Below are positions 1 through 64,000 of a stretch of DNA of 64,000 bases, in pieces. Position 1 is the first letter of the stretch. The number at the start of each line of letters is the position of its first letter. Location of the stretch: the NCBI GenBank assembly GCA_022828145.1, contig JAJEJA010000096.1:1-64000 (forward strand). Reading direction: 5' to 3'. The notes beneath the pieces were generated by a model. It made no database searches. It saw nothing but the letters and a program-made list of their open reading frames with translations, and was not told where the DNA came from. Position numbers and translations under genes: made by a program. This DNA is from Candidatus Poribacteria bacterium (lineage in GTDB: Bacteria > Poribacteria > WGA-4E > WGA-3G).

Positions 1-855
<855 letters not shown>

Positions 856-914
856 TTATCTTCCTCTACCGTTCCTCACTATATATACAATTGTCAAATA
901 TTATTATACACCTT

Positions 915-1031
<117 letters not shown>

Positions 1032-1041
1032 TACCTCCTCA

Positions 1042-1062
1042 GGGCAGGCATAATGCCTGCCC
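1042..1062 (+). terminator. Hairpin after 5S rRNA, probable rRNA operon terminator
   Basis: A perfect 9-bp inverted repeat GGGCAGGCA / TGCCTGCCC with a 3-base loop lies 10 bases after 5S. The following bases (CTTAACATTTCT) are only partly T-rich, so it is a weaker match to an intrinsic terminator than the position suggests. Confidence 0.55.
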
Positions 1063-1080
1063 CTTAACATTTCTAAAAGA

Positions 1081-1206
1081 ATGCATAACTATAGAAAATT
1101 CAAAGACTATCATATTGAACAACTGCGCGATCCAGAAGATGCGAAGATATACTTCTCTGTAGCGTGTGATGATTATAAAAAAATAAAGACATTGGAGCTT
1201 TCCTAA
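1081..1206 (+). pseudogene. Truncated HigA-type addiction-module antidote
   Basis: A 41-codon frame reads MHNYRKFKDYHIEQLRDPED and continues with AKIYFSVACDDY before a stop. This matches my knowledge of the N-terminus of the putative addiction-module antidote family (TIGR02684-like), which is normally about 100 residues and carries a C-terminal HTH. Here the HTH is missing and the frame ends after about 40 residues. No partner toxin is next to it. It is most likely a decayed fragment, though a short expressed peptide cannot be excluded. Confidence 0.5.
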
Positions 1207-1210
1207 TTAA

Positions 1211-1257
1211 GGACGAAATGTTTATAGAAAACGTGTCCCGTCCTCTTCAGTCCCGTA
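1211..1257. repeat. Intergenic repeat R2, copy 1
   Basis: The core ATGTTTATAGAAAACGTGTC occurs here and again near 26975-26995, in both cases preceded by GGACGA-ATG and associated with AGTCCCGTA. The element has short complementary ends (GGAC / GTCC). A 74-codon frame starting at 1218 begins inside this repeat and has no recognisable content, so I treat 1207-1521 as non-coding apart from the repeat. Confidence 0.6.
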
Positions 1258-1521
1258 TGAAGATTAAAAAATACATTAGGCAATTTCATAACCATATTCT
1301 GCAGAATACGCACAATGTCGTTAGTTATAATCAGACAATAAATAATAAAAACGATGTAAACGAAATGTATAAGTCTACGTTAGAAGGTTATATGGATTCA
1401 GAAAAGCAGAGAAAAAAGTATGCTAAAATGAATTGTCCATAGCAAACATTGAACATGTCTTGAAACCTAACAGCAAATATTGAACAATAGTTCAAACGAA
1501 TAGATCAAAAGGAGTAAAACC

Positions 1522-2019
1522 ATGAAACACTATTTGGGGATTTTCACAATAATTACCTTTGCACTTACAGTCAGTCTTACTGGATGTTCAGAGTCTGATA
1601 CAGCAAATCCAATGACTACTACAAGCGACGAAGAATCGGCAAATCAACTCACCCTTGACCAAACGTATGATAATGTCCGCAATGGCGCACATCTGATATT
1701 GAAATACTATTCCAACGAAAAAGCTTTTAAAGGCACCGTTGAAAATGATACGAATGCGGTATTACAGCAAGTTCGCGTCGAAATTCATTTATATGATTCA
1801 GCAACCGGAAAGTCAACAGCGGAACTCGGTCCAACCACACCACAGGATCTTGCCCCAGGCGAATCACTGGACATTGTACTGCCAGAAGAAGGACCAGCAT
1901 TTGACAGGTGGACAGCACACCCAGAAGTCGGGCCCAGCTCAAGCAGCGGCGAAGGTGAAGGCAGCGGCGAACACGGCGGCGCAGGCGGAGAAGGTGGTAA
2001 CGAAGGCGGCGGTGGCTAA
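1522..2019 (+). CDS. FxLYD-like lipoprotein with Gly/Glu-rich tail, paralogue 1
   Basis: This 165-residue protein has a lipoprotein signal ending in the lipobox LTGC near residue 22, so it should be lipid-anchored outside the cytoplasm. The middle part (about 50-135) carries the pattern RNGAHLI, GTVEN, VRVEIHLYD, ELGPT, LAPGES and W-AHPEVGP, which resembles FxLYD-type beta-sandwich domains. The last 35 residues are almost only Gly, Glu and Ser with one GEHGG. An AAAAGGAG Shine-Dalgarno lies upstream of the ATG. It is the first of three tandem paralogues. Their ligand or partner is unknown. Confidence 0.8.
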   Translation: MKHYLGIFTIITFALTVSLTGCSESDTANPMTTTSDEESANQLTLDQTYDNVRNGAHLILKYYSNEKAFKGTVENDTNAVLQQVRVEIHLYDSATGKSTAELGPTTPQDLAPGESLDIVLPEEGPAFDRWTAHPEVGPSSSSGEGEGSGEHGGAGGEGGNEGGGG

Positions 2020-2052
2020 ATTGATTGCCGCATAGTGGAATGTCTCAAACAA

Positions 2053-2084
2053 GAAAAGGAGTAACATACAAATTACTCCTTTTC
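2053..2084 (+). terminator. Perfect 12-bp hairpin between lipoprotein genes
   Basis: GAAAAGGAGTAA (2053-2064) pairs perfectly with TTACTCCTTTTC (2073-2084) around an 8-base loop. The 3' arm contains four T residues but no long T tract follows. It may terminate or attenuate transcription after paralogue 1, or stabilise its 3' end. The A-rich and T-rich arms would work in either direction. Confidence 0.5.
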
Positions 2085-2161
2085 ACAGAGGCAAACTTTA
2101 GTAGATTGTAATCATCATTCACGATTTTATGCAGCTCATAATTTAAGAAAGGAACTTACTT

Positions 2162-2770
2162 ATGAAACGTAATTTTGGAACACTCATCTTATTCGTTGTC
2201 CTATTGATAGCAACGGCTATCGGTTGTGAACGCACAGTGACAACCCTTACGATGCCAGGTGGAGACGATACGATAACAGGCGGAGACGAAGAATCGGCTA
2301 ATCGACTCACGCTTACAGATACTTATGATAATGTCCGAAACGGGGCACATCTAATTATAGCCTACAATGCAACCACAGATGCCTTTGAAGGTACTGTTAC
2401 AAATACAACCAGTGCACTTCTATCGCAAGTACGCGTTGAAGTTCACTTATATGACGGTACGGTCACCGTTGATGAACTCGGTCCAACACCAAACGTTGAT
2501 CTTATGGCTAGTGAATCACACGACATCGTATTGCCAGTGATGGGACAAACCTTTACCGAGTGGGTCGCACACCCTGAAGTCGGTCCCAGCTCCAGTGGCG
2601 GTGAAGGTGAAGGCAGCGGTGAACACGGCGGACAAAGCGGAGAAAATACTGAAGGCACTGAAGGTGCAGGCGAAGGCACACAAGGTGTTGGTGAAGGAAA
2701 TGAAGGCACTGGTGCTGGTGAAGGTAGTGGTGAACACGGCGGCGAAAATGTTGAAGGTGGCGGAAATTAA
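2162..2770 (+). CDS. FxLYD-like lipoprotein with long low-complexity tail, paralogue 2
   Basis: This 202-residue lipoprotein has lipobox TAIGC near residue 22. It shares the core of its neighbours (TYDNVRNGAHLI, VRVEVHLYD, ELGPT, HDIVLP, W-AHPEVGP). It differs by a much longer tail of about 60 residues built from GEG, EGT and GEHGG units. The coding DNA there is a run of GGTGAAGGT-like units, so the tail length is probably set by repeat slippage. The ATG follows AAAGGAACTT. No enzymatic motif is visible. Confidence 0.8.
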   Translation: MKRNFGTLILFVVLLIATAIGCERTVTTLTMPGGDDTITGGDEESANRLTLTDTYDNVRNGAHLIIAYNATTDAFEGTVTNTTSALLSQVRVEVHLYDGTVTVDELGPTPNVDLMASESHDIVLPVMGQTFTEWVAHPEVGPSSSGGEGEGSGEHGGQSGENTEGTEGAGEGTQGVGEGNEGTGAGEGSGEHGGENVEGGGN

Positions 2771-2897
2771 GCACCCTACTTCAAATCTGATGCAACTATG
2801 AACGTAAACCCTTAATCTGTCATTTTAAGTGAAACTTATTCCAGTTCTAATTGAAAAAACATCTAAATTTCTATTTTATACAAAGAGGTATACATTC

Positions 2898-3404
2898 ATG
2901 AATCCGATCTATGCCATTCTGGCGGCAAGTACCATCATATTGATGGCAAGTATAAGTGGATGCTCTAAAAAGGAAGAGCTATCCGTTGACGAAGGCAGTG
3001 AAGAATCTAACGTTGAATTCGCATTGAATGAGCAGTACGATAAAGTACGGAACGGGGCACGACTCATTCTAAAATACGACCCAGAAAGCAATGCCTTTAA
3101 AGGCACAGTCGAAAACACCACAGACGAAACTTTGAAGCAAGTACGGGTCGAAGTTCACTTATCAAACGGAAAAGAACTCGGTCCAACAATCCCAGGCGAC
3201 CTTTCTCCCGGTGAAAAAAGAGAGATTTTACTCCCCGCAACAGGCACTGACTTCAACGCATGGACTGCACATCCCGAAGTTGGGGAAGGTGAACACAGTC
3301 ATGAAGGAGAAGGTAGTGAACATGGGGGTGAAGGAAAGGGTGAACATAGTCGCAAAGAAGAAAGTGGTGAGCATGACAGAGAAGGAAACGGTGAACACAA
3401 ATAA
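2898..3404 (+). CDS. FxLYD-like lipoprotein with His/Glu/Gly tail, paralogue 3
   Basis: I place the start at 2898, because AGAGGTA lies 7 bases upstream and the product (168 aa) then begins with a clean lipoprotein signal ending SISGC. A longer frame opens at 2829 but would bury the signal. The core again reads YDKVRNGARLI, GTVEN, VRVEVHL, KELGPT and W-AHPEVG. The tail is richer in His, Lys and Arg (GEHSHEGEGS, GEHDREGNGEHK) than in paralogues 1 and 2, which could favour metal or polyanion binding. That last point is a guess. Confidence 0.8.
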   Translation: MNPIYAILAASTIILMASISGCSKKEELSVDEGSEESNVEFALNEQYDKVRNGARLILKYDPESNAFKGTVENTTDETLKQVRVEVHLSNGKELGPTIPGDLSPGEKREILLPATGTDFNAWTAHPEVGEGEHSHEGEGSEHGGEGKGEHSRKEESGEHDREGNGEHK

Positions 3405-3415
3405 GCAGTTAAGTT

Positions 3416-4204
3416 CTAAAACTTCTTCTTAAGTACCAAAGCACCTCTTGGGACATCCGTTGAAAAATCGGCTTTAAACGTCACTTCAAAGGCTCGGTTC
3501 TGTTGGCGTTTGCTGTTCCAACGTTTCGTTGAGATACGTGCCTCTACCGCGCTAAAAACGTGATTTAAAATAACTAACCCTAAAACTGTCCGTGCGTTTT
3601 CAAATGTATCGTTTGCATCCTGTCTTAAACCGTAAGCTTGCAGGCGATGTTTTGAGTCGAATTCAATGCTTGTGTCCTCAGCATCTTTCAGTGAAGGATC
3701 AAGATCCTTCCAATACCACTTACCGGTTCTATTTCTGGTTGCCTCAGAATCGTATACATGGTTCCAGTTTTCATACTGTGTTGCATGTTCATAGTCTTCG
3801 ATTTCGTCCCATTCTTCAAAGGAACCTGGACCTATAAAAACCACATTTTCTCTTACTAATTCCCTATAGTCTTCACGCGTATTGACTGCTGAATTTCGTA
3901 AGACAAAATACGTAATCCACAAACCCACCTCCGCTGCGGTATAGATGTAACCGTATTTTGAACCATTATATAACTGTCCCATGCCTGGGATAGCCAGAGA
4001 ATAGAGAAACGCTTCATTTGGAGACTTGAGAGAAACGATGTTATCGTTTGTAACGTGTTGATCTGTCAGTGTCCGTATACCGAGGTTAGACGCAAGATAA
4101 AAATCTGTCAATAGATGCTCTTGGGATTTGTCAGATGCTATACAGATAGCAGCCGAGAAACTGAAAATTAATGCATAAATGACTACGGTTTGTGCAAGTT
4201 TCAC
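3416..4204 (-). CDS. DUF5683-like membrane-associated protein
   Basis: The 262-residue product has an N-terminal signal (MKLAQTVVIYALIFSFSAA). A segment near residues 65-105 contains AIPGMGQLYNGSKYGY followed by a hydrophobic helix, which is the hallmark of DUF5683-type proteins. It has no catalytic motif. Sixteen bases separate it from the PorV-like gene upstream, so the two are probably co-transcribed and may both act at the cell envelope. The gene converges on lipoprotein paralogue 3. Confidence 0.7.
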   Translation of the reverse strand: MKLAQTVVIYALIFSFSAAICIASDKSQEHLLTDFYLASNLGIRTLTDQHVTNDNIVSLKSPNEAFLYSLAIPGMGQLYNGSKYGYIYTAAEVGLWITYFVLRNSAVNTREDYRELVRENVVFIGPGSFEEWDEIEDYEHATQYENWNHVYDSEATRNRTGKWYWKDLDPSLKDAEDTSIEFDSKHRLQAYGLRQDANDTFENARTVLGLVILNHVFSAVEARISTKRWNSKRQQNRAFEVTFKADFSTDVPRGALVLKKKF

Positions 4205-4220
4205 TATAAACTATTCCTCA

Positions 4221-5333
4221 CTAAAATGCGATTATACCTGTCGCTTCAAGAAGTCTTTCCTGAGCGGGTCCAAAACGCGGTCCATAAGTAATGTCTAAAT
4301 TGAAGAGATATACCTTAACACCGATGCCGTAAGTGAGATGGTCAGTAAACTCTGGTAAGTTTATCCCAGGTTCAGACTTATAGCCGACACGCATTGCGAG
4401 GATATTCCCAAGCCAGTATTCTACACCGACGTTCTTTTGTAGATGTCGCCATTCAAATGCACGGATACCGACACCTCTATCAGAAAGCAGTTGTTCTTTC
4501 GTAATCTTTTCAGCTCTTTCTGCATTGACACGTTCTAAGTCTGCTAAGAGTTCCTCTTCATTTTCTGAGAGTTTGTCAATATACGATGTGATACCGCTGA
4601 CCAAGCGAAAGTGATTGTATCTGTCTCTATAGAGACTCATTGATGTTCCAATCCGGAACATTCTTGGCAAAGGATCTGCTTGGTTCTCATCAATAAACGA
4701 TATGTCTGGTCCAACGTTCTGAATTACCATACCAATTGTCGTGGGTATAGGATCAAACGGGACATGATACTGCAGACCAAGATCCACAGCATAAGAACTT
4801 CCTGTTTCTGTGCCGAGTACCATTCTAATCATCTTTCCGTTTATCCCCATCGCAATTGAATCTGTCAAGTAATCGGCATAAGATAAAGTAAAGACCATGT
4901 TTGTTCCAAGGTTATCGTTGCGGATCACTTCGGGTGAGTCGACCGTGACAGGAATAGTACCTTGACCATTAAGTTGTAATGTCGCTCCTATTGTGCCAAT
5001 ATCTCCCAGAGGCATTGCACCTGAAATGAAAGTATAATACATGCCTTCACCCGCTTCACCAAAGGGTGCGCTCATATCTGAGTAGAACATAGAAAGTTGT
5101 GAACCTTTCCTGTCTGAACTCAAATTGCTATCTGGTAAATAAGCCAATCCGCTCGGATTCCATAGTGATGTTGTGACATCCCCAGACACAGCCGAAAAAG
5201 CGTCACCTAATGCTCTGGCACGAGCACCACCCCCTAAATTTAGGATCTGTGCACCTGTCCTACCAGGACCCGCAAATGCTGTGTTAGATATCAACAATAA
5301 TACTGATACAACCAATGACAAATATCTAATCAT
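4221..5333 (-). CDS. PorV/PorQ-family outer-membrane protein
   Basis: This 370-residue protein has a signal peptide ending near SNTAFA. It then carries the family signature GGGARARALGDAF..AVSGD..SLWNPSGLA. The rest alternates beta-strand-like segments and ends in a short aromatic/hydrophobic stretch (GIIAF), as expected for a beta-barrel. PorV-type proteins assist type IX secretion in Bacteroidota, but the wider family occurs in many phyla with unknown roles. No other T9SS component is visible here, so I do not assign secretion. Confidence 0.75.
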   Translation of the reverse strand: MIRYLSLVVSVLLLISNTAFAGPGRTGAQILNLGGGARARALGDAFSAVSGDVTTSLWNPSGLAYLPDSNLSSDRKGSQLSMFYSDMSAPFGEAGEGMYYTFISGAMPLGDIGTIGATLQLNGQGTIPVTVDSPEVIRNDNLGTNMVFTLSYADYLTDSIAMGINGKMIRMVLGTETGSSYAVDLGLQYHVPFDPIPTTIGMVIQNVGPDISFIDENQADPLPRMFRIGTSMSLYRDRYNHFRLVSGITSYIDKLSENEEELLADLERVNAERAEKITKEQLLSDRGVGIRAFEWRHLQKNVGVEYWLGNILAMRVGYKSEPGINLPEFTDHLTYGIGVKVYLFNLDITYGPRFGPAQERLLEATGIIAF

Positions 5334-5546
5334 TTTTCTACGTCAATATACATAGAGTTATCTCCGAATCTCTATGTTTTAACGCCTCCTTTATAGAATT
5401 TAACTTACCATTACTTTAACGTAAATCTCAGGTTTTTTGTTTACACAGTTTTGTTAAACCAATATCAGCAGCAGACAATACGTTCTTGCCATGACTCCAT
5501 TTTTCTGCTATACTCAATTTGCAGAAGACTGATACAGGTAATTCTC

Positions 5547-6365
5547 ATGCATCAACGGATACTCTCTTCGCTCTTATACGTGCTCTGTCTAAAGTCCCTG
5601 CTAATTTTTGGATGTATTACGGACACACAGAAAGACCCTGAAATCACAGTGTTCGCCGCAATGAGCCTAACGAATGCACTTACCGATATTGGGAAGGAAT
5701 ATGCAAAGAAACACAACGTGCGGGTGTCGTTCAATTTTGCTGCTTCAACAACACTACAACGCCAAATTGAGAAAGGTGCCTCGGCAGATGTATTTATCTC
5801 AGCAAGTGCAATACAAACTGATGCACTTGAGAAACTCGGTTTACTGGAGGCGAATAGTAGAGAGGATATATTAACAAACCAATTGGTTATTGTCGCACAT
5901 AAAGAGTCCGACATCAGTATAAGGGATCCGATAGATGTTCAACAAAACGCTATATCCAGACTTGCCATAGGACAACCAGAAATCGTTCCTGCTGGTTTTT
6001 ATGCTAAGGAAGTGCTGAAACACTTTGATTTATGGGATAGGATTCAACCCCAGCTGATTTTTGGCACTGACGTACGTGCTACACTCGCTTATGTGTCAAC
6101 AGGAAATGTGGATGTTGCCTTTGTTTATCAATCCGATACAACCGTGAGTGAACAGGTTAAGGTTATTTACCGGTTTCCACCTAATACACATTCAACAATA
6201 GCATATCCTGCTGCTATTATTAAGGAAAGCAAACAGAAACAGATAGCAAAAGCGTATATTGAATTCCTGAAAACGCCAACTGCTAATACGATATTTAATA
6301 AACATGGATTTACATATCTTTCAACAGATACATTACATCAGAAATCACTAAACGAATTAAAATGA
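5547..6365 (+). CDS. modA: Molybdate ABC transporter substrate-binding lipoprotein
   Basis: The product captures molybdate (or tungstate) outside the membrane for ModB and ModC. ModA features are VFAAMSLTNAL at the mature N-terminus, FNFAASTTLQRQIEKGA, ADVFISA, and the C-terminal domain with GNVDVAFVY. I choose the ATG at 5547 because it yields a lipoprotein signal ending IFGC (272 aa). A frame extending to 5451 adds 32 unlikely residues. The stop overlaps the modB start (ATGA). Molybdenum supply fits the molybdopterin nitrate reductase at 31.2 kb. Confidence 0.9.
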   Translation: MHQRILSSLLYVLCLKSLLIFGCITDTQKDPEITVFAAMSLTNALTDIGKEYAKKHNVRVSFNFAASTTLQRQIEKGASADVFISASAIQTDALEKLGLLEANSREDILTNQLVIVAHKESDISIRDPIDVQQNAISRLAIGQPEIVPAGFYAKEVLKHFDLWDRIQPQLIFGTDVRATLAYVSTGNVDVAFVYQSDTTVSEQVKVIYRFPPNTHSTIAYPAAIIKESKQKQIAKAYIEFLKTPTANTIFNKHGFTYLSTDTLHQKSLNELK

Positions 6366-7033
6366 GGATTACGCCTGCTGAAATTACCGCACTTATCCTA
6401 ACTTTCAAGGTTGCTATACTCAGTCTGATTGTGATGTTTCCCCCTGGACTATTCATAGGATGGCTACTTGCTAAACATGATTTCCCTGGAAAATCTATAC
6501 TGAATACATTCGTTATGCTGCCGTTAGTGCTTCCCCCGGTAGTCAGTGGCTATATACTTCTGATTCTGTTCAGCAAAAGTGGACCAATAGGAGGACTCCT
6601 CAATCAGTACTTCGGATTAGAAATTGTTTTTTCACCTATTGCGGTTGTGTTAGCTGTATCTGTAATCTCATTTCCACTTCTGGTGAGGGGTATCATGACA
6701 GGTATCTCATCAGTACCGGTAGAACTTGAAAAAGTGGCAAGAACGCTCGGTGCATCACCTGTCAGGGTATTTTTCACCATCACACTTCCGTTGGCATACC
6801 GCGGGATAATTGGGGGTGCAATTCTCGGATTTTCAAAAAGCCTTGGTGAATTTGGTGCAACCATGCTGGTTGCGGGTAATATTCCAGGAAAGACTCAGAC
6901 AATCGCACTCTCCATTTTTGATGCAGTTCAGCAGGGAGAGGATGTGACAGTGTTTCGTTTAGTCTTTATATCAACCGTTATCGCTTTCATCGCAATTTGG
7001 CTCACAGAACGGTTGGCATTTCATTATGACTAA
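6362..7033 (+). CDS. modB: Molybdate ABC transporter permease
   Basis: The 223-residue inner-membrane permease has about five hydrophobic segments. Its cytoplasmic coupling loop reads EKVARTLGASPVRVFFTITLP, followed by GFSKSLGEFGATMLVAG, both typical of ModB. The start overlaps the modA stop by four bases, so the two are translationally coupled. The ATPase partner modC lies 440 bases downstream rather than adjacent, separated by a small gene and a repeat. Confidence 0.92.
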   Translation: MRITPAEITALILTFKVAILSLIVMFPPGLFIGWLLAKHDFPGKSILNTFVMLPLVLPPVVSGYILLILFSKSGPIGGLLNQYFGLEIVFSPIAVVLAVSVISFPLLVRGIMTGISSVPVELEKVARTLGASPVRVFFTITLPLAYRGIIGGAILGFSKSLGEFGATMLVAGNIPGKTQTIALSIFDAVQQGEDVTVFRLVFISTVIAFIAIWLTERLAFHYD

Positions 7034-7068
7034 ATAAAGTACAAATTTATTGAACGGAGGAAACTAAA

Positions 7069-7362
7069 ATGAATCCCTCTTATGAAATACTAATTATTCT
7101 TGCTATCTTCGGTGTCTTGATAATAATCGTAGCTGCCGCAAGATCAAATAGAAGCAAGAAAACTAAAAAAGGAAATCAGCAACAACCAGATCGCAGAAAT
7201 CAGGATGATTCTGTTGATGACTTGGAAGATGTTTTACTCACAGGTGTGATCTTGGGTGATGTGATGGATAGTGAAGATGTTGACGAATCCATTGATGATT
7301 CAGACTCAGACTTTTTTGACGGTGGAATGGACGGGGGATTTGATGACGTCGGTTTTGAGTAA
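7069..7362 (+). CDS. Small acidic single-pass membrane protein between modB and modC
   Basis: This 97-residue protein has one N-terminal transmembrane helix (about residues 7-24), a short basic stretch (RSNRSKKTKKG), and a long acidic tail rich in Asp and Glu ending DGGFDDVGFE. The ATG follows GGAGG at good spacing. I do not recognise the family. Its location inside the mod cluster suggests co-expression with the transporter. The acidic tail is on the cytoplasmic side if the basic patch follows the positive-inside rule. Confidence 0.6.
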   Translation: MNPSYEILIILAIFGVLIIIVAAARSNRSKKTKKGNQQQPDRRNQDDSVDDLEDVLLTGVILGDVMDSEDVDESIDDSDSDFFDGGMDGGFDDVGFE

Positions 7363-7375
7363 GTTTGTCATGAAT

Positions 7376-7474
7376 GCGTAAAGTTATTAGTCACTAAAAG
7401 TGTCAATTTTGGAATTTCATAAGCTCTTAATAGTAGTAGGCACTCTCTGAGTGCCGTCTTAAGATTGCTCTCTA
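7376..7474. repeat. MITE-like repeat R1, truncated copy upstream of modC
   Basis: The segment starts GCGTAAAGTTATTAGTCACTA and contains TGTCAATTTTGG and the hairpin GGCACTCTCTGAGTGCC-like core seen in the R1 copies at 13352 and 63779. The left end is degenerate and the right terminal repeat (ACACACCC) is missing. The element stops two bases before the modC ATG and takes the place of its expected ribosome-binding region. Confidence 0.7.
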
Positions 7475-7476
7475 TT

Positions 7477-8562
7477 ATGGATGAGAACAGTAATTTATCG
7501 CTCAATTTTCAGAAACGTCTCGGCAGTTTTAATCTGACAATTGATTGTGTATTGAGTCAGAAAGTTACCGCCTTTTTAGGAGCATCTGGTAGTGGCAAAA
7601 CCACACTACTCAATTGCATCAGCGGTACACTTACACCTGATAGAGGTCAAATTCTATTTGGTAACGAGACGCTTTACGATTCAGATTCCAGAATCAACTT
7701 AGCACCAGAAAAAAGACGGATAGGCTACGTATTTCAAGAGGGACATCTATTCCCTCATCTCACCGTAAAACAGAATATCCGTTACGGACAGCCTAAGACA
7801 GTACAGAAGAATGAGAACTACGTATCACAAATCCTTGATATACTTGAAATATCGGATTTACTTGAGAGGTATCCTAAACAACTTTCTGGTGGACAACGAC
7901 AAAGAGTCGCTGTTGCACGTGCCATTAACATGCAACCGAGTATCCTGCTGATGGACGAACCCCTTGCGTCTCTGGATAGGGGACTGAAAAATCGGATTAT
8001 ACCCTATCTGTATAACATTAAACAGACTTATGAAATTCCCATCCTATATGTTACACACGCTATTTCTGAAGTCATGGCACTCGCAGATGAAGCGTACATC
8101 ATCTCAGAGGGTAAGATAACCTTTAATGGTGAACCGCATGAATTACTCACCACACCTTCAACCTTACCGATCGCTAATATTATAGGTGTAGAGAATATCC
8201 TATCATTACCAATTGCAAATTCGGATAAAGAGAAAGGCGTTACGGCGTTAGAAATTGGGACGCAACGACTGATTATACCTTACATTGAAAATGGAACGAA
8301 CAATGAAGTACCGATCGCCATTAGGGCAGAAGATATAATCATATCGCTTGAAGACAATCTCCCGATTAGTGCAAGGAACATCTTGAAAGGCACAATAGAT
8401 TCAGTGGAGAATCAGACTTTAGTATCTATAAGCGTTGAGCAGCATCTTATGACAGTCAAGATAACACCAGATGCATGCAAACAGCTCCAATTGTGTCAAG
8501 GAAAGGAGGTATATTGCGTCATAAAAGCAAATGCTGTTAATCTACTCTGGTCTGACTCATAA
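7477..8562 (+). CDS. modC: Molybdate ABC transporter ATP-binding protein
   Basis: The ATPase energises ModB. It has a Walker A GASGSGKTT, signature LSGGQRQRVAVARA, Walker B ILLMDEPLASLD, and the switch His in YVTHAISE. The C-terminal third is a TOBE/MOP molybdate-binding domain, as in other ModC. The ATG at 7477 gives 361 residues; a TTG four codons earlier is also possible. No clear Shine-Dalgarno is present, because the upstream sequence is a truncated R1 repeat. The 3' end overlaps coaE (opposite strand) by 26 bases. Confidence 0.9.
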   Translation: MDENSNLSLNFQKRLGSFNLTIDCVLSQKVTAFLGASGSGKTTLLNCISGTLTPDRGQILFGNETLYDSDSRINLAPEKRRIGYVFQEGHLFPHLTVKQNIRYGQPKTVQKNENYVSQILDILEISDLLERYPKQLSGGQRQRVAVARAINMQPSILLMDEPLASLDRGLKNRIIPYLYNIKQTYEIPILYVTHAISEVMALADEAYIISEGKITFNGEPHELLTTPSTLPIANIIGVENILSLPIANSDKEKGVTALEIGTQRLIIPYIENGTNNEVPIAIRAEDIIISLEDNLPISARNILKGTIDSVENQTLVSISVEQHLMTVKITPDACKQLQLCQGKEVYCVIKANAVNLLWSDS

Positions 8563-9184
8563 GATCATTCCAGAGATGGTCTACTTGACCTTGTAGAGTT
8601 TCAAGAGTCCCGTTATTTTCTATAACGATATCAGCATACTTTGCTTTTTCTGAAACAGGCATCTGGGAGTCAATACGTGCTTGTGCTTCGTTCTCTGTTA
8701 AAGGTCGGTTCTGTGAATGACTCCGTTCTAATATCCGCTTAATCTGTAAATCACGTGAACTTGTTACAACGATAATCAGATCAACTGAATCGTAAGCACC
8801 AGCCTCAATAAGAAGTGGCGCATCAAGCAAGACAACACATGACGGATCTTCAGATACGAGCTTCCGTGCCTGTGTACGGGAACGTTCAATAATCAGCGGA
8901 TGCATGAGTGAATTCAGCTGTTCAAGTGCTGCTTTATCGTTAAACACAATGGCACCCAGTTCTTTTCTACTGACATCACCAGATGCGTCAAGTATATCCG
9001 GTCCAAATGTTTCAGTCAGTTTATTCAAAATGGGACTATCAGACTTAAGGAGTTGATGTCCGATCTCGTCAGCATTGATAGGGATAGCACCCTTTTCGGC
9101 AAGTAGGTCAGAGACAGTCGTTTTGCCACAAGCAATGCCGCCTGTTATGCCTATAATTATGCCGCGTTGTTTATCTGATTTCAT
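8537..9184 (-). CDS. coaE: Dephospho-CoA kinase
   Basis: The enzyme phosphorylates the 3'-hydroxyl of dephospho-CoA in the last step of coenzyme A synthesis. Evidence is the P-loop GITGGIACGKTTVSDLL at the N-terminus, DADEIGHQLL-like INADEIGHQLL, the PLIIERSR region and DAPLLIEAG, in a normal-length 215-residue protein. It converges with modC and overlaps its last 26 bases, so both genes share a 3' end. Confidence 0.93.
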   Translation of the reverse strand: MKSDKQRGIIIGITGGIACGKTTVSDLLAEKGAIPINADEIGHQLLKSDSPILNKLTETFGPDILDASGDVSRKELGAIVFNDKAALEQLNSLMHPLIIERSRTQARKLVSEDPSCVVLLDAPLLIEAGAYDSVDLIIVVTSSRDLQIKRILERSHSQNRPLTENEAQARIDSQMPVSEKAKYADIVIENNGTLETLQGQVDHLWNDLMSQTRVD

Positions 9185-9301
9185 GCTATTGAGTATACAA
9201 GATCAAAAGGAATTTATCAACACCTAAAATATCCAAAATCTATCTTGACACAGCAATCATTCTGTGTCATAATCAGTAAAAAACATTCAAGATACTACAT
9301 A

Positions 9302-10432
9302 ATGGCAACAGTAAAACTGGAAAATGTTACAAAACGGTTCGGTGACCTAATAGCATTAGATAACATCTCTATTGCTGTAGAAGATAGAGAATTCTTTGTG
9401 CTACTTGGACAAACAGGGGCAGGTAAAACAACGACCTTACGTTGTATTGCAGGTTTAGACAAACCTGAAGAAGGTAACGTCTACATTGACAATATTTGTG
9501 TTAATGACCGCACACCCGCAGATCGAGATGTCGCTTTTGTCTTTCAATCACACATACTTTATCCCCATTTGACCGTCTACGAAAACATGGCATTCCCATT
9601 GCATCCAAGGAAACTACCACCCGAAGAGATACATAGACGCGTTCTGGATATTGCCAAGATGTTACATATTGAGCATCTACTCATGCGAAAACCGAATCAA
9701 CTCAGCGGTGGTGAGACGCAACGTGTTGGACTCGGACGCGCAATGGTACGACGTCCGCAAGTATTCCTAATGGATGAACCCATATCTAACCTTGACGCAA
9801 AACTACGGGCAGAGATGCGGGCAGAAATTAGATGGAGGCAACGCGATCTCGGTACGACGACATTCTATGTGACACACGATCAGGTAGAAGCGATGTCAAT
9901 GGCTGACCGCATCGCTGTTCTTGAAGAGGGAAAAATACAACAGTTAGACACACCCACTGTAATATACAATCATCCTGCGAATCTGTTTGTCGCAGGTTTC
10001 ATCGGTAGTCCAAGTATGAACTGTATACCGTGTGAGATTACGCATAAGAACGGATCCCTACAACTGATTTTACCTAAGGGTTCTAATGAAAAAAGAAGTT
10101 ATACTATTGAAGATAACAGCATCTCCGCAACATTGAAAGATATCAATACCGAGACCGGTTTGGTTTTTGGTATCCATCCTGAAGATGTCTTTGTCGATCA
10201 CCGCGTTGTACCTAATTCTTTCCCCGCTGAAGTCTATAGTGTTGAACCACTCGGAGCAGAGACTATAGTAGAGATAACCCTTGGACCAGATGCTGCTGGC
10301 ACACAAACCATTATGAAATCTGTGACTGTGCCGAACTTTGAGGCAAAAATCGGTGATACGCTTCATATTTCCTTTGTCCCTGAGCGAATCCATTTCTTTA
10401 ACGAAGTTACTGGACAGACGATTCTAAGCTGA
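9302..10432 (+). CDS. MalK/UgpC-type sugar ABC transporter ATPase
   Basis: This 376-residue ATPase has Walker A GQTGAGKTT, Q-loop FQSHILYPHLTV, signature LSGGETQRVGLGRA, Walker B VFLMDEPISNLD and switch His THDQVEAM, followed by a C-terminal TOBE regulatory domain of about 120 residues. Members serve carbohydrate or glycerol-phosphate importers. No permease or binding protein is adjacent, so it may be a shared ATPase. The start is set at 9302 (MATVKLENVTKRF), where homology begins; 19 extra codons upstream look non-coding. Confidence 0.88.
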   Translation: MATVKLENVTKRFGDLIALDNISIAVEDREFFVLLGQTGAGKTTTLRCIAGLDKPEEGNVYIDNICVNDRTPADRDVAFVFQSHILYPHLTVYENMAFPLHPRKLPPEEIHRRVLDIAKMLHIEHLLMRKPNQLSGGETQRVGLGRAMVRRPQVFLMDEPISNLDAKLRAEMRAEIRWRQRDLGTTTFYVTHDQVEAMSMADRIAVLEEGKIQQLDTPTVIYNHPANLFVAGFIGSPSMNCIPCEITHKNGSLQLILPKGSNEKRSYTIEDNSISATLKDINTETGLVFGIHPEDVFVDHRVVPNSFPAEVYSVEPLGAETIVEITLGPDAAGTQTIMKSVTVPNFEAKIGDTLHISFVPERIHFFNEVTGQTILS

Positions 10433-10455
10433 TTGAACAATCGGATGGTAATACT

Positions 10456-10590
10456 ATGAGCTGGCAACTGAGACTATTTAACCTTATTCCAAATTTCGTC
10501 AAGAAAATCGGGTGTGTATGTCTGCGCAAATTGGGTCGTGATCCGGACGCTTGGTTGGAAGGATTCTTGAAAAAACATAAGGGAGAGTGA
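10456..10590 (+). CDS. Possible 44-residue small protein
   Basis: A short frame begins MSWQLRLFNLIPNFVKK and ends DAWLEGFLKKHKGE. It looks protein-like (amphipathic, basic, in-frame Trp/Asp/Leu motif RDPDAWLEGF) and lies 23 bases after the ATPase stop on the same strand. There is no strong Shine-Dalgarno and I recognise no family. It could be a genuine small protein or chance. Confidence 0.4.
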   Translation: MSWQLRLFNLIPNFVKKIGCVCLRKLGRDPDAWLEGFLKKHKGE

Positions 10591-10648
10591 TCAGCAATTC
10601 AGAAAAAGCAAAATGCTGACAATTCAAAAAACTGTCAGCATTCTGAAA

Positions 10649-10721
10649 CTCCCCCAGACGGACTCGAACCGCCGACACGATGGTTAACAGCCATCTGCTC
10701 TACCAACTGAGCTATGAGGGA
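10649..10721 (-). tRNA. tRNA-Asn (anticodon GTT)
   Basis: On the minus strand the sequence folds as a cloverleaf: acceptor TCCCTCA / TGGGGGA, D-arm AGCTCAGTTGGTAGAGC, anticodon stem GATGG / CCATC around loop CTGTTAA, and T-arm loop TTCGAGT. The anticodon GTT reads AAC/AAU. The 3' CCA is not encoded and must be added after transcription. Confidence 0.95.
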
Positions 10722-10784
10722 TTAAGCATTTATAATTATACACTATTGAAAAACCGAATGCAAATTAAAATGCAGCAATAAGAT

Positions 10785-11174
10785 TTAACATCCACATACC
10801 ACTTTATTACCATCAACACCCTGTTGTCCGTGTGTCTCGTAACCATCCCGTTTCCACCAATCTAATCCACCCATCAGTTCTTTCACATTAAAGCCTAAAC
10901 GGGTCATATTCAAAGCCCCTTTAGTAGAAGCATTACATCCAATTCCATCACAATAGGTGACATAAGTCTCCGTTTTATCCAGATGATTCGTGCTTTTTTC
11001 ACACATTGTTCTATGCGGTATATTAATCGCAGTAGGTATATGTTCAATGCTATACGCTTCAGGGGATCGAGCATCAATTACGATGATAGGTTCCCCATTA
11101 TTAAGTGCTTCGTAGAGATCCCAAGAATCTGTCTCAAAAGTCAGTTTTGCTTCGTAGAATTCAAGTTGATTCAT
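10785..11174 (-). CDS. Single-domain rhodanese-like sulfurtransferase
   Basis: The 129-residue protein has a rhodanese fold: VIDARSPEAYSIEHIPTAINIP near the N-terminus, the loop YCDGIGCNAS that supplies the persulfide cysteine, and LMGGLDWWKRDGY near the end. It ends CGC, adding more cysteines. I prefer the ATG at 11174, which has GAGGAG at workable spacing. The gene is the last of a four-gene minus-strand operon, 15 bases after the LamG gene. The sulfur acceptor is unknown. Confidence 0.8.
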   Translation of the reverse strand: MNQLEFYEAKLTFETDSWDLYEALNNGEPIIVIDARSPEAYSIEHIPTAINIPHRTMCEKSTNHLDKTETYVTYCDGIGCNASTKGALNMTRLGFNVKELMGGLDWWKRDGYETHGQQGVDGNKVVCGC

Positions 11175-11189
11175 CATTCTCCTCAACCA

Positions 11190-11960
11190 TTAACGAGTTT
11201 TGATAACCTTCAAATCTCCCCAGGTAGTTGCCAGCTTTCTGACAGGAGATACATCAGCGGCTCCCTCAAGTCCATTTTTCATGACACTATTGAGATCGCT
11301 TTCAGATAAAGGAACATTGAAAACCCCGACTTCATCAAGTATACCGATGAAATCCCAATTTGGATTCCGCCATGCACCGAGTCTTATCTCAGTATTCAGT
11401 TTCTCATCCGGTTTACCCACCTCTTTTTCACCAACAAATTCGTCATTGACAAAGAGTTTAAGATCAGTTCCATTGTATGTGATAGCGACAAAACTCCACT
11501 CACCCATCTTCCATTCTCCGCCTCGGACATGTGAGAAGTTTTGGTCAGCATTCACAGCAATACTCCCATAGAAATCACTACTCCCAATCTGGATTGTCGG
11601 ATTGTGCCAATCCCTTTCAATCAAACGGGTGTTAGCGTTTGGCGGTGGTGAAGTCGGTTTTACCCAAAGAAGATATGTAAAACCGTCAAGAAAATCATCA
11701 ATACTCTCACTTGCTGGAATCTCAACTCGCGAAGTACCATCAAATTCAAGACCCATGCCAATCTTTCCTTCTGTCCACTCTGCACCAATGAGTGTGCCAT
11801 CATTCTTATTGTCTGATTCGTCTTTGATAGTGTCTCCCTGACCTTCGTCAAGAAGCCAGATACCTACAACTGAATTCGGGTCAATTTTAGCAGTGGTATT
11901 CTCAACTGAAAACATCAGTATGAGTGTAAAACAGAAAGCTATAAGTATAATATGTTTCAT
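11190..11960 (-). CDS. Exported LamG/concanavalin-like protein with C-terminal KLATTWG tail
   Basis: With the start at 11960 (GGAGGA upstream) the 256-residue product begins with a signal peptide ending near NTTAK. The rest is a LamG-type jelly roll: GIWLLDEGQGDTIKDES, GLEFDGTSRVEIP, FTYLLWVKP, GEWSFVAITYNG, LKLFVNDEFVG and DEVGVFNVPLSESDL. Such domains bind glycans or other surface ligands. The protein ends KLATTWGDLKVIKTR, a tail shared with the proteins at 56382 and 57178 (see findings). Confidence 0.82.
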   Translation of the reverse strand: MKHIILIAFCFTLILMFSVENTTAKIDPNSVVGIWLLDEGQGDTIKDESDNKNDGTLIGAEWTEGKIGMGLEFDGTSRVEIPASESIDDFLDGFTYLLWVKPTSPPPNANTRLIERDWHNPTIQIGSSDFYGSIAVNADQNFSHVRGGEWKMGEWSFVAITYNGTDLKLFVNDEFVGEKEVGKPDEKLNTEIRLGAWRNPNWDFIGILDEVGVFNVPLSESDLNSVMKNGLEGAADVSPVRKLATTWGDLKVIKTR

Positions 11961-11982
11961 TTTAGATACATCTCCTCCGAAG

Positions 11983-12744
11983 TTATTCTCTGTTATATTC
12001 TTCCCATAACGCACGATAGAAATTCATTACTCGCATTGGATCAGAACTACCAGCAATCTCTGCTAATGTATATCCATCATATCCAGATTCTCGCAATAAA
12101 GAAAAAAGTTGTCGCCAAGGATACTCCCTACGGTGTAATTCTGTGATATGGACTAATCCGATTTTACCCTTTACGTGATTAAAGTTATTTTGTATGGAAC
12201 CGTTCTCAACTTCTCCGAAGTTTGAATTCCAACAGACATATACATTGTCGTGGTCTGCCACATCTATTATTGTTCGGATGTGACGTAGTTCAGAAGTACC
12301 ACCACCGTGAACTTCCAGACGTATCTCTACGCCGAGGTTAGACGCAAATTCACCGCATTCGCGTAGTGCTAACCCAATTTGTTCCAAAGTTTTTTCTACG
12401 GGTACTTCACTCGGAAGTCCATTTGGACGCACCTTTACACCTGGTGCCCCCACATCTGCTGCCAACTCAGAATACGTCTTAGTGCCGTCAATATTCTTGC
12501 GAACTACATCCTGATCAACCGAATGATAGTCAAACGCAGAACCTAAACCTGCTATCTCAATCGGAGAGTCCTCAAATTGTTTTTTGACTTCAGTCCGTTC
12601 ACTTGCGGATAGGTTGACCTCAACACCGTGTGCATGCGTTGTTCGCAATTCCACACCAGAAAATCCTGTTTCTGAACACCGTTCAATTATTGTGGGTATG
12701 TCCCAATCTTTAGCCATATTATAGGTAACTAAACCAAGTTTCAT
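11983..12744 (-). CDS. Xylose isomerase-like TIM-barrel sugar epimerase/isomerase
   Basis: The 253-residue protein belongs to the AP endonuclease 2 / xylose isomerase-like superfamily (PF01261). Seen are SETGFSGVELRTTHAHG, VKVRPNG, VEIRLEVHGGG, and the C-terminal GYDGYTLAEIAGSSDP, where the Glu and His residues of the metal site lie. Typical members interconvert keto sugars or inositols. The substrate cannot be told. A GGAG Shine-Dalgarno precedes the ATG. It sits between the Uma2 and LamG genes in one operon. Confidence 0.8.
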   Translation of the reverse strand: MKLGLVTYNMAKDWDIPTIIERCSETGFSGVELRTTHAHGVEVNLSASERTEVKKQFEDSPIEIAGLGSAFDYHSVDQDVVRKNIDGTKTYSELAADVGAPGVKVRPNGLPSEVPVEKTLEQIGLALRECGEFASNLGVEIRLEVHGGGTSELRHIRTIIDVADHDNVYVCWNSNFGEVENGSIQNNFNHVKGKIGLVHITELHRREYPWRQLFSLLRESGYDGYTLAEIAGSSDPMRVMNFYRALWEEYNRE

Positions 12745-12753
12745 ATAAACTCC

Positions 12754-13326
12754 TTATTCAAATAGTTTGTCTACAGGGTATGAAAATCCTTCAATAACAT
12801 CTTCTCCGAAGAGGGTATCGTCCCGTGTAAGTAAGCGAATATCTCTTTCAGATCGAAATACTTTCACTGTTTTAGCGACCGGTTCAATCACCCATACAAG
12901 TCGTGTGCCAGCTTCAATATATGCAAGTGCTTTCTCAGTAATATCATACAACGCATCGGTGGGAGAGACGACTTCTACTGCTAAATCTGGAGCTATAGGC
13001 GAACCCTGACGTCTGTTTTCAGGTAACCTTTCAGTTGAAACATACGCAATGTCTGGCTTTACTATCCTATCTCCTAATTTAAAAGTTGTATCTGCTGGGT
13101 AAAGATGTCCTAATTTGTTATCGCGAACATAAGTTCCCAACGGTAAAATGAGACTCATGCTCACTTCACCATGCTCCATAGTTGGTGGAGACATCGGCTT
13201 TAATTCTCCTTTCACATATTCGTAACCCTCTATATCATTATCAAAGAACTCTTCCAGAGTCATATCTGTTTTTATTGGTCTGAGCGTATTTTCTGCCTTG
13301 TCTATATTATTGATGTCATATCTCAT
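12754..13326 (-). CDS. Uma2-family (DUF820) putative endonuclease
   Basis: The 190-residue product shows the Uma2 pattern: TLEEFF near the N-terminus, GEVSMSLILPL, KPDIAYVS (first acidic ligand), DLAVEVVSPTD (ExV core of the PD-(D/E)XK fold), and KALAYIEAGTRLVWVIEP. These proteins expand in cyanobacteria and poribacteria and their role is unsettled. I set the start at 13326, which has AAGAGGG upstream. A longer frame to 13497 would be translated from a repeat element and is rejected. It heads the four-gene operon ending at 10785. Confidence 0.85.
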   Translation of the reverse strand: MRYDINNIDKAENTLRPIKTDMTLEEFFDNDIEGYEYVKGELKPMSPPTMEHGEVSMSLILPLGTYVRDNKLGHLYPADTTFKLGDRIVKPDIAYVSTERLPENRRQGSPIAPDLAVEVVSPTDALYDITEKALAYIEAGTRLVWVIEPVAKTVKVFRSERDIRLLTRDDTLFGEDVIEGFSYPVDKLFE

Positions 13327-13351
13327 AATAATGTCCCTCTTAGAAGATATC

Positions 13352-13469
13352 GGGTGTGAAAGGTTATAATTACTATAAGTGTCAATTTTGGGATGTCCTC
13401 TGCTCTTAATAGTAGGCACTCTCCGAGTGCCGTCTCTTATGAAAAAGGTGACAAAATACTTACACACCC
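13352..13469. mobile_element. MITE-like element R1, complete copy
   Basis: The element begins GGGTGTGAAAGGTTATAA and ends ACTTACACACCC, giving terminal inverted repeats. It contains TGTCAATTTTGGGAT and the hairpin GGCACTC-TCC-GAGTGCC. The flanks AAGATATC (13344-13351) and AAGATGCC (13470-13477) match at 6 of 8 positions and may be a decayed target duplication. It carries no coding capacity. It lies in the divergent promoter region between the Uma2 operon and the HTH-lactamase gene. Confidence 0.7.
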
Positions 13470-13566
13470 AAGATGCCTTTTGAATTGTGTTATTCACTAT
13501 ATTTTGCTATAATAACTAATTATAATCTATTAGAATGCCTAAAAATCAGATAAGGAGAACATTTAC

Positions 13567-14394
13567 ATGGCTTACGCACTTGAAGATGAATTCGGTGACA
13601 TTATCGGTAAAGCGAGACGTGGTCAAAGCATATCTCAAAACGAGATAGCTGATGCTGCAGGTATCACAGAATCAGAGCTCTCTCGTATGGAACAGTATAC
13701 ATTAAAACCCACAGAATCGCAAGTATATAAAATTGCAGAGGTGCTGAATTTAGACGGAGCAAAACTCCTTGATATAGCAAATCAAACATGGGAACCCGCT
13801 CCGACTAAAGAACATGAAAACACAGATATGAAAGTCATAACGGTAAGTGCACCTGTCGGTGGATGGCCCGTCAATGCTTATATTTTAGTCTGCAAATCCA
13901 CGAAAGCAGCTGCCATCATTGATACGGCTGCACATCCAGACTTAATCTTGAAACAACTTGGCACGCATAAAGTCAATGCAACGACTATTCTTTTAACACA
14001 CTCACATAGAGATCACACAGATGGTTTGATTCAACTACAGAAGGCTACCGACTGTGTAACATACATTCATAAGAATGAACCCAAACCTAAAAGCGCAGGA
14101 AAACTGAAAGAACTCGTTCATGCTGACGTTGTTGAGATTGGAGAACTCACGGCAACTGTACTGGATACCCCCGGACACACACCGGGAGGCTGCAGTTTCT
14201 TTACACAGTCAGCAGCATTCGTCGGCGATGCAATTTTTGCAGGCTCCGTTGGCGGACCGAACATCTCATATCAGGATGAAATAAATAGCGTTCGTGACAA
14301 TCTACTCTCACTTCCCGATGATGTAAGACTGTTCCCGGGACACGGACCTTCTACGACCGTCGGTGAAGAGAAACGACACAATCCATTCTTCTAA
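13567..14394 (+). CDS. XRE-type HTH fused to metallo-beta-lactamase-fold hydrolase
   Basis: This 275-residue protein joins two domains. Residues 1-75 form an XRE-like HTH (ARRGQSISQNEIADAAGITESELSRME). Residues 90-275 form a metallo-beta-lactamase fold with the metal motif THSHRDHTDG near residue 145, DTPGHTPGG, VGDAIF and FPGHGPST. The hydrolase half resembles glyoxalase II-like thioesterases. The HTH might regulate transcription in response to the hydrolase substrate, or serve as a structural add-on. An AAGGAG precedes the ATG. Confidence 0.82.
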   Translation: MAYALEDEFGDIIGKARRGQSISQNEIADAAGITESELSRMEQYTLKPTESQVYKIAEVLNLDGAKLLDIANQTWEPAPTKEHENTDMKVITVSAPVGGWPVNAYILVCKSTKAAAIIDTAAHPDLILKQLGTHKVNATTILLTHSHRDHTDGLIQLQKATDCVTYIHKNEPKPKSAGKLKELVHADVVEIGELTATVLDTPGHTPGGCSFFTQSAAFVGDAIFAGSVGGPNISYQDEINSVRDNLLSLPDDVRLFPGHGPSTTVGEEKRHNPFF

Positions 14395-14449
14395 TTATAC
14401 ATCTCACTGGGATGTAATTTTGCTGTTTTTCATGTGTGAGGCATGATTA

Positions 14450-15472
14450 TTGCTTTCATTTTTAGTCCAACGATTCCTCTCTATAGGTTTATCCCTGCTC
14501 GGTGTAACGCTCATCGTGTTTTTTATGGTGCATCTGATTCCGGGGGATGTTGCACTTACCATCGCTGGTGAACGGGCAACACAAGAGATACTGAATCAAA
14601 TCCGAGAAGATATAGGGTTGGATAAACCGTTGTATCATCAATACGGAATCTTCCTGTGGGACCTTGTTCATCTTGACTTAGGACGTTCCTTTAAAACGAA
14701 ACAACCTGTCCTTGAAGAAATTAAACGGTACTTTCCCGCTACCGCTGAGTTAACGCTGGCTGCAATGGTATTTTCTATTTTCTTCGGTATAGCAGCCGGG
14801 ATAATCGCAGCCGTCTATCGTGGAAAGTTCTTAGACTATTTCTCCATGTCAACTTCACTTGCAGGTATCTCAATGCCGATATTCTGGCTCGGTTTGATGC
14901 TGATACTTCTATTTGCACATTACTTGCAAATACTACCTGTGTCAGGACGTTTAGATGTCGTGTTAAGCTTAGATGTAGAACCCCGTACAGGATTCATGTT
15001 GATTGACACCTTACTTCAAGGCAATTTTACAGCATTTAAAGATGCAATTATCCATCTGATATTACCTGCGATTACATTAGGGACTATCCCGTTAGCAATC
15101 ATCGCCAGGATGACTCGTTCAAGTCTGCTTGAGGTGTTAAATCAACCTTATATTACGACTGCTTACGCAAAAGGTTTGTCTCGGTGGAGAGTCATTATTA
15201 AACATGCACTGAAGAATAGTATGGTGCCTGTATTGACAATAATTGGCTTGGAATTTGGTTATCTGATGGGGGGTGCAATTTTGACGGAGCATATTTTCTC
15301 GTGGCCCGGGCTCGGTTCATGGCTACGTGCCTCTGTTGAAGCACGGGATGTTCGCGCTGTACAAGGGGGTGTATTGTTCGTTTCTGCACTATTCATGTTT
15401 GTCAATCTAATTGTTGATCTGTTATACGCCTACTTTGATCCGCGCATAAGGGTAGGGGACGAGACGTTATGA
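14450..15472 (+). CDS. Dipeptide/oligopeptide-type ABC transporter permease (DppB-like)
   Basis: The 340-residue permease begins with the family's FLVQRFLSIGLSLLGVTLIVFF helix and HLIPGD. It has six predicted membrane segments and the coupling motif YITTAYAKGLSRWRVIIKHALKNS. Translation must start at TTG 14450, because an in-frame stop lies two codons upstream; GAGG precedes it. The stop overlaps the next permease by four bases. No substrate-binding protein or ATPase gene is nearby, so specificity (peptides, nickel or sugars) is open. Confidence 0.88.
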   Translation: MLSFLVQRFLSIGLSLLGVTLIVFFMVHLIPGDVALTIAGERATQEILNQIREDIGLDKPLYHQYGIFLWDLVHLDLGRSFKTKQPVLEEIKRYFPATAELTLAAMVFSIFFGIAAGIIAAVYRGKFLDYFSMSTSLAGISMPIFWLGLMLILLFAHYLQILPVSGRLDVVLSLDVEPRTGFMLIDTLLQGNFTAFKDAIIHLILPAITLGTIPLAIIARMTRSSLLEVLNQPYITTAYAKGLSRWRVIIKHALKNSMVPVLTIIGLEFGYLMGGAILTEHIFSWPGLGSWLRASVEARDVRAVQGGVLFVSALFMFVNLIVDLLYAYFDPRIRVGDETL

Positions 15473-16323
15473 ACGCTAATGCTACTGCAACAAGTCAACA
15501 GCACGTCATGCGTAAACTGATGCGACATCCATCGGCTGTAATTGGTGCATCTATCATACTGTTTTTTATGATCATCGCTATCTTTGCACCCCTATTAGCA
15601 ACACATGAACCGATGATTGCCGAAGTAGAAAACCGGCTGACAGGTTGGTCTTATGAACATTTTCTCGGCACCGATGGAACGGGACGGGACATATATAGCC
15701 GGATCCTTTATGGTGCGCGAATCTCATTGAAAGTCGGACTAATTGCAATAACATTTTCACTCGGTTTAGGAACACTTTTCGGGGCATTTGCCGGATATTA
15801 CGGCGGTTGGTTAGACAATATGATTATGCGGGTTATGGATATGATGCTGGCAATGCCGAGTATTCTGCTTGCAATGGTGATTGTGACGATTTTGGGACAG
15901 AGTCTGACGAATGCAATTATCGCTGTTTCTATTGTTTATATTCCGCAGTATGCAAGGATATTACGCGCTTCTGTTCTGAAAGTGCGAGAGTTAGATTATG
16001 TTACTGCAGCTAAGGTCATCGGGGCAAGCGACATCCGAATTTTGGTAACAACCGTCCTGCCGAATTGCCTTGCTCCGTTGATCGTTCAAGCAACTTTAGG
16101 AATAGGAGCAGCGATTTTGGACGCTGCTGGACTCAGTTTCCTCGGACTCGGGGCAGAAATCGGTGTACCAGAATGGGGGGCAATGCTCAATGAGAATACA
16201 AAGTTTATACGCAAAGCACCATTATCGGTATTTGCACCAGGCATGGCTATCTTTCTTATCGTGTTAGGGTTTAATCTTCTCGGAGATGCACTACGGGACG
16301 CACTTGACCCACAAATAGATTAA
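15469..16323 (+). CDS. Dipeptide/oligopeptide-type ABC transporter permease (DppC-like)
   Basis: The 284-residue partner permease has the DppC N-terminal segment, HFLGTDGTGRDIYSRILYGARISL, and the coupling loop DYVTAAKVIGASDIRILVTTVLPN, with AAGLSFLGLG near the end. Start and DppB stop overlap (ATGA), so the two are translationally coupled and probably form a heterodimer. The cassette lacks the other transporter parts. Confidence 0.9.
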   Translation: MNANATATSQQHVMRKLMRHPSAVIGASIILFFMIIAIFAPLLATHEPMIAEVENRLTGWSYEHFLGTDGTGRDIYSRILYGARISLKVGLIAITFSLGLGTLFGAFAGYYGGWLDNMIMRVMDMMLAMPSILLAMVIVTILGQSLTNAIIAVSIVYIPQYARILRASVLKVRELDYVTAAKVIGASDIRILVTTVLPNCLAPLIVQATLGIGAAILDAAGLSFLGLGAEIGVPEWGAMLNENTKFIRKAPLSVFAPGMAIFLIVLGFNLLGDALRDALDPQID

Positions 16324-16405
16324 GGGGCACTCATGTTTACACCTGATTTCAATTATGTATTGATTGATAAACTGAAAACTAATAACCAAAAAAAGGAGAA
16401 AACTA

Positions 16406-17911
16406 ATGAGCCTACTGGGTATTGATGTTGGAACAACGGGTTGTAAAGTCATTTCTTTTCGTGAGGATGGAGAGATATTAGCACAAGCATATCGCGAATA
16501 TCCATTGATACACCCACAACCCGGATGGTCAGAATTAGACGGAAATGTCGTTTGGGAAAAAGTTTCTGATGGAATTCGTGAAGTCGCTTCACAAACAGAT
16601 ACCGATCCAATTGAAGCGATAAGTGTTGCTTCACAAGGGGAGGCAGTAACACCTGTATGGGGGAATTGTGATGTACTCGCAAATGCAATCACTACATTTG
16701 ACTCCCGCACATCAGGAATCTGTGATGAGATCCTAAAGAATATCACGCCATTAGAAGTGATGCAAATAACTGGAATGCCACCAAGTGACATACACACGCT
16801 TGCAAAACTTGTATGGATAAAACGCAATCAACCCGAGCTATACAAAGAGGTATGGAAGTTCTTCGGCTTTGAAGACTTCATTAATTTCAGACTCGGTGTT
16901 CAACCTGTTGTTGATTACTCACTCGCAGCACGAACAATGGCATTTGACATAATCAACAAAACGTGGTCGGATAGGATGTTTGACCTTGCCGATATTGACG
17001 CATCACTTTTACCAGATACAGTACCATCAGGAACTATAATTGGTGAGATCGGTAAGAAAGTATCTACCGAGCTTGGATTACCCAGTGGTGTTGTCGTTGT
17101 CGCTGGTGGGCATGACCAACCCTGTGGAGCATTGGGAGCAGGTATTATACGTGGGGGAGAAGTTATGGATGCAACAGGTACTGTTGAATGTATTGCACCC
17201 GCCTTCGGAGAACCTGTTATCAACCAACAGATGATAGATGGGAACTTTTCTTGCTATCCTCATGTTGTTGAAGGACTCTATGTAACATTAGGATTTGTCT
17301 CAAGTGGTGGGGTCGTCCTTAGATGGTTCAGAGACACATTCGCAGAAACTGAAATTGCACAGGCAACAGCAGAAAATCGTGATGTATATGATATCTTGCT
17401 TGAGGATATACCCGATTCACCCAGCACGGCAATGCTACTCCCACATTTTACCGGTTCAGGAACACCGCATCTAGATCTAGAGTCGAAAGGTGCAATTGTT
17501 GGACTCACACTATCCACATCAAAAGGTGAACTTGTGAAAGCAATCCTTGAGGGAATAAGTTATGAAATTAAACAGAACCTTACAATGTTACAGGATGCTG
17601 GCGTAGAAATCAATGAAGTGAGGGCAATTGGGGGAGGCGCGAAATCTGACAAATGGCTACAACTAAAAGCTGATATGTTCAATAAAAAAGTCATTGCATT
17701 AGACATCTCTGAGGGTGTTTGCCTTGGAACTGCAATCTTAGCTGGTACTGCTATCGGTAAATATAGCTCCATAGAGGAAGCGGTAAACCTATTAGTAAAA
17801 CCGAAAGAGACATACTATCCTCGTGAAGAGATAGCACAAGAATACGATGAAAAACTTAAAGTGTATGAACAGATCTATCCCGCTTTGAATTCTATAAACA
17901 AGCAAATCTAA
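16406..17911 (+). CDS. FGGY-family carbohydrate kinase (xylulokinase-like)
   Basis: The 501-residue protein phosphorylates a sugar or polyol with ATP. It has the N-terminal phosphate-binding loop GIDVGTTGCKVISF, the ASQGEAVTPVW region, the hinge HDQPCGALGAG, and the C-terminal ADP-binding GGGAKSDKWLQLKADM and GTAILAG. The overall pattern is closest to xylulokinase-type members, but a specific substrate is not established. A strong AAAGGAG precedes the ATG. It follows the two permeases by 82 bases and might act on an imported sugar. Confidence 0.85.
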   Translation: MSLLGIDVGTTGCKVISFREDGEILAQAYREYPLIHPQPGWSELDGNVVWEKVSDGIREVASQTDTDPIEAISVASQGEAVTPVWGNCDVLANAITTFDSRTSGICDEILKNITPLEVMQITGMPPSDIHTLAKLVWIKRNQPELYKEVWKFFGFEDFINFRLGVQPVVDYSLAARTMAFDIINKTWSDRMFDLADIDASLLPDTVPSGTIIGEIGKKVSTELGLPSGVVVVAGGHDQPCGALGAGIIRGGEVMDATGTVECIAPAFGEPVINQQMIDGNFSCYPHVVEGLYVTLGFVSSGGVVLRWFRDTFAETEIAQATAENRDVYDILLEDIPDSPSTAMLLPHFTGSGTPHLDLESKGAIVGLTLSTSKGELVKAILEGISYEIKQNLTMLQDAGVEINEVRAIGGGAKSDKWLQLKADMFNKKVIALDISEGVCLGTAILAGTAIGKYSSIEEAVNLLVKPKETYYPREEIAQEYDEKLKVYEQIYPALNSINKQI

Positions 17912-17953
17912 TCATACAGATCCCAGTAGTATATAAACTAAACATGAACTTCC

Positions 17954-17982
17954 TTGACACATCAACTTAATTAAGGTATACT
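17954..17982 (+). promoter_or_regulatory. Consensus sigma-70 promoter for the NfeD-FloA operon
   Basis: TTGACA (17954-17959), a 17-base spacer and TATACT (17977-17982) form a near-perfect housekeeping promoter. It lies 70 bases before the NfeD start, in the 140-base gap after the kinase gene. Confidence 0.75.
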
Positions 17983-18051
17983 AAAGGCAAAGGGTGACAT
18001 TGACAAGAAAGCCAAACAGTACCAAAAGAATCTATCAGGAGAGATAGAGGC

Positions 18052-19602
18052 ATGAAAAAATACAAAAAGATACTTCTTTTCTTACTGATTTTTGTAGGAT
18101 GTGTATGCGTTGGATTGAACCTTCCCGCAGACGATGCTCCTAATTCTGAACTAACACAGAAAGCCTTAGTATATGTCATTGACATACGTACCGAAATCGG
18201 AGGCGGCGTCAGTACCTATGTCAAGAAGGGTATTCAGAAAGCAGAACAGGCTAATGCAGACGCCATTGTTTTTGATATAAACACCCCAGGAGGTAAGGTT
18301 AATGCTACTGAAGAGATAATACACTCAATCCAAGCTACAAAAATACCTACTATTGCATTCGTTAACAGAAAAGCGTTTTCTGCGGGTGCTATGATTTCAA
18401 CCGCATGTGATCAGATCGTAATGACTTCTGGTGCAGCAATAGGAGCTTCAGCACCTGTTGATGGACAAGGAAATGAAGCTCCTGAGAAAACCGTCTCAGC
18501 CATCCGTACAACTATCCGTTCAACCGCAGAACGGGAAAATAGAAATCCAGACATCGCCGAAGCGATGGTAGATAAAAAGTTATTTCTCGTCCGTTTGGAG
18601 AATGGAGATATTGTCAAGTTACGAAAAATTGAGTTTATAAATGAACAGGATGCAGGTACACAGATGGAAATTCTCTGTGATGAAGGTGAATTGCTAACAC
18701 TGTCAACTGTCCAAGCTCTTGATTACGGATTCGTCAATGCACAAGCAGAAGATCTATCTGAATTACTCACACAATACCGAATCGTTGAAATAGAACAGGA
18801 CTATAGTGAAAATGTCGTAACGGCATTGACACAGAAGGATGTGTTAAGTCAACAAGAAGAACGCGGAAAAAAACGCATTTCACTCATTAAGACGTTGCAA
18901 GATGCTGATGTTGAAAAGTTTGAAGTAACAGTGACAGATCGCACAGTCTTCTTTCTCACCAGTCCATACATCAGTGCATTACTTCTTTCGTTAGGTGGAC
19001 TCGGCCTCCTCGTTGAAATACGGACCCCCGGTTTTGGTATCCCCGGTTTCCTCGGATTACTCTTTATCGGTCTGTTCTTCGGGGGACACATGCTTAACCA
19101 AGTATCATTGTGGGTCGTGATGTTAATATTCGTATTAGGGTTAGCCTTAATTGTCGTTGAGGTGTTTGTTATTCCAGGATTCGGTATAACAGGCGTTATA
19201 GGTCTATTTTTAATGTTAGGAAGTGTCTTCTACACCTTTTTTAGCGAAACCGGTGACGTTTCTATTGCATTATTCTGGCTATCAATTTCGATTATTTTAA
19301 CCTCTGCGTTGGCAATATTTGCTACAATCTTTCTTCCAAAGTCATCTCCATTTCAACGATTCGCACTATCCACCGTGATGAGTGCTGACCAAGGATACCA
19401 TTCTGCTGGATTGGACGACTTTCACAGCTTTATCGGAAAGACAGGTGTTGCGCTAACACCGCTACGACCCGCAGGAACTGCACGCATAGAAAATAGAAGG
19501 TTAGATGTCGTCACAGTAGGGAACTTCATTGAGGAGAATACACCGATTAAAGTATTAGAGGTAGAAGGTTCAAAGATCTCTGTTGAAGCTCTTGAGGATT
19601 AA
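18052..19602 (+). CDS. nfeD: NfeD-family membrane serine protease (ClpP-like, long form)
   Basis: The 516-residue protein has a signal or anchor helix, then a ClpP/SppA-like protease domain with NTPGGKVNATEE and AFSAGAMIS (candidate nucleophile Ser110). After about residue 300 come four to five membrane helices. A C-terminal OB-fold NfeD domain includes GKTGVALTPLRPAG and VLEVEGSKISVE. The long form is usually paired with a stomatin or FloA protein and degrades membrane partners. The promoter lies just upstream and GAGAGATAGAGG precedes the ATG. Confidence 0.88.
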   Translation: MKKYKKILLFLLIFVGCVCVGLNLPADDAPNSELTQKALVYVIDIRTEIGGGVSTYVKKGIQKAEQANADAIVFDINTPGGKVNATEEIIHSIQATKIPTIAFVNRKAFSAGAMISTACDQIVMTSGAAIGASAPVDGQGNEAPEKTVSAIRTTIRSTAERENRNPDIAEAMVDKKLFLVRLENGDIVKLRKIEFINEQDAGTQMEILCDEGELLTLSTVQALDYGFVNAQAEDLSELLTQYRIVEIEQDYSENVVTALTQKDVLSQQEERGKKRISLIKTLQDADVEKFEVTVTDRTVFFLTSPYISALLLSLGGLGLLVEIRTPGFGIPGFLGLLFIGLFFGGHMLNQVSLWVVMLIFVLGLALIVVEVFVIPGFGITGVIGLFLMLGSVFYTFFSETGDVSIALFWLSISIILTSALAIFATIFLPKSSPFQRFALSTVMSADQGYHSAGLDDFHSFIGKTGVALTPLRPAGTARIENRRLDVVTVGNFIEENTPIKVLEVEGSKISVEALED

Positions 19603-19638
19603 CGCAAAGTAAGACTGTATATATTGGAGGTGACCCTT

Positions 19639-20118
19639 ATGTGGGTACCAACTATTCTTATCGCAATCGGTATACTATTGGTGTTTATTGAGATACTAAT
19701 TCTCCCCGGTTTTGGTGCGGCTGGGGTGCCAGGTATTATCATCTTCTGTGTTGGAGTCGGGATGATCTGGACAAACTCTGGTCCAAAAACGGCACTTATT
19801 TTCACAAGTATTGCACTGATTTTTGTTATACCGATAGCAATTATCCTATTATCTCTTATTCGAGAAACAGCTATAGGAAAGACATTTATTCTGGATGCTG
19901 CAGAAAGTAGTGATCAAGGTTATCACGCAGCACCCAGAGAATTAACAGCACTTGTCGGCAAATCTGGGAAAACAATCACACCCTTGCGTCCGGCAGGAGT
20001 CGCACTCATAAATGGACAACGGGTTGACATCGTAACACAAGGCGAATTCGTAGAACCAGAAACTGAAATTGAAGTCATACAGGTTGAGGGTAGTAGAGTT
20101 GTAGTCCGAAGTTTATAA
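19639..20118 (+). CDS. NfeD short-form membrane protein
   Basis: The 159-residue protein has two or three N-terminal helices, and a C-terminal OB domain closely matching the end of the long NfeD (SDQGYHAAPREL, GKSGKTITPLRPAGVAL, VIQVEGSRVVV). It lacks the protease domain. GGAGG at 19626-19630 supports the ATG at 19639; a TTG frame start at 19624 overlaps this Shine-Dalgarno and is unlikely. Short NfeD proteins pair with flotillins, and two FloA genes follow at once. Confidence 0.88.
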   Translation: MWVPTILIAIGILLVFIEILILPGFGAAGVPGIIIFCVGVGMIWTNSGPKTALIFTSIALIFVIPIAIILLSLIRETAIGKTFILDAAESSDQGYHAAPRELTALVGKSGKTITPLRPAGVALINGQRVDIVTQGEFVEPETEIEVIQVEGSRVVVRSL

Positions 20119-20177
20119 TCAGTGATTTGGAAAACTAATTTGAAGAATCAATAATACTTGAAAAAAGGAGATACACT

Positions 20178-21095
20178 ATGGAAAATTTACCATTTATACC
20201 CATAGTTGCTGTCGTTGCACTTATAGTCGTCATTATGTTTTTCTGGTTCGTACCAGTAGGACTATGGATTGCAGCAGTCGCAGCAGGGGTACCACTTCGC
20301 ATCTTTGAACTTATCGGGATGCGATTGAGAAGAGTCGATCCAAATACTATTGTCAGAGCTCTTATCAGTAGTCATAAAGCCGGAATAAAAGTCGCTACAT
20401 CAGACTTGGAGGCACACTATCTGGCGGGTGGCGATGTACTTAACGTTGTCAGCGCGCTTATTGCTGCTGATAAGGCACGGAATATCAGCCTTGATTTTAC
20501 GCAAGCGGCTGCAATTGATTTAGCTGGCAGAGATGTATTTGAAGCAGTGCAAATCAGTGTTAATCCACGGGTTATTACAACACCACGCATCAGTGCACTT
20601 GCACTTGATGGCGTTGAACTTATTACAACTGTCAGAATAACTGTGCGAACTTTCATCAATCGACTTGTTGGCGGGGCAGGTGAAGAAACAATCATCGCTC
20701 GTGTAGGTGAAGGTATTATCAGCGCAATCGGGGCATCAGATACCTACGAAGATGTACTTGAAAACCCTGATATCATCACGAAAACAGTGCTTGATAGAGG
20801 TCTTGATGCTGGCACCGCATTTGAAATCTTGTCTATTGATATCGCCGATGTCAATGTTGGGAAGAATATCGGTGCAGAACTACAGGCAGAACAAGCCGAA
20901 GCTGACCTAGTCGTAGCACAAGCAAAAGCAGAAGAACGACGCGCCCTGGCAGTCGCAAGGAAACAAGAGATGACAGCAAATGTACAAGAGAAAAAGGCAA
21001 CAGTTGTTGAAGCAGAAGCAACTGTACCCAGAGCACTTGCAGGGGCATTTCGTGAAGGCAACTTTGAGATTTCAAATATAAGAGAAGGAGTATAG
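20178..21095 (+). CDS. floA: Flotillin-like protein FloA, paralogue 1
   Basis: The 305-residue protein matches FloA/YqfA: an N-terminal membrane segment ([21 protein letters not shown]), [64 protein letters not shown], and an Ala/Glu-rich helix ([20 protein letters not shown]). FloA scaffolds functional membrane microdomains. The gene is one base before a second FloA copy, and downstream of both NfeD genes, as in the yqeZ-yqfA arrangement of Bacillus. Confidence 0.92.
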
Positions 21096-21096
21096 A

Positions 21097-22128
21097 ATGG
21101 AAACACCAATAATTGCTATAATAGCAGTATGTGTATTACTCTTCTTGATTGTTATTGCATGGTTAGTTCCACTCGGATTATGGATTACAGCTATTGCAGC
21201 GGGCGTTAAGGTTGGGATTTTTGACCTTGTTGCAATGCGATTAAGACGAGTACCACCTACAAGAATTGTTGAACCACAAATCAATGCAACAAAAGCGGGG
21301 TTAACCTTATCACTAGATGACCTTGAAGCTCACTACCTGGCAGGCGGACAAGTGGGAAGAGTCGTCGCTGCTCTCATCGCAGCTGACAAAGCGAACATTC
21401 AGTTAGACTTTGCACAAGCCGCAGCAATTGACTTAGCAGGTAGAGATGTTTTACAAGCAGTTCAAGTGAGCGTTACACCAGAGATTATTGATATACCAAG
21501 TGATGAAGACCCAGCAACTGGAATCACTGCTGTCGCAAGAGATGGTATCCAACTCATCGTTAAAGCACGGGTCACTGTCAGGGCAGACATAGATAGACTC
21601 GTGGGTGGCGCGACAGAAGATACTATTCGGGCAAGAGTGGGTGAAGGTATTATCACTACGATAGGTTCATCAGCAAATCATAAACAGGTGTTAGAAAATC
21701 CAGTAAGGATATCTGAAACTGTACTTGACAAAGGTCTTGAAGCTGGTACGGCTTTTGAAATTCTGTCCATAGATATTGCTGACATTAATGTCGGTGAAAA
21801 TGTCGGCGCAAAATTACAGACAGACCAAGCTCAAGCTGAACTCAAAATCGCACGCGCAAAAGCTGAAGAACGAAGAGCAAAAGCCGAAGCAGAAGAAGAA
21901 GAAAATAAAGCTCTCGTAGAAGAAATGACCGTCAAACTGATTGAAGCAGAAGCCGAAATCCCCCTTTCTATCTCCGACGCTTTCAATTCAGAAAATATGA
22001 GCGTTATGGACTATTATACGCTACGGAATATACTCGCTGACACCGAAATGCGACAATCCATCGCCTCACCCGCTGGTACAGATGATGGGGACACAACCCG
22101 GTCAGCACATTCCTTAGGATTAACTTAA
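21097..22128 (+). CDS. Flotillin-like protein FloA, paralogue 2
   Basis: The 343-residue product parallels paralogue 1 throughout ([58 protein letters not shown]). It carries a longer insertion near residues 130-145 (PSDEDPATG), a Glu-rich coiled coil, and a distinct C-terminal extension ([18 protein letters not shown]). Its start is one base after the paralogue 1 stop, with AAGGAG in the overlap. The pair may form mixed oligomers. Confidence 0.92.
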
Positions 22129-22149
22129 ACAGATCTAAAGGAGATACGG

Positions 22150-22623
22150 ATGGAATTCAATCTTGAGGCTCTAATTCCTATTGTACTTGCAATACTCTTC
22201 ATCGTCTTTGGGGGTACACGGAGACGTAAACAAACACAACCTCCTGCACACGCTCCTCAGACGACTGAACAGAATACTGTTGAGGTTGATACTGCTAACG
22301 ATAGCGATGTTGTATTTCCACCATTTATGAATAATTTTGATGAAGGTCCAACAGAGACAGAAGTAGTGCAGAGCAATCAAACGAATGACGAAGAGATGAT
22401 CGCTCCAACGGTGACTGAGCAATCTGATCCTGTCCCTGAGCCTACACCAGAGAGGAAACCTAAAGATGTGCCTCCTGTACCCGTAGATTCACCATCGCGT
22501 TTACCGTCAAGACGTTTACCTGCAACTTCTCTGATTGAACTGAATCCAGAAACATTTCGACAAGGTATTATTCTTGCTGAAATATTGGGACAGCCGAAAA
22601 CGTTCCGAAATAGGAGACGTTAG
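22150..22623 (+). CDS. Membrane-anchored low-complexity protein with FRQGIILAEILG tail
   Basis: This 157-residue protein has an N-terminal membrane helix (LEALIPIVLAILFIVFGG), basic RRRKQ, and a long Pro/Glu/Asp-rich linker. The C-terminal 30 residues end LNPETFRQGIILAEILGQP. AAAGGAG precedes the ATG. It is the fifth gene of the NfeD-FloA operon. The tail is repeated as a separate microprotein 38 bases downstream, so it probably functions as a small module. No known domain is recognised. Confidence 0.7.
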   Translation: MEFNLEALIPIVLAILFIVFGGTRRRKQTQPPAHAPQTTEQNTVEVDTANDSDVVFPPFMNNFDEGPTETEVVQSNQTNDEEMIAPTVTEQSDPVPEPTPERKPKDVPPVPVDSPSRLPSRRLPATSLIELNPETFRQGIILAEILGQPKTFRNRRR

Positions 22624-22661
22624 CAAGTCTGGAAGTAAATACCGTAATCGGAGAAAATAGC

Positions 22662-22754
22662 ATGGATTTAATAGAGATGTCTCAACAAACATTCCGGGAC
22701 GGAATAATTTTGTCAGAAATACTTGGTAGACCCATAAGTTTACGCGGACGTTGA
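22662..22754 (+). CDS. 30-residue microprotein duplicating the tail of the upstream protein
   Basis: The frame reads MDLIEMSQQTFRDGIILSEI and ends LGRPISLRGR. It aligns without gaps to the C-terminal 30 residues of the preceding gene (LIEL-PETFRQGIILAEILGQP...RNRRR), differing at about 12 positions. CGGAGA lies 9 bases before the ATG. Conservation at protein rather than DNA level, together with a good ribosome site, suggests it is a real expressed peptide. A terminator follows directly. Confidence 0.65.
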   Translation: MDLIEMSQQTFRDGIILSEILGRPISLRGR

Positions 22755-22776
22755 TGATACAATTTCGTTCCATTCC

Positions 22777-22815
22777 CCGCAGTCTTGAACTGATCTGAGA
22801 CTGCGGTATTTTTTT
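22777..22815 (+). terminator. Intrinsic terminator of the NfeD-FloA operon
   Basis: A 9-bp stem CCGCAGTCT / AGACTGCGG with a 12-base loop is followed by TATTTTTTT. It lies 23 bases after the microprotein stop and before the amidase start. Confidence 0.85.
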
Positions 22816-22843
22816 ATTGTTTACTATGACTAAGGTTAGAGCA

Positions 22844-25009
22844 ATGCACCACAGATATAAACACTGTCTGATACTATTTCTATCCCTAATACTGTGTCCC
22901 CTCAGTGCTAATCAGACTGAGAAGAACACAGTATTAGATGCGTCTACTGAAATGGAGATTCCATCTTATGCAAGACATCTTAAAGGGATAAAGATATGCC
23001 TTGATCCTGGACATGGGGGTCAAGAACATATCCCAGATTTCAAACGTGGCCCTACAGGCCTCCGTGAAGCGGAAATAAACTTGAAAGTTGCCAAGTATCT
23101 TCAGGGACTCTTAGAAAAAGTAGGTGTTACTGTCATCATGACACGAAATGACGATTCTTATGTGAGTTTAGCTGACAGAAGCGAAATTGCCAACGAGAAC
23201 CGAGTAGACTTCTTCATATCAATACACCACAACGGAATCGCTGATAATCCTGAAATAAATTATACCTCAACATGGTATCATGGTGATGCGGATGACTCCC
23301 GACCAAGTCTTGACCTTGCGCGTTACGTACAACGAGGCGTCTCGGACACACTACGGCTCCCAAAAGCACTACCAACGGGACTATACTCAGACAAGCTAAT
23401 AGTTGCATCTGGTTTCGGTGTTTTGCGATTGACCAATTGTCCTGCTATCGTTTGTGAAGCCTCCTTTTACACAAACCCTGAAGAGGAAGCAAGATTAAAG
23501 AATGATCAATACCTGAAAAGGGAGGCTTACGGTTATTTCCTCGGCATAGCACGATATGTTGAAGCTGGATTCCCAAAGGGATTACTCATCACACCTGAAA
23601 ACAGATCTGTCATACAATCAAAAACACCTACTATCAAGATTAAAGTTATGGATGGATTACATGAACGTGGGGCGTGGATGTTAAAACGGCAGCAAGTCTT
23701 TAGCAACTCCATAAATGTTAAAATCAATGAATTAGACTATCCCTTTCAATATGATCGGGACACCGATACAATCACGGTTGAAGTAAAGAATCCTTTATCC
23801 AATGGTATTAATTCTATTCAAACAGATATGGTAAATTATTATGGAAATCATAGTTTGCCGCAACCGCAGCAATTTAAAGTTGCACCACCTGCAACCAAGA
23901 TTGAACTGAATGCCTGGACCAAGAATATGCCATACATCGGAAATGGATACGTAGGAATTGTCGCTAATGCGCTTGACGCAGATGGTTTACCCATTGCAGA
24001 CGGTGAAATTGTCAGAGCGGAAGCATCCAAGGGTACACTTGCATCATCAGAAAGCACTTCAAAGAACGGAAAATCCTATTTCTATCTTAAAGCACCTGAT
24101 CATCCAAGTGAAACTGTTGTGGAAATCTCTTACGGTAAAACCCGGAATTCACTTAAAATACGCTTCACCGACATTCCCAACGGAGTCATTCAAGGACAGA
24201 TTACCAATGCTGCTTCAGGTGATCCTATCTCGCAGGTCAAATTGGAAACTAATCATAACTTGACTGCTGAATCAGATCCTAAAGGACACTACTTTTTGAA
24301 AACAGATCCTAATTTGGAATACCCATATCAAACTACACTCAACTTCTCAAAACAAGGTTTCTATCCTTATGAACAACAAACAACCATAGAACAGAATAAG
24401 TCGACGATTGTCAATCTGGAACTTCACCCAATTGCTGACAACCTGTTTGACAATACAACTATAGTCATTGATACAAAGACAGATACACAGAAGACACAAC
24501 AGCTGATTGCTTCATTGAAAGACATGTTAGAAGTTGCCGGTTCAAACGTATTCAATATACATGCACCTGGACAAACGATGTCCATTGAAGATCGGATTAA
24601 AAAGGTAAACAGTATCAATCGGGAAGGATACTACATGCAAATAAACCATACGGATGGGATTGAAGGAGAACCTATTGTCATCGCTAAACACAATCGGGGC
24701 AATCGGGACACCGAATTTCTTCAGAAAAGTATCCTTGAAATGTTCAACAGTAGGCTCTATAAAACACCGATTGAGACCATCCAGGATAGAGAAACACCAA
24801 TAATCCAACAGACGAATAAAATGGCAATGATACTTGATATACGTTCTATTGGTCGTGAAGACTATACTTCGGAACAGGAAGCATCCGTTATATTTCTGGG
24901 GATGTGGCAATTTCTAAAGAACAATACAGAAATTGAGATGGAGAAAATAGAAAGATTTACGGAATTCTACAACGAAGTCAAGAGGCATAAGGATGCAGAT
25001 CACTTCTAA
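22844..25009 (+). CDS. N-acetylmuramoyl-L-alanine amidase with carboxypeptidase-regulatory-like domain
   Basis: The protein (721 aa from the ATG at 22844) has a signal peptide ending near PLSANQ, then an Amidase_3 domain: ICLDPGHGGQE (zinc His), GLREAEINLKVAKYL (zinc Glu), TRNDDSYVSLADR, FISIHHNG and IVCEASFYTNPEEE (catalytic Glu). It cleaves the bond between muramic acid and the stem peptide. After residue 240 come Ig-like and carboxypeptidase-regulatory domains (GVIQGQITNAASGDPIS) and a second amidase-like C-terminal region. The stop overlaps the epimerase by 17 bases. Confidence 0.85.
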   Translation: MHHRYKHCLILFLSLILCPLSANQTEKNTVLDASTEMEIPSYARHLKGIKICLDPGHGGQEHIPDFKRGPTGLREAEINLKVAKYLQGLLEKVGVTVIMTRNDDSYVSLADRSEIANENRVDFFISIHHNGIADNPEINYTSTWYHGDADDSRPSLDLARYVQRGVSDTLRLPKALPTGLYSDKLIVASGFGVLRLTNCPAIVCEASFYTNPEEEARLKNDQYLKREAYGYFLGIARYVEAGFPKGLLITPENRSVIQSKTPTIKIKVMDGLHERGAWMLKRQQVFSNSINVKINELDYPFQYDRDTDTITVEVKNPLSNGINSIQTDMVNYYGNHSLPQPQQFKVAPPATKIELNAWTKNMPYIGNGYVGIVANALDADGLPIADGEIVRAEASKGTLASSESTSKNGKSYFYLKAPDHPSETVVEISYGKTRNSLKIRFTDIPNGVIQGQITNAASGDPISQVKLETNHNLTAESDPKGHYFLKTDPNLEYPYQTTLNFSKQGFYPYEQQTTIEQNKSTIVNLELHPIADNLFDNTTIVIDTKTDTQKTQQLIASLKDMLEVAGSNVFNIHAPGQTMSIEDRIKKVNSINREGYYMQINHTDGIEGEPIVIAKHNRGNRDTEFLQKSILEMFNSRLYKTPIETIQDRETPIIQQTNKMAMILDIRSIGREDYTSEQEASVIFLGMWQFLKNNTEIEMEKIERFTEFYNEVKRHKDADHF

Positions 25010-25994
25010 AATTACCAAATTGCAACTTAAACATCCGTTCAAAATCTCGCGTCGTGAAACTGACCCATTTCGAAAGACGATTTTTGTTGAAATTGATGGT
25101 GGTATTGGTGAAGCATCTCCAGCAAAATTCTATGGTGAAACAGTTGAAACAGTTGAAACAGCACTGGGATTCATCGCTTCAGAATTAGACGAGGACCTTG
25201 ATCAGATTCAGAAGGTCATGTCAAAGATTGAATCAGCATTAGAGGGAAATTATGCAGCGAAATCTGCCATAGATATGGCACTCAATGACAGACTGGGTAA
25301 AAAACTCGGTATTCCTCTTTACAAACTCTGGGGACTCAATCCACTAAATACACCCCGCACCTCGTTCACCATTGCACTGGATGAACCAACTGTTATGGCA
25401 GAGAAAGCATTAGCTGCTGATATGTATCCAATACTAAAAGTCAAACTTGGCACACAGCGGGATATTGAGATAATGGAAACACTTCGCAATGTAACTGATA
25501 AACCGATATATGTTGATGCAAATACTGCCTGGCCACCAGACGAGGCAGTGCAGAAAATACAGCAACTAAAGGAATTTGGTGTAGAATTGATTGAACAACC
25601 CACACAGCCAGATGATATTGCAGGGTTAAAGTTCGTTCGCGAGAATTCTTCACTACCGATTATCGCAGACGAAAGTGTGAAACGTGCAACTGATATACCG
25701 AAATTATCAGAAGCAGTAGATGGTATAAACATCAAATTAGTCAAATGTGGAGGACTGTTGGAAGCATTGCGAATGATACACCTTGCGCGTGCAAATGGAC
25801 TACTTGTCATGATTGGCTGTATGATAGAGAGTTCTCTCGGAATCACTGCAGCTGCACATCTATCTCCACTCGTTGACTACGCAGATTTAGATGGAAATTT
25901 GTTGATTAAGAATGATCCATTTTCTGGTGTAACACTTAACACTGGGAAGTTAATGCTACCTGACAGACCAGGAATTGGTGTCGTTAAAACTTAA
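24993..25994 (+). CDS. Dipeptide epimerase (enolase superfamily, muconate-lactonizing group)
   Basis: The 333-residue enzyme probably epimerises L-Ala-D/L-Glu from murein peptides. Seen are ILKVKLGT (KxK bases), VDANTAWPPDEA, LIEQP, ADESVK (the three acidic metal ligands), and IKLVKCGG (opposite Lys) with IGCMIESSLG, all in the family order. It overlaps the upstream amidase gene by 17 bases, so a cell-wall peptide recycling role fits. A nine-base tandem repeat near 25137 encodes ETVETVET. Confidence 0.85.
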   Translation: MQITSKITKLQLKHPFKISRRETDPFRKTIFVEIDGGIGEASPAKFYGETVETVETALGFIASELDEDLDQIQKVMSKIESALEGNYAAKSAIDMALNDRLGKKLGIPLYKLWGLNPLNTPRTSFTIALDEPTVMAEKALAADMYPILKVKLGTQRDIEIMETLRNVTDKPIYVDANTAWPPDEAVQKIQQLKEFGVELIEQPTQPDDIAGLKFVRENSSLPIIADESVKRATDIPKLSEAVDGINIKLVKCGGLLEALRMIHLARANGLLVMIGCMIESSLGITAAAHLSPLVDYADLDGNLLIKNDPFSGVTLNTGKLMLPDRPGIGVVKT

Positions 25995-26021
25995 AGCAAT
26001 AATGTAGAATAGGAGTAAAAA

Positions 26022-26735
26022 ATGTCAAATTCTAACAGAAACGTCCTAATCACAGGTGGAACAGGTTTCTTAGGAAGTGCAGTGACGAAAGCATTTCTGT
26101 CACTGGGTGACACGGTCGCAGTCACATATCTGTTTGACGATGAAGTGAATAGATTTAAGCAATACAATCCAGATCTAAGTGATGAGGTTACCTTTCTTTA
26201 TGCAAATGTCACTGAGGAATCAGCAGTGCAGACGACCATAGATACTTGTATCAATAAGTTCGGTCATCTTGATATATTAGTAAATATCGTTGGCGGGTTT
26301 GTTGGTGGCATTGATACAGTTGAACTTGAGGAAGATAAATGGGATTTCATGATGAACCTAAACCTCAAATCAGTGTTTCTCTGTTGCAGAGCAGTAATTC
26401 CGCACATGACTGGACAGGGTAGTGGCAAGATCGTAAACGTCTCTGCGCGAGCAGGACTAAAAGGCGAGGCGGGATTGAGTGCTTACTGTGTCTCTAAAGG
26501 TGGCGTGCGGACACTAACAGAATCATTAGCTGCTGAGGTGATGGATTCGGGCATCAATGTCAACTGTATCATGCCGAGTATAATGGATACCCCAATGAAC
26601 CGAGATGCAATGCCTGACGAAGACCATACACGTTGGGTAAAACCTGATGCTGTCGCAAAGGTAATTTGTTTCTTGACATCTGATGATGCATCCATTATCA
26701 ACGGTGCTGCGATACCTGTTTATGGTAGAGCGTAG
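26022..26735 (+). CDS. Short-chain dehydrogenase/reductase
   Basis: The 237-residue Rossmann enzyme has TGGTGFLGSAV for NAD(P), NIVGGFVGG, and a catalytic triad in NVSARAG (Ser), AYCVSKGG (Tyr-x3-Lys). It resembles 3-oxoacyl-ACP-reductase-like SDRs but the substrate is unknown. GGAG precedes the ATG. A decayed copy of its 3' end lies at 44043-44113. Confidence 0.85.
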   Translation: MSNSNRNVLITGGTGFLGSAVTKAFLSLGDTVAVTYLFDDEVNRFKQYNPDLSDEVTFLYANVTEESAVQTTIDTCINKFGHLDILVNIVGGFVGGIDTVELEEDKWDFMMNLNLKSVFLCCRAVIPHMTGQGSGKIVNVSARAGLKGEAGLSAYCVSKGGVRTLTESLAAEVMDSGINVNCIMPSIMDTPMNRDAMPDEDHTRWVKPDAVAKVICFLTSDDASIINGAAIPVYGRA

Positions 26736-26937
26736 AACACTTTAGATTACTCCACTCTTTAACGATTCCCAAGACGAGGCATGTGGCACATTCATCCTTG
26801 ATTGTGCTACTTTCTCCAACCCCATTCATTTTCCATTCCCCTCTCCACCACTCATCCATCTTGACATTGCTGTAGCTCATTCTGTTAGATTGTGCTTCTT
26901 TCTACAACACTCATCCTTCATTTCCATTCTCCGTACA

Positions 26938-27027
26938 ACGTGTCCCGCACCCTGTCCAGTCCCGTAGGGACGATATGTTTATAGAAAACGTGTCCTGTTC
27001 CTATAGTGACAAACACCTTACACACCC
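26938..27027. repeat. Intergenic repeat R2 (copy 2) followed by an R1 end fragment
   Basis: Between 26938 and 27001 the sequence ACGTGTCCCG...AGTCCCGTA is followed by GGGACGATATGTTTATAG and AAAACGTGTCC, the same unit as at 1211-1257. From 27006 to 27027 GTGACAAACACCTTACACAC plus CC matches the right end of R1. The rest of the 505-base gap 26736-27240 holds pyrimidine-rich repeats and the nitrate promoter but no gene I can support. Confidence 0.6.
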
Positions 27028-27147
27028 GTTCCTTATTGCCAAAAAAATAAGATTTTTCTGCTAAAAAAATAAGCAGCAAACAATGCAGTCCAGATTTTCA
27101 ATCTTTATGAATCAATACAGTTCTTGTTTTGAGTTACTTTCGTATAC

Positions 27148-27164
27148 TTGGCACTGATTTTGCT
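27148..27164 (+). promoter_or_regulatory. Sigma-54 promoter of the nitrate assimilation operon
   Basis: TTGGCACTGATTTTGCT agrees with the -24/-12 consensus YTGGCACGRNNNTTGCW at all but one defined position. The GG and GC doublets are exactly 10 bases apart. It lies about 75 bases before the ANTAR regulator start. A dyad CTGCT-N9-AGCAG at 27058-27076 upstream could be an activator site, but that is weak. Sigma-54 control fits nitrogen regulation. Confidence 0.7.
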
Positions 27165-27240
27165 ATAAGTCTAATGTGAGATTCTTGTAATTGACTTTTA
27201 CACAAACATTGTACTGATTTGGAGGGTTTAAATTCTACAG

Positions 27241-27843
27241 ATGGAAGTTGCCGCGGAAAAACAGAATGTATTAATCGTTGATAGCGATCTGGAACGGATA
27301 TGTCTGTTGAACCAGGTATTTAAGACAAGTAAATATAACATCATTGCACATGTGGAACTTGATTGCCGTTTTCTGGATCAAGTCAAGCAAACAAATCCCG
27401 ACATAATTCTAATCGGTGTTGCTTCACCTTCTGATGAGACCTTAATCGCCATTGGATCTATAAATCAGAATCATCCTTGTCCAATTGTTATGTTTGCAGA
27501 AGATAATCGATCTGAGACGATTCAAAATGCTACGTTGGCAGGCGTTTCCGCTTATGTAGTTGGTAGTCTGTCAAAGGAACGTATCAGGACAATTATTGAG
27601 GCAGCAATTGCACGATTTGCTAAGTTTCGGACGTTACAAAAAGAACTTGAAAAGACGAAAACGAGTCTTGCAGAACGCAAGATCATAGAACGGGCAAAGG
27701 AAATAGTGGCGCAACAGCGCGGCACAACCGAGGCAGAAGCATATCAAACCTTAAGAAAGATGGCAATGAATCGTAGAAAACGTCTTGCAGAAATCGCACA
27801 AGATGTACTATCTATAGCAGAAATATTGACGAACAAGATCTAA
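27241..27843 (+). CDS. ANTAR-domain response regulator (NasR/NasT-like antiterminator)
   Basis: The 200-residue protein starts with a receiver-like domain (VLIVDSDLERICLLNQVF, with a DSD acidic pocket) and ends with an ANTAR domain at about 135-195 (IIERAKEIVAQQRGTTEAEAY...LRKMAMNRRKRLAEIAQDVL). ANTAR domains bind paired RNA hairpins and prevent termination. The conserved phosphorylation Asp is not obvious where I expect it (PDIILIGV). GGAGGG lies 13 bases before the ATG. It is the first gene of the nitrate operon and likely regulates the leader just downstream. Confidence 0.88.
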   Translation: MEVAAEKQNVLIVDSDLERICLLNQVFKTSKYNIIAHVELDCRFLDQVKQTNPDIILIGVASPSDETLIAIGSINQNHPCPIVMFAEDNRSETIQNATLAGVSAYVVGSLSKERIRTIIEAAIARFAKFRTLQKELEKTKTSLAERKIIERAKEIVAQQRGTTEAEAYQTLRKMAMNRRKRLAEIAQDVLSIAEILTNKI

Positions 27844-27883
27844 TAAAAACTGATCACTACATTTAAAATTAAGTCATAGGTTT

Positions 27884-27899
27884 CATTCAACGTTGAATG
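27884..27899. repeat. Perfect 16-bp palindrome after the ANTAR gene
   Basis: CATTCAACGTTGAATG is self-complementary and sits 40 bases after the regulator stop and 25 before the antiterminator hairpins. With flanking T/A pairing the stem extends in RNA. It could be a processing hairpin, terminator-like stem or a protein site. Confidence 0.4.
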
Positions 27900-27924
27900 G
27901 AACTACTCAGAAAATTAATATATT

Positions 27925-28004
27925 CCCAACCAGTGTAGGTTTGGGATTGGACATAGGTGTCCATCTGGCAAAGCATATCTTTGTCGATGGACACTTTTTG
28001 TTTT
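27925..28004 (+). promoter_or_regulatory. ANTAR-type two-hairpin antiterminator leader with overlapping terminator
   Basis: Hairpin P1 (27925-27945) has stem CCCAACC / GGTTTGGG with a one-base bulge and hexaloop AGTGTA. P2 (27948-27963) has stem TGGAC / GTCCA and hexaloop ATAGGT. Both loops have A at position 1 and G at position 4, the ANTAR signature. The 3' arm of P2 also opens the terminator stem GTCCATC (27959) / GATGGAC (27992), with inner CAAAG / CTTTG, followed by ACTTTTTGTTTT. P2 and the terminator exclude each other, as in nasR-controlled nas leaders. Confidence 0.85.
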
Positions 28005-28027
28005 AATTCTTCATTGGAGAAACAAGA

Positions 28028-29578
28028 ATGAACAAAATTAAGAATAAGAATGCGTTGAAACGGAAAACCATGCATAAGAAACGAAAATCCAAACTTCATC
28101 CTGCTGAAGCTCTTAAACGTGAAAAAAACGGACTTGAAGTTATGGACGACATTCCATACTACGTACGAAATGGGTGGGAGGCAATTCCACCAGAAAAACG
28201 CGACAGACTCAAGTGGGTTGGCGTGTTCTACCGTCGACAGACACCCGGGTCTTTTATGATGCGTCTAAGGATGACAAGTGGTTTTTCAAATTCAGAACAA
28301 TTTCGCACAATCGCCTTAATCAGTGAAACACACGGTCCAGGTTTTGTTGACCTAACAACACGCCAACAGATTCAATTGCGTGGATTTACAATTGAAAACG
28401 TGCAAAACATCTGGAATCAGCTTGAAGAGGTAGGTCTAAATTCCCTACAGACAGGATTTGACAATATAAGAGGAGTTACAGGTTGTCCTGTGGCAGGTTT
28501 AACCCCGAATGAGTTGTTTGATGCGTCGCCTATAGCAAAGAAGTATACCGATATTATAACGGGTAACAAGGCTTTCACCGATATTCCGCGTAAGTTTAAT
28601 GTTGGCATTACGGGATGCTTAGACAACTGCACACATACTGCTTCGCAAGATATTGCATTGATACCAGCAGTCAAGGAAGTAGATAATCAGGAATTGAAGG
28701 GCTTTAATGTCTTGGTCGGAGGTAAGATGGGTTCGGGAGGATTCACGCTTGCCAAGGAGCTTGATGTATTTGTGTTACCTGAACTTGCAGCAGAATTATG
28801 TGCAGAAATAACATTGATTTTTAGAGACCACGGTGCACGGAAGATTCGAAATAAATCAAGAATGGCATTTCTCATTGCTGACTGGGGAGTCGAAAAGTTC
28901 AGGAAAGAATTAGAGGCACGACATGCCAAACACCTGCTATCAGCAGGTAAAGATATACGTGGTAAGAAAAAAACAGATCACACCGGTATTTTCTCACAGA
29001 AACAGAAAAGCCTAAACTATGTAGGACTTGTTGTACCAGTAGGACGTATAACAACGCCACAACTCTACGAAGTTGCACGACTTGCTGATAAATATGGTTC
29101 TGGACAAATACGGTTAACGCAAGAACAAAATTTGATAATCACTGATGTGCATGATTCCAGAGTTGGGGCGTTAACCGCCGAACCACTTCTCCAAGAACTC
29201 CGCTATGATCCATCAGAAGTCATGCGGGGTATGGTCAGCTGCACAGGTATTGACTATTGTCACTTCTCCCTAATTGAGACAAAAGAACGTGCAATGGAGG
29301 CGATCAAACATTTAGAAGAAAAACTTGGCAATACCGAACCTTTAACTATACATTGGTCAGGATGTCCAAATGGCTGTGGAAACCATGCAGCAGCAGATAT
29401 TGGACTTCTCGGTAAGAAAACGAAAATAGATGGTGTGATAACAGATGCTGTGGATGTTTTCGTCAAAGGCAATTCAGGTCCTAATCCCAAAGTTGCACCG
29501 AAATTACTTGAGAATGTTCCATGTGATGATTTACCAGAAGTCCTTGAAGGTCTCGTACCTTACCTATCAAGAAAATGA
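28028..29578 (+). CDS. nirA: Ferredoxin-type assimilatory nitrite reductase
   Basis: This 516-residue enzyme reduces nitrite to ammonium using siroheme and a 4Fe-4S cluster. The cluster motifs are SCTGIDYCHF (CX5C) and SGCPNGCGNH (CX3C). Ferredoxin-nitrite/sulfite reductase repeats are visible twice (RLTQEQNLIITDV; DLTTRQQIQLRGF). A sulfite reductase is a possible alternative, but the operon with narK and a nitrate reductase supports nitrite. GGAG precedes the start. Expression should depend on the ANTAR leader 24 bases upstream. Confidence 0.88.
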   Translation: MNKIKNKNALKRKTMHKKRKSKLHPAEALKREKNGLEVMDDIPYYVRNGWEAIPPEKRDRLKWVGVFYRRQTPGSFMMRLRMTSGFSNSEQFRTIALISETHGPGFVDLTTRQQIQLRGFTIENVQNIWNQLEEVGLNSLQTGFDNIRGVTGCPVAGLTPNELFDASPIAKKYTDIITGNKAFTDIPRKFNVGITGCLDNCTHTASQDIALIPAVKEVDNQELKGFNVLVGGKMGSGGFTLAKELDVFVLPELAAELCAEITLIFRDHGARKIRNKSRMAFLIADWGVEKFRKELEARHAKHLLSAGKDIRGKKKTDHTGIFSQKQKSLNYVGLVVPVGRITTPQLYEVARLADKYGSGQIRLTQEQNLIITDVHDSRVGALTAEPLLQELRYDPSEVMRGMVSCTGIDYCHFSLIETKERAMEAIKHLEEKLGNTEPLTIHWSGCPNGCGNHAAADIGLLGKKTKIDGVITDAVDVFVKGNSGPNPKVAPKLLENVPCDDLPEVLEGLVPYLSRK

Positions 29579-29587
29579 AGGAGAAAA

Positions 29588-30922
29588 ATGGAAATAAAAA
29601 ACAGAGCAACACAGATAAACTTACTTAGTTTAAAGACGGTTCAAATGCGTACCTTTCATACGACCTGGTTCGCGTTTTTCTTAGCATTTTTTGGATGGTT
29701 CGGGATTGCGCCACTTATGGCAGTAGTCCGGGAAGACCTAATGCTAACAAAAACAGAAGTTGGAAATACTATAATTGCCTCTGTAGCAATAACAGTATTA
29801 GTTAGAGTACTGATTGGTCCCCTTTGCGATCGTATCGGATCAAGAAAAGCTTATACGTGGTTACTGATACTCGGATCAATTCCTGTCATGGGCATTGGAC
29901 TTGTCCAGGATTATACAAGTTTTCTCCTTTTTCGTTTAGCAATCGGGGCAATCGGTGCAGCTTTTGTAATAACCCAATATCATACCTCAGTGATGTTCGC
30001 ACCGAACTGCGTTGGGACTGCAAACGCTACGACCGCAGGTTGGGGTAATTTAGGGGGTGGCGTAACCCAGATAGTGATGCCGCTCATCTTAACTGCAGTC
30101 CTGAGTTTTGGTGTAGATAAGTTCCTTGGATGGCGTCTGGCAATGATCATTCCAGGAATAGCACTGTTCATAATGGGTTTCGTTTACTGTTTCCTTACGC
30201 AAGATGCTCCTGATGGAAACTATAAGGAACTAAGAGAACGAGGGGAATTAGAACCTGCTAAAGGTAAAGGGTTGGAATCCTTCGAACATGTGATTAAAGA
30301 CTATCGCGTATGGGCACTCTTTGTGATTTACGCTGCATGCTTCGGTGTTGAACTTACCATTAATAATATCGCTGCGTTATACTATCATGATCAGTTTCAA
30401 TTAGATGTCAAAACAGCAGGATTAATCGCAGGACTGTTTGGATTAATGAACATATTTGCACGTACTACCGGTGGATATTTGTCAGATTATTTTGCAAAGA
30501 ATATGGGGCTCCGTGGACGTGTTCTATTTTTATTCGTCGTTTTGTTAGGTGAAGGCATTATGCTCGTAATCTTTTCACAGATGACTGTTCTGATACTTGC
30601 AGTAGGCACAATGATTATATTCAGTCTTTTTGTTCAGATGTCTGAAGGCGCAACGTTTGGGATTGTACCTTTTATAAATAAAAAAGCATTAGGTGCGGTC
30701 GCTGGTATCGTTGGGGCGGGAGGAAACGCAGGTGCAGTTGCAGCTGGTTTCTTATTTCGTGCTGAAAATTTCACGATGCAACAAGGTTTACTCTTTCTTG
30801 GTACAATAGTTGTTGTTGCAGCATTTGCTACAGTCTTAGTACGATTCTCCCCTGAGGTACAAGCAGCAGAGAAAAAAGCTTATGAAGATGCTTTGTCGGA
30901 AAAATACGCATTCAAAAACTGA
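29588..30922 (+). CDS. narK: Nitrate/nitrite transporter, NarK family (MFS)
   Basis: The 444-residue transporter has about 12 hydrophobic segments. NarK/NasA family signatures are FHTTWFAFFLAFFGWFGIAP at the N-terminus, IGPLCDRIGSRKAYTWLL, and the nitrate-signature-like GWGNLGGGVTQ and GAGGNAGAVAAG glycine motifs. It starts 9 bases after nirA with AAGGAG. It should import nitrate for NasA or export nitrite. Confidence 0.9.
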   Translation: MEIKNRATQINLLSLKTVQMRTFHTTWFAFFLAFFGWFGIAPLMAVVREDLMLTKTEVGNTIIASVAITVLVRVLIGPLCDRIGSRKAYTWLLILGSIPVMGIGLVQDYTSFLLFRLAIGAIGAAFVITQYHTSVMFAPNCVGTANATTAGWGNLGGGVTQIVMPLILTAVLSFGVDKFLGWRLAMIIPGIALFIMGFVYCFLTQDAPDGNYKELRERGELEPAKGKGLESFEHVIKDYRVWALFVIYAACFGVELTINNIAALYYHDQFQLDVKTAGLIAGLFGLMNIFARTTGGYLSDYFAKNMGLRGRVLFLFVVLLGEGIMLVIFSQMTVLILAVGTMIIFSLFVQMSEGATFGIVPFINKKALGAVAGIVGAGGNAGAVAAGFLFRAENFTMQQGLLFLGTIVVVAAFATVLVRFSPEVQAAEKKAYEDALSEKYAFKN

Positions 30923-30959
30923 AATAGAATGTTTAACCACGATTATGTCAATTGACCCT

Positions 30960-31140
30960 TATAGTGGATAGTCCAGACTAAAAATGTAGGTCGGGTAGAG
31001 GAACGAAACCCGACAAATACCAAAAGCGTATTTGGCGTTGATTTGGACACGTAAGGATTGTGTCTATCATGTCGCCAGTTAATATTTATTGGCGCTTCGC
31101 TCTACCCGACCTACAAGTTTAACTTAGGCTGTCCAATAGA
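30960..31140. mobile_element. MITE-like inverted-repeat element between narK and nasA
   Basis: The left end TATAGTGGATAGTCC... and the right end (reverse) TCTATTGGACAGCC... match at about 30 of 41 positions. Inside is GTAGGTCGGGTAGAGGAACG at 30987 and, on the other strand, CTACCCGACCTAC near 31102. No coding capacity. The right end is 12 bases before the nasA GTG start and directly abuts its ribosome-binding sequence, so it may affect nasA expression. Confidence 0.65.
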
Positions 31141-31152
31141 TTGGAGAAATCA

Positions 31153-33267
31153 GTGAGTAATGCAACAGGTAAAGCCGTTTGCCCCTATTGTGGTGTCGGT
31201 TGTGTTATCCGGGCAGCGGTTCAGGATAATAAAATTACAAAAATTTCAGCCGATGATGATACGGCACCCAATTTCGGGATGCTTTGTCCAAAAGGCGCAC
31301 ATCTCAAACAAGTATTTCAGAATCATGATGGAAGATTAGCATACCCAATGATTCGTGAAGGTAAGCGCGAGCCGCTACGTCAAGTTTCTTGGGAAAAAGC
31401 CATTGCATTTACAGCAAGTCGTCTACAAGATATTCGATTAGAACACGGTAAGGATGCGATTGCACTCTACGGTTCTGGTCAATTAGACACCGAAACATCT
31501 TATGTATTCAACAAGCTCTTTAAAGGGTTTTTGCAGACGAATAATATTGACACTAATAGCAGACTCTGTATGTCATCCGCAGTAGTGGGATATATCAAAG
31601 CGTTCGGTTCAGATGGTCCTCCGACCTGCTATGATGACATCCAACATGCAGATATGTTTCTTATTATTGGTGCAAACATGGCAGCAAATCACCCTGTCCT
31701 TTTTCAAATGATTCGAAAACGACGGGCGTCAGAACCCAATACGCGGGTTATTGCAGTAGACCCCCGCCGAACACAGACAGCAGAATTCTCTGATGTACAT
31801 ATCCCTCTTGCACCTGGAAGTGATGTCGCTTTCCTTCAACTAATTGCAAAACGTCTGCTTGCAATAGAGCGCGTTGATAAAAGGTTTGTCCAAAGAAACA
31901 CGGAAAACTATAGCGCATATAAAAATCATCTCGAAAGTCTTGATGAGGACACACTTCTTTCTATCTGTGACATACACCCAGGTCGTATTGAAGAAATCGT
32001 AGAGTTTCTATCTAAACCGAGTCGTCTGTTAAGTTTCTACTGTCAAGGAACAAACCAGAGCACGAATGGTGTAGACAAGAATGTTGCCTTAATCAATCTC
32101 CATCTTCAATTAGGTGAGGTTGGCAAAAGAGGTGCGGGACCCTTTTCATTGACAGGACAACCGAATGCAATGGGAGGGAGAGAGGTCGGTTATCTTTCTC
32201 ACCAGCTACCCGGATATCGTGTGGTGACAAATGATATGCACCGCGCCTATCTTGAAGGCGCATGGAGGATTCCACCAGGGAGTATTGATCCAATCCCCGG
32301 TTTAACAGCAGTGTCAATGTTTGAGGCTGCAGCTGCTGGGGATGTGCGTGCACTCTGGATTGTCTGCACTAATCCCGCAGTGAGTATGCCCGATACAAAA
32401 GTTTCTCAAGCAGGACTCAAACGCGCGGACTTGGTGATAGTACAGGATTGTTATTATCCAACTGAAACAACGGAATACGCAGATGTACTGCTGCCTGCTG
32501 CACAGTGGGGTGAAAAACGGGGCACAATGACAAATAGCGAACGTCTCGTTGTCCGAAGCGATAAATTCCTTACACCCCCTGGAGAAGCAAAACCGGATTG
32601 GTGGATATTCTCACAAATAGCGAAGGTGATGGGTTTCAAACGTGATTTTGATTTTCATACCCATGAGGAGATTTGGGACGAATTCCGACTGTTGACCGCA
32701 GGAACACCGTGTGACCAGATGGGAATGACGAATGAACGTCTTGAAAAAGAGTCACTCCGTTGGCCCTGTCCTAATCCGAAACATCCTGGAACGCTCCGCC
32801 GTTATACACGCAGGAAGTTTTTCACACCTTCAGGTAAAGCACAATTTCACACACCAACCTATCGTCCACCAGAAGAAGAGACAGATGCGGAATTTCCGCT
32901 CGGTTTGACGACAGGACGAGTTGCGAGTCAATGGCACACCCGTACCCGTACCGGGAAAGTCCAGCAACTCAATAAAAAAGACCCTGAGCCTTTCGTTGAA
33001 ATTCATCCTGACGATGCTGAAGAGAACGGGGTAGAGGATGGTAATTGGATATTTCTAATTGGACGACGTGGAAGGTGTTATGCACGCGCGCGTGTTACGG
33101 AGTCTATACGGCGTGGATTACTGTTTACGCCGTTCCATTGGGGTGATCTCTTTCATTCAGAGACGAATGTCAATTATGTAACAAATTCAGCGTTTGATCC
33201 GGTATCTAAACAACCGGAGATGAAATTCTGTGCTGTGCGGATTGAGGTTGGTAGTGTGAAAAGTTAA
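31153..33267 (+). CDS. nasA: Assimilatory nitrate reductase catalytic subunit
   Basis: The 704-residue molybdopterin enzyme reduces nitrate to nitrite in the cytoplasm. At the N-terminus CPYCGVGC and LCPKG supply the four cysteines of a 4Fe-4S cluster. GSGQLDTETSYVFNKL, SRLCMSSAV, MFLIIGANMAANHP and GPFSLTGQPNAMGGREVG are bis-MGD oxidoreductase motifs. The C-terminal domain begins TGRVASQWHTRTRTGK. The start is GTG 31153, which GGAGA precedes; a TTG at 31141 overlaps the ribosome site. A formate dehydrogenase is unlikely given NirA and NarK. Confidence 0.88.
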   Translation: MSNATGKAVCPYCGVGCVIRAAVQDNKITKISADDDTAPNFGMLCPKGAHLKQVFQNHDGRLAYPMIREGKREPLRQVSWEKAIAFTASRLQDIRLEHGKDAIALYGSGQLDTETSYVFNKLFKGFLQTNNIDTNSRLCMSSAVVGYIKAFGSDGPPTCYDDIQHADMFLIIGANMAANHPVLFQMIRKRRASEPNTRVIAVDPRRTQTAEFSDVHIPLAPGSDVAFLQLIAKRLLAIERVDKRFVQRNTENYSAYKNHLESLDEDTLLSICDIHPGRIEEIVEFLSKPSRLLSFYCQGTNQSTNGVDKNVALINLHLQLGEVGKRGAGPFSLTGQPNAMGGREVGYLSHQLPGYRVVTNDMHRAYLEGAWRIPPGSIDPIPGLTAVSMFEAAAAGDVRALWIVCTNPAVSMPDTKVSQAGLKRADLVIVQDCYYPTETTEYADVLLPAAQWGEKRGTMTNSERLVVRSDKFLTPPGEAKPDWWIFSQIAKVMGFKRDFDFHTHEEIWDEFRLLTAGTPCDQMGMTNERLEKESLRWPCPNPKHPGTLRRYTRRKFFTPSGKAQFHTPTYRPPEEETDAEFPLGLTTGRVASQWHTRTRTGKVQQLNKKDPEPFVEIHPDDAEENGVEDGNWIFLIGRRGRCYARARVTESIRRGLLFTPFHWGDLFHSETNVNYVTNSAFDPVSKQPEMKFCAVRIEVGSVKS

Positions 33268-33377
33268 ACGACTGTACTGTGTAGGAAGTTAGTGCGCGTG
33301 GTATTAACAAGGGCACTTCATACCTTCCCATTTGGTCCGATCCGAGTGAACATTTAATCATCTTTGGTCAACTCAAC

Positions 33378-33695
33378 TTACAAATCTAAAACAAATGTGA
33401 TAGTGTTCTTAATCTCTGTCATCACATTCTCTGGAAATTTACTAAGTTTTCGTATAAGCCGAATCTTCTCTATGGAACCTATCCCTTGTACATTGACGTA
33501 AGAGTCTTGATTAAGAAAGTTCAACTTTGGAAGTGTTACCTCATAGAAACTTTCTTTATATTTAGTTGTTAAAGGGATATAAATTATTAGAGATAGTGGC
33601 GGATCTGGATCGTAACGAGATATAACAAGCACCGGTCGGGTCTTTGCCACCAAACCCAGATCCGCAAGCCAAATTTCACCGGGATACGGGTTCAT
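33378..33695 (-). CDS. MazF/PemK-type toxin endoribonuclease
   Basis: The 105-residue protein begins MNPYPGEIWLADLG, then KTRPVLVIS, and has SLIIYIPLTTK, NQDSYVNVQGIGSIEKIRL. This is the PemK/MazF fold of sequence-specific mRNA interferases. The start codon lies inside the end of the antitoxin gene (20-base overlap). The pair follows nasA on the opposite strand, at the border of the accessory stretch. Confidence 0.82.
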   Translation of the reverse strand: MNPYPGEIWLADLGLVAKTRPVLVISRYDPDPPLSLIIYIPLTTKYKESFYEVTLPKLNFLNQDSYVNVQGIGSIEKIRLIRKLSKFPENVMTEIKNTITFVLDL

Positions 33696-33861
33696 CAAGT
33701 ATATCCAACACTTCTTGTTCCACTGCACGCGATCGCATTATTTCTAACAAACCTTCGTCTGCAAGGTCAATAAGTTCCGAGACACGTTGTCTAACCTCCG
33801 CTGCAGTACTTGGTTCCCATTCCTGCAATTTCTCATCTAACCTTTCAACTAACATATCCAT
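33676..33861 (-). CDS. Antitoxin of the MazF-like toxin
   Basis: The 61-residue protein is strongly helical and acidic (ERLDEKLQEWEPSTAAEV, SELIDLADEGLLEIMRS). It overlaps the toxin start by 20 bases, the usual order of antitoxin then toxin. It does not look like a MazE AbrB-fold protein. No DNA-binding motif is visible, so autoregulation by another domain is unknown. Confidence 0.65.
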   Translation of the reverse strand: MDMLVERLDEKLQEWEPSTAAEVRQRVSELIDLADEGLLEIMRSRAVEQEVLDILDEPVSR

Positions 33862-33978
33862 TGATTTTCTCCACTAATTTTTTATTGGAAAGCAGATAAA
33901 CGTCTCTACAACCTTTCCTTAAAAGGATATGACATTTTGAAAGAAAAGTCAAGGATAAATGTGCTTGAGTAAGGTTTA

Positions 33979-34136
33979 TACGGATTTGCTCTGCGGTGTT
34001 CCCTGACACCGTTCCACTGGGGCGATCTTTTTCACGCGGAGAAGAATGCAAACTATGTAACGAATTCAGCGTTTGAACCAGAGTCTAAGTAAACTCAGTT
34101 GGAACTCTGTGATGCGCGGATTGATGCTGAAAGGTG
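33979..34136 (+). pseudogene. Decayed 3' end of a nasA-like gene
   Basis: The segment translates as TPFHWGDLFHAEKNANYV and continues TNSAFEPESK, then stop. This matches the NasA C-terminus (TPFHWGDLFHSETN, TNSAFDPVSKQPE). The frame continues through the stop with recognisable but drifted sequence. It is not an exact copy, so it probably derives from an older paralogue. Between 33862 and 34211 nothing else is supported. Confidence 0.75.
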
Positions 34137-34211
34137 AGCAACTAATTTACTAAGACTTTGACAAAACTCTTAGTTACCCTATCAATGGTATCTTTCACAT
34201 CGAATAGGGCG

Positions 34212-34394
34212 TCAGCTCAGTCGGCCCAGAATTTGGGATATTTCCTGGTATGGTGTGCTCATCATGGTTATTGTTTTATGCCTCGTCACTGAGTCGTCTC
34301 CTGGAGTCTGCTTACCATCTTTATCTGATTCGAATTCCCCTGCGCTATCAAGAATTTCTTTCACACTTCTATCTCTGGATTCAAAAATTATCAA
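34212..34394 (-). CDS. Possible 60-residue protein coupled to the alpha-CTD gene
   Basis: A TTG-started frame overlaps the stop of the upstream gene (TTGA, four bases), a pattern typical of translational coupling. The product (FESRDRSVKEILDSAGEFES at the start; ISQILGRLS at the end) is hydrophilic with no known domain. It may be a small partner or chance. Confidence 0.3.
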   Translation of the reverse strand: MIIFESRDRSVKEILDSAGEFESDKDGKQTPGDDSVTRHKTITMMSTPYQEISQILGRLS

Positions 34395-36223
34395 TCTCTG
34401 GAGAATTTGGCACGCTCAATGTCATGGTAACTTATTGATCTTCCCCGTACTGTGTATAGAGCTAACTCTATCTTCTTAAACAGTGGAGAAAAGTTCAGAG
34501 TTGCGGACAATGAAGAAACAGAAAGATTGCATTCTTTAAAAGCGTGAACTAATTCTGAGCGATGTACCACCGGACCGATCTGATCCACACAATTCATTAT
34601 TACAGTTTCACTTGTGCTGAGAGTCTCGTCGGAAACACCCTCCCAATAGTATAATTCTCCCTTACATTTGTAATCATAAATTCTGATTATCTTTTGCATC
34701 ACATCAGGAGGTGGAACGGGGAATTCTGATCTTGATAAAACCTGCTGAAGACCTGAACACACATCATCAATGGATACTGGACCACAATAAAAAAACATCT
34801 TGCGCAGCCCTTTATGGAATACATGATTTTTTGGAATTATAGGTGTCTGCTTAATCACTCTTGGGATAAACCAATCTTTAGAAAGCATCTTATACCCTAA
34901 TGCCCGCAAAATAATCTTTGTATCTTCTAACTCTCTACCAATTTCTTGAGATAACCATATAGCATATACGCCTCCAGAATGATTTATGTGTCGGTTAATG
35001 AGTTTTTTTATATCATCTGGTAAAGTTTCATGCACATGTTGAATCTTTGCAGGTGCATAGGGCTGCCCAGCATTGACAAGCTGTAAAGTATATTGTAAGG
35101 ATAAGGGTATTTGAAGACAACGGATACTCTGATCAGCTAGTAAATTGCAAATTGCAACCATAACTTCGACTACATCTTTTCCTAAATAATTCTCAGATTT
35201 CCAATTACCTACGAGCCCTGATGATCGAATGCGTTGTGCCCATTGATGATAACTCATGTCAAGCCCCATGTCTCCAGCAATGAGGAGAGATGACTGCATT
35301 CTAAGCAAAGTAGGCCTACCTTTGAGATTCTTAATAGATTTGGCTTCAACTATTGCATTAACCTCACCACACAATTTTTCCTTCAACTCATTGTCAAGTT
35401 GTCTTATTCTTTCGCGTGTATACTCTAATTCTTTTCCAATTTGACCCAGGGTTTTTCGTTCAAAACCGTACCTCAATAGCATAACAAGCAAATAGTGCTG
35501 TCCAGGAAGCAGGTTTAGTAAGTATTCAATTTCCTCACTGATGTTGAGTGAAGAACTCAAAATCTGTGCTAACACTTCGTACGCCTTGTAGTTCTCAATT
35601 GTTCCAACTTCTGCAAGCCAGTCATTCAAAGGACGGTCCATAATATTAGCATGTTCATGCAGCAATTCCATTGAAAGCTGCTTGGATACTAATTGCAATT
35701 GCCAGCTAATAACTTGGTCAGGAATTCCTTCAAGATTCATCAAACTCGAAGCTACGTCAGGATTTGTATCTACTTCGATTGAATCGTTAATTTCTATTTT
35801 TGCCAGTTTATCTTTGATTTCTGAAATAGATTTGCTCCCAAGTCCGAGAATGTCTTGAATCTCACCTGATTCAACAAGCTTTACAACTTCTGAGACAGTT
35901 TTAACACCTATGTTTCGCAGCCCGTTGAATGAACGATTACTTAAATTGAGTTGTCCAATCCTTAGGGTTGTACCTTCTAATGATTTCTTTTTTGCTTCTC
36001 CCCCACTTTTCAACTGACTCAGACAATTATCTATTTCCAAAATACACTTTTTCCCAAGTCCGTGAATGGTTCCTATCAAGCCCAACTCAACAAGGTCTAT
36101 GACTTCTCCAATAGTCTTAATCCCTGAGCGTTTTAAAGCGTTAGTGGAACGAATAGACAAGTTCAAATTTCCAATAGAATCTTCTTTTGAGAGTTGCCTG
36201 GAAAATAGGGTATGGTTGCTCAT
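34391..36223 (-). CDS. Protein with two RNA polymerase alpha-CTD-like domains and a sigma-4-like HTH
   Basis: This 610-residue protein carries two alpha-CTD-like modules: about 15-70 (LNLSIRSTNALKRSGIKTIG) and 85-145 (LNLSNRSFNGLRNIGVKTVS), each ending in an HhH-like GLGKK or GLGSK motif. Near 255-290 RKTLGQIGKELEYTRERIRQ looks like sigma region 4.2. The C-terminal 250 residues may contain winged helices. It may bind DNA or RNA polymerase and rewire transcription. A similar architecture occurs in accessory loci, but I recognise no named gene. Confidence 0.7.
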   Translation of the reverse strand: MSNHTLFSRQLSKEDSIGNLNLSIRSTNALKRSGIKTIGEVIDLVELGLIGTIHGLGKKCILEIDNCLSQLKSGGEAKKKSLEGTTLRIGQLNLSNRSFNGLRNIGVKTVSEVVKLVESGEIQDILGLGSKSISEIKDKLAKIEINDSIEVDTNPDVASSLMNLEGIPDQVISWQLQLVSKQLSMELLHEHANIMDRPLNDWLAEVGTIENYKAYEVLAQILSSSLNISEEIEYLLNLLPGQHYLLVMLLRYGFERKTLGQIGKELEYTRERIRQLDNELKEKLCGEVNAIVEAKSIKNLKGRPTLLRMQSSLLIAGDMGLDMSYHQWAQRIRSSGLVGNWKSENYLGKDVVEVMVAICNLLADQSIRCLQIPLSLQYTLQLVNAGQPYAPAKIQHVHETLPDDIKKLINRHINHSGGVYAIWLSQEIGRELEDTKIILRALGYKMLSKDWFIPRVIKQTPIIPKNHVFHKGLRKMFFYCGPVSIDDVCSGLQQVLSRSEFPVPPPDVMQKIIRIYDYKCKGELYYWEGVSDETLSTSETVIMNCVDQIGPVVHRSELVHAFKECNLSVSSLSATLNFSPLFKKIELALYTVRGRSISYHDIERAKFSRD

Positions 36224-36289
36224 AGATTTATCTTTATTTTATCGTTATTTAACAAAAAGTAATACAAATTCTATCAATGATTATCCTTT

Positions 36290-37906
36290 TTAAACTTCAA
36301 TTTCAACAGCACGGGAAGGACGGTCTTGCACCACAGGAACAACGTAACTCCGAATCGTCCCTCTATCTATCGTCTCCGTCTCAGTGCGCGGTTCAGGTGC
36401 ATCGCGGTGATCAAACACCACGTAGAAACCCTCTGTTACGCCTTCTGTTGATAGATACGCGGCGAGCTGTTGTTTCCCCGAAGCATAACCTCTTTCACTT
36501 CTCCAAATCTTTGTTTCAACGATATGTTTCTTTCCATTATGTAGAATGAGTAGATCCATTCTACCGCGTCCTGTTGGGACTTCTAAATACATTACCCCGT
36601 TCACGCTGCTAACGAACTGATCGATGTAGGCATAGAGGAGATGCTGCCCAATGAATTCTTGCGGTGTTTCAGGGACTTGAAGGATCCTGTATCCTGCGCG
36701 GGCAATGAAGTCACGGAAGTTATCCAGTAGTCGTTCCATCTGAATGTGTCCGTCGGACGTGAGATACTGAAATCCATCAGAGTCTTCGGGGAAGTAGTCG
36801 TTCTCCAATCCGTTAAACAGTGGTTTGAATGCATGAATAATACGGTACAGGTAAATCGGGTTGATTACCTCACACTTACTGTCGGCACCCTTAGTTATAA
36901 CACCGTACGTAGCGAGTTCATTGATGATGTTATTATCGGGATTAAAGGGCACGCTGTTCTCATAAGAGACAATTCGCATAAGTATAGTTTGAAAACGCGG
37001 GTCTTTACGAATATTGGTTAGGAGATGTTCAATGTTGGTGTTCCGTTCCTCCAAAAGGAGTTGAAGTGCATGTGAAAAATGCTGCATAGTAATTGAATCA
37101 GTCATCGGAATGTCCATCTCTTCAGTGAGTATCTGCGCGAACCGGTTGACAAGGAAGGGTTGTCCCCCTGTCTGTTTGTGAATACATACAATGACTTCTG
37201 GGTTGAAAGCCTGTCCTACTTCGTCTGTATATTGTCCATATAACTCTTGCACCTGAGCAAGCGTAAAATTGGGTAGAGCAAAATCGTCCTGGATATTGAA
37301 CGGGGAGACAGAACGATCATAATCCAGTTGTGTGATATTTTTTACACCCACAATGCCAAGGCTATGGGGACATTGAAACGCAGCCTGAGTGACGTAAGTA
37401 TGTCGGAACGCGTGCAGAAAACCCTTCAGGGCAGTTGTGGGAATGCCATCAAACTCGTCAATTATGAGAACAACTTTCTGCCAATTTTCCTCAAATTTCA
37501 GGAACTGCTGAACCTGTTCAAAGAACTCCATCATTGACAGATGGTTAGTCATTTTGGCATTGTCAAGAAAGTGCTTTAATGCTTCGTCAAGTTCCTCTCC
37601 GCGCATTTGGAATACACGTTTAATTTCCTTGCAAATCTGTTTGGCGAGAGACTCGTAAAATTCGGTACGGTCACAGTCAACAAATATTTCAAGATTCAGT
37701 TGAATGGGAAAATAAGTTAGGTCTTCAGCGGTAAGTGCAGCAACGGCGCGTTGAAAGAAAGTCGTCTTACCTGTTTGCCGGGGCGCAAAGATGACGATAT
37801 AACGTCCCTCTCTGACACGGTTGATGAAATCGGTCAGCTCTTCCGTACGTGCAACAATATAGTGCTGTTCAGGGTTCACAGGTCCCCGTGTTCCAAACCT
37901 TCTCAT
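36290..37906 (-). CDS. AAA-like ATPase fused to a PD-(D/E)XK nuclease-type domain
   Basis: The 538-residue protein starts MRRFGTRGPVNPEQHY with a helical lead, then a P-loop FAPRQTGKTTFFQRAV and Walker B VVLIIDEFDGIP. The region TGGQPFLVNRFAQIL is typical of AAA-35-like ATPases. The C-terminal 90 residues read GRMDLLILHNGKKHIVETKIW with the D-x10-ExK core of PD-(D/E)XK folds. Such proteins are common in bacterial accessory loci and their substrates are unknown. GGGGAGA supports the start at 37906. Confidence 0.78.
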   Translation of the reverse strand: MRRFGTRGPVNPEQHYIVARTEELTDFINRVREGRYIVIFAPRQTGKTTFFQRAVAALTAEDLTYFPIQLNLEIFVDCDRTEFYESLAKQICKEIKRVFQMRGEELDEALKHFLDNAKMTNHLSMMEFFEQVQQFLKFEENWQKVVLIIDEFDGIPTTALKGFLHAFRHTYVTQAAFQCPHSLGIVGVKNITQLDYDRSVSPFNIQDDFALPNFTLAQVQELYGQYTDEVGQAFNPEVIVCIHKQTGGQPFLVNRFAQILTEEMDIPMTDSITMQHFSHALQLLLEERNTNIEHLLTNIRKDPRFQTILMRIVSYENSVPFNPDNNIINELATYGVITKGADSKCEVINPIYLYRIIHAFKPLFNGLENDYFPEDSDGFQYLTSDGHIQMERLLDNFRDFIARAGYRILQVPETPQEFIGQHLLYAYIDQFVSSVNGVMYLEVPTGRGRMDLLILHNGKKHIVETKIWRSERGYASGKQQLAAYLSTEGVTEGFYVVFDHRDAPEPRTETETIDRGTIRSYVVPVVQDRPSRAVEIEV

Positions 37907-37984
37907 GTCAGTTTCTCCCCACCACTTATCTTTAGGGGTTAGTTCAGCAAGCAACACAACTCTAAACCGAATGCATTCTCCTTG

Positions 37985-39784
37985 TTATTTTTTAAGTTGT
38001 TCAAAGGCTTCCTCTGCCCTCTTCTGCATTTGCTGGACAGAGGTTTTTAAACTCGGACCTAATCGGGTAGCTTCATCAAAGTCTTTAATTGCTTCTTCAT
38101 AGAGACGCTGTGCTTCATCTTTATTCCCTTTGGATTTGTGTAAGTCAGCAAACTTTAGTTTCATATTACCTCGACTGTGGTAGGCATCGGCATAATGCTG
38201 TTTTCGTTTGACGGCTTCATCCTGACCTATATCGGCGTGATCTCGTTTTAACTTGATAGCTTCACCCATATCCATAAGTGCTTTATCAAGATCTTTAATG
38301 GCAGCTTCATAGAGACTCGGTGTTTCCTCCTTATCGTCCTTAGACTGACCAAGTGTAAATTTAAACTGCCCCTGTTTCCACTTCGCAATTGCCCGATTGT
38401 AGTAGGCATCAACACTATCTGGGTTTAGTCTAATAGCTTCATCGAAGTCTTTAATTGCTTCTTCATAGAGACGCTGTGCTTCATCTTTATTCCCTTTAGA
38501 TTTGTAGAAGTCAGCAAACTTTAGTTTCATATTGCCTCGAGTGTGATAGCCATCGGCATAATCTGGTTTTAGCGTGATCGCTTCATCAAGGTCTTTAATT
38601 GCTTCTTCATAGAGACGCTGTGTTTCTTTCTCATCGGTTGTAGATTGACCAAGCGTCGACTTAAAAAATGCCCGATTGTAGTAGGCATCAACATAATCTG
38701 GGTTTAGTCTAATAGCTTCATCAAGGTCTTCAATTGCTTCTTTATACAACCGTTGTGCTTCTTTCTCATCGGTTGTAGATTGACCCAGCTTCCACCTCAC
38801 AAGTCCAATATTATTGTAAAGGCTACTATCATCATAATCAGGAATTAACTTGAAAACTTCCTCAAAGTCTTTAATCGCCTTATCATAGGCATCGCGAAAA
38901 TACCACAACGAACCTCTACTTCGGTAGACCCTGGCACCAAAAGTCTGGCTTAAGTCTAACTCTTTATAACTCTCAATTGCAATAGTACAATTCTCAATTG
39001 CAATATCCAAATCTTTTATCGTTTCCTCATCAATGTCGTCTAACTGCGTAGCAGTGTGAATTTCACGGTGAGTCTTATTGGCGAAACTGAGAAGGTAATA
39101 TGCAGTTATCTCTGGTCTCTTTTGCCAATCTGATAAAGATTCAACATCCGGCAATTTCTGATTTTTAAACGTGATTTTGCTGAGAGCTGTTGATGGAATA
39201 GCGTATGTATAGCGCGGGGTGCCGTCCACAACAATTCCTATGACTCGCCCTTTGCTATTTAGCACAGGACCTCCACTGTAACCCTGTCCCTCGGAAATTC
39301 CGGTATTTAATAGAAGCATTTTGTCACTACGGGTACCGTGTATAGTGCCGTGCGCAACATTACCTTCTACGCCGCCAGGATTGCCTACTACGACAATTGG
39401 CATTGTTTCATGTTCATCTACACGAATCATCTTGCTGTCACTAAGAGTAAGAGGTTCCCCACTTTTTTCGATGGTTTTCAGGACGACAAGATCGTTTTTA
39501 GCATCAAATGCTACGATGCCTGAAATGGTGTACTCTGTATCCTTGTTGACTAATTTGGCAGTGACTTTGTCGGCCCTAACTACAAGATGAATGTTAGTCA
39601 CAATTTGATCGCGTTCTACAAAGAAACCGCTACCAATTCCAAGGATTTCCCCGTTGGCATATTTACTAACCAAGACTGTAGAGTTTTTTGCCTTCTCGGC
39701 AATTTGTTCGGGAGTCTGTGTACAGGCAAGCAGAATCCCGATAGCTAACAAACCCAATACAAATTTTATGTGCTGTTTATTCAT
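37985..39784 (-). CDS. Lipoprotein trypsin-like protease with TPR repeats
   Basis: The 599-residue protein begins with a lipoprotein signal ending LLAC near residue 21. A S1-type domain follows with TNIHLVV (His), AKNDLVVL (Asp) and GQGYSGGPVLN (Ser). From about 230 on come at least five TPR units (AIRLNPDSVDAYYNRAIAKW style) with tandem DNA repeats. It should be surface-exposed and degrade or process exported proteins bound by the TPRs. Domain order resembles other bacterial Deg/TPR fusions. Confidence 0.85.
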   Translation of the reverse strand: MNKQHIKFVLGLLAIGILLACTQTPEQIAEKAKNSTVLVSKYANGEILGIGSGFFVERDQIVTNIHLVVRADKVTAKLVNKDTEYTISGIVAFDAKNDLVVLKTIEKSGEPLTLSDSKMIRVDEHETMPIVVVGNPGGVEGNVAHGTIHGTRSDKMLLLNTGISEGQGYSGGPVLNSKGRVIGIVVDGTPRYTYAIPSTALSKITFKNQKLPDVESLSDWQKRPEITAYYLLSFANKTHREIHTATQLDDIDEETIKDLDIAIENCTIAIESYKELDLSQTFGARVYRSRGSLWYFRDAYDKAIKDFEEVFKLIPDYDDSSLYNNIGLVRWKLGQSTTDEKEAQRLYKEAIEDLDEAIRLNPDYVDAYYNRAFFKSTLGQSTTDEKETQRLYEEAIKDLDEAITLKPDYADGYHTRGNMKLKFADFYKSKGNKDEAQRLYEEAIKDFDEAIRLNPDSVDAYYNRAIAKWKQGQFKFTLGQSKDDKEETPSLYEAAIKDLDKALMDMGEAIKLKRDHADIGQDEAVKRKQHYADAYHSRGNMKLKFADLHKSKGNKDEAQRLYEEAIKDFDEATRLGPSLKTSVQQMQKRAEEAFEQLKK

Positions 39785-39875
39785 AACTATTTCCTTTTTG
39801 TCGTGCGAAATTCACCTGTAAATAGTATAACTACGATGAACCAAACAAGCAATTGTTTTCTGTTGTAGACTCATA

Positions 39876-40205
39876 TTAGTCTGTTGAGACAGCCTTCTCC
39901 AGAACTTCTTGAAGGTAAACACCTATCTCTAATTGACGACGCGCAGCATTCAAGGCAATTCGACCGTACAACTCAGGACTCGTTTGAATTGTCAGTTCTC
40001 CTGAGAAAGGTTTGTCCGGTACTTTTCCTTGTTCCTCACATACTTCAAAGTAAATTTCAAGTGACTTCTGCATTTCTGTCCGAAGTTCAGTTACAGAGGC
40101 ACCATAGAATGATATTACGTCATGTGTGTTTATCACTGTACCGTGGAATAGGTCTATTTCTGGATCGAAATCAACGACACCAATGTAACCTTTGTACTCA
40201 ATCAT
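39876..40205 (-). CDS. Orphan HicB-family antitoxin-like protein
   Basis: The 109-residue protein has the HicB partial RNase-H-like fold (YKGYIGVVDFDPEIDLFHGTV, ELRTEMQKSLEIYFEVCEE) and a C-terminal helix motif for DNA binding (LNAARRQLEIGVYLQEVLEKA). No HicA toxin is encoded on either side. It may act as a stand-alone regulator or be the relic of a pair. Confidence 0.78.
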   Translation of the reverse strand: MIEYKGYIGVVDFDPEIDLFHGTVINTHDVISFYGASVTELRTEMQKSLEIYFEVCEEQGKVPDKPFSGELTIQTSPELYGRIALNAARRQLEIGVYLQEVLEKAVSTD

Positions 40206-40243
40206 GGGGTAATATCCACCATTTGTAGAAATAGACGAAATAT

Positions 40244-43200
40244 TTACTTGAGATGTTTAATAAGGTCTTCAAGTCTAATTCCCTCATTTTCCCAAACAGA
40301 GTTTTTGACACGGATTTCTGCTCTACCACGCTCAAAATCTAACTCAACATCAGAGGATGTATCGTCAAGGGTATCATTCAACAATGTTTCTTGTTCTTTG
40401 ATGGATTGACATAATTTGGTTACGCGATCACCGAACTTTTTATGAATGTTTTTTACGAACTTCATATTTTGCTTGACAGTTTGAAAATCTACTTCGGTGT
40501 TTTCAGGTATAGGGACGACGCAAAGCAGGTATTTTTTCCTTTTTTTCACCGCAGTTTTTGTTTGTTCAGAACTCATTTTGACATACTCAACGCGTGTGCC
40601 CTTTACCTCAACCAGCCATTTTCTGTCATTCGGATTGTCATTTGGAACCATTTCTTGTGTTGGTAGATCAAAGGTTTCCGCTGATACCTCAAAATCTGAT
40701 CCAGTACCGGTCCGACTTACTGAGAATCCTGCCTGCTCTAAACTCTCTTTCACCCATTTTTCTGTATGTTTACCCAAACTCTGAATCTCAGCTATCTTAT
40801 TCTGTTGTTCCTTATGTTCTCTAATATCCTCAAGGACCTGACTCAAATTACCTTTAGTTAAATCTAATAGTTGTTCAATATCATTGTGAATGGTTTCGTT
40901 ATTGGTCATAGCTTCAATATACTTGATTGTATGATTGAGATGACTTACGTTCCCTTTAGATTTCCTCATAATTTCTATGATTGCATTATCTACTGCTTCA
41001 CGATCATTGTGATTTACGAAAGTTTCTCGCATCAAATCAAAGTGTGATACCCCAATGGCTTCGAGCAGGTAGCAGATAGGGTCATTTTCGCTCATAGCAC
41101 TAGGATCCCACTCGCTACCCCGAAGTAGATTCGCAAGTGTTTCTGCTTTTACATTGTCCGCTTTGTTTTCACCTAGTGGAACCCACTTCCTATTTACTAC
41201 TGGCACTAGCCGCTCAGCGGGATAGCAGTCATGGGTTTGCCCGCAGGTACAGGATACGTTGATGATTTCCAGTCCTTTGGGGTCATGCACAGTCAGCCAT
41301 TCTGTCAAAAAACGCCAAAATTTACGGGCGAGTGGCAAACTTTTGCGCACTCTGTCTATGATTCCAATATTTGTTTTCGTCAAGAAAGCAATATCGCTCA
41401 CACTGATTTCTTCCTTGGTTTCATGAGTGTCTTCTTCTGTCAGCGGAACATGCGGTAAGAACGTCTCAAAAGAGATATTGCGATAATCATGCACTATCAC
41501 ATTCTTTCTTATAAAACCTTTTGTTTTTAACATCTCCCATATATCTGGATCAGGTGCAGCCTTAAACAAGATGTCGGCTAAGATGTATCGACGCGGAAAC
41601 AGTTCCCAGTAGTCTTGGAGATCATTTTCCCATGAGAGAACAGGAGCAAGAGGACATTCATTATTTTGGATATTATCTTGGCTTGGATGTGGTAAATGGA
41701 TAATTGTTACCTTGTCAGAATCGTCTTCCTTTGCGAAGAGCGGGAAGCCATTTAAAAGGTTCCAATCCCCTTGGTTGACAATCCAAGCAAAAAGTAGCGT
41801 ACTGGCCTTTTTGAAATCAAGGTCTGGATTCTCGTCTGCACGGGTTCTGAGTTTAGCAGATATTGTGTCAACAACTTGATCTTGCTTCATATCACCTTTG
41901 CCCTCTTCTTCGGTTAATGAAGTTAGGCGATTGTCACGAAGTTCTTGCCTAATTTCCCAATCAAGTTTCTCTGCTATTTCTTTTAATTCTATATCTATAC
42001 CTGGATCTCTGTGCAATGCTGATAATTTGTCAAGGTAACCTGATTGGTCAATAACAATGTGATATTCAATAACTTCCTCACGCAGATTGTTTTCATTAAA
42101 AAATTCATGTAAACGATTCAGCCATTCAACTACAGGAACATCCTCTCGGAGCAGGTTTTGAAGGTCTTCAATCTTTCCGTAATTACCATCTTTATGAGTA
42201 TTTTTCTGAATGAACGATGCCAATTTCACGCCATCCCGTACTTCGCTAAACAAAGACATAGGTTCATCCTGATATACATCCGCCCAACTCCTGATCGCAT
42301 TACACCAACCTGTTGCTTCTTCTCGCTTCGGTAGAAATTTACGTTGTCCCTTTATACTCTCGCACAAGTCCCAAAGAGTCTGTACGCCTGATTCACATCC
42401 TGCTGACAGAAACTTAACATTTTCTGGATCTATAAGATTCTCATCTTCATTGAGAACTATCGTATTTTTTCGAATTTCTTCAATAAGATTTTCTCTAACA
42501 CACGTTCTAATCCACTCCCGAGTTTCCTCAGTTGGGTGCTGGAGGGTAGGGACTTCTGTCCATTGATGAACATTATACCAGCCTTCTGATGCAGCATACT
42601 GAAGTAGATGAACAAGCAACTCACAGGATTTTTCAATAGCGGATTGATTTTTGGTATTTGCCTCGTCGTTGCCTAGCCCAATATATACATCATCGCGATC
42701 TTCCGACGGTTTAAAATCTAAACTATTGATGACAGCAGGAAAACTGAAAGATTCGGTACCCACTAATGGAACAGCCTTGAATAAACGGGGTATTTTCTTG
42801 ACAGGTTGGCATGCTGAACCATTGCTATTTGATGCAAGTGGGACAGCAACTGAGGTTTTCTTTTTATCGGATATCAGAACGTACTTATTTTCGTTTGAAT
42901 TTCCATTCTGGCAAGCTGTTACCGTGATATGCTGAATTTCGGTAGCCTCTATGGAACGGCGTTTGATGACTTCATAACGCAGTGTTTCTCCGTGATTGTT
43001 AATGTCAATACTAGAGAATTTTGAGTTAAAAACAAGCACGAAAGGAGTACATTGCTTTAATGTCTCTATACCTTTCTCGACTGTTTCCTGCGCTTCTCTC
43101 CCCATAATAGGGTATATAAACCGTGTAGTGAAGGGGGCGGGGATTGACTGATCCGAGGTAGATAGGGATGCTTTAAAATTTTCCCACGCTTCATCCATTA

Positions 43201-43666
43201 AGTCAAGAAGGGCATCTGGCGAATCAGATTTGCGCGTTAGACAAAAATCGAACCATTCCTTGCTGCTAAGCTGACCTGATATTTCTATCTCTGGTGACAA
43301 CAAGTGCGTTGTCAGAAAGCCGCTGCCGTATTCTCCGATTGCCTCTTCCCGATCAGCTTTCGTTGAACCGTGATAAATGAGATTGAATATTTGTTTTTCT
43401 TCGAAGCTGCTCCCATTATGCAAGAAGATAAGTTCTTCCAGATTATACTCAATCTTTACAGTAAGCGGATCATCATGTGCTATTGAAGCATCAAGTGCAT
43501 TCTGCAAAAGTTCCCAAATCCACCGCGGTAGTCTCCGACTACGGGCACGCTCATTTGCTCTGAGATAACTATGAACGCGCAAGGCGTTGTTTTCTTTAAG
43601 TCCACTATCTCTAATTTCGTCGAGTTGACTGTTCCTAGTTTGGTCATCATTCAATTGATTTGTCAT
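40244..43666 (-). CDS. Giant GHKL-type ATPase with C-terminal DUF3883 nuclease-like domain
   Basis: The 1140-residue protein has an N-terminal GHKL ATPase: N-box WELLQNALDAS, FLHNGSSFEEKQ (HNG in place of the usual DNG), and IGEYGSGFLTTHL. The middle is a large helical region without known motifs (Asn/Glu-rich). Near 960-1060 a DUF3883-like domain (SDFEVSAETFDL, KWLVEVKGTRV, KKRKKYLLCVVP) has the ExK of PD-(D/E)XK folds. It resembles sacsin-type ATPases and the NO VEIN family. A role in nucleic-acid surveillance or defence is inferred only. Confidence 0.75.
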   Translation of the reverse strand: MTNQLNDDQTRNSQLDEIRDSGLKENNALRVHSYLRANERARSRRLPRWIWELLQNALDASIAHDDPLTVKIEYNLEELIFLHNGSSFEEKQIFNLIYHGSTKADREEAIGEYGSGFLTTHLLSPEIEISGQLSSKEWFDFCLTRKSDSPDALLDLMDEAWENFKASLSTSDQSIPAPFTTRFIYPIMGREAQETVEKGIETLKQCTPFVLVFNSKFSSIDINNHGETLRYEVIKRRSIEATEIQHITVTACQNGNSNENKYVLISDKKKTSVAVPLASNSNGSACQPVKKIPRLFKAVPLVGTESFSFPAVINSLDFKPSEDRDDVYIGLGNDEANTKNQSAIEKSCELLVHLLQYAASEGWYNVHQWTEVPTLQHPTEETREWIRTCVRENLIEEIRKNTIVLNEDENLIDPENVKFLSAGCESGVQTLWDLCESIKGQRKFLPKREEATGWCNAIRSWADVYQDEPMSLFSEVRDGVKLASFIQKNTHKDGNYGKIEDLQNLLREDVPVVEWLNRLHEFFNENNLREEVIEYHIVIDQSGYLDKLSALHRDPGIDIELKEIAEKLDWEIRQELRDNRLTSLTEEEGKGDMKQDQVVDTISAKLRTRADENPDLDFKKASTLLFAWIVNQGDWNLLNGFPLFAKEDDSDKVTIIHLPHPSQDNIQNNECPLAPVLSWENDLQDYWELFPRRYILADILFKAAPDPDIWEMLKTKGFIRKNVIVHDYRNISFETFLPHVPLTEEDTHETKEEISVSDIAFLTKTNIGIIDRVRKSLPLARKFWRFLTEWLTVHDPKGLEIINVSCTCGQTHDCYPAERLVPVVNRKWVPLGENKADNVKAETLANLLRGSEWDPSAMSENDPICYLLEAIGVSHFDLMRETFVNHNDREAVDNAIIEIMRKSKGNVSHLNHTIKYIEAMTNNETIHNDIEQLLDLTKGNLSQVLEDIREHKEQQNKIAEIQSLGKHTEKWVKESLEQAGFSVSRTGTGSDFEVSAETFDLPTQEMVPNDNPNDRKWLVEVKGTRVEYVKMSSEQTKTAVKKRKKYLLCVVPIPENTEVDFQTVKQNMKFVKNIHKKFGDRVTKLCQSIKEQETLLNDTLDDTSSDVELDFERGRAEIRVKNSVWENEGIRLEDLIKHLK

Positions 43667-43761
43667 AATATTTTTTTCTGTAAAGACTCATTAACAGCAG
43701 CGAATGTCATTCACATCTGTCCGTGTAAACTTCATAGTTTGATTGCTAAATGAGTACTGTT

Positions 43762-44045
43762 AAAACCCAAGCTTTTTATCAACAACATTCTTCAACTCTG
43801 CACCCTTCAGATACCGCTCAAGGTTATCAAGAAAAAACTCTGTAATGCGCCGCATACGGTGCTGAGAACCACCCGCAGCATGAGGTGTAATTTACACGTT
43901 ATCCATATCCCACAACGGACTATCATCTGCTAATGGTTCTACCTCCGTGACATCTAAACCCGCACCTGCAATTTTACCTTCCTGCAAGAATTCAGTCTGT
44001 TCATCTTCTATGACAATCGGACCCCGTGCCGTGTTTATAAGATCT
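43762..44045 (-). pseudogene. Decayed copy of the hydroxyacid dehydrogenase 3' end
   Basis: On the minus strand the sequence is a close match to 47682-47965, the 3' third of the dehydrogenase gene: the same AAGCTTTTTATCAACAACAT and GCCGCATACG-TGCTGAGAACC. Small indels (near 43890) shift the frame, so it is not a working gene. The 43667-43761 stretch is unexplained. Confidence 0.85.
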
Positions 44046-44113
44046 GTTTCTTGACTTCTGATGATATGTCTATAATCAACGGTGCTGCTATACCTGTTTA
44101 TGGTTAGACATAG
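44043..44113 (+). pseudogene. Decayed SDR 3' end fragment
   Basis: GGTGCTGCTATACCTGTTTATGG is nearly the same as the 3' end of the SDR gene at 26665-26735 (GGTGCTGCGATACCTGTTTATGG), with ATAATCAACGG before it and a stop soon after. The fragment is on the plus strand and abuts the minus-strand dehydrogenase fragment. Confidence 0.75.
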
Positions 44114-44127
44114 AAAGGTCTATTTAT

Positions 44128-44195
44128 TCCAATGTCTAAGCAACCAGAGTTGAATCTTTGTGCTGTTCGGATTATGGTTGTTGATGAAACTTCTA
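44128..44195 (+). pseudogene. Decayed nasA-like 3' end fragment
   Basis: The frame reads MSKQPELNLCAVRIMVVDE, matching the NasA C-terminal SKQPEMKFCAVRIEV. It follows the SDR fragment by about 15 bases. Together with 33979-34136 it shows that at least two nasA-like ends have been left in this stretch. Confidence 0.7.
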
Positions 44196-44270
44196 AAAGA
44201 CCCGGTTAACACACAATTTACGAGACTAATACAAACACTGGTTGCTAGTGACCTTGCGTTTCTGATTTTG

Positions 44271-46694
44271 CTATTCAAGTCTTTTAAGATTTTTCTCAAT
44301 ACTGGATTTAAGTTCTGCATCACCAGTTTTTTCAACTAATTTCAATGCAGTCTGAAAATCTTGTTTAGCCTTTTGAATATGACCCAACAGTCCATTTGCA
44401 AGGCCTCGATTGTAGTAGGCTCTAACGTTACCAGGTTCAAGAGATATAAAGATGTCAAAGTCCTTAATAGCGTCAGCATGCTTTCCAAGCTGCCCCTTTG
44501 CAATTCCCCTGGCGAGGTAGGCACCATTAAAATCTGGTTTTAATCGGAGTGTCTGATCAAAATCCTTAATGGCGGCTGCATACTGAGCCAACCTATCCTT
44601 TGCATATCCTCGGACGAAATACGCAGAGGCTAAGTCTGGTTTTAGGCGAATTGCTTTGTCTAAATCATTGATGACACCCTTAAAGTCTCCTTTCATCCCT
44701 TTCTTAGAAGCCCGCATAAAGAAATCCTCTGCAGACATGGATTCTTCTTGTAGGGGTAGTGGTGGTAACTCATCTATATTCCATAGGTAAATCGTCCCAT
44801 CAACATTACCAACAGCAAGTCTACTGCCATCTGGTGAAAAGCACAAACTATTCCCATCTCCTGGAAGTATTGACAAGGCTTCCCCTTTATCAACGTTCCA
44901 CAAGTGAAGTGCATTGTCCCAACCCCCACTTACGAGCATTCTGCTATCTGGAGAAAAATGTACGCTAAGGACAGCAGACGTATGTCCTATGAGTGTATTG
45001 AGGAGTTTCCCAGTTTTAACTGACCATAGACGAACCGTCTTGTCTAAACTTCCGGTGGCTAAAACACGACCATCTGGAGAAAAGGCAACACTCCAGATCC
45101 TTTCTTTATGCCCCGACAGAGTATTGAGGAGCTCCCCAGTTGTAGCCGACCACAAACGAACCGTCGGGTCGAATACATTTCCTCCACTAGCAAGCATGTT
45201 ACCATTTGGAGAAAAAGCAGCACTTTCTACCCTCCATGTGTGCCCTTCAAGTGTTTTTATGTGTTTTCCTGTAACAGCAGACCACAAACGGATTTTACCA
45301 TCCTCACTTCCGAAACTAGCGAAATTGCTACCATCTGGACCTAAGACAATTCCTTCAATCCAATCCGTTTTTCCGGAGCGAGTTTTCAGAACCTTACCTT
45401 TAGAATCCGTATTTGCTATGAGAGTTTTTTTCAGTTGACCTGTAGTGGCAGACCAAAATCGCACAGTGCCATCTTCACTACTACTCGCCAACATTTGACT
45501 ATTGGGATAAAAGTATAGACTTGAGACAATATCCTTATGTCCTAAAAGAGTTCTCACAAGTTGACCTGTCCTAGTTGACCATAATCGCACTGTGCCATCT
45601 TCGCTACCACCAGCAAACATGTTGCCATCAGGAAAAAAGTACAGACTTGAAACAGTCTCTGTATGTCCTGTGAAAGTCTTCAAGAGTTTTCCTGTGGTAG
45701 CAGACCACAATCGCACTGTGTTATCATAATCAAGAGGTTTAGAAATGCTTGCGCTTGCAAGTGTTAAACCATCTGGTGAAAAGCATACACTGTTGACCAA
45801 CCCGGTATGTTCATGAAGTGTTTTTACATTTTCTCCTGTGAGAGTTGACCAAAATTTAACTGTTCCATCCCAACTCCCACTAACTATAGCAGTTCCATCT
45901 GGCGAAAAGCATACACTGTTAACTCGACTTGTATGACCCCTAAGAGTATTTAGACGTACTCCTGTGTTAACGATCCAAACCCCAATTGTGTCGTCCCAGC
46001 TCCCGCTAACGAGATGGAGTCCATCTGGACTGAAAACTACGCTCTTGATCCAGCCTGTATGGCCCTTAAGTGCTTTCAGGTGTTGTCCTGTGTCAAGATT
46101 CCATAAACGTATAGTTTTGTCATTACTTCCACTAACGAGCATGCGGCCATCCGGTGAAAAGTCCACGCTATTAACTATCTCCGTGTGGCCTTCAAGTGTT
46201 TTTAGTTGTTTCCCTGTGCCAGGGTTCCATAAGCGAATTGTGTTGTCATTGGCGAAAGTACTACCACTTCCTGTTGCGAGTTTTCTGCCATCGGGACTAA
46301 AAGCAATGCTGTTGATTTCAGCTGTATGACCTGTTAAGGTTTTCAAGTGTTGTCCTGTGTGTACATTCCACAGCTCAATGTTGCCGTCACTACTACTTGC
46401 GAGGATCCGGCCATCTGGTGAAAAACAGACGCTTGAAACCCAATTCGGGGGTCTTGTAAACAGTTTTACTTCTTTTCCAGTTCTTGTATTATATATCCAT
46501 ACTCCTATACCAGTTGGCACTGCCAACTGGTTACCATCTGGTGAATACACAACATCACCAGTAATTACACCTTTGCCTATCCGAGTAGTCACACCTTTAG
46601 GCAGATTCCATTTTGTGTAATCTTGGGCAAGTACATTTGGCAAAAACAAAATAAACAAAAACAATGTAGTGGAAAGCAAGTATGTCTTTTTCAT
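44271..46694 (-). CDS. Exported WD40-repeat protein with C-terminal TPRs
   Basis: The protein (807 aa from the ATG at 46694; AGAGGA upstream) has a signal peptide ending LPNVLAQ. It has about thirteen WD40 repeats (VVFSPDGLHLVSGSWDDTIG style, with FSPDG and LWN/LWS repeats), followed by three or four TPR units near the C-terminus (AIRLKPDLASAYFVRGYAK). It is probably a periplasmic or surface scaffold. A domain between the repeats is not apparent. Confidence 0.85.
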   Translation of the reverse strand: MKKTYLLSTTLFLFILFLPNVLAQDYTKWNLPKGVTTRIGKGVITGDVVYSPDGNQLAVPTGIGVWIYNTRTGKEVKLFTRPPNWVSSVCFSPDGRILASSSDGNIELWNVHTGQHLKTLTGHTAEINSIAFSPDGRKLATGSGSTFANDNTIRLWNPGTGKQLKTLEGHTEIVNSVDFSPDGRMLVSGSNDKTIRLWNLDTGQHLKALKGHTGWIKSVVFSPDGLHLVSGSWDDTIGVWIVNTGVRLNTLRGHTSRVNSVCFSPDGTAIVSGSWDGTVKFWSTLTGENVKTLHEHTGLVNSVCFSPDGLTLASASISKPLDYDNTVRLWSATTGKLLKTFTGHTETVSSLYFFPDGNMFAGGSEDGTVRLWSTRTGQLVRTLLGHKDIVSSLYFYPNSQMLASSSEDGTVRFWSATTGQLKKTLIANTDSKGKVLKTRSGKTDWIEGIVLGPDGSNFASFGSEDGKIRLWSAVTGKHIKTLEGHTWRVESAAFSPNGNMLASGGNVFDPTVRLWSATTGELLNTLSGHKERIWSVAFSPDGRVLATGSLDKTVRLWSVKTGKLLNTLIGHTSAVLSVHFSPDSRMLVSGGWDNALHLWNVDKGEALSILPGDGNSLCFSPDGSRLAVGNVDGTIYLWNIDELPPLPLQEESMSAEDFFMRASKKGMKGDFKGVINDLDKAIRLKPDLASAYFVRGYAKDRLAQYAAAIKDFDQTLRLKPDFNGAYLARGIAKGQLGKHADAIKDFDIFISLEPGNVRAYYNRGLANGLLGHIQKAKQDFQTALKLVEKTGDAELKSSIEKNLKRLE

Positions 46695-46776
46695 AACGCA
46701 GGTTCCTCTATTAACTCTTTTTTCTTTCATAATTCACATAAAATTTTGATTGAAAGATTTGATTACATTTTTACGG

Positions 46777-47664
46777 TTATTTTTTCTTGGCTTGGTTAAT
46801 GAAAACTTTTATTTTAAGATTAAGATGATCAGTGATGTCATCCAGAATTCTTTTCATTCTTGTAATGGCAAGACCCGAAAAAATATAATATGTCATCCCT
46901 GTTTCTGTTTCAACTGATTTTTGTGCCTTATTAGGATCTTCATAATCCGCTATCAAAGGCAACTTTGCTTCGTATTTACCAAGGTTTTTTACCTTCTCAA
47001 TACCTATTTTCTTAATCACCTCAATGAAGGTGTCAATTGCCCTATCCTTTGAAATCCAACTGCCATCCTCCATTTCAACAGCTAAAATATTTTTAGATCT
47101 TGGTTCAGTGGAAGGTTCTAAAAATTCACCGAATAGCTCAACTAATTTCCTATGCAGACTCTTTCCAGGCTGTCCTCTATTCTGTTCAATAAGGGCAATG
47201 TGCCCACGAGTATAACCAACTTTTGCTGCTAAATCCTCTTGGGTCATTTTAACATCGTCCCGTTTCTTGGCAAGTTGTTCACCATATGATATTACTACTT
47301 TATCTTCAGTATCCGATGTATCTTTAGTATCTGTAGCATCTTGTTCTGCAAACAGATCGGTATGTTGAACAGCATAGCTCTTGATAAATTTTAATAACCG
47401 AGGAGTAGCACAAAACCATTCCCCATGGACACGGAATGCACCAAAATGAAGATGAATTCGCTTTTCTTCTCTACGAGCTTCCTCCTCTGTATCAAACGGA
47501 ATGACACCTATATCCCATATTGGAGATTCGTTACCAGTCTGTAGAACAGCTTGACGAGTTAATAGATCTGTGCGAGTACGACCAATCTTAATAAAATCAG
47601 GTTGTTTGTCGCCGAAATTACTCTTCGCGAAAAAGTAGATTATGGGTTGATTTTCATTTGGCAT
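46777..47664 (-). CDS. GIY-YIG-like (T5orf172/MUG113) domain fused to XRE HTH
   Basis: The 295-residue protein starts IIYFFAKSNFGDKQPDFIKI-GRT, matching GIY-YIG nuclease-like T5orf172 domains, with EEEARREEKRIHLHFGAFRV for the catalytic segment. Residues 125-180 form an XRE HTH (YGEQLAKKRDDVKMTQEDLA). The C-terminal 100 residues are unassigned. Such fusions may nick a bound site or act as a regulator. Confidence 0.7.
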   Translation of the reverse strand: MPNENQPIIYFFAKSNFGDKQPDFIKIGRTRTDLLTRQAVLQTGNESPIWDIGVIPFDTEEEARREEKRIHLHFGAFRVHGEWFCATPRLLKFIKSYAVQHTDLFAEQDATDTKDTSDTEDKVVISYGEQLAKKRDDVKMTQEDLAAKVGYTRGHIALIEQNRGQPGKSLHRKLVELFGEFLEPSTEPRSKNILAVEMEDGSWISKDRAIDTFIEVIKKIGIEKVKNLGKYEAKLPLIADYEDPNKAQKSVETETGMTYYIFSGLAITRMKRILDDITDHLNLKIKVFINQAKKK

Positions 47665-47681
47665 GATTTCTCCTATGATGA

Positions 47682-48629
47682 CTAAAAACCAAGCTTTTTA
47701 TCAACAACATTCTTCAACTCTTCCCCCTTCAGATACCTCTCAAGGTTATCAAGAAAAAACTCTGTAATACGCCGCATACGATGCTGAGAACCACCCGCAG
47801 CATGAGGGGTTATAATCACGTTATCCATATCCCATAATGGACTATCAGCTGCCAACGGTTCTGTCTCTGTCACATCTAATCCCGCACCAGCAATTTTACC
47901 TTCCTGCAAGATTTCAATCAAGTCATCCTCTTTGACAATCGGACCACGTGCAACGTTGATAAGATAGGCAGTTGGTTGCATAGCAGACAGGTTCTCAGCA
48001 TTTATCAATCCACGGGTTTCCTCTGTCAATGGACAGGCAATCATGACAACATCAACCCTACTCATCATATCGGCAAGCTTATCCATCGGTAACAGTTCAT
48101 CAACACTGTCAGGTTTATCTGTTCGGTACGCATCAACACCGATAACGTGCATATCAAAACCTTTTGCGCGTTTCACCATCTGCATACCGATGCCACCTAA
48201 ACCAACTATACCGATTCTGAATCCATCAATCTCAATCATCGGGGATTTACTACCACCCCATTTACGATTGTCCTGGTTACGAACAAAATGGTGGATACCA
48301 CGTGTCAATCCAAGTAGAAGTGCGAATGCTTGGTCAGCGACATGCGTTCCGTATAGTCCGGCAGCGTTAGTTAAGATCACATCACTCTCACACATCGCTG
48401 GATACATGTGTTTATCCATGCCAGCACTTGAAGCCTGAACCCATTTGATGTTGACTAAATACGGGAATATGTCCTCACTGCAGAAACCGAAGAATATATC
48501 AGCATCTTTACCCTCTTCAGCAATCTTATCTTTTGAGCTCGCCATAATGTAAGTATGCTCATCACCGAGGATATTCTCTAATCTATCTAATTGTTCACCC
48601 TCAACCCTATGCTGTAACAGTATTTTCAT
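47682..48629 (-). CDS. D-2-hydroxyacid dehydrogenase (NAD-dependent)
   Basis: The 315-residue enzyme has the NAD loop GIVGLGGIGMQMVKRAKGF, the catalytic Arg/Glu in NVARGPIVKEDDLIEIL and the His in ITPHAAGG. It is similar to glyoxylate/hydroxypyruvate-reductase-type enzymes. The ATG at 48629 has GGAGTTTT directly upstream. Eleven bases separate it from the HAD gene in the gnd operon. A decayed 3' copy lies at 43762. Confidence 0.88.
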   Translation of the reverse strand: MKILLQHRVEGEQLDRLENILGDEHTYIMASSKDKIAEEGKDADIFFGFCSEDIFPYLVNIKWVQASSAGMDKHMYPAMCESDVILTNAAGLYGTHVADQAFALLLGLTRGIHHFVRNQDNRKWGGSKSPMIEIDGFRIGIVGLGGIGMQMVKRAKGFDMHVIGVDAYRTDKPDSVDELLPMDKLADMMSRVDVVMIACPLTEETRGLINAENLSAMQPTAYLINVARGPIVKEDDLIEILQEGKIAGAGLDVTETEPLAADSPLWDMDNVIITPHAAGGSQHRMRRITEFFLDNLERYLKGEELKNVVDKKLGF

Positions 48630-48640
48630 AAAACTCCTTC

Positions 48641-49543
48641 CTAATCTGTAGACCATGGAGGTGTTTCTGGTAACAACTCCTGAAACGCATTTAGCAGTTT
48701 GTCTTCGTAGCTGCCAGCGAATTGTTCATTGAAAAATCTATCAATTCCTTCGTCAAGGAAATGTGCCCACGAGGTGTCTTCGGCACCGGGATTTACAGGA
48801 AAAAACAGTGCATCAACACTACGACCTGCCTTCAAATCTCCAGGTGAATCCCCTATCATCAAGACACGATTTTTTGGATACTTATCCTTTGTCGTAATCG
48901 TCAGATGTTCGGTCTTCGTTCCCATCTCCTGTCCTGCAATCAAAGCGACATATTGGTCTATATTGTGTTCGTCCCATTCACGTTGGAGTGCTTCGTCAGG
49001 TGTGGCGGAGACGACAATTACATCCGCTTTCCCTTGCAGTCGTTGTAATGCTTCACGCACACCCGGAAATGGGGGTAGATTGTAGACAATCTCAGCCACA
49101 CTTTCGTTCACAGCAAGGCTCCATTGCATTACATGGCTCAGTTCATCCCTTCTATCACCAGTTGCATTGTCTATTGCTTCCTGTAGCGCGGGATTACCGA
49201 GTTTCGTCTCAACTTCTGTCCATCCTTTTAAATGTCGTAATTCAGGAATTTCTAACCCCATTTTTCTAACGAGAGACATTTCGCGAAGATAATCAAATAC
49301 AAGTAGCAGTGCCTTAAACCGATTCGTTCCTCGCATTGTTGAATAAAGGTTGACAAAATCCCATGCTTGATGCACCTGTCTTGAGATGGATGCTAACCCA
49401 AAATGCTTCACGACGTTTACACTAAAGCAGTCGTTATGTTTTACCTCCATACTGTTGAAAACACATCCATCTGAATCAATTCCGACAAAGAAATCGTGTT
49501 GTGGTTTAAAATCGTATAATGCTTGTTGTGGTTCTTGAGCCAT
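48641..49543 (-). CDS. HAD-superfamily phosphatase
   Basis: The 300-residue protein has the HAD motif I variant GIDSDGCVFNS, motif II VVVSATPDEAL, and the motif IV region VLMIGDSPGDLKAGR. It is probably a small-molecule phosphatase (sugar or nucleotide phosphate). The ATG at 49543 has AGGAGG upstream, inside the end of gnd. Context between gnd and a hydroxyacid dehydrogenase suggests a sugar-acid pathway. Confidence 0.78.
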   Translation of the reverse strand: MAQEPQQALYDFKPQHDFFVGIDSDGCVFNSMEVKHNDCFSVNVVKHFGLASISRQVHQAWDFVNLYSTMRGTNRFKALLLVFDYLREMSLVRKMGLEIPELRHLKGWTEVETKLGNPALQEAIDNATGDRRDELSHVMQWSLAVNESVAEIVYNLPPFPGVREALQRLQGKADVIVVSATPDEALQREWDEHNIDQYVALIAGQEMGTKTEHLTITTKDKYPKNRVLMIGDSPGDLKAGRSVDALFFPVNPGAEDTSWAHFLDEGIDRFFNEQFAGSYEDKLLNAFQELLPETPPWSTD

Positions 49544-49553
49544 TTTACCTCCT

Positions 49554-51017
49554 CTACTTAACAATTACTTCTGGACGGTTCTCTAACATCCATTCCGTAT
49601 GGAAAACTGTCGATTCACCGTTTTCATTGACAATTACATTACCCTCTGAGTCAATTTTATGATAGGTATGTGCCCCAAAATAGTCACGCATCGCTTGAAT
49701 TAGATTGGCGGGGAGTCTGCTGCTACGGTAACTATCAAAATAGGCTAAGGCAGAGCTGAATGCAGGAACTGGGACACCAACGTGCGTGGCAGTACTGACG
49801 ACATTTCTCCAGTGTGACTGAGATTTCTCAATAACATCCTTAAAATAGGGATCAAGCAATAGATTTGTAAGGTCAGGTTTGCGTTCATAAGCTTCTGCGA
49901 TGCGATGCAGGAATTTTGCTCTTATGATACATCCACCACGCCATCCTAATGCAATTTGACCCAGATCCAAATCCCAATCGTTTTCAGCACTTGCTTCCCG
50001 CATGAGTGCAAAACCTTGGGCGTATGAACATATCTTGGCTGCGTATAATGCATTGTGGATAGCAGTTAACGCTCCTTTTCTTTCGCCATCATAAGTTCCA
50101 GCAGGACCTTTTATCACCTGTGCAGCGTCAACACGTTCACTCTTGATAGCAGAGATACAACGTGCAAAAACCGCTTCAGCGATTGTAGGAGCAGAAACGC
50201 CAAGGTCTAAGGCGGAGATGCTTGTCCATTTTCCTGTCCCCTTTTGACCTGCTTGATCGAGAACAACATCAACAAAGGGAGTGCCACTTGCATCCTTCTG
50301 TGTAAAGATGTCAGCAGTAATTTCAATGAGGTAAGAATTGAGTTCACCTTGATTCCATTTGTCAAATACCTTGTGCATCTCATCTGCGTTCATACCCAAG
50401 ACGTTTTTCATCAGTGAGTATGCTTCACATATCAGTTGCATATCCCCGTATTCAATGCCGTTATGCACCATTTTGACATAATGTCCAGCACCGTTCGGAC
50501 CGATATATGAACAACACGGTGTACCGTCTACTTGCGCTGCGATTTTTGTGAAAATTGGTTCCACAAGTGTGTATGCTTCAGGTGAACCCCCCGGCATCAT
50601 AGCAGGTCCCTTTAATGCACCTTCCTCTCCACCTGAAATTCCAGTCCCGATAAAGAGTATGTCTTTTTCGCCAAGTTCCGCGTGGCGGCGTATCGTGTCA
50701 TTGAAATTGGAGTTCCCACCATCAATGATGAGATCACCTTTAGATAGATGTGGTACAAGTAACTGAATGAATGCGTCAACAGGTTCACCTGCTTTGACCA
50801 TTAAGATAATCTTTCGGGGTATATCCAATTGTGAAATAAATTCGGAGATGGAATGTGCACCTACTATATTCTTACCATCTGCTGCACCGGCGATAAAATC
50901 ATCAACCCGTGAGACTGTTCGGTTAAAAACCGCAACCTCAAACCCTCTGCTTTCTATATTGAGTGCAAGATTCTCTCCCATCACTGCCAATCCGATGAGT
51001 CCTATATCTGCTGCCAA
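49554..51017 (-). CDS. gnd: 6-phosphogluconate dehydrogenase, decarboxylating
   Basis: This 487-residue enzyme oxidises 6-phosphogluconate to ribulose 5-phosphate with NADP. Seen are GLAVMGENLALNIESRGF, GGNSNFNDT, GTGISGGEEGA and AGHYVKMVHNGIEY, DKWNQGELNSYLIEI, plus a normal C-terminal tail. The start is a TTG, supported by GGAGG nine bases before it. It is the first gene of a three-gene operon that continues with HAD and hydroxyacid dehydrogenase. Confidence 0.95.
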   Translation of the reverse strand: MAADIGLIGLAVMGENLALNIESRGFEVAVFNRTVSRVDDFIAGAADGKNIVGAHSISEFISQLDIPRKIILMVKAGEPVDAFIQLLVPHLSKGDLIIDGGNSNFNDTIRRHAELGEKDILFIGTGISGGEEGALKGPAMMPGGSPEAYTLVEPIFTKIAAQVDGTPCCSYIGPNGAGHYVKMVHNGIEYGDMQLICEAYSLMKNVLGMNADEMHKVFDKWNQGELNSYLIEITADIFTQKDASGTPFVDVVLDQAGQKGTGKWTSISALDLGVSAPTIAEAVFARCISAIKSERVDAAQVIKGPAGTYDGERKGALTAIHNALYAAKICSYAQGFALMREASAENDWDLDLGQIALGWRGGCIIRAKFLHRIAEAYERKPDLTNLLLDPYFKDVIEKSQSHWRNVVSTATHVGVPVPAFSSALAYFDSYRSSRLPANLIQAMRDYFGAHTYHKIDSEGNVIVNENGESTVFHTEWMLENRPEVIVK

Positions 51018-51184
51018 GTTCTGTTTCCTCCGATCTTAGAGTATTCTGTATATCATACACTACAAAGGGACATTCTGTCAACTCAAATTGGGTCAGACAA
51101 ATAGTGTGCCAAAACCTATACACACCTACGATCAAAACTATAGTAGAGAATAAACCTGTTTCATGATATAATTGGGAGCACAAG

Positions 51185-51280
51185 ATGGGACGAGGTTACA
51201 AGTCTAAACACCGTGAATACATTCGTTCTAATTTAATACTACGGGATTGCTGGAAGAAAGAATCACCTTGTACACTATGA
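51185..51280 (+). other. Possible 31-residue ORF in the gnd upstream gap
   Basis: In the 305-base gap between gnd and the next gene a frame reads MGRGYKSKHREYIRSNLILR and ends CTL, with GGGAG upstream. It is basic and has no recognised family. It could be the remnant of a larger gene. I see nothing else in the gap beyond likely divergent promoters. Confidence 0.2.
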
Positions 51281-51322
51281 CACTTTGGATCAAAGGTAAT
51301 ATTATAAAAAAGGAGTTTTGGC

Positions 51323-52078
51323 ATGCTAAGAAAAATGTATATTGGAAGCGGTATTGTTTTGCTTATCGTTGGGTTTGTCGCTTTGCAAATATATCTGATT
51401 ACAGGTATGCAACAGGTCAAAAAGGAGATTGACATATCAAGTAAAGAAACGAAAACAGAGCCCTCCTCTGACAGTAGAGTTGAACCTGAAGAAGGACAAA
51501 TGCCTAAAGTGGATGATAGACCTCCGATGCCTGATGATGGACAAGAGTATGTGTGGCACGGGGATCACTGGTGCCCTGCAGAAGTTATAAACGAAATTAT
51601 AATGTTGCCATCACAAAAAACGGAAGATAAAGATAGCAATGTAGACGAATTCGGAATATGGCGTTCATCAGAGGAATTGGCATTATCCCCCGAAGAAAGA
51701 AGGCAATTATATTTAGACGATAAAGCAGCAGTTGATGCAAAAATAGCTGCGCATAAAGCAGAAACTGAAAAAATTCATGCTAAAAACCTGGCTAAATATG
51801 AACTTACACAGAAAATGAATGCTAAAGTTAAACATAACGGTGAAGTCATATATCCTCAAATTCGTGAACTTGAAAAGACTATTGAGGAGAAATTTGGTAT
51901 TAGAAAAGAAGATTCATTTGAAACACGTGAACAAACGATAGATAATTTAAGATCTCAAGAGCGTAAGATATTATTAAATCTGCTTCAACAAATAACGAAA
52001 TTGAACATGCAGTCACTACAATTATTTGATGAAATAAAGGTATTGAGGGAGGAATATGATAATGTTGATAAAAAGTAA
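51323..52078 (+). CDS. Single-pass membrane protein with coiled-coil tail
   Basis: The 251-residue protein has one N-terminal membrane helix (about 6-28, IGSGIVLLIVGFVALQIYLI), an Asp/Pro-rich linker, a short HGDHWCPAEV segment, and two helical stretches rich in Lys, Glu and Gln (EERRQLYLDDKAAVDAKIAA; EKTIEEKFGIRKED), probably coiled coils. AAAGGAG precedes the ATG. I do not recognise a family. Confidence 0.65.
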   Translation: MLRKMYIGSGIVLLIVGFVALQIYLITGMQQVKKEIDISSKETKTEPSSDSRVEPEEGQMPKVDDRPPMPDDGQEYVWHGDHWCPAEVINEIIMLPSQKTEDKDSNVDEFGIWRSSEELALSPEERRQLYLDDKAAVDAKIAAHKAETEKIHAKNLAKYELTQKMNAKVKHNGEVIYPQIRELEKTIEEKFGIRKEDSFETREQTIDNLRSQERKILLNLLQQITKLNMQSLQLFDEIKVLREEYDNVDKK

Positions 52079-52080
52079 GT

Positions 52081-52216
52081 TATAGTGAATTATAGAGATA
52101 TGTTGACACTTTTTTGTAGGAGCGATCTCCGAATCGCGACTTAACTGAAAAACAGTCGGGAATCGGAGTTCCCTCCTACATCTCAAAATGTCAAGTTAAT
52201 TGTAAAATCCACTATA
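52081..52216. mobile_element. MITE-like element with TATAGTGxATT ends
   Basis: The ends TATAGTGAATTATAG and (reverse) TATAGTGGATTTTAC match imperfectly over about 60 bases, so the element folds as a long hairpin. The core GTAGGAGCGATCTCCGAATC on one arm and its partner GGAATCGGAGTTCCCTCCTAC on the other recur inside the element at 59887. It begins three bases after the stop of the 51323 gene and precedes the maturase gene. No coding capacity. Confidence 0.65.
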
Positions 52217-52354
52217 TTATATCTATTGGCTTGGGTATGTAAAGACATCTCCTTTTTTCTTCTCAGAAGTATTTATCCGACTTGAGTTTTTTCTTGTAGA
52301 CTTCCCGTGATTGTGATACACTAATAAAAACAGTCAAAGTAGGAGGCGAAATAT

Positions 52355-53668
52355 ATGGTGCCAGCAAAACTTCCACGCGCTTTTCATGTGATGACAAAAC
52401 CGATCGGACCGATATGCAATTTGGATTGCGAATACTGCTTCTATCTGGAAAAAGAGGACCTCTATCCCGAAACCAAGTCATTTCGAATGACTGATGAAAC
52501 TCTTGAGGAATATGTCAAGCAATATATTGAAGCACAACAGGTCAATGACGTCACCTTTGCATGGCAAGGTGGAGAACCAACACTCATGGGAGTTGACTTC
52601 TTCAGACAGGCTATCCGATATCAGCAAAAATACAGAAGGTCTGGGATGCGGATTCAGAATACATTTCAAACGAATGCCACCTTACTTAATGACGAATGGG
52701 GACAATTCTTTAAACAGAACAGGTTCCTAATAGGTGTTAGCATTGACGGACCACCAGAAATTCACGATAAGTATCGCTATGACAAACGAGGTCGCTCATC
52801 GTCTGAACAGGTAATTCGCGGGTTAAGGATACTGCAAAAGCATAATGTTGACTACAACATATTATGTGTTGTAAACAATCATAATGCTGAATATCCGAAA
52901 GAGGTCTACTCATATTTTAAGAGCCTTGATGCGGAGTTCATGCAGTTTATACCCGCAGTTGAGCATTTTGACGGTGAGAATGTGTCACCTCGGTCAGTTA
53001 CGGGTAAACAATACGGTAAATTCCTCTCAGCCATATTTGATGAATGGGTCGTAAATGATATAGGGAAAATCTTCATACAGATTTTCGATATTGCGCTTGA
53101 GGCATGGTTAGGCTACAACCCAAGTCTGTGTGTATTCAACGAAACTTGTGGTGATGCCATGGCTATCGAACACAATGGAGACCTATATTCCTGTGACCAC
53201 TACGTCACGCCTGACTACTATATCGGTAACATTGAAGAAACTTCAATCGCTGAGATGGTAGATTCGCCTTTTCAACGCAAATTTGGGACAGATAAAAAAG
53301 ACACACTTCCCGAATACTGCCTAAAGTGTGATGTAAAGTTCGTTTGTAATGGGGGTTGTCCAAAGAACCGTATTATCAAAACCCCTGATGGTGAAGATGG
53401 TTTGAATTACCTATGTGAGGGTTACAAACACTTTTTCAGTCATATTGATGAGCCGATGAAACTTATGGCTAAGGCGCTTCAGGAGGGTAAACCTGCCAAT
53501 AGTATTATTCCGATCATGCAACAGCAGAGTCGGCAATCAGGCAGTAAGAAAAACAGAACACCCATCCAAGACATATCCACAGCATCACAGAAGATTGGTC
53601 GCAACTCACCTTGTCCTTGCGGAAGCGGACGAAAATATAAACAGTGCTGCCTTAACAATAGAATCTAA
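52355..53668 (+). CDS. Anaerobic sulfatase-maturating radical SAM enzyme with SEC-C tail
   Basis: This 437-residue enzyme converts the active-site Cys of a sulfatase to formylglycine. It has the radical-SAM CX3CX2C motif (PICNLDCEYCFYLEK), TFAWQGGEPTLMG, and SPASM-type Cys clusters (CDHYVTPDYY, CLKCDVKFVCNGGC). The C-terminal SEC-C motif RNSPCPCGSGRKYKQCC binds zinc. A strong AGGAGG precedes the ATG. The sulfatase gene starts nine bases downstream. Confidence 0.9.
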   Translation: MVPAKLPRAFHVMTKPIGPICNLDCEYCFYLEKEDLYPETKSFRMTDETLEEYVKQYIEAQQVNDVTFAWQGGEPTLMGVDFFRQAIRYQQKYRRSGMRIQNTFQTNATLLNDEWGQFFKQNRFLIGVSIDGPPEIHDKYRYDKRGRSSSEQVIRGLRILQKHNVDYNILCVVNNHNAEYPKEVYSYFKSLDAEFMQFIPAVEHFDGENVSPRSVTGKQYGKFLSAIFDEWVVNDIGKIFIQIFDIALEAWLGYNPSLCVFNETCGDAMAIEHNGDLYSCDHYVTPDYYIGNIEETSIAEMVDSPFQRKFGTDKKDTLPEYCLKCDVKFVCNGGCPKNRIIKTPDGEDGLNYLCEGYKHFFSHIDEPMKLMAKALQEGKPANSIIPIMQQQSRQSGSKKNRTPIQDISTASQKIGRNSPCPCGSGRKYKQCCLNNRI

Positions 53669-53677
53669 GGAAATATT

Positions 53678-55189
53678 ATGGAACAGAATCGACCTAATAT
53701 ACTACTCATTACAAGTGATCAACAACATTGGAACACATTGGGGTGCTTAAACCCAGAAATCCAGACCCCTCACCTTGATGCATTGGCAAAAGGTGGAACA
53801 CTCTTTCACAGAGCCTACTGTCCAAATCCGACATGCACGCCAACACGGGCATCCATCATCACGGGTAAATATCCGAGCCAGCACGGGGCATGGTCACTCG
53901 GCACAAAACTCTTAGAAGATGAACACACTGTCGGAGAAGACTTCACAGATGCAGGGTACCGAACCGCGCTCGTCGGGAAAGCACATTTCCAACCTTTGCG
54001 TGGATCAGAAGAATTCCCATCACTTGAATCCTACCCAATTCTGCAAGACTTAGATTTTTGGCGGAACTTCAATGAGCCATTTTACGGATTTGAACATGTT
54101 GAACTTGCGCGTAACCATGCCGATGAAGCACATGTCGGACAGCATTATGCTATCTGGATGGAGGAGAAAGGACTTACGAACTGGCGAGACTATTATGCAC
54201 CACCGACAGGTAACGCAAAAGGACAGTATCACAAATGGCCAATCCCTGAAGAATTCCATTATGATACATGGATTGCTGAACGCACCAATGCACTGATGGA
54301 AAATTATCAGCAGAACGGAGAAAACTTTTTTCTCTGGGCAAGCTTCTTTGACCCGCATCCCAAATACTTAGTACCGGAACCGTGGGATACGATGTATGAC
54401 CCAGAATCCCTAACAGTACCATCTGTAACAGAAGGCGAACATGACAACAACCCAATACATTTCCAGATGACACAGCAGAGAAAACCTGATTTCTCCGAGT
54501 GGCGGGAATCGGGTAAGGGTATACACGGCTTCCGATCACACTTACGCGATCGTGATGAACTTGCGAAAGATATCGCGGTCTATTACGGTATGGTGAGTCT
54601 CATGGATAAGTATATCGGTGAGATGTTAGCTAAACTTGACGCACTCGGTATCGCTGATAATACATTGGTTGTTTTCACTTCTGATCACGGTCATTTCTAT
54701 GGACAGCACGGTCTCATCGCTAAGGGACCATTTCACTATGAAGATGTGATACGTGTACCATTTCTCGTGCGTTATCCGGGTGTTGTTCCCGCTGGAAAAC
54801 AGTCTGACGCATTACAGACATTGGTAGATTTAGCACCAACGTTTCTGAGTGCTGCAGGTATTGATATTCCGCTTGGCATGACAGGCGTGGATCAAACACC
54901 AGTCTGGTATGGACAGGAAGAACAGGCACGAGACCACATCATCGTTGAGAATCACCATGAACCGACAACTGTGCATGTGAAGACGTATGTTGATGATCGC
55001 TATAAACTCACCGTTTATTACAATCAGGATTATGGAGAATTGTTCGACCTACAGGAAGATCCGGGTGAGATAAATAATCTGTGGAATTCAACTGAACATG
55101 CGGAATTGAAAGCTGATCTTGTTATGAAACTGCTGTTTGCTGAAATGGGTAAAGAATCGCTGCCCGTTCCACGAACATCAGGTGCCTAA
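53678..55189 (+). CDS. Cys-type sulfatase
   Basis: The 503-residue hydrolase has the formylglycine motif C53-T-P-T-R57, so Cys53 is the residue the maturase oxidises. Also seen are NILLITSDQQHWN (metal Asp pair), GKYPSQHGAW, and TSDHGHFYGQHGL (metal Asp/His). It has no signal peptide, so it may act in the cytoplasm or be exported by an unusual route. The substrate is likely a sulfated carbohydrate. Confidence 0.9.
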   Translation: MEQNRPNILLITSDQQHWNTLGCLNPEIQTPHLDALAKGGTLFHRAYCPNPTCTPTRASIITGKYPSQHGAWSLGTKLLEDEHTVGEDFTDAGYRTALVGKAHFQPLRGSEEFPSLESYPILQDLDFWRNFNEPFYGFEHVELARNHADEAHVGQHYAIWMEEKGLTNWRDYYAPPTGNAKGQYHKWPIPEEFHYDTWIAERTNALMENYQQNGENFFLWASFFDPHPKYLVPEPWDTMYDPESLTVPSVTEGEHDNNPIHFQMTQQRKPDFSEWRESGKGIHGFRSHLRDRDELAKDIAVYYGMVSLMDKYIGEMLAKLDALGIADNTLVVFTSDHGHFYGQHGLIAKGPFHYEDVIRVPFLVRYPGVVPAGKQSDALQTLVDLAPTFLSAAGIDIPLGMTGVDQTPVWYGQEEQARDHIIVENHHEPTTVHVKTYVDDRYKLTVYYNQDYGELFDLQEDPGEINNLWNSTEHAELKADLVMKLLFAEMGKESLPVPRTSGA

Positions 55190-55213
55190 GGTTGAACATA
55201 GATTATTGGTACT

Positions 55214-55367
55214 AACGTGAGTTTGATAAATCAGAACAAATAACTTACGTAGGTTGGGTTGAGGAACGAAACCCAACATCTTGACCCCTTATAGAGCAAT
55301 ACATGTCGGGTTTCGTGCCTCAACCCGACCTACAACGCATATTGCATTTAATTATCAAACCCACGTT
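55214..55367. mobile_element. MITE-like element with AACGTGAGTTTGAT ends, copy a
   Basis: The ends AACGTGAGTTTGATAAAT and ATTATCAAACCCACGTT are inverted. ACT (or ACTAA) repeats directly at both flanks. Inside are the arms GTAGGTTGGGTTGAGGAACG and CAACCCGACCTAC, the same core as in the element at 30960. It lies between the sulfatase and a convergent PhyH gene. Confidence 0.7.
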
Positions 55368-55389
55368 ACTAAGATTTTAGATCAGCGTA

Positions 55390-56205
55390 TCAATACCGAC
55401 GTTTCCAATGCCAACTATCACTACCAGAGATTAATGGACGGATGTCTTCGGGTAACGTCTCAATAAATTCTGGACTTACCTCATTCCCGGGCCACTCGCG
55501 CACCATCGGTGGTGTGTAACCTGCAATGAGTATAACCCGCTCTGTATCACTACGGATGGCAGTAGTACTGTGGACGAGGGATTCAGCAAAAAGCAACACT
55601 GAACCTGCAGACGCTTCAACCTGATGTATGAGTTTGTCGTCTGATAGTGCTGCTTCAATCATCTCCTGCTGTTTCCATGTTAACCTGTGGCTCCCTGGAA
55701 TCACACTTGTGCCGCCATCATCAGGACCAACGTCAGTCAAGTAGGCAAGTGTTTTCACGAAGATACAGTGGAATTTGTTCTGTTCCATGTAGGTACCCCA
55801 CCCATGCTTCGTGCCACGGTGGAAACCTGTGGGATTATATCTACGTTTTTTGAGTTCCTTTAAATCTTGATCCTGATTGCGTCTATTGATAATCGCTTCT
55901 GTTTCTTCAAGACGCACAGCTCCACCAACGACTTCTTCAACGAGGGGTACAAGTTTAGGATGTGCAGCATAAGCTAACAATGCTGGATCAAATTCAACAA
56001 GGTTACCCATGTGTGCATGGTGTTCACCCCGCCAATTGAGATAAACACGTGTACCGTCAAGATCTGCACCATCCCTAATCTTGTAAAGGGCAGCTTTCAT
56101 TTTCTCTACTTCATCATCAGACAGCACATTTTCTAACAAGACATAGCCGTATATATCAAAATGTAACCGCTGTGACGGTGTGAGATGAACTCGTTCATTA
56201 TCCAT
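55390..56205 (-). CDS. PhyH-like oxygenase lacking the canonical HxD
   Basis: The 271-residue protein has the phytanoyl-CoA dioxygenase fold (GYVLLENVLSDDEVE, LTDVGPDDGGTSVIPGSH, LLFAESLVHSTTAIRSD with the distal His and Arg). At the position of the iron ligand HxD it reads GFHRGTKHGWG, so no HxD or HxE is visible. It could use another carboxylate, be inactive, or be a halogenase-type variant. The context with sulfatase genes suggests substrate tailoring. Confidence 0.78.
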   Translation of the reverse strand: MDNERVHLTPSQRLHFDIYGYVLLENVLSDDEVEKMKAALYKIRDGADLDGTRVYLNWRGEHHAHMGNLVEFDPALLAYAAHPKLVPLVEEVVGGAVRLEETEAIINRRNQDQDLKELKKRRYNPTGFHRGTKHGWGTYMEQNKFHCIFVKTLAYLTDVGPDDGGTSVIPGSHRLTWKQQEMIEAALSDDKLIHQVEASAGSVLLFAESLVHSTTAIRSDTERVILIAGYTPPMVREWPGNEVSPEFIETLPEDIRPLISGSDSWHWKRRY

Positions 56206-56226
56206 AGAATCGTCCTAATAAAAACT

Positions 56227-56354
56227 AACGTCAGTTTGATTAATCATTTCGGTTGCGTTCACTTATGCCATTCGTAAATTGTAGCACAAACTTTCAGTTT
56301 GTGTCACAATTTCGCAAACTGGAAAGTTTGCGCTACATTTATCAAACTCACGTT
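56227..56354. mobile_element. MITE-like element with AACGTCAGTTTGAT ends, copy b
   Basis: The ends AACGTCAGTTTGATTAAT and ATTTATCAAACTCACGTT are inverted, flanked by direct repeats AAACT (56222-56226 and 56355-56359). The core has GTAGCACAAACTTTCAG and GCAAACTGGAAAGTTTGCG, a palindrome unrelated to copy a. It separates the PhyH gene at 55390 from the exported protein at 56382. Confidence 0.75.
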
Positions 56355-56381
56355 AAACTAAACTTTACTGAACCAAATCAC

Positions 56382-57152
56382 CTAATAACCTTTTATGCGA
56401 CCCCAATATGTAGTAAGTTTCCCGACCGCATCAACCGCAAGATTAACAGGTTCATCTCCTTCAGAAATAAACAAATCATCAACATACCCAGCCGCAGCAA
56501 TTGAATAGACATGGAAAGTTACTGTTTTAATGACAGGACCTTCCGGAGGTGTTCTGAAGGGCAATTCTTTTATACCTTTATCAGTAAACGTCCTGTCTCT
56601 TTCTTCACCAGAATAGAAGTCGAATTGACTCTTATCCACATCAACAACAAACCGGACATGTCTCCATTTACCCGTTTCAAAGTCATCCATGACAACCCAT
56701 CCGGCACCGTCAAAACATCTGACCTGTTCAGCATTCCAGTTGACATAAATGCCTGCATTGTTCGTGGCAATATTATCTGAAGTGCCGATTCTGAAGTTAA
56801 AAGACCTTCCACCACCCTCAATATAAACCCAAAATTCGACCGAAAGAACTGAATTGTCTGTTTCTATAAACACACCCGTATAATCATCGTTTGCACCGTT
56901 CAGGATCGCTAACGATTGTTTATCAGTCTTTGCGGTATTTTTCGTTACCTCAAAACCCTCTCCTCTAACTTCCCAGTCTTTTGGTGGTTTGCCATCAGAA
57001 AACTCCTCGAATCCGGTTTGTATGAGAATCTCTCCTACTATGGTAACCTGTACAGACATGAGACAGAGGACGAGAAGACACATAGACATAAATCGCATGA
57101 AGGATCCATTTTGTACTGATTCTGCCTTGATACAGCACATTTTTCTCAACAT
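56382..57152 (-). CDS. Exported jelly-roll protein with C-terminal KLTTYWG tail, paralogue 1
   Basis: The 256-residue protein is preceded by AAGGAGG directly upstream of its ATG. A 20-residue basic lead precedes the hydrophobic signal (MSMCLLVLCLMSVQVTIVG). The rest is a LamG/concanavalin-like jelly roll (TGFEEFSDGKPPKDWEV, VLSVEFWVYIEGGGRSFNF, YVDDLFISEGDEP) that closely parallels the next gene. The C-terminus is AVGKLTTYWGRIKGY. The signal-lead organisation is unusual but an internal start has no ribosome site. Confidence 0.8.
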   Translation of the reverse strand: MLRKMCCIKAESVQNGSFMRFMSMCLLVLCLMSVQVTIVGEILIQTGFEEFSDGKPPKDWEVRGEGFEVTKNTAKTDKQSLAILNGANDDYTGVFIETDNSVLSVEFWVYIEGGGRSFNFRIGTSDNIATNNAGIYVNWNAEQVRCFDGAGWVVMDDFETGKWRHVRFVVDVDKSQFDFYSGEERDRTFTDKGIKELPFRTPPEGPVIKTVTFHVYSIAAAGYVDDLFISEGDEPVNLAVDAVGKLTTYWGRIKGY

Positions 57153-57177
57153 TTTTCCTCCTTATTGTAAAATCACC

Positions 57178-57918
57178 CTAAAATGAGGTATGTTGTTTTA
57201 CATGTCCCCAAAAGGTTGTGAGTTTTTCTTTCGGATCAACAGATGTTGCTGTAGGCGGTTCAGCACCTTCATAAACGAAAAGATCATCTATAAAACCTTG
57301 GGCAACTGTTGAATACACATGGAAGACAACCCACTGCGCAACAGGATTTGCAGCTGCATTCCTAAATTCAAGTCCCGTAACAGGTTCAGTATCTAAAGCA
57401 CTTTCTCTATCATCTCCCACAAAGTAATCAAATGTGCTCTTACTCACATCAGCGACGACACGCACATATTTCCATGCTCCAAATGCAAATTCACCAATCG
57501 GTACCCATGCGGAACCGTTATATAAACGAACAGCGTTGGCATTCCAATTCATATAAACACCACCATCGTTCTGTCCGATATCGTCATGTGAGACAACTTT
57601 TAAGTTAAATGAACGTCCTTCACCTTTAATATATACCCAGAATTCAACAGAAATGACAGGATTTTCAGTGAGGATTGCCACACCGACTCTATCGTCGTTA
57701 CCACCACCTAAGATACCCAGTGCTTTATCGCCAGTTTTAACAGTGTCATCCGATACCAGCATCTGATTTCCCCGAACTTCCCAATCGGTTGGCGGTTCAC
57801 CGATTGGGAACTCTTCAAATCCTGTTTGAACCAATATCGTTTGTGTAAAAGCACTCTGTGCAATAAAGATGCAAGAAATAATTGAAAATATGAACAATAA
57901 GTTTGATAAAAGTTTCAT
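57178..57918 (-). CDS. Exported jelly-roll protein with C-terminal KLTTFWG tail, paralogue 2
   Basis: The 246-residue paralogue has a normal signal peptide (MKLLSNLLFIFSIISCIFIA, then QSAF), GFEEFPIGEPPTDWEVRG, ISVEFWVYIKGEGRSFNL, MNWNANAVRLYNGSAWV and FIDDLFVYEGAEP. The C-terminus is KEKLTTFWGHVKQHTSF. It is 25 bases upstream of paralogue 1, so the two are a tandem duplication in one operon. The ligand is unknown; a glycan is a reasonable guess. Confidence 0.82.
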   Translation of the reverse strand: MKLLSNLLFIFSIISCIFIAQSAFTQTILVQTGFEEFPIGEPPTDWEVRGNQMLVSDDTVKTGDKALGILGGGNDDRVGVAILTENPVISVEFWVYIKGEGRSFNLKVVSHDDIGQNDGGVYMNWNANAVRLYNGSAWVPIGEFAFGAWKYVRVVADVSKSTFDYFVGDDRESALDTEPVTGLEFRNAAANPVAQWVVFHVYSTVAQGFIDDLFVYEGAEPPTATSVDPKEKLTTFWGHVKQHTSF

Positions 57919-58067
57919 AAGTTATACTCTCCATGATATTTGTAGTTTTTTATCTGAACCTTGAAAAGCTCAGATAAATCGTTATTCTGAGTTAATGCTA
58001 ATCCAAAAAAAACTTAATACTGTATATACTAAAAACAACCAATTATGAATTGGGAAACTTTCTAATG

Positions 58068-58847
58068 TTACGGCATCCAGATATTCCATTCACCGCGCTT
58101 CTGCCACGGACGACAGTCATAACACAGACACATAAATCGGATTGCGAAACGTGGCGTTTTCCCATTATTGAATGATCCAGTATGGGGTAATAAATGATGG
58201 AAAAAGAGGACATCTCCTTTTTTCGCAACGATTTCTAAAGGTTCACCCAACTCTATTTTATGAAATATAGAACGTATGGCACGAACATGATTTGAGAAAT
58301 CTGGATTCTTTCTACGAAATTCCCGAATCCTCTCCGGCCCTTCAGGAAATATCACAGTCGTTCCTTGATGGGAATTTGCATCCGTTAGGTATGTGAGACT
58401 GCTTACTCTGAACGTTCCGGGATCCAACCGTAAATCTCTCGAAAATCCATCAAGGTGCGGAGGAGGAACTCTCCATTCATCATCAGTTGGGAATTGGTTC
58501 ATTGCCCAAACACCATCAGGTTCCTCACTTTTACAGTGTGGAATAGACGGGGACCTGTCTGCAAGTTGTTTCAGTATCAACCGATATTCCTGAGTGCAAC
58601 ACGCCAAGAGATCTGGATTGGTAACACCGAAAAGTTCAATCCTGTTTTCATTTGACATATTTTCAATGTAAAAATTAGAAAGAAACGGTCGTCTGACACT
58701 GTCCCAGGAACTTGGCTCGTCTGCCTCCATTCCCATCGTCTGCCACATCGCTATTTCTGCTTGGTCAACAGTGTCATTAGGAATTAGATCAGAGAGTAAA
58801 AGGTGTCCTTCTCTATCAAATTGCTCAAGATGTTCGGTGCAAAGCAT
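58068..58847 (-). CDS. PhyH-family dioxygenase with canonical iron site
   Basis: The 259-residue protein has FDREGHLLLSDLI at the N-terminus, PPPHLDGFSRDL with the HxD of the iron site, SSLTYLTDANSHQGTTVI, and HLLPHTGSFNNGKTPRFAIRF with the distal His and Arg. It should be an Fe(II)/2-oxoglutarate dioxygenase. The gap 57919-58067 shows no gene. No partner for the reaction can be named. Confidence 0.83.
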   Translation of the reverse strand: MLCTEHLEQFDREGHLLLSDLIPNDTVDQAEIAMWQTMGMEADEPSSWDSVRRPFLSNFYIENMSNENRIELFGVTNPDLLACCTQEYRLILKQLADRSPSIPHCKSEEPDGVWAMNQFPTDDEWRVPPPHLDGFSRDLRLDPGTFRVSSLTYLTDANSHQGTTVIFPEGPERIREFRRKNPDFSNHVRAIRSIFHKIELGEPLEIVAKKGDVLFFHHLLPHTGSFNNGKTPRFAIRFMCLCYDCRPWQKRGEWNIWMP

Positions 58848-58892
58848 TAATTGATCTCTTCTGTATAACGTGCATTTGATAATAGGTATATA

Positions 58893-58986
58893 AACTTCAC
58901 TAATTTAAAAACATTACTCTCATAGACCCGGTAGGTGCGGTTTCCTAACCGCACCGAATACAAAAACATAATTTATCAAACTCACG
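58893..58986. mobile_element. MITE-like element ending TTTATCAAACTCACG, copy c
   Basis: The right end AATTTATCAAACTCACG matches copies a and b; the left end AACTTCACTAATTT is degenerate. Perfect 8-base direct repeats GGTATATA (58885-58892 and 58987-58994) flank it. The core is CGGTAGGTGCGGTTTCCTAA / CCGCACCG, another unrelated palindrome. It lies between the PhyH gene at 58068 and the PPK2 gene. Confidence 0.7.
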
Positions 58987-59000
58987 GGTATATATAATCT

Positions 59001-59828
59001 TCATTCCAGAATAAGTTTTGAAACATCTGTATTCGGTTTAGGATATTTCATATCCAACCCCTCAAGCGTTTCAACAATCCGTTCTGTAATGACAAGGTTC
59101 CGATACCATTTCTTATCGGCTGGGATTATATACCAGGGTGCCCAATCTGTACTACACTCCTGTAAAACTACTTCATAAGCGTGCATGTAATCATCCCAGT
59201 AAGTACGTTCATGGAAGTCAGACTCGTTAACTTTCCAATGTTTTGCAGGATTCTCAATTCGTGCTTCAAGTCGTTCTTTCTGTTCATCCTTTGAAATATT
59301 GAGGAAGAACTTCAAGATAACCGTCCCATTATCCACCAGCATTCTCTCAAAATCATTGATCTGTTTGTATCGCTTTTTCCAAATAGATTCAGGTACAAGA
59401 TTATGAACACGAACTACCAATACATCTTCATAGTGGGATCGGTTGAAAATACCAATTTTACCTTTCTGTGGAACGGCTTTGTGTACTCTCCATAGATAAT
59501 CACGTGAAAGCTCATCAGCTGTAGGTGCTTTAAAACTTACCACTTCACATCCTTGCACGTTGATACCAGACATCACTTTCCTTATAGTACCATCTTTTCC
59601 ACATGTATCCATACCTTGAAGGATGATCAGTAATGCACGTTGACCTTCCGCATATAGTAACTCCTGTAGTTCTAACATCTTTTTGTGCAGCTTTTTCAAC
59701 GGTTTTTTCGTATCACCTTTCTTGACATAGTTAGATGTGTACTCAGGAGCAAATTCGTTCTTCCATTCCTCAGAACCTTCCAGCAAACTTACTTTTATTC
59801 CTGGCTTAACCATGAATGGTATTTCCAT
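59001..59828 (-). CDS. PPK2-family polyphosphate kinase
   Basis: The 275-residue enzyme has a P-loop GMDTCGKDGTIRKVMSGIN, KAPTADELSRDYLWRVHKAVP, IFNRSHYEDVLVVRVH and ARIENPAKHWKVNESDFHER, typical of PPK2 class enzymes that move phosphate between polyphosphate and nucleotides. GGAGG lies six bases before the ATG at 59828. It appears to be monocistronic, with MITE-like elements on both sides. Confidence 0.9.
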   Translation of the reverse strand: MEIPFMVKPGIKVSLLEGSEEWKNEFAPEYTSNYVKKGDTKKPLKKLHKKMLELQELLYAEGQRALLIILQGMDTCGKDGTIRKVMSGINVQGCEVVSFKAPTADELSRDYLWRVHKAVPQKGKIGIFNRSHYEDVLVVRVHNLVPESIWKKRYKQINDFERMLVDNGTVILKFFLNISKDEQKERLEARIENPAKHWKVNESDFHERTYWDDYMHAYEVVLQECSTDWAPWYIIPADKKWYRNLVITERIVETLEGLDMKYPKPNTDVSKLILE

Positions 59829-59886
59829 ATAAATCCTCCATCAGACTTGCAGTTTATTCATCAAAAAAGACTTGATTGTGTGAGAA

Positions 59887-60055
59887 TTAGTCAACAAGTG
59901 TACAGATCAGGCACGTTTATGTAGAAACGACGTACTAATGTTTTGTCAACATATTAGGTCGCGATTCGGAGATCGCTCCTACCGACGAGTCGCTTATGGT
60001 AGGAGGGAACTCCGATTCCCGACCCTTTTAAACCCATCAATTAGCACTTGACTAA
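59887..60055. mobile_element. MITE-like element with TTAGTCAA ends and swapped core arms
   Basis: The ends TTAGTCAACAAGTG and (reverse) TTAGTCAAGTGCTAA are imperfect inverted repeats. The core has the arm GTCGCGATTCGGAGATCGCTC and the arm GTAGGAGGGAACTCCG, the same module as the element at 52081 but turned inside out. It lies between PPK2 and DUF4175. Confidence 0.6.
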
Positions 60056-60064
60056 GCCCTAATC

Positions 60065-63000
60065 TCACTTCGCCAAAGACTCGTAGTAGTTATCAACAAG
60101 TTTACGGTATTCAGGCGGGACATCTTCTTTTGCCACTTGTGCCAACTGTTTCTTCTCTTGTAGCAAATTGAGTCTCTTTTCAAGTGCCGTTTCCAGTTTT
60201 CTCAGGTCTCTAATAGCGCGTTCATAGTTAGGAAAAGGACCGGAATTGCGTCGCCATGGTGTACGCGTCGATTCAAGCATACCGAGCCACAACTCCTTGA
60301 TTTCACGCATGGATTCTGCGCCACCGCGCGCCACGTCAGTCTGGTTTTCAGCTTCTCCCGGTTGTTCAGCTTCTCCCGGTTCTTGTCCTTCTTGTCCCTG
60401 TTGTCCAGGTTGTTGTCCCGGTTGCTGACCTTGTTCCCCTTCCTGACCATCCTCCATAGCCTGCTGTGCTTGTTGCATACGTTCCAGCAGCTGTTGTTGC
60501 TGTTCAGCAAGTTGCTGTTGTCGATCCTGCTGTTCCTGGGTCTGCTCCTGTCCCTCCATCGATTCAAGTTCACGGTCCATATCCTGCATCTGTTCCTCAA
60601 AATTCTGGAGTTGTTCAAGGGCAGCTTCCAGTTGTTCCTCTTCGTTCTGTGCCATGTTCGCTCTGGCTTGTTGGAGATCAGCTTGTGCTTGTTCCAATGC
60701 ATCAATGACCTCTTGCTGATTTAGGTCTGCCGACTGCATACTTCGCCACTGTAATGCACGCTGTGCTGTCGCCATATCTTCTGCAGTCTGTTCCTCGGCG
60801 AGTCTTCTGGAAGCATCAGCAACGTTTTCGGATGCTTCGGGATTTTCTTGGTTCAGTTGCTCCTGAAGATCGCTCAAACTCTCTTCAACGGATTCTAATT
60901 CGCGCTGAAGTTGTCGTTGTTCATTCGCAAGATCAGACGCTTGACGATAATCTTCTGGACTCATACCACTCTGTTGAGACCTATTCCTCAACTCTTGAGT
61001 CTGCTGATTCACCTCGGACTGATCCTCTGTCAATTGACGCAGTTGCTGTGCTGTTCTGTCTAAAGCATTTTCAGTAAATTCAGCAGCTGCGCCTTCAAGT
61101 TGTTCAATTGCTTCTTCAAGCCGTTCCTCAGCTTTTCCACCTTTTGCTGCACTCATCTGTGGTTGCTGTTGTTGCATCCCTTGGGAGGCTTGTTGCATCT
61201 GTTCACTTGCTTGTTGCATCGCTTGACCAGCTTGACTCAATCTCTGCTGTTGCGTACCTTGTGCATTCCCTTGCATCTCATTTAGCTGTTCAGACATCTG
61301 CTGTGCTTGCTGTGATAACTGACCCTGCTGTTGACTGTTCTGCTGCATGTCGCTCGGTGCAGGTTCACTTTCTCTACCCAACTGTTGACTCTGTTCGTTT
61401 AGGTTCTGCTGCTGTTCAAGCATTTCGCGAGCCTGCTCTAACATCTGTTGTGTCCGTTCTTGCATCTCACGTTCTAACTCTTCCTGATCCTGTTCAAGTT
61501 CGGTTTGTAGATCCTCCATCTCCAATTCAAAGTCTTCAGCAAGTTGTGGATCACTACTTCTTGCTTGCATCAACACCTTAGGAAACTCAAGATTAACTTT
61601 AGTCAAAAGCTCAAGTGCTGCCTGTTCTGGAGGAATAGCTTCTAAAGGACGGACAGCATTTAACTCGTCTGTTGCTTCACCCATCACATCTATTGCTTCT
61701 TCAAGGTTCAGGAAAATTTCAGGGGCAATCTGTGAATCTTGCATCATAGTACTTAACTGGTCTGTCACTTCTTGAGTCTTATCTCTCAATTCAGACTGTT
61801 TCTTAGCAGTGCCTTTAACCGCAGATTCAAACTCTTCTGTGATAGGTGTAGGCTGTGAATTGACATGCTTCCACGTTTCACGAATGATCTGTTTCTGCGT
61901 GGCAATTAATCCAAGAAAAGGAAGCTGCATGTTCCCTTCCATGGGTTCACCTTCACCAAGTCGCTGATTGAAAGGTTTTATCTCTATGAAGTAGATTTCA
62001 CTGCTGGCTTCACCAGGACCGGTAAGCGTATTATTGTCGACTGCATGTGCATAGTATGAGATGATTTCACCCGGTTCAACATCGTACTCTTCTAAATAGA
62101 AAGTATGTGTACCGGATTGAAGATGTTTGCTAACGTTTTCTACAACAGGATTAGTTGCAATTTCAAACGGAATTTCCTTTAATTCGCCACGTCCTATACG
62201 ATACTTCAGACTAAACTTGCTAATACCGTAGTCATCTGTAACTTCAGCAACAATTTTGACCTCTTCCAGTTTCGTTGCCTTTACATCACGCCCAGGTTCC
62301 TTAATTACAACTACGGGTACCTTATCAGGCATCGCTTTAATACTATATTCAATCGGTATTTCATTGTTGAATCCATCAATACATAACAGCGTTACGTTAT
62401 ACTTACCACTTTCGTCAATATCTATTGTCTTTGAAAGTATGTTACCATCAACGATTAGCATTTCAGAGGTATTGGCAGTTAATTCACCTTCAATGTTTTC
62501 CTCAACTCCTTCAGTAGATTCAGGGTTAGTGAAACTAAAAGTAGCTGATTGAATTACCTTATTTGCAGTCATTCTGATCTCTGCTGTTGAACCTACAACT
62601 GCTTGTATATCCCCACTCCCTTGTTGAACGATTGGATTTAAGTTCGTATATTCTGGATATGTGTATGAGACAGAAACTTCATCTATCCTCGGTATCTCAA
62701 AAACTTCTACGGTAAATTTTTCAGAAGTTTTCTCATTAGCAGTAACATAGTATTGCATATCTGCGTCAATGTTAAAAATCTCGTAAGCGAATTCACGTTT
62801 ATCGTCTGGGTTCTGTACCATATTAATCTGCTGAAGAATCTCCTCATTGTCTTCAGTCAGCACTGCGTCCTTTGGATGGTAATTCAGAACAACCTTCTCG
62901 GCAGACTTCCCTGTGACATTGGCTTGAATTTGTAGACTTTTCCCTGTAAGAATTCGTGCATTCCCAGGAGATACTTCAATCTTTGTCGTCAGTATCGGGT

Positions 63001-63568
63001 CGGTTTTTTCCCAAGGTATAAAGATTCTCTTTAGGCTTGTCTGCGTCTCATTAGGGAACAAGACCGCGATCAGACAACAGAACGCAATAGCTAACGTTGC
63101 AAATGCAGCAAACTTACGTGTTCTGCTATGGTCAATCGTGGCTTTGAAATCGATACCCTTAATCCGCTCAGTCGTATCATTAACTAACCGATGCAGCATG
63201 TGTTGTTCAATTGGATCTTCTGTTTCCCGAGAACCGAATTGCACAGCACTCACCAATCTGTCCTCAAGTTCCGGATGGTTCTGTTCTACGTTGAGCGCAA
63301 CATCCCGAGTCGTAAGAGAAGCTCTGATAGGTTTTATAAGGTGTTTGTATAGCAGGTAAACAGTTGCCGCGACTATACCCGCAAGCAGCACTGCACGTAC
63401 ATAACTTGGCAGTGGATTAAGCCAATCTATAATGGATTCACCAACGAGAATCGCCAAGAACCCAATTAAAACAATAGCAATTCCAGTCCAGAAAAGACTT
63501 CGTTTCCAAACACGTCTGGCATCTAATATTTTCGCTTGTAGTTCTGCATAACCATCTCTTGTTTCCAT
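60065..63568 (-). CDS. Large DUF4175-family membrane protein with Gln-rich region
   Basis: This 1167-residue protein has two N-terminal membrane helices (WTGIAIVLIGFLAILVGES; YVRAVLLAGIVAATVYLLYK), then a long extracytoplasmic part with Ig-like beta segments (to about residue 540), then a Gln/Glu-rich coiled-coil region (about 640-1050: QQLGRESE, QMSEQLNEMQGNAQGTQQQ, GQQPGQQPGQQGQEGQEPGE) with many heptad-like repeats. The C-terminal end is a short helical tail. DUF4175 proteins are of unknown role. GGAG is nine bases upstream of the ATG. Confidence 0.82.
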   Translation of the reverse strand: METRDGYAELQAKILDARRVWKRSLFWTGIAIVLIGFLAILVGESIIDWLNPLPSYVRAVLLAGIVAATVYLLYKHLIKPIRASLTTRDVALNVEQNHPELEDRLVSAVQFGSRETEDPIEQHMLHRLVNDTTERIKGIDFKATIDHSRTRKFAAFATLAIAFCCLIAVLFPNETQTSLKRIFIPWEKTDPILTTKIEVSPGNARILTGKSLQIQANVTGKSAEKVVLNYHPKDAVLTEDNEEILQQINMVQNPDDKREFAYEIFNIDADMQYYVTANEKTSEKFTVEVFEIPRIDEVSVSYTYPEYTNLNPIVQQGSGDIQAVVGSTAEIRMTANKVIQSATFSFTNPESTEGVEENIEGELTANTSEMLIVDGNILSKTIDIDESGKYNVTLLCIDGFNNEIPIEYSIKAMPDKVPVVVIKEPGRDVKATKLEEVKIVAEVTDDYGISKFSLKYRIGRGELKEIPFEIATNPVVENVSKHLQSGTHTFYLEEYDVEPGEIISYYAHAVDNNTLTGPGEASSEIYFIEIKPFNQRLGEGEPMEGNMQLPFLGLIATQKQIIRETWKHVNSQPTPITEEFESAVKGTAKKQSELRDKTQEVTDQLSTMMQDSQIAPEIFLNLEEAIDVMGEATDELNAVRPLEAIPPEQAALELLTKVNLEFPKVLMQARSSDPQLAEDFELEMEDLQTELEQDQEELEREMQERTQQMLEQAREMLEQQQNLNEQSQQLGRESEPAPSDMQQNSQQQGQLSQQAQQMSEQLNEMQGNAQGTQQQRLSQAGQAMQQASEQMQQASQGMQQQQPQMSAAKGGKAEERLEEAIEQLEGAAAEFTENALDRTAQQLRQLTEDQSEVNQQTQELRNRSQQSGMSPEDYRQASDLANEQRQLQRELESVEESLSDLQEQLNQENPEASENVADASRRLAEEQTAEDMATAQRALQWRSMQSADLNQQEVIDALEQAQADLQQARANMAQNEEEQLEAALEQLQNFEEQMQDMDRELESMEGQEQTQEQQDRQQQLAEQQQQLLERMQQAQQAMEDGQEGEQGQQPGQQPGQQGQEGQEPGEAEQPGEAENQTDVARGGAESMREIKELWLGMLESTRTPWRRNSGPFPNYERAIRDLRKLETALEKRLNLLQEKKQLAQVAKEDVPPEYRKLVDNYYESLAK

Positions 63569-63778
63569 TTTTTCTCCTCAAATCATATCCTAAGAATTGT
63601 GAAGTAATTCTGTAAGCCCAGATTATCCAACATAATATAGTCCATCAAACATTTAGACAGGACAGAAGCACGTTAGTTTTAAAAAAACATATATAAGGTG
63701 TTTTATTAAATTATCTTATATTCCTTGCTTGAATTATATCAGATTCTAAGTTATTATAGCAAGGACTTTTTATACGAT

Positions 63779-63944
63779 GGGTGTGTAAAGTTATTGATCA
63801 CTATAAGTGGCAATTTTGGGATTACACCTATGCTCTTCATAGTAGTAGGCACTTTCCGAGTGCCGTCTCTTATTGCTCTTCATAGTAGTAGGCACTTTCC
63901 GAGTGCCGTCTCTTATGAAAAGGTGACAAAGAATCTACACACCC
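63779..63944. mobile_element. MITE-like element R1, tandem-core copy
   Basis: The ends GGGTGTGTAAAGTTAT and TCTACACACCC are inverted. The flanks TTATACGAT (63770-63778) and TTATATGAT (63945-63953) are 8 of 9 identical and may be a target duplication. The core hairpin GGCACTTTCCGAGTGCC and CTCTTCATAGTAGTA occur twice. Between 63569 and 63778 no gene is supported. Confidence 0.7.
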
Positions 63945-64000
63945 TTATATGATGGATGTATAATCTGTGATGGACACAGTTTAGTGTTACAATAGGTATT

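Follow-up and report, generated by a model that had tools for sequence, protein, structure and literature searches.

What governs the nitrate assimilation genes of a Candidatus Poribacteria bacterium, when an interval rich in hairpins separates nirA from a gene for an ANTAR regulator? Poribacteria are chiefly known as uncultured associates of sponges, and the host of this locus is probably sponge-associated as well. Its genome assembly comprises 5.06 Mb in 123 contigs and is 94.3% complete; the window is the whole stretch of 64,000 nucleotides analysed here. In the original prediction, the interval held two adjacent hairpins with hexaloops AGUGUA and AUAGGU, each with A at position 1 and G at position 4 (A1/G4), and a terminator that takes the 3′ arm of the second hairpin into its own 5′ arm. 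Sequence and folding bear out both statements, and the bounds proposed were correct within a few bases. As discussed below, the leader is very probably an ANTAR antitermination leader of the NasT type lying inside a sigma-54 operon, where binding to the hairpins P1 and P2 would control read-through into nirA-narK-nasA. No ANTAR control in Poribacteria is reported in the titles and abstracts listed from the openly licensed literature searched. The locus adds an ANTAR-RNA switch in this phylum.

Genes of the locus

The features of the locus are collected in Table 1. P1, P2 and the terminator figured in the original prediction, which omitted the third hairpin P0, the sigma-54 type element and a second target found in two relatives.

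Table 1. Positions of the genes and RNA or DNA elements discussed (window coordinates unless a locus is named)
Feature	Position	Strand	Evidence
Sigma-54 type -24/-12 element TGGCACTGATTTTGCT, 76 nt before the regulator ATG	27149..27164	+	consensus match
ANTAR regulator gene, NasT-like (degenerate receiver, coiled coil, ANTAR; 200 aa)	27241..27843	+	Pfam
P0, third hairpin, hexaloop AACGTT (27889-27894) with A1 and G4	27879..27904	+	folding, loop-class enrichment
P1, first antiterminator hairpin, hexaloop AGTGTA (27932-27937)	27924..27946	+	sequence, folding
P2, second antiterminator hairpin, hexaloop ATAGGT (27953-27958)	27948..27963	+	sequence, folding
Intrinsic terminator, stem 27957-27994, T-run to 28000	27957..28000	+	folding, covariation
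nirA, ferredoxin-nitrite reductase	28028..29578	+	NCBIfam NF007125, Pfam NIR_SIR
narK, nitrate/nitrite MFS transporter	29588..30922	+	TIGR00886
nasA-like molybdopterin oxidoreductase (from its context, an assimilatory nitrate reductase)	31141..33267	+	Pfam Molybdopterin
Second ANTAR leader (G023)	L227:6426-6501	-	covariance match
Second ANTAR leader (G049)	L228:3989-4063		covariance match

The nirA product scores 551.7 bits against NF007125, under the cut-off of 594, and NarK scores 311.7 bits against TIGR00886, at the cut-off. For the nasA-like protein, Pfam Molybdopterin gives 234.2 bits, and the NCBIfam models Fdh-alpha (562.9 bits) and NasC (543.7 bits) both remain under their cut-offs; the name nasA is therefore taken from the neighbourhood. 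The gap between nirA and narK measures 9 nt and that between narK and the nasA-like gene 218 nt. A simple scan found no plus-strand terminator in these gaps, a silence that carries little weight because the same scan missed the terminator of the leader itself.

Several other elements of the window may be recorded. A PemK/MazF-like toxin gene (33378-33728, minus strand) adjoins nasA on the opposite strand. Farther along on the minus strand (34391-36223), a 610-aa protein combines two stretches of the RNA polymerase alpha C-terminal domain with a match to sigma-70 region 4, an odd combination of domains. Two neighbouring genes for FloA, a flotillin-like protein, occupy 20178-22128 (447 and 477 bits), and the window opens with the 3′ part of a 23S rRNA gene and a 5S rRNA gene (1-1031). 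The element CCGTAGGGACGATATGTTTATAGAAA occurs once in the window, at 26962-26987; a slightly altered form of it is visible in the L078 leader, and it has the look of a dispersed repeat.

Architecture of the leader

P1 can be written TCCCAACC-AGTGTA-GG-T-TTGGGA, with a single bulged T, and P2 as TGGAC-ATAGGT-GTCCA. The 5′ arm of the terminator, GTGTCCATC, includes the 3′ arm of P2, so that P2 and the terminator are mutually exclusive. The folding energy of the 84-nt leader is -37.1 kcal/mol (z -6.67) and the terminator alone reaches z -6.93; P1 and P2 alone are unremarkable in energy (z -2.28 over 45 nt, -1.28 over 55 nt). The full structure, P1, P2 and an overlapping terminator, occurs once when both strands of the 64-kb window are scanned, against 0.0067 per shuffled window (two altogether in 300), with a pattern that had been relaxed after a stricter version failed to detect the leader. 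A chance structure was rejected on this comparison. The same scan returned one P2 plus terminator-like match lacking P1, on the minus strand at 27894 (0.39 expected).

Over the leader, every Rfam family stays under its gathering threshold, the entry "P11" scoring 23.8 bits against a cut-off of 70. The leader displays the features by which dual hexaloop ANTAR-target RNAs are recognised (Ramesh 2012): the hairpins form a pair, each with at least 3 bp and an A1/G4 hexaloop, and the second shares sequence with an intrinsic terminator that it excludes. Only 1-2 nt link P1 to P2, outside the 5-12 nt range of the eut leaders of E. faecalis, where, according to PMC3369931, cutting the linker to 3 nt lowered induction. 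Since the published model of ANTAR-target RNAs allows a variable linker, the shortness seen here does not settle membership.

Conservation and covariation

Among 117 genomes searched, 56 (including the source genome) encode a protein closely homologous to the regulator over its whole length, with E below 1e-59; the other matches are weaker or limited to the receiver part. A P2 motif with a T-run lies 3′ of the regulator gene in all 56 loci, within 520 nt of the stop codon in 55 and farther away in L044. These loci are related and come from one phylum, so that the counts do not represent independent events. Downstream, nirA is found in 53 of them (as a fragment match only in L078). The three loci without nirA make up family f4; in one of them, L087, Pfam identifies the next gene as a nirB/nirD-type reductase and a gene 5′ of the regulator as an ammonium transporter.

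Thirty-six of the 56 Poribacteria leaders could be aligned after omission of ten with an inserted hairpin, of L044 and of nine with more than 60 nt between P2 and the T-run. Two-sided changes affect five of the eight P1 pairs and one of the four P2 pairs. The compensating changes for which the original prediction had called are present: cells changed on both sides number 34 for P1 and P2 together, as compared with 13.3 after shuffling (reached in 0 of 500 shuffles). A weaker measure, the number of further pair types, gives 14 against 12.3 (70 of 500). For the terminator, 24 cells are changed on both sides against 9.5 (0 of 500), the number of pairs with such changes is unremarkable (5 against 3.9; 156 of 500) and the innermost pairs are not maintained across the aligned loci. 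In the column common to P2 and the terminator, the combinations are G-C-G in 18 leaders, A-T-G in seven, A-T-A in six and G-T-A in five. The shared base thus covaries with both of its partners, as is expected if both exclusive structures matter.

G4 of the P1 loop is present in 36 of 36 leaders and A1 in 34, the two others (L042 and L043) having C, and neither letter was required in the selection of rows. The A1 and G4 of P2 were built into the motif search pattern and are not independent evidence. A spacing of 17 nt between the P1 loop and P2 recurs in 37 of 43 loci counted. In the source genome, a covariance search with strict filters gave the leader itself as sole match at E up to 0.1, the model having been built with this leader included. 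Of the 56 genomes with the regulator, 51 yield their leader to the model. The other five belong to the insertion clade, some leaders with the inserted hairpin being missed or barely detected; one of them, G027, has a weak match elsewhere in its genome. By eye, the insert (of the AATTGTGCCTTGATGGCACAATT type) bears a hairpin and lies within the 3′ arm of P1, near the bulged base, in ten loci (L046, L048, L056, L060, L064, L066, L067, L069, L071 and L076), where the hexaloop seems retained.

The regulator protein

As the original prediction had it, the gene just upstream encodes an ANTAR protein (Pfam ANTAR 63.2 bits, Response_reg 33.2 bits), and this is the only PF03861 match in the source genome. 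Pfam finds no NIT domain in the regulator; in the genome-wide search for this domain, the control genomes gave no match. Of the best 80 among 568 loci, 46 belong to Candidatus Poribacteria MAGs, the close named relatives; outside this phylum the relatives are mainly beta- and gamma-proteobacterial, at 40-47% identity. The protein is NasT-like, a designation founded on its being closest to proteobacterial receiver-ANTAR proteins, several of which are encoded beside nrt/nas-type genes.

The best solved relatives are EutV, Rv1626, NasR (ANTAR part) and AmiR. An AlphaFold model of the regulator (mean pLDDT 86.8) was compared with the PDB using Foldseek; EutV was the best match (TM 0.67-0.71 by query length) and AmiR gave TM 0.58-0.63. 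When the RNA-contact positions are taken from the EutV-RNA structure, as set out in PMC8934654, ten of the eleven residues are retained and in the eleventh Lys is replaced by Arg. R146, K147, R151 (Lys147 in EutV), K153, E164, Y168, M176 and R181 are invariant in the 56 regulators; R172 and R179 are each kept in 53 and N177 in 41. Conservation, compensatory changes and a partner with the RNA-contact residues of EutV together give good support to the earlier reading of the interval as an ANTAR antitermination leader.

The receiver domain is degenerate. Its phospho-acceptor Asp is lost in 56 of 56 Poribacteria proteins (Gly in 53, Cys in two, Asn in one), as opposed to retention in 58 of 62 distinct proteobacterial NasT (60 of 64 with two duplicates). 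At the site of the conserved receiver Lys, no protein of either group, Poribacteria or Proteobacteria, has Lys. Strong conservation of the receiver around positions 79-110 suggests a contact with a partner or within a dimer.

A sigma-54 type element before the regulator gene

The element TGGCACTGATTTTGCT is of the sigma-54 type by its consensus. No other stretch of the window matches TGGCACNNNNNTTGCW exactly; with up to one mismatch, nine matches are found where 2.4 are expected. Within 260 nt upstream of the regulator gene, a match to TGGCACGNNNNTTGCW with at most two mismatches is found in 51 of the 56 Poribacteria loci (0.8 expected), and upstream of nasT in 49 of 64 proteobacterial loci, 47 of 62 when only distinct ones are counted (2.1 expected). 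The source genome has a sigma-54 gene. The three f4 loci have a weaker element, TGGCATCTTTTTTGCC (three mismatches), about 1.7 kb upstream, which in L087 precedes the ammonium transporter gene.

An element placed directly before the leader was also considered and rejected, none of the 56 Poribacteria loci having one with fewer than three mismatches in the 260 nt past the regulator stop; among Proteobacteria, seven of 62 distinct loci do carry such an element after the nasT stop. Given the upstream element and none past the stop, the regulator gene, the attenuator and the structural genes would most simply form one sigma-54 operon. The regulator gene would then stand 5′ of the attenuator and apparently be co-transcribed with it, likewise in many proteobacterial nasT loci. 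The link with the sigma-54 type element predicts an AND logic for nitrate use, and PMC5424462 describes Ntr control combined with antitermination in Klebsiella and Paracoccus.

What the regulator would sense

The original prediction went on to propose a self-contained nitrate control. This part finds no support: the receiver is degenerate, no match to a nitrate-binding domain was found and a NasS/NrtA-like protein was not detected. NasS was sought with PF13379 in 12 Poribacteria genomes (drafts among them), ten of which have the regulator; in eight the best score does not exceed 27 bits and the match spans roughly 37-63 positions of the model, and four give no match. As controls, the NasS-type gene adjoining nasT in Thioploca (L146; no signal peptide by eye) reaches 314 bits and the NrtA-type gene beside nasT in Methylobacillus (L145) 359 bits. 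According to PMC3795266, a nasS mutant of Paracoccus expresses the nas genes constitutively. With NasS undetected, a nitrate response is hence not to be assumed here. Absence of NasS together with that of the phospho-acceptor would leave either another sensor partner or a response mainly to the amount of regulator.

The latter leads to the best surviving alternative, in which the same leader would work without nitrate sensing: the regulator would be active once made, and the attenuator would impose a delay or a threshold set by sigma-54-driven synthesis. The low PF13379 scores relative to the proteobacterial controls, the replacement of the Asp in every Poribacteria regulator and the phenotype of the Paracoccus mutant all favour it. 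Nonetheless, an unrelated sensor could stand in for NasS, and the conserved receiver stretch suggests a partner or dimer contact. In addition, Methylobacillus sp. MM3 (G119, L154) has a single PF13379 protein, of the exported NrtA type by eye, and a NasT that keeps its Asp. NasT may accordingly be regulated without a dedicated NasS, and the absence of NasS may not be special to Poribacteria. On balance this alternative appears quite possible, if somewhat short of probable. A NasT with neither a detected NasS nor a phospho-site sharpens the question of what is sensed. In L145, L154 and other Methylophilaceae loci, the nasT gene precedes both a hexaloop leader and a transporter cluster of the nrt type.

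A third hexaloop hairpin

Upstream of P1, the leader has a third hairpin, P0; in the leader fold, A1 and U6 of its loop also pair in silico, leaving 4 nt unpaired. Between the regulator stop and P1, all hairpins with a 6-nt loop of any sequence and at least four Watson-Crick pairs were collected and classed by loop positions 1 and 4, with the expectation drawn from 20-nt block shuffles. The sample comprised 55 of the 56 Poribacteria loci and 35 of 64 proteobacterial loci, 27 of the latter 64 having no P2 within 520 nt of nasT. In Poribacteria, 39 hairpins of the A..G class were found, in 38 loci, against 1.5 expected, an enrichment of about 25-fold; all other loop classes pooled give 25 against 22.7. 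In Proteobacteria, the A..G class counts 26 against 0.9 and the other classes 13 against 12.9; without the exact duplicates (L193 = L145, L194 = L148), 24 A..G hairpins remain in 24 of 33 loci, beside 13 of other classes. In Poribacteria the A..C class also exceeds expectation (10 against 1.5), from which it follows that shared ancestry inflates the loop-class counts.

The three hexaloops occur together in 33 of 55 Poribacteria loci (27 of 45 without the insertion clade, in which the rule may pick the wrong loop as P1) and in 23 of 34 distinct proteobacterial loci. By strict pairing, P0 is absent from 17 of 55 Poribacteria loci. With a looser pattern, in which loop position 4 had to be G but position 1 could be either A or G, it is absent from 10 of 56, and three of the 46 found have G in place of A1. 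In all, 21 loop sequences and 12 inner 4-nt arms were counted. The alignment of P0 holds 58 distinct of 65 sites (63 without duplicates), and its rows were preselected for pairing and for A1/G4, which makes statistics on the four inner pairs and the loop letters circular. P0 precedes P2 by 57-243 nt in Poribacteria and by 46-113 nt in Proteobacteria, distances too great for it to be half of a classical P1/P2 pair.

P0 as a mere 3′-UTR feature of the regulator mRNA was rejected, since P0 also occurs in L170, L175 and L202, proteobacterial leaders that each have a sigma-54 type element to themselves; other leaders with a separate promoter element, L241 and L251 among them, lack it. It may also be asked whether P0 acts at the DNA level, as a palindromic operator bound by a transcription factor, instead of as an RNA hairpin. 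Its core TTCAACGTTGAA is indeed a perfect palindrome in the window and in several loci of its genus, yet the arms and loops vary widely across loci, most loops are non-palindromic and the loop classes other than A..G, pooled, stay near expectation. Moreover, GTTCANNGNNGAAC is not enriched in the genome (four matches, against five and nine for reversed controls), a limited test, all the more as the P0 of the window has ATTC arms, which fall outside this pattern. The operator explanation is therefore unlikely. As an RNA hairpin, P0 would most likely provide an extra, early docking site that loads the regulator onto the transcript, or a decoy that raises the threshold.

No third hexaloop in NasT leaders is named in the titles and abstracts listed from the openly licensed literature searched, nor is a P0-like hairpin mentioned in the available parts of PMC5424462, PMC3795266 and PMC6759348. 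More than two hexaloops per transcription unit nonetheless have a precedent in Desulfotomaculum acetoxidans, for which PMC3369931 gives 13 motif hits across six units. P0 bears on the question raised by the EutV-RNA structure (PMC8934654) as to how many hexaloops are engaged per ANTAR dimer and in which order.

Further leaders and possible remnants

Two genomes, G023 and G049, give additional strong covariance matches (46.6 and 44.8 bits), which correspond to a second leader. About 115 nt separate its P2 from the end of a preceding sigma-54 type element. By eye, the P1 loop is AACGTT, P2 reads CGAC-AGAGGT-GTCG and the terminator comes next; no P0 was seen in this second leader. In G049 the 3′ arm of P2 is GTCT, which leaves three pairs. 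The ANTAR-leader reading gains support from this second copy, in which a P2 pair is changed. The gene behind it encodes, in G049, an outer-membrane protein of the Alginate_exp family (112.9 bits), perhaps a nitrate porin, and the G023 gene is similar by eye. A protein of the same family (33.8 bits) is encoded downstream of nasT in L145, in an nrt-transporter-like cluster.

In family f4, a second attenuator lies between the ammonium transporter and ANTAR genes (L230:3281-3360 in G067, with matching hits in G063 and G068). The G067 copy has a P2 hexaloop, GGAC-AAAGGC-GTCC, and an overlapping terminator, with no obvious P1; its position suggests autoregulation of the regulator. In G060, a terminator on the minus strand (L229:4855-4940), behind amtB and a PII-like gene (both named by eye), has P2-like arms without an A1/G4 hexaloop, and a close ANTAR homologue was not found; this is possibly a decayed attenuator.

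A plain constitutive terminator after the regulator gene, with a coincidental likeness to hexaloops, would account for the strong terminator and has a parallel in the degraded loop of G060, but it is very improbable given the conserved P1 loop letters, the spacing, the exclusive pairings, the partner protein and the recurrence of the motif behind a second sigma-54 type element in G023 and G049. Natural leaders with three hexaloops, with two (the second target) and perhaps with one (the f4 upstream attenuator) constitute a ready test set.

Proposed mechanism

The preferred reading, antitermination by an ANTAR regulator, is built on how the leader is laid out and conserved, on pairings that exclude each other and on a partner protein that fits. 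From these we infer binding, termination, read-through, expression, the use of sigma-54 and a role for P0, in a chain of events that would run as follows. Under nitrogen limitation, sigma-54 polymerase would start upstream of the regulator gene and transcribe it. Past this gene, the nascent RNA would fold P0, then P1 and P2, each exposing an A1/G4 hexaloop. Should an active ANTAR dimer sit on P1 and P2, P2 would keep the strand needed by the terminator and transcription would proceed into nirA-narK-nasA. With no active dimer bound, the terminator would win and only regulator mRNA would be made. The earlier proposal that nirA, narK and nasA depend for their expression on a leader kept open by the regulator is thus plausible.

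It is tempting to imagine a broader scheme, in which the third hexaloop would be a docking or titration site in the NasT leaders of two phyla and, Poribacteria NasT having neither phospho-site nor NasS, the attenuator would be read by dose or by some other sensor, in place of the classical nitrate relay. This scheme is put forward tentatively, and we hold it for more doubtful than probable.

Comparison with known systems

The leader is a switch of a known kind, which here has an extra hexaloop, in common with proteobacterial nasT leaders, and a degenerate receiver, and for which no NasS was detected. With the AmiR-AmiC system of Pseudomonas, it shares an ANTAR protein with a pseudo-receiver; it differs in that no match to a binding-protein family is present among the 12 other window proteins scanned. 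The resemblance to EutV/EutW-eut of Enterococcus extends to the RNA motif, the protein fold and the RNA-contact residues. However, EutV is switched by phosphorylation of Asp54, where Gly is found here, and the eut leaders have a longer linker.

NasR-nasF of Klebsiella also controls a nitrate assimilation operon and, according to PMC7496416, its leader likewise forms two hairpins whose loops are A1/G4 hexaloops, with C:G as the closing pair. The sensory part is different, NasR detecting nitrate through a NIT domain, in place of which the present regulator has a receiver. Finally, compared with NasS-NasT (Paracoccus nasA, Bradyrhizobium nosR), whose NasT is a closer relative than NasR, the Poribacteria locus differs in that no NasS was detected and by the loss of the phospho-acceptor Asp that most proteobacterial NasT retain, whereas it shares with this system a regulator made of receiver and ANTAR domains, a hairpin leader with a terminator, nitrate assimilation genes and, as in many proteobacterial loci, the position of the leader 3′ of nasT.
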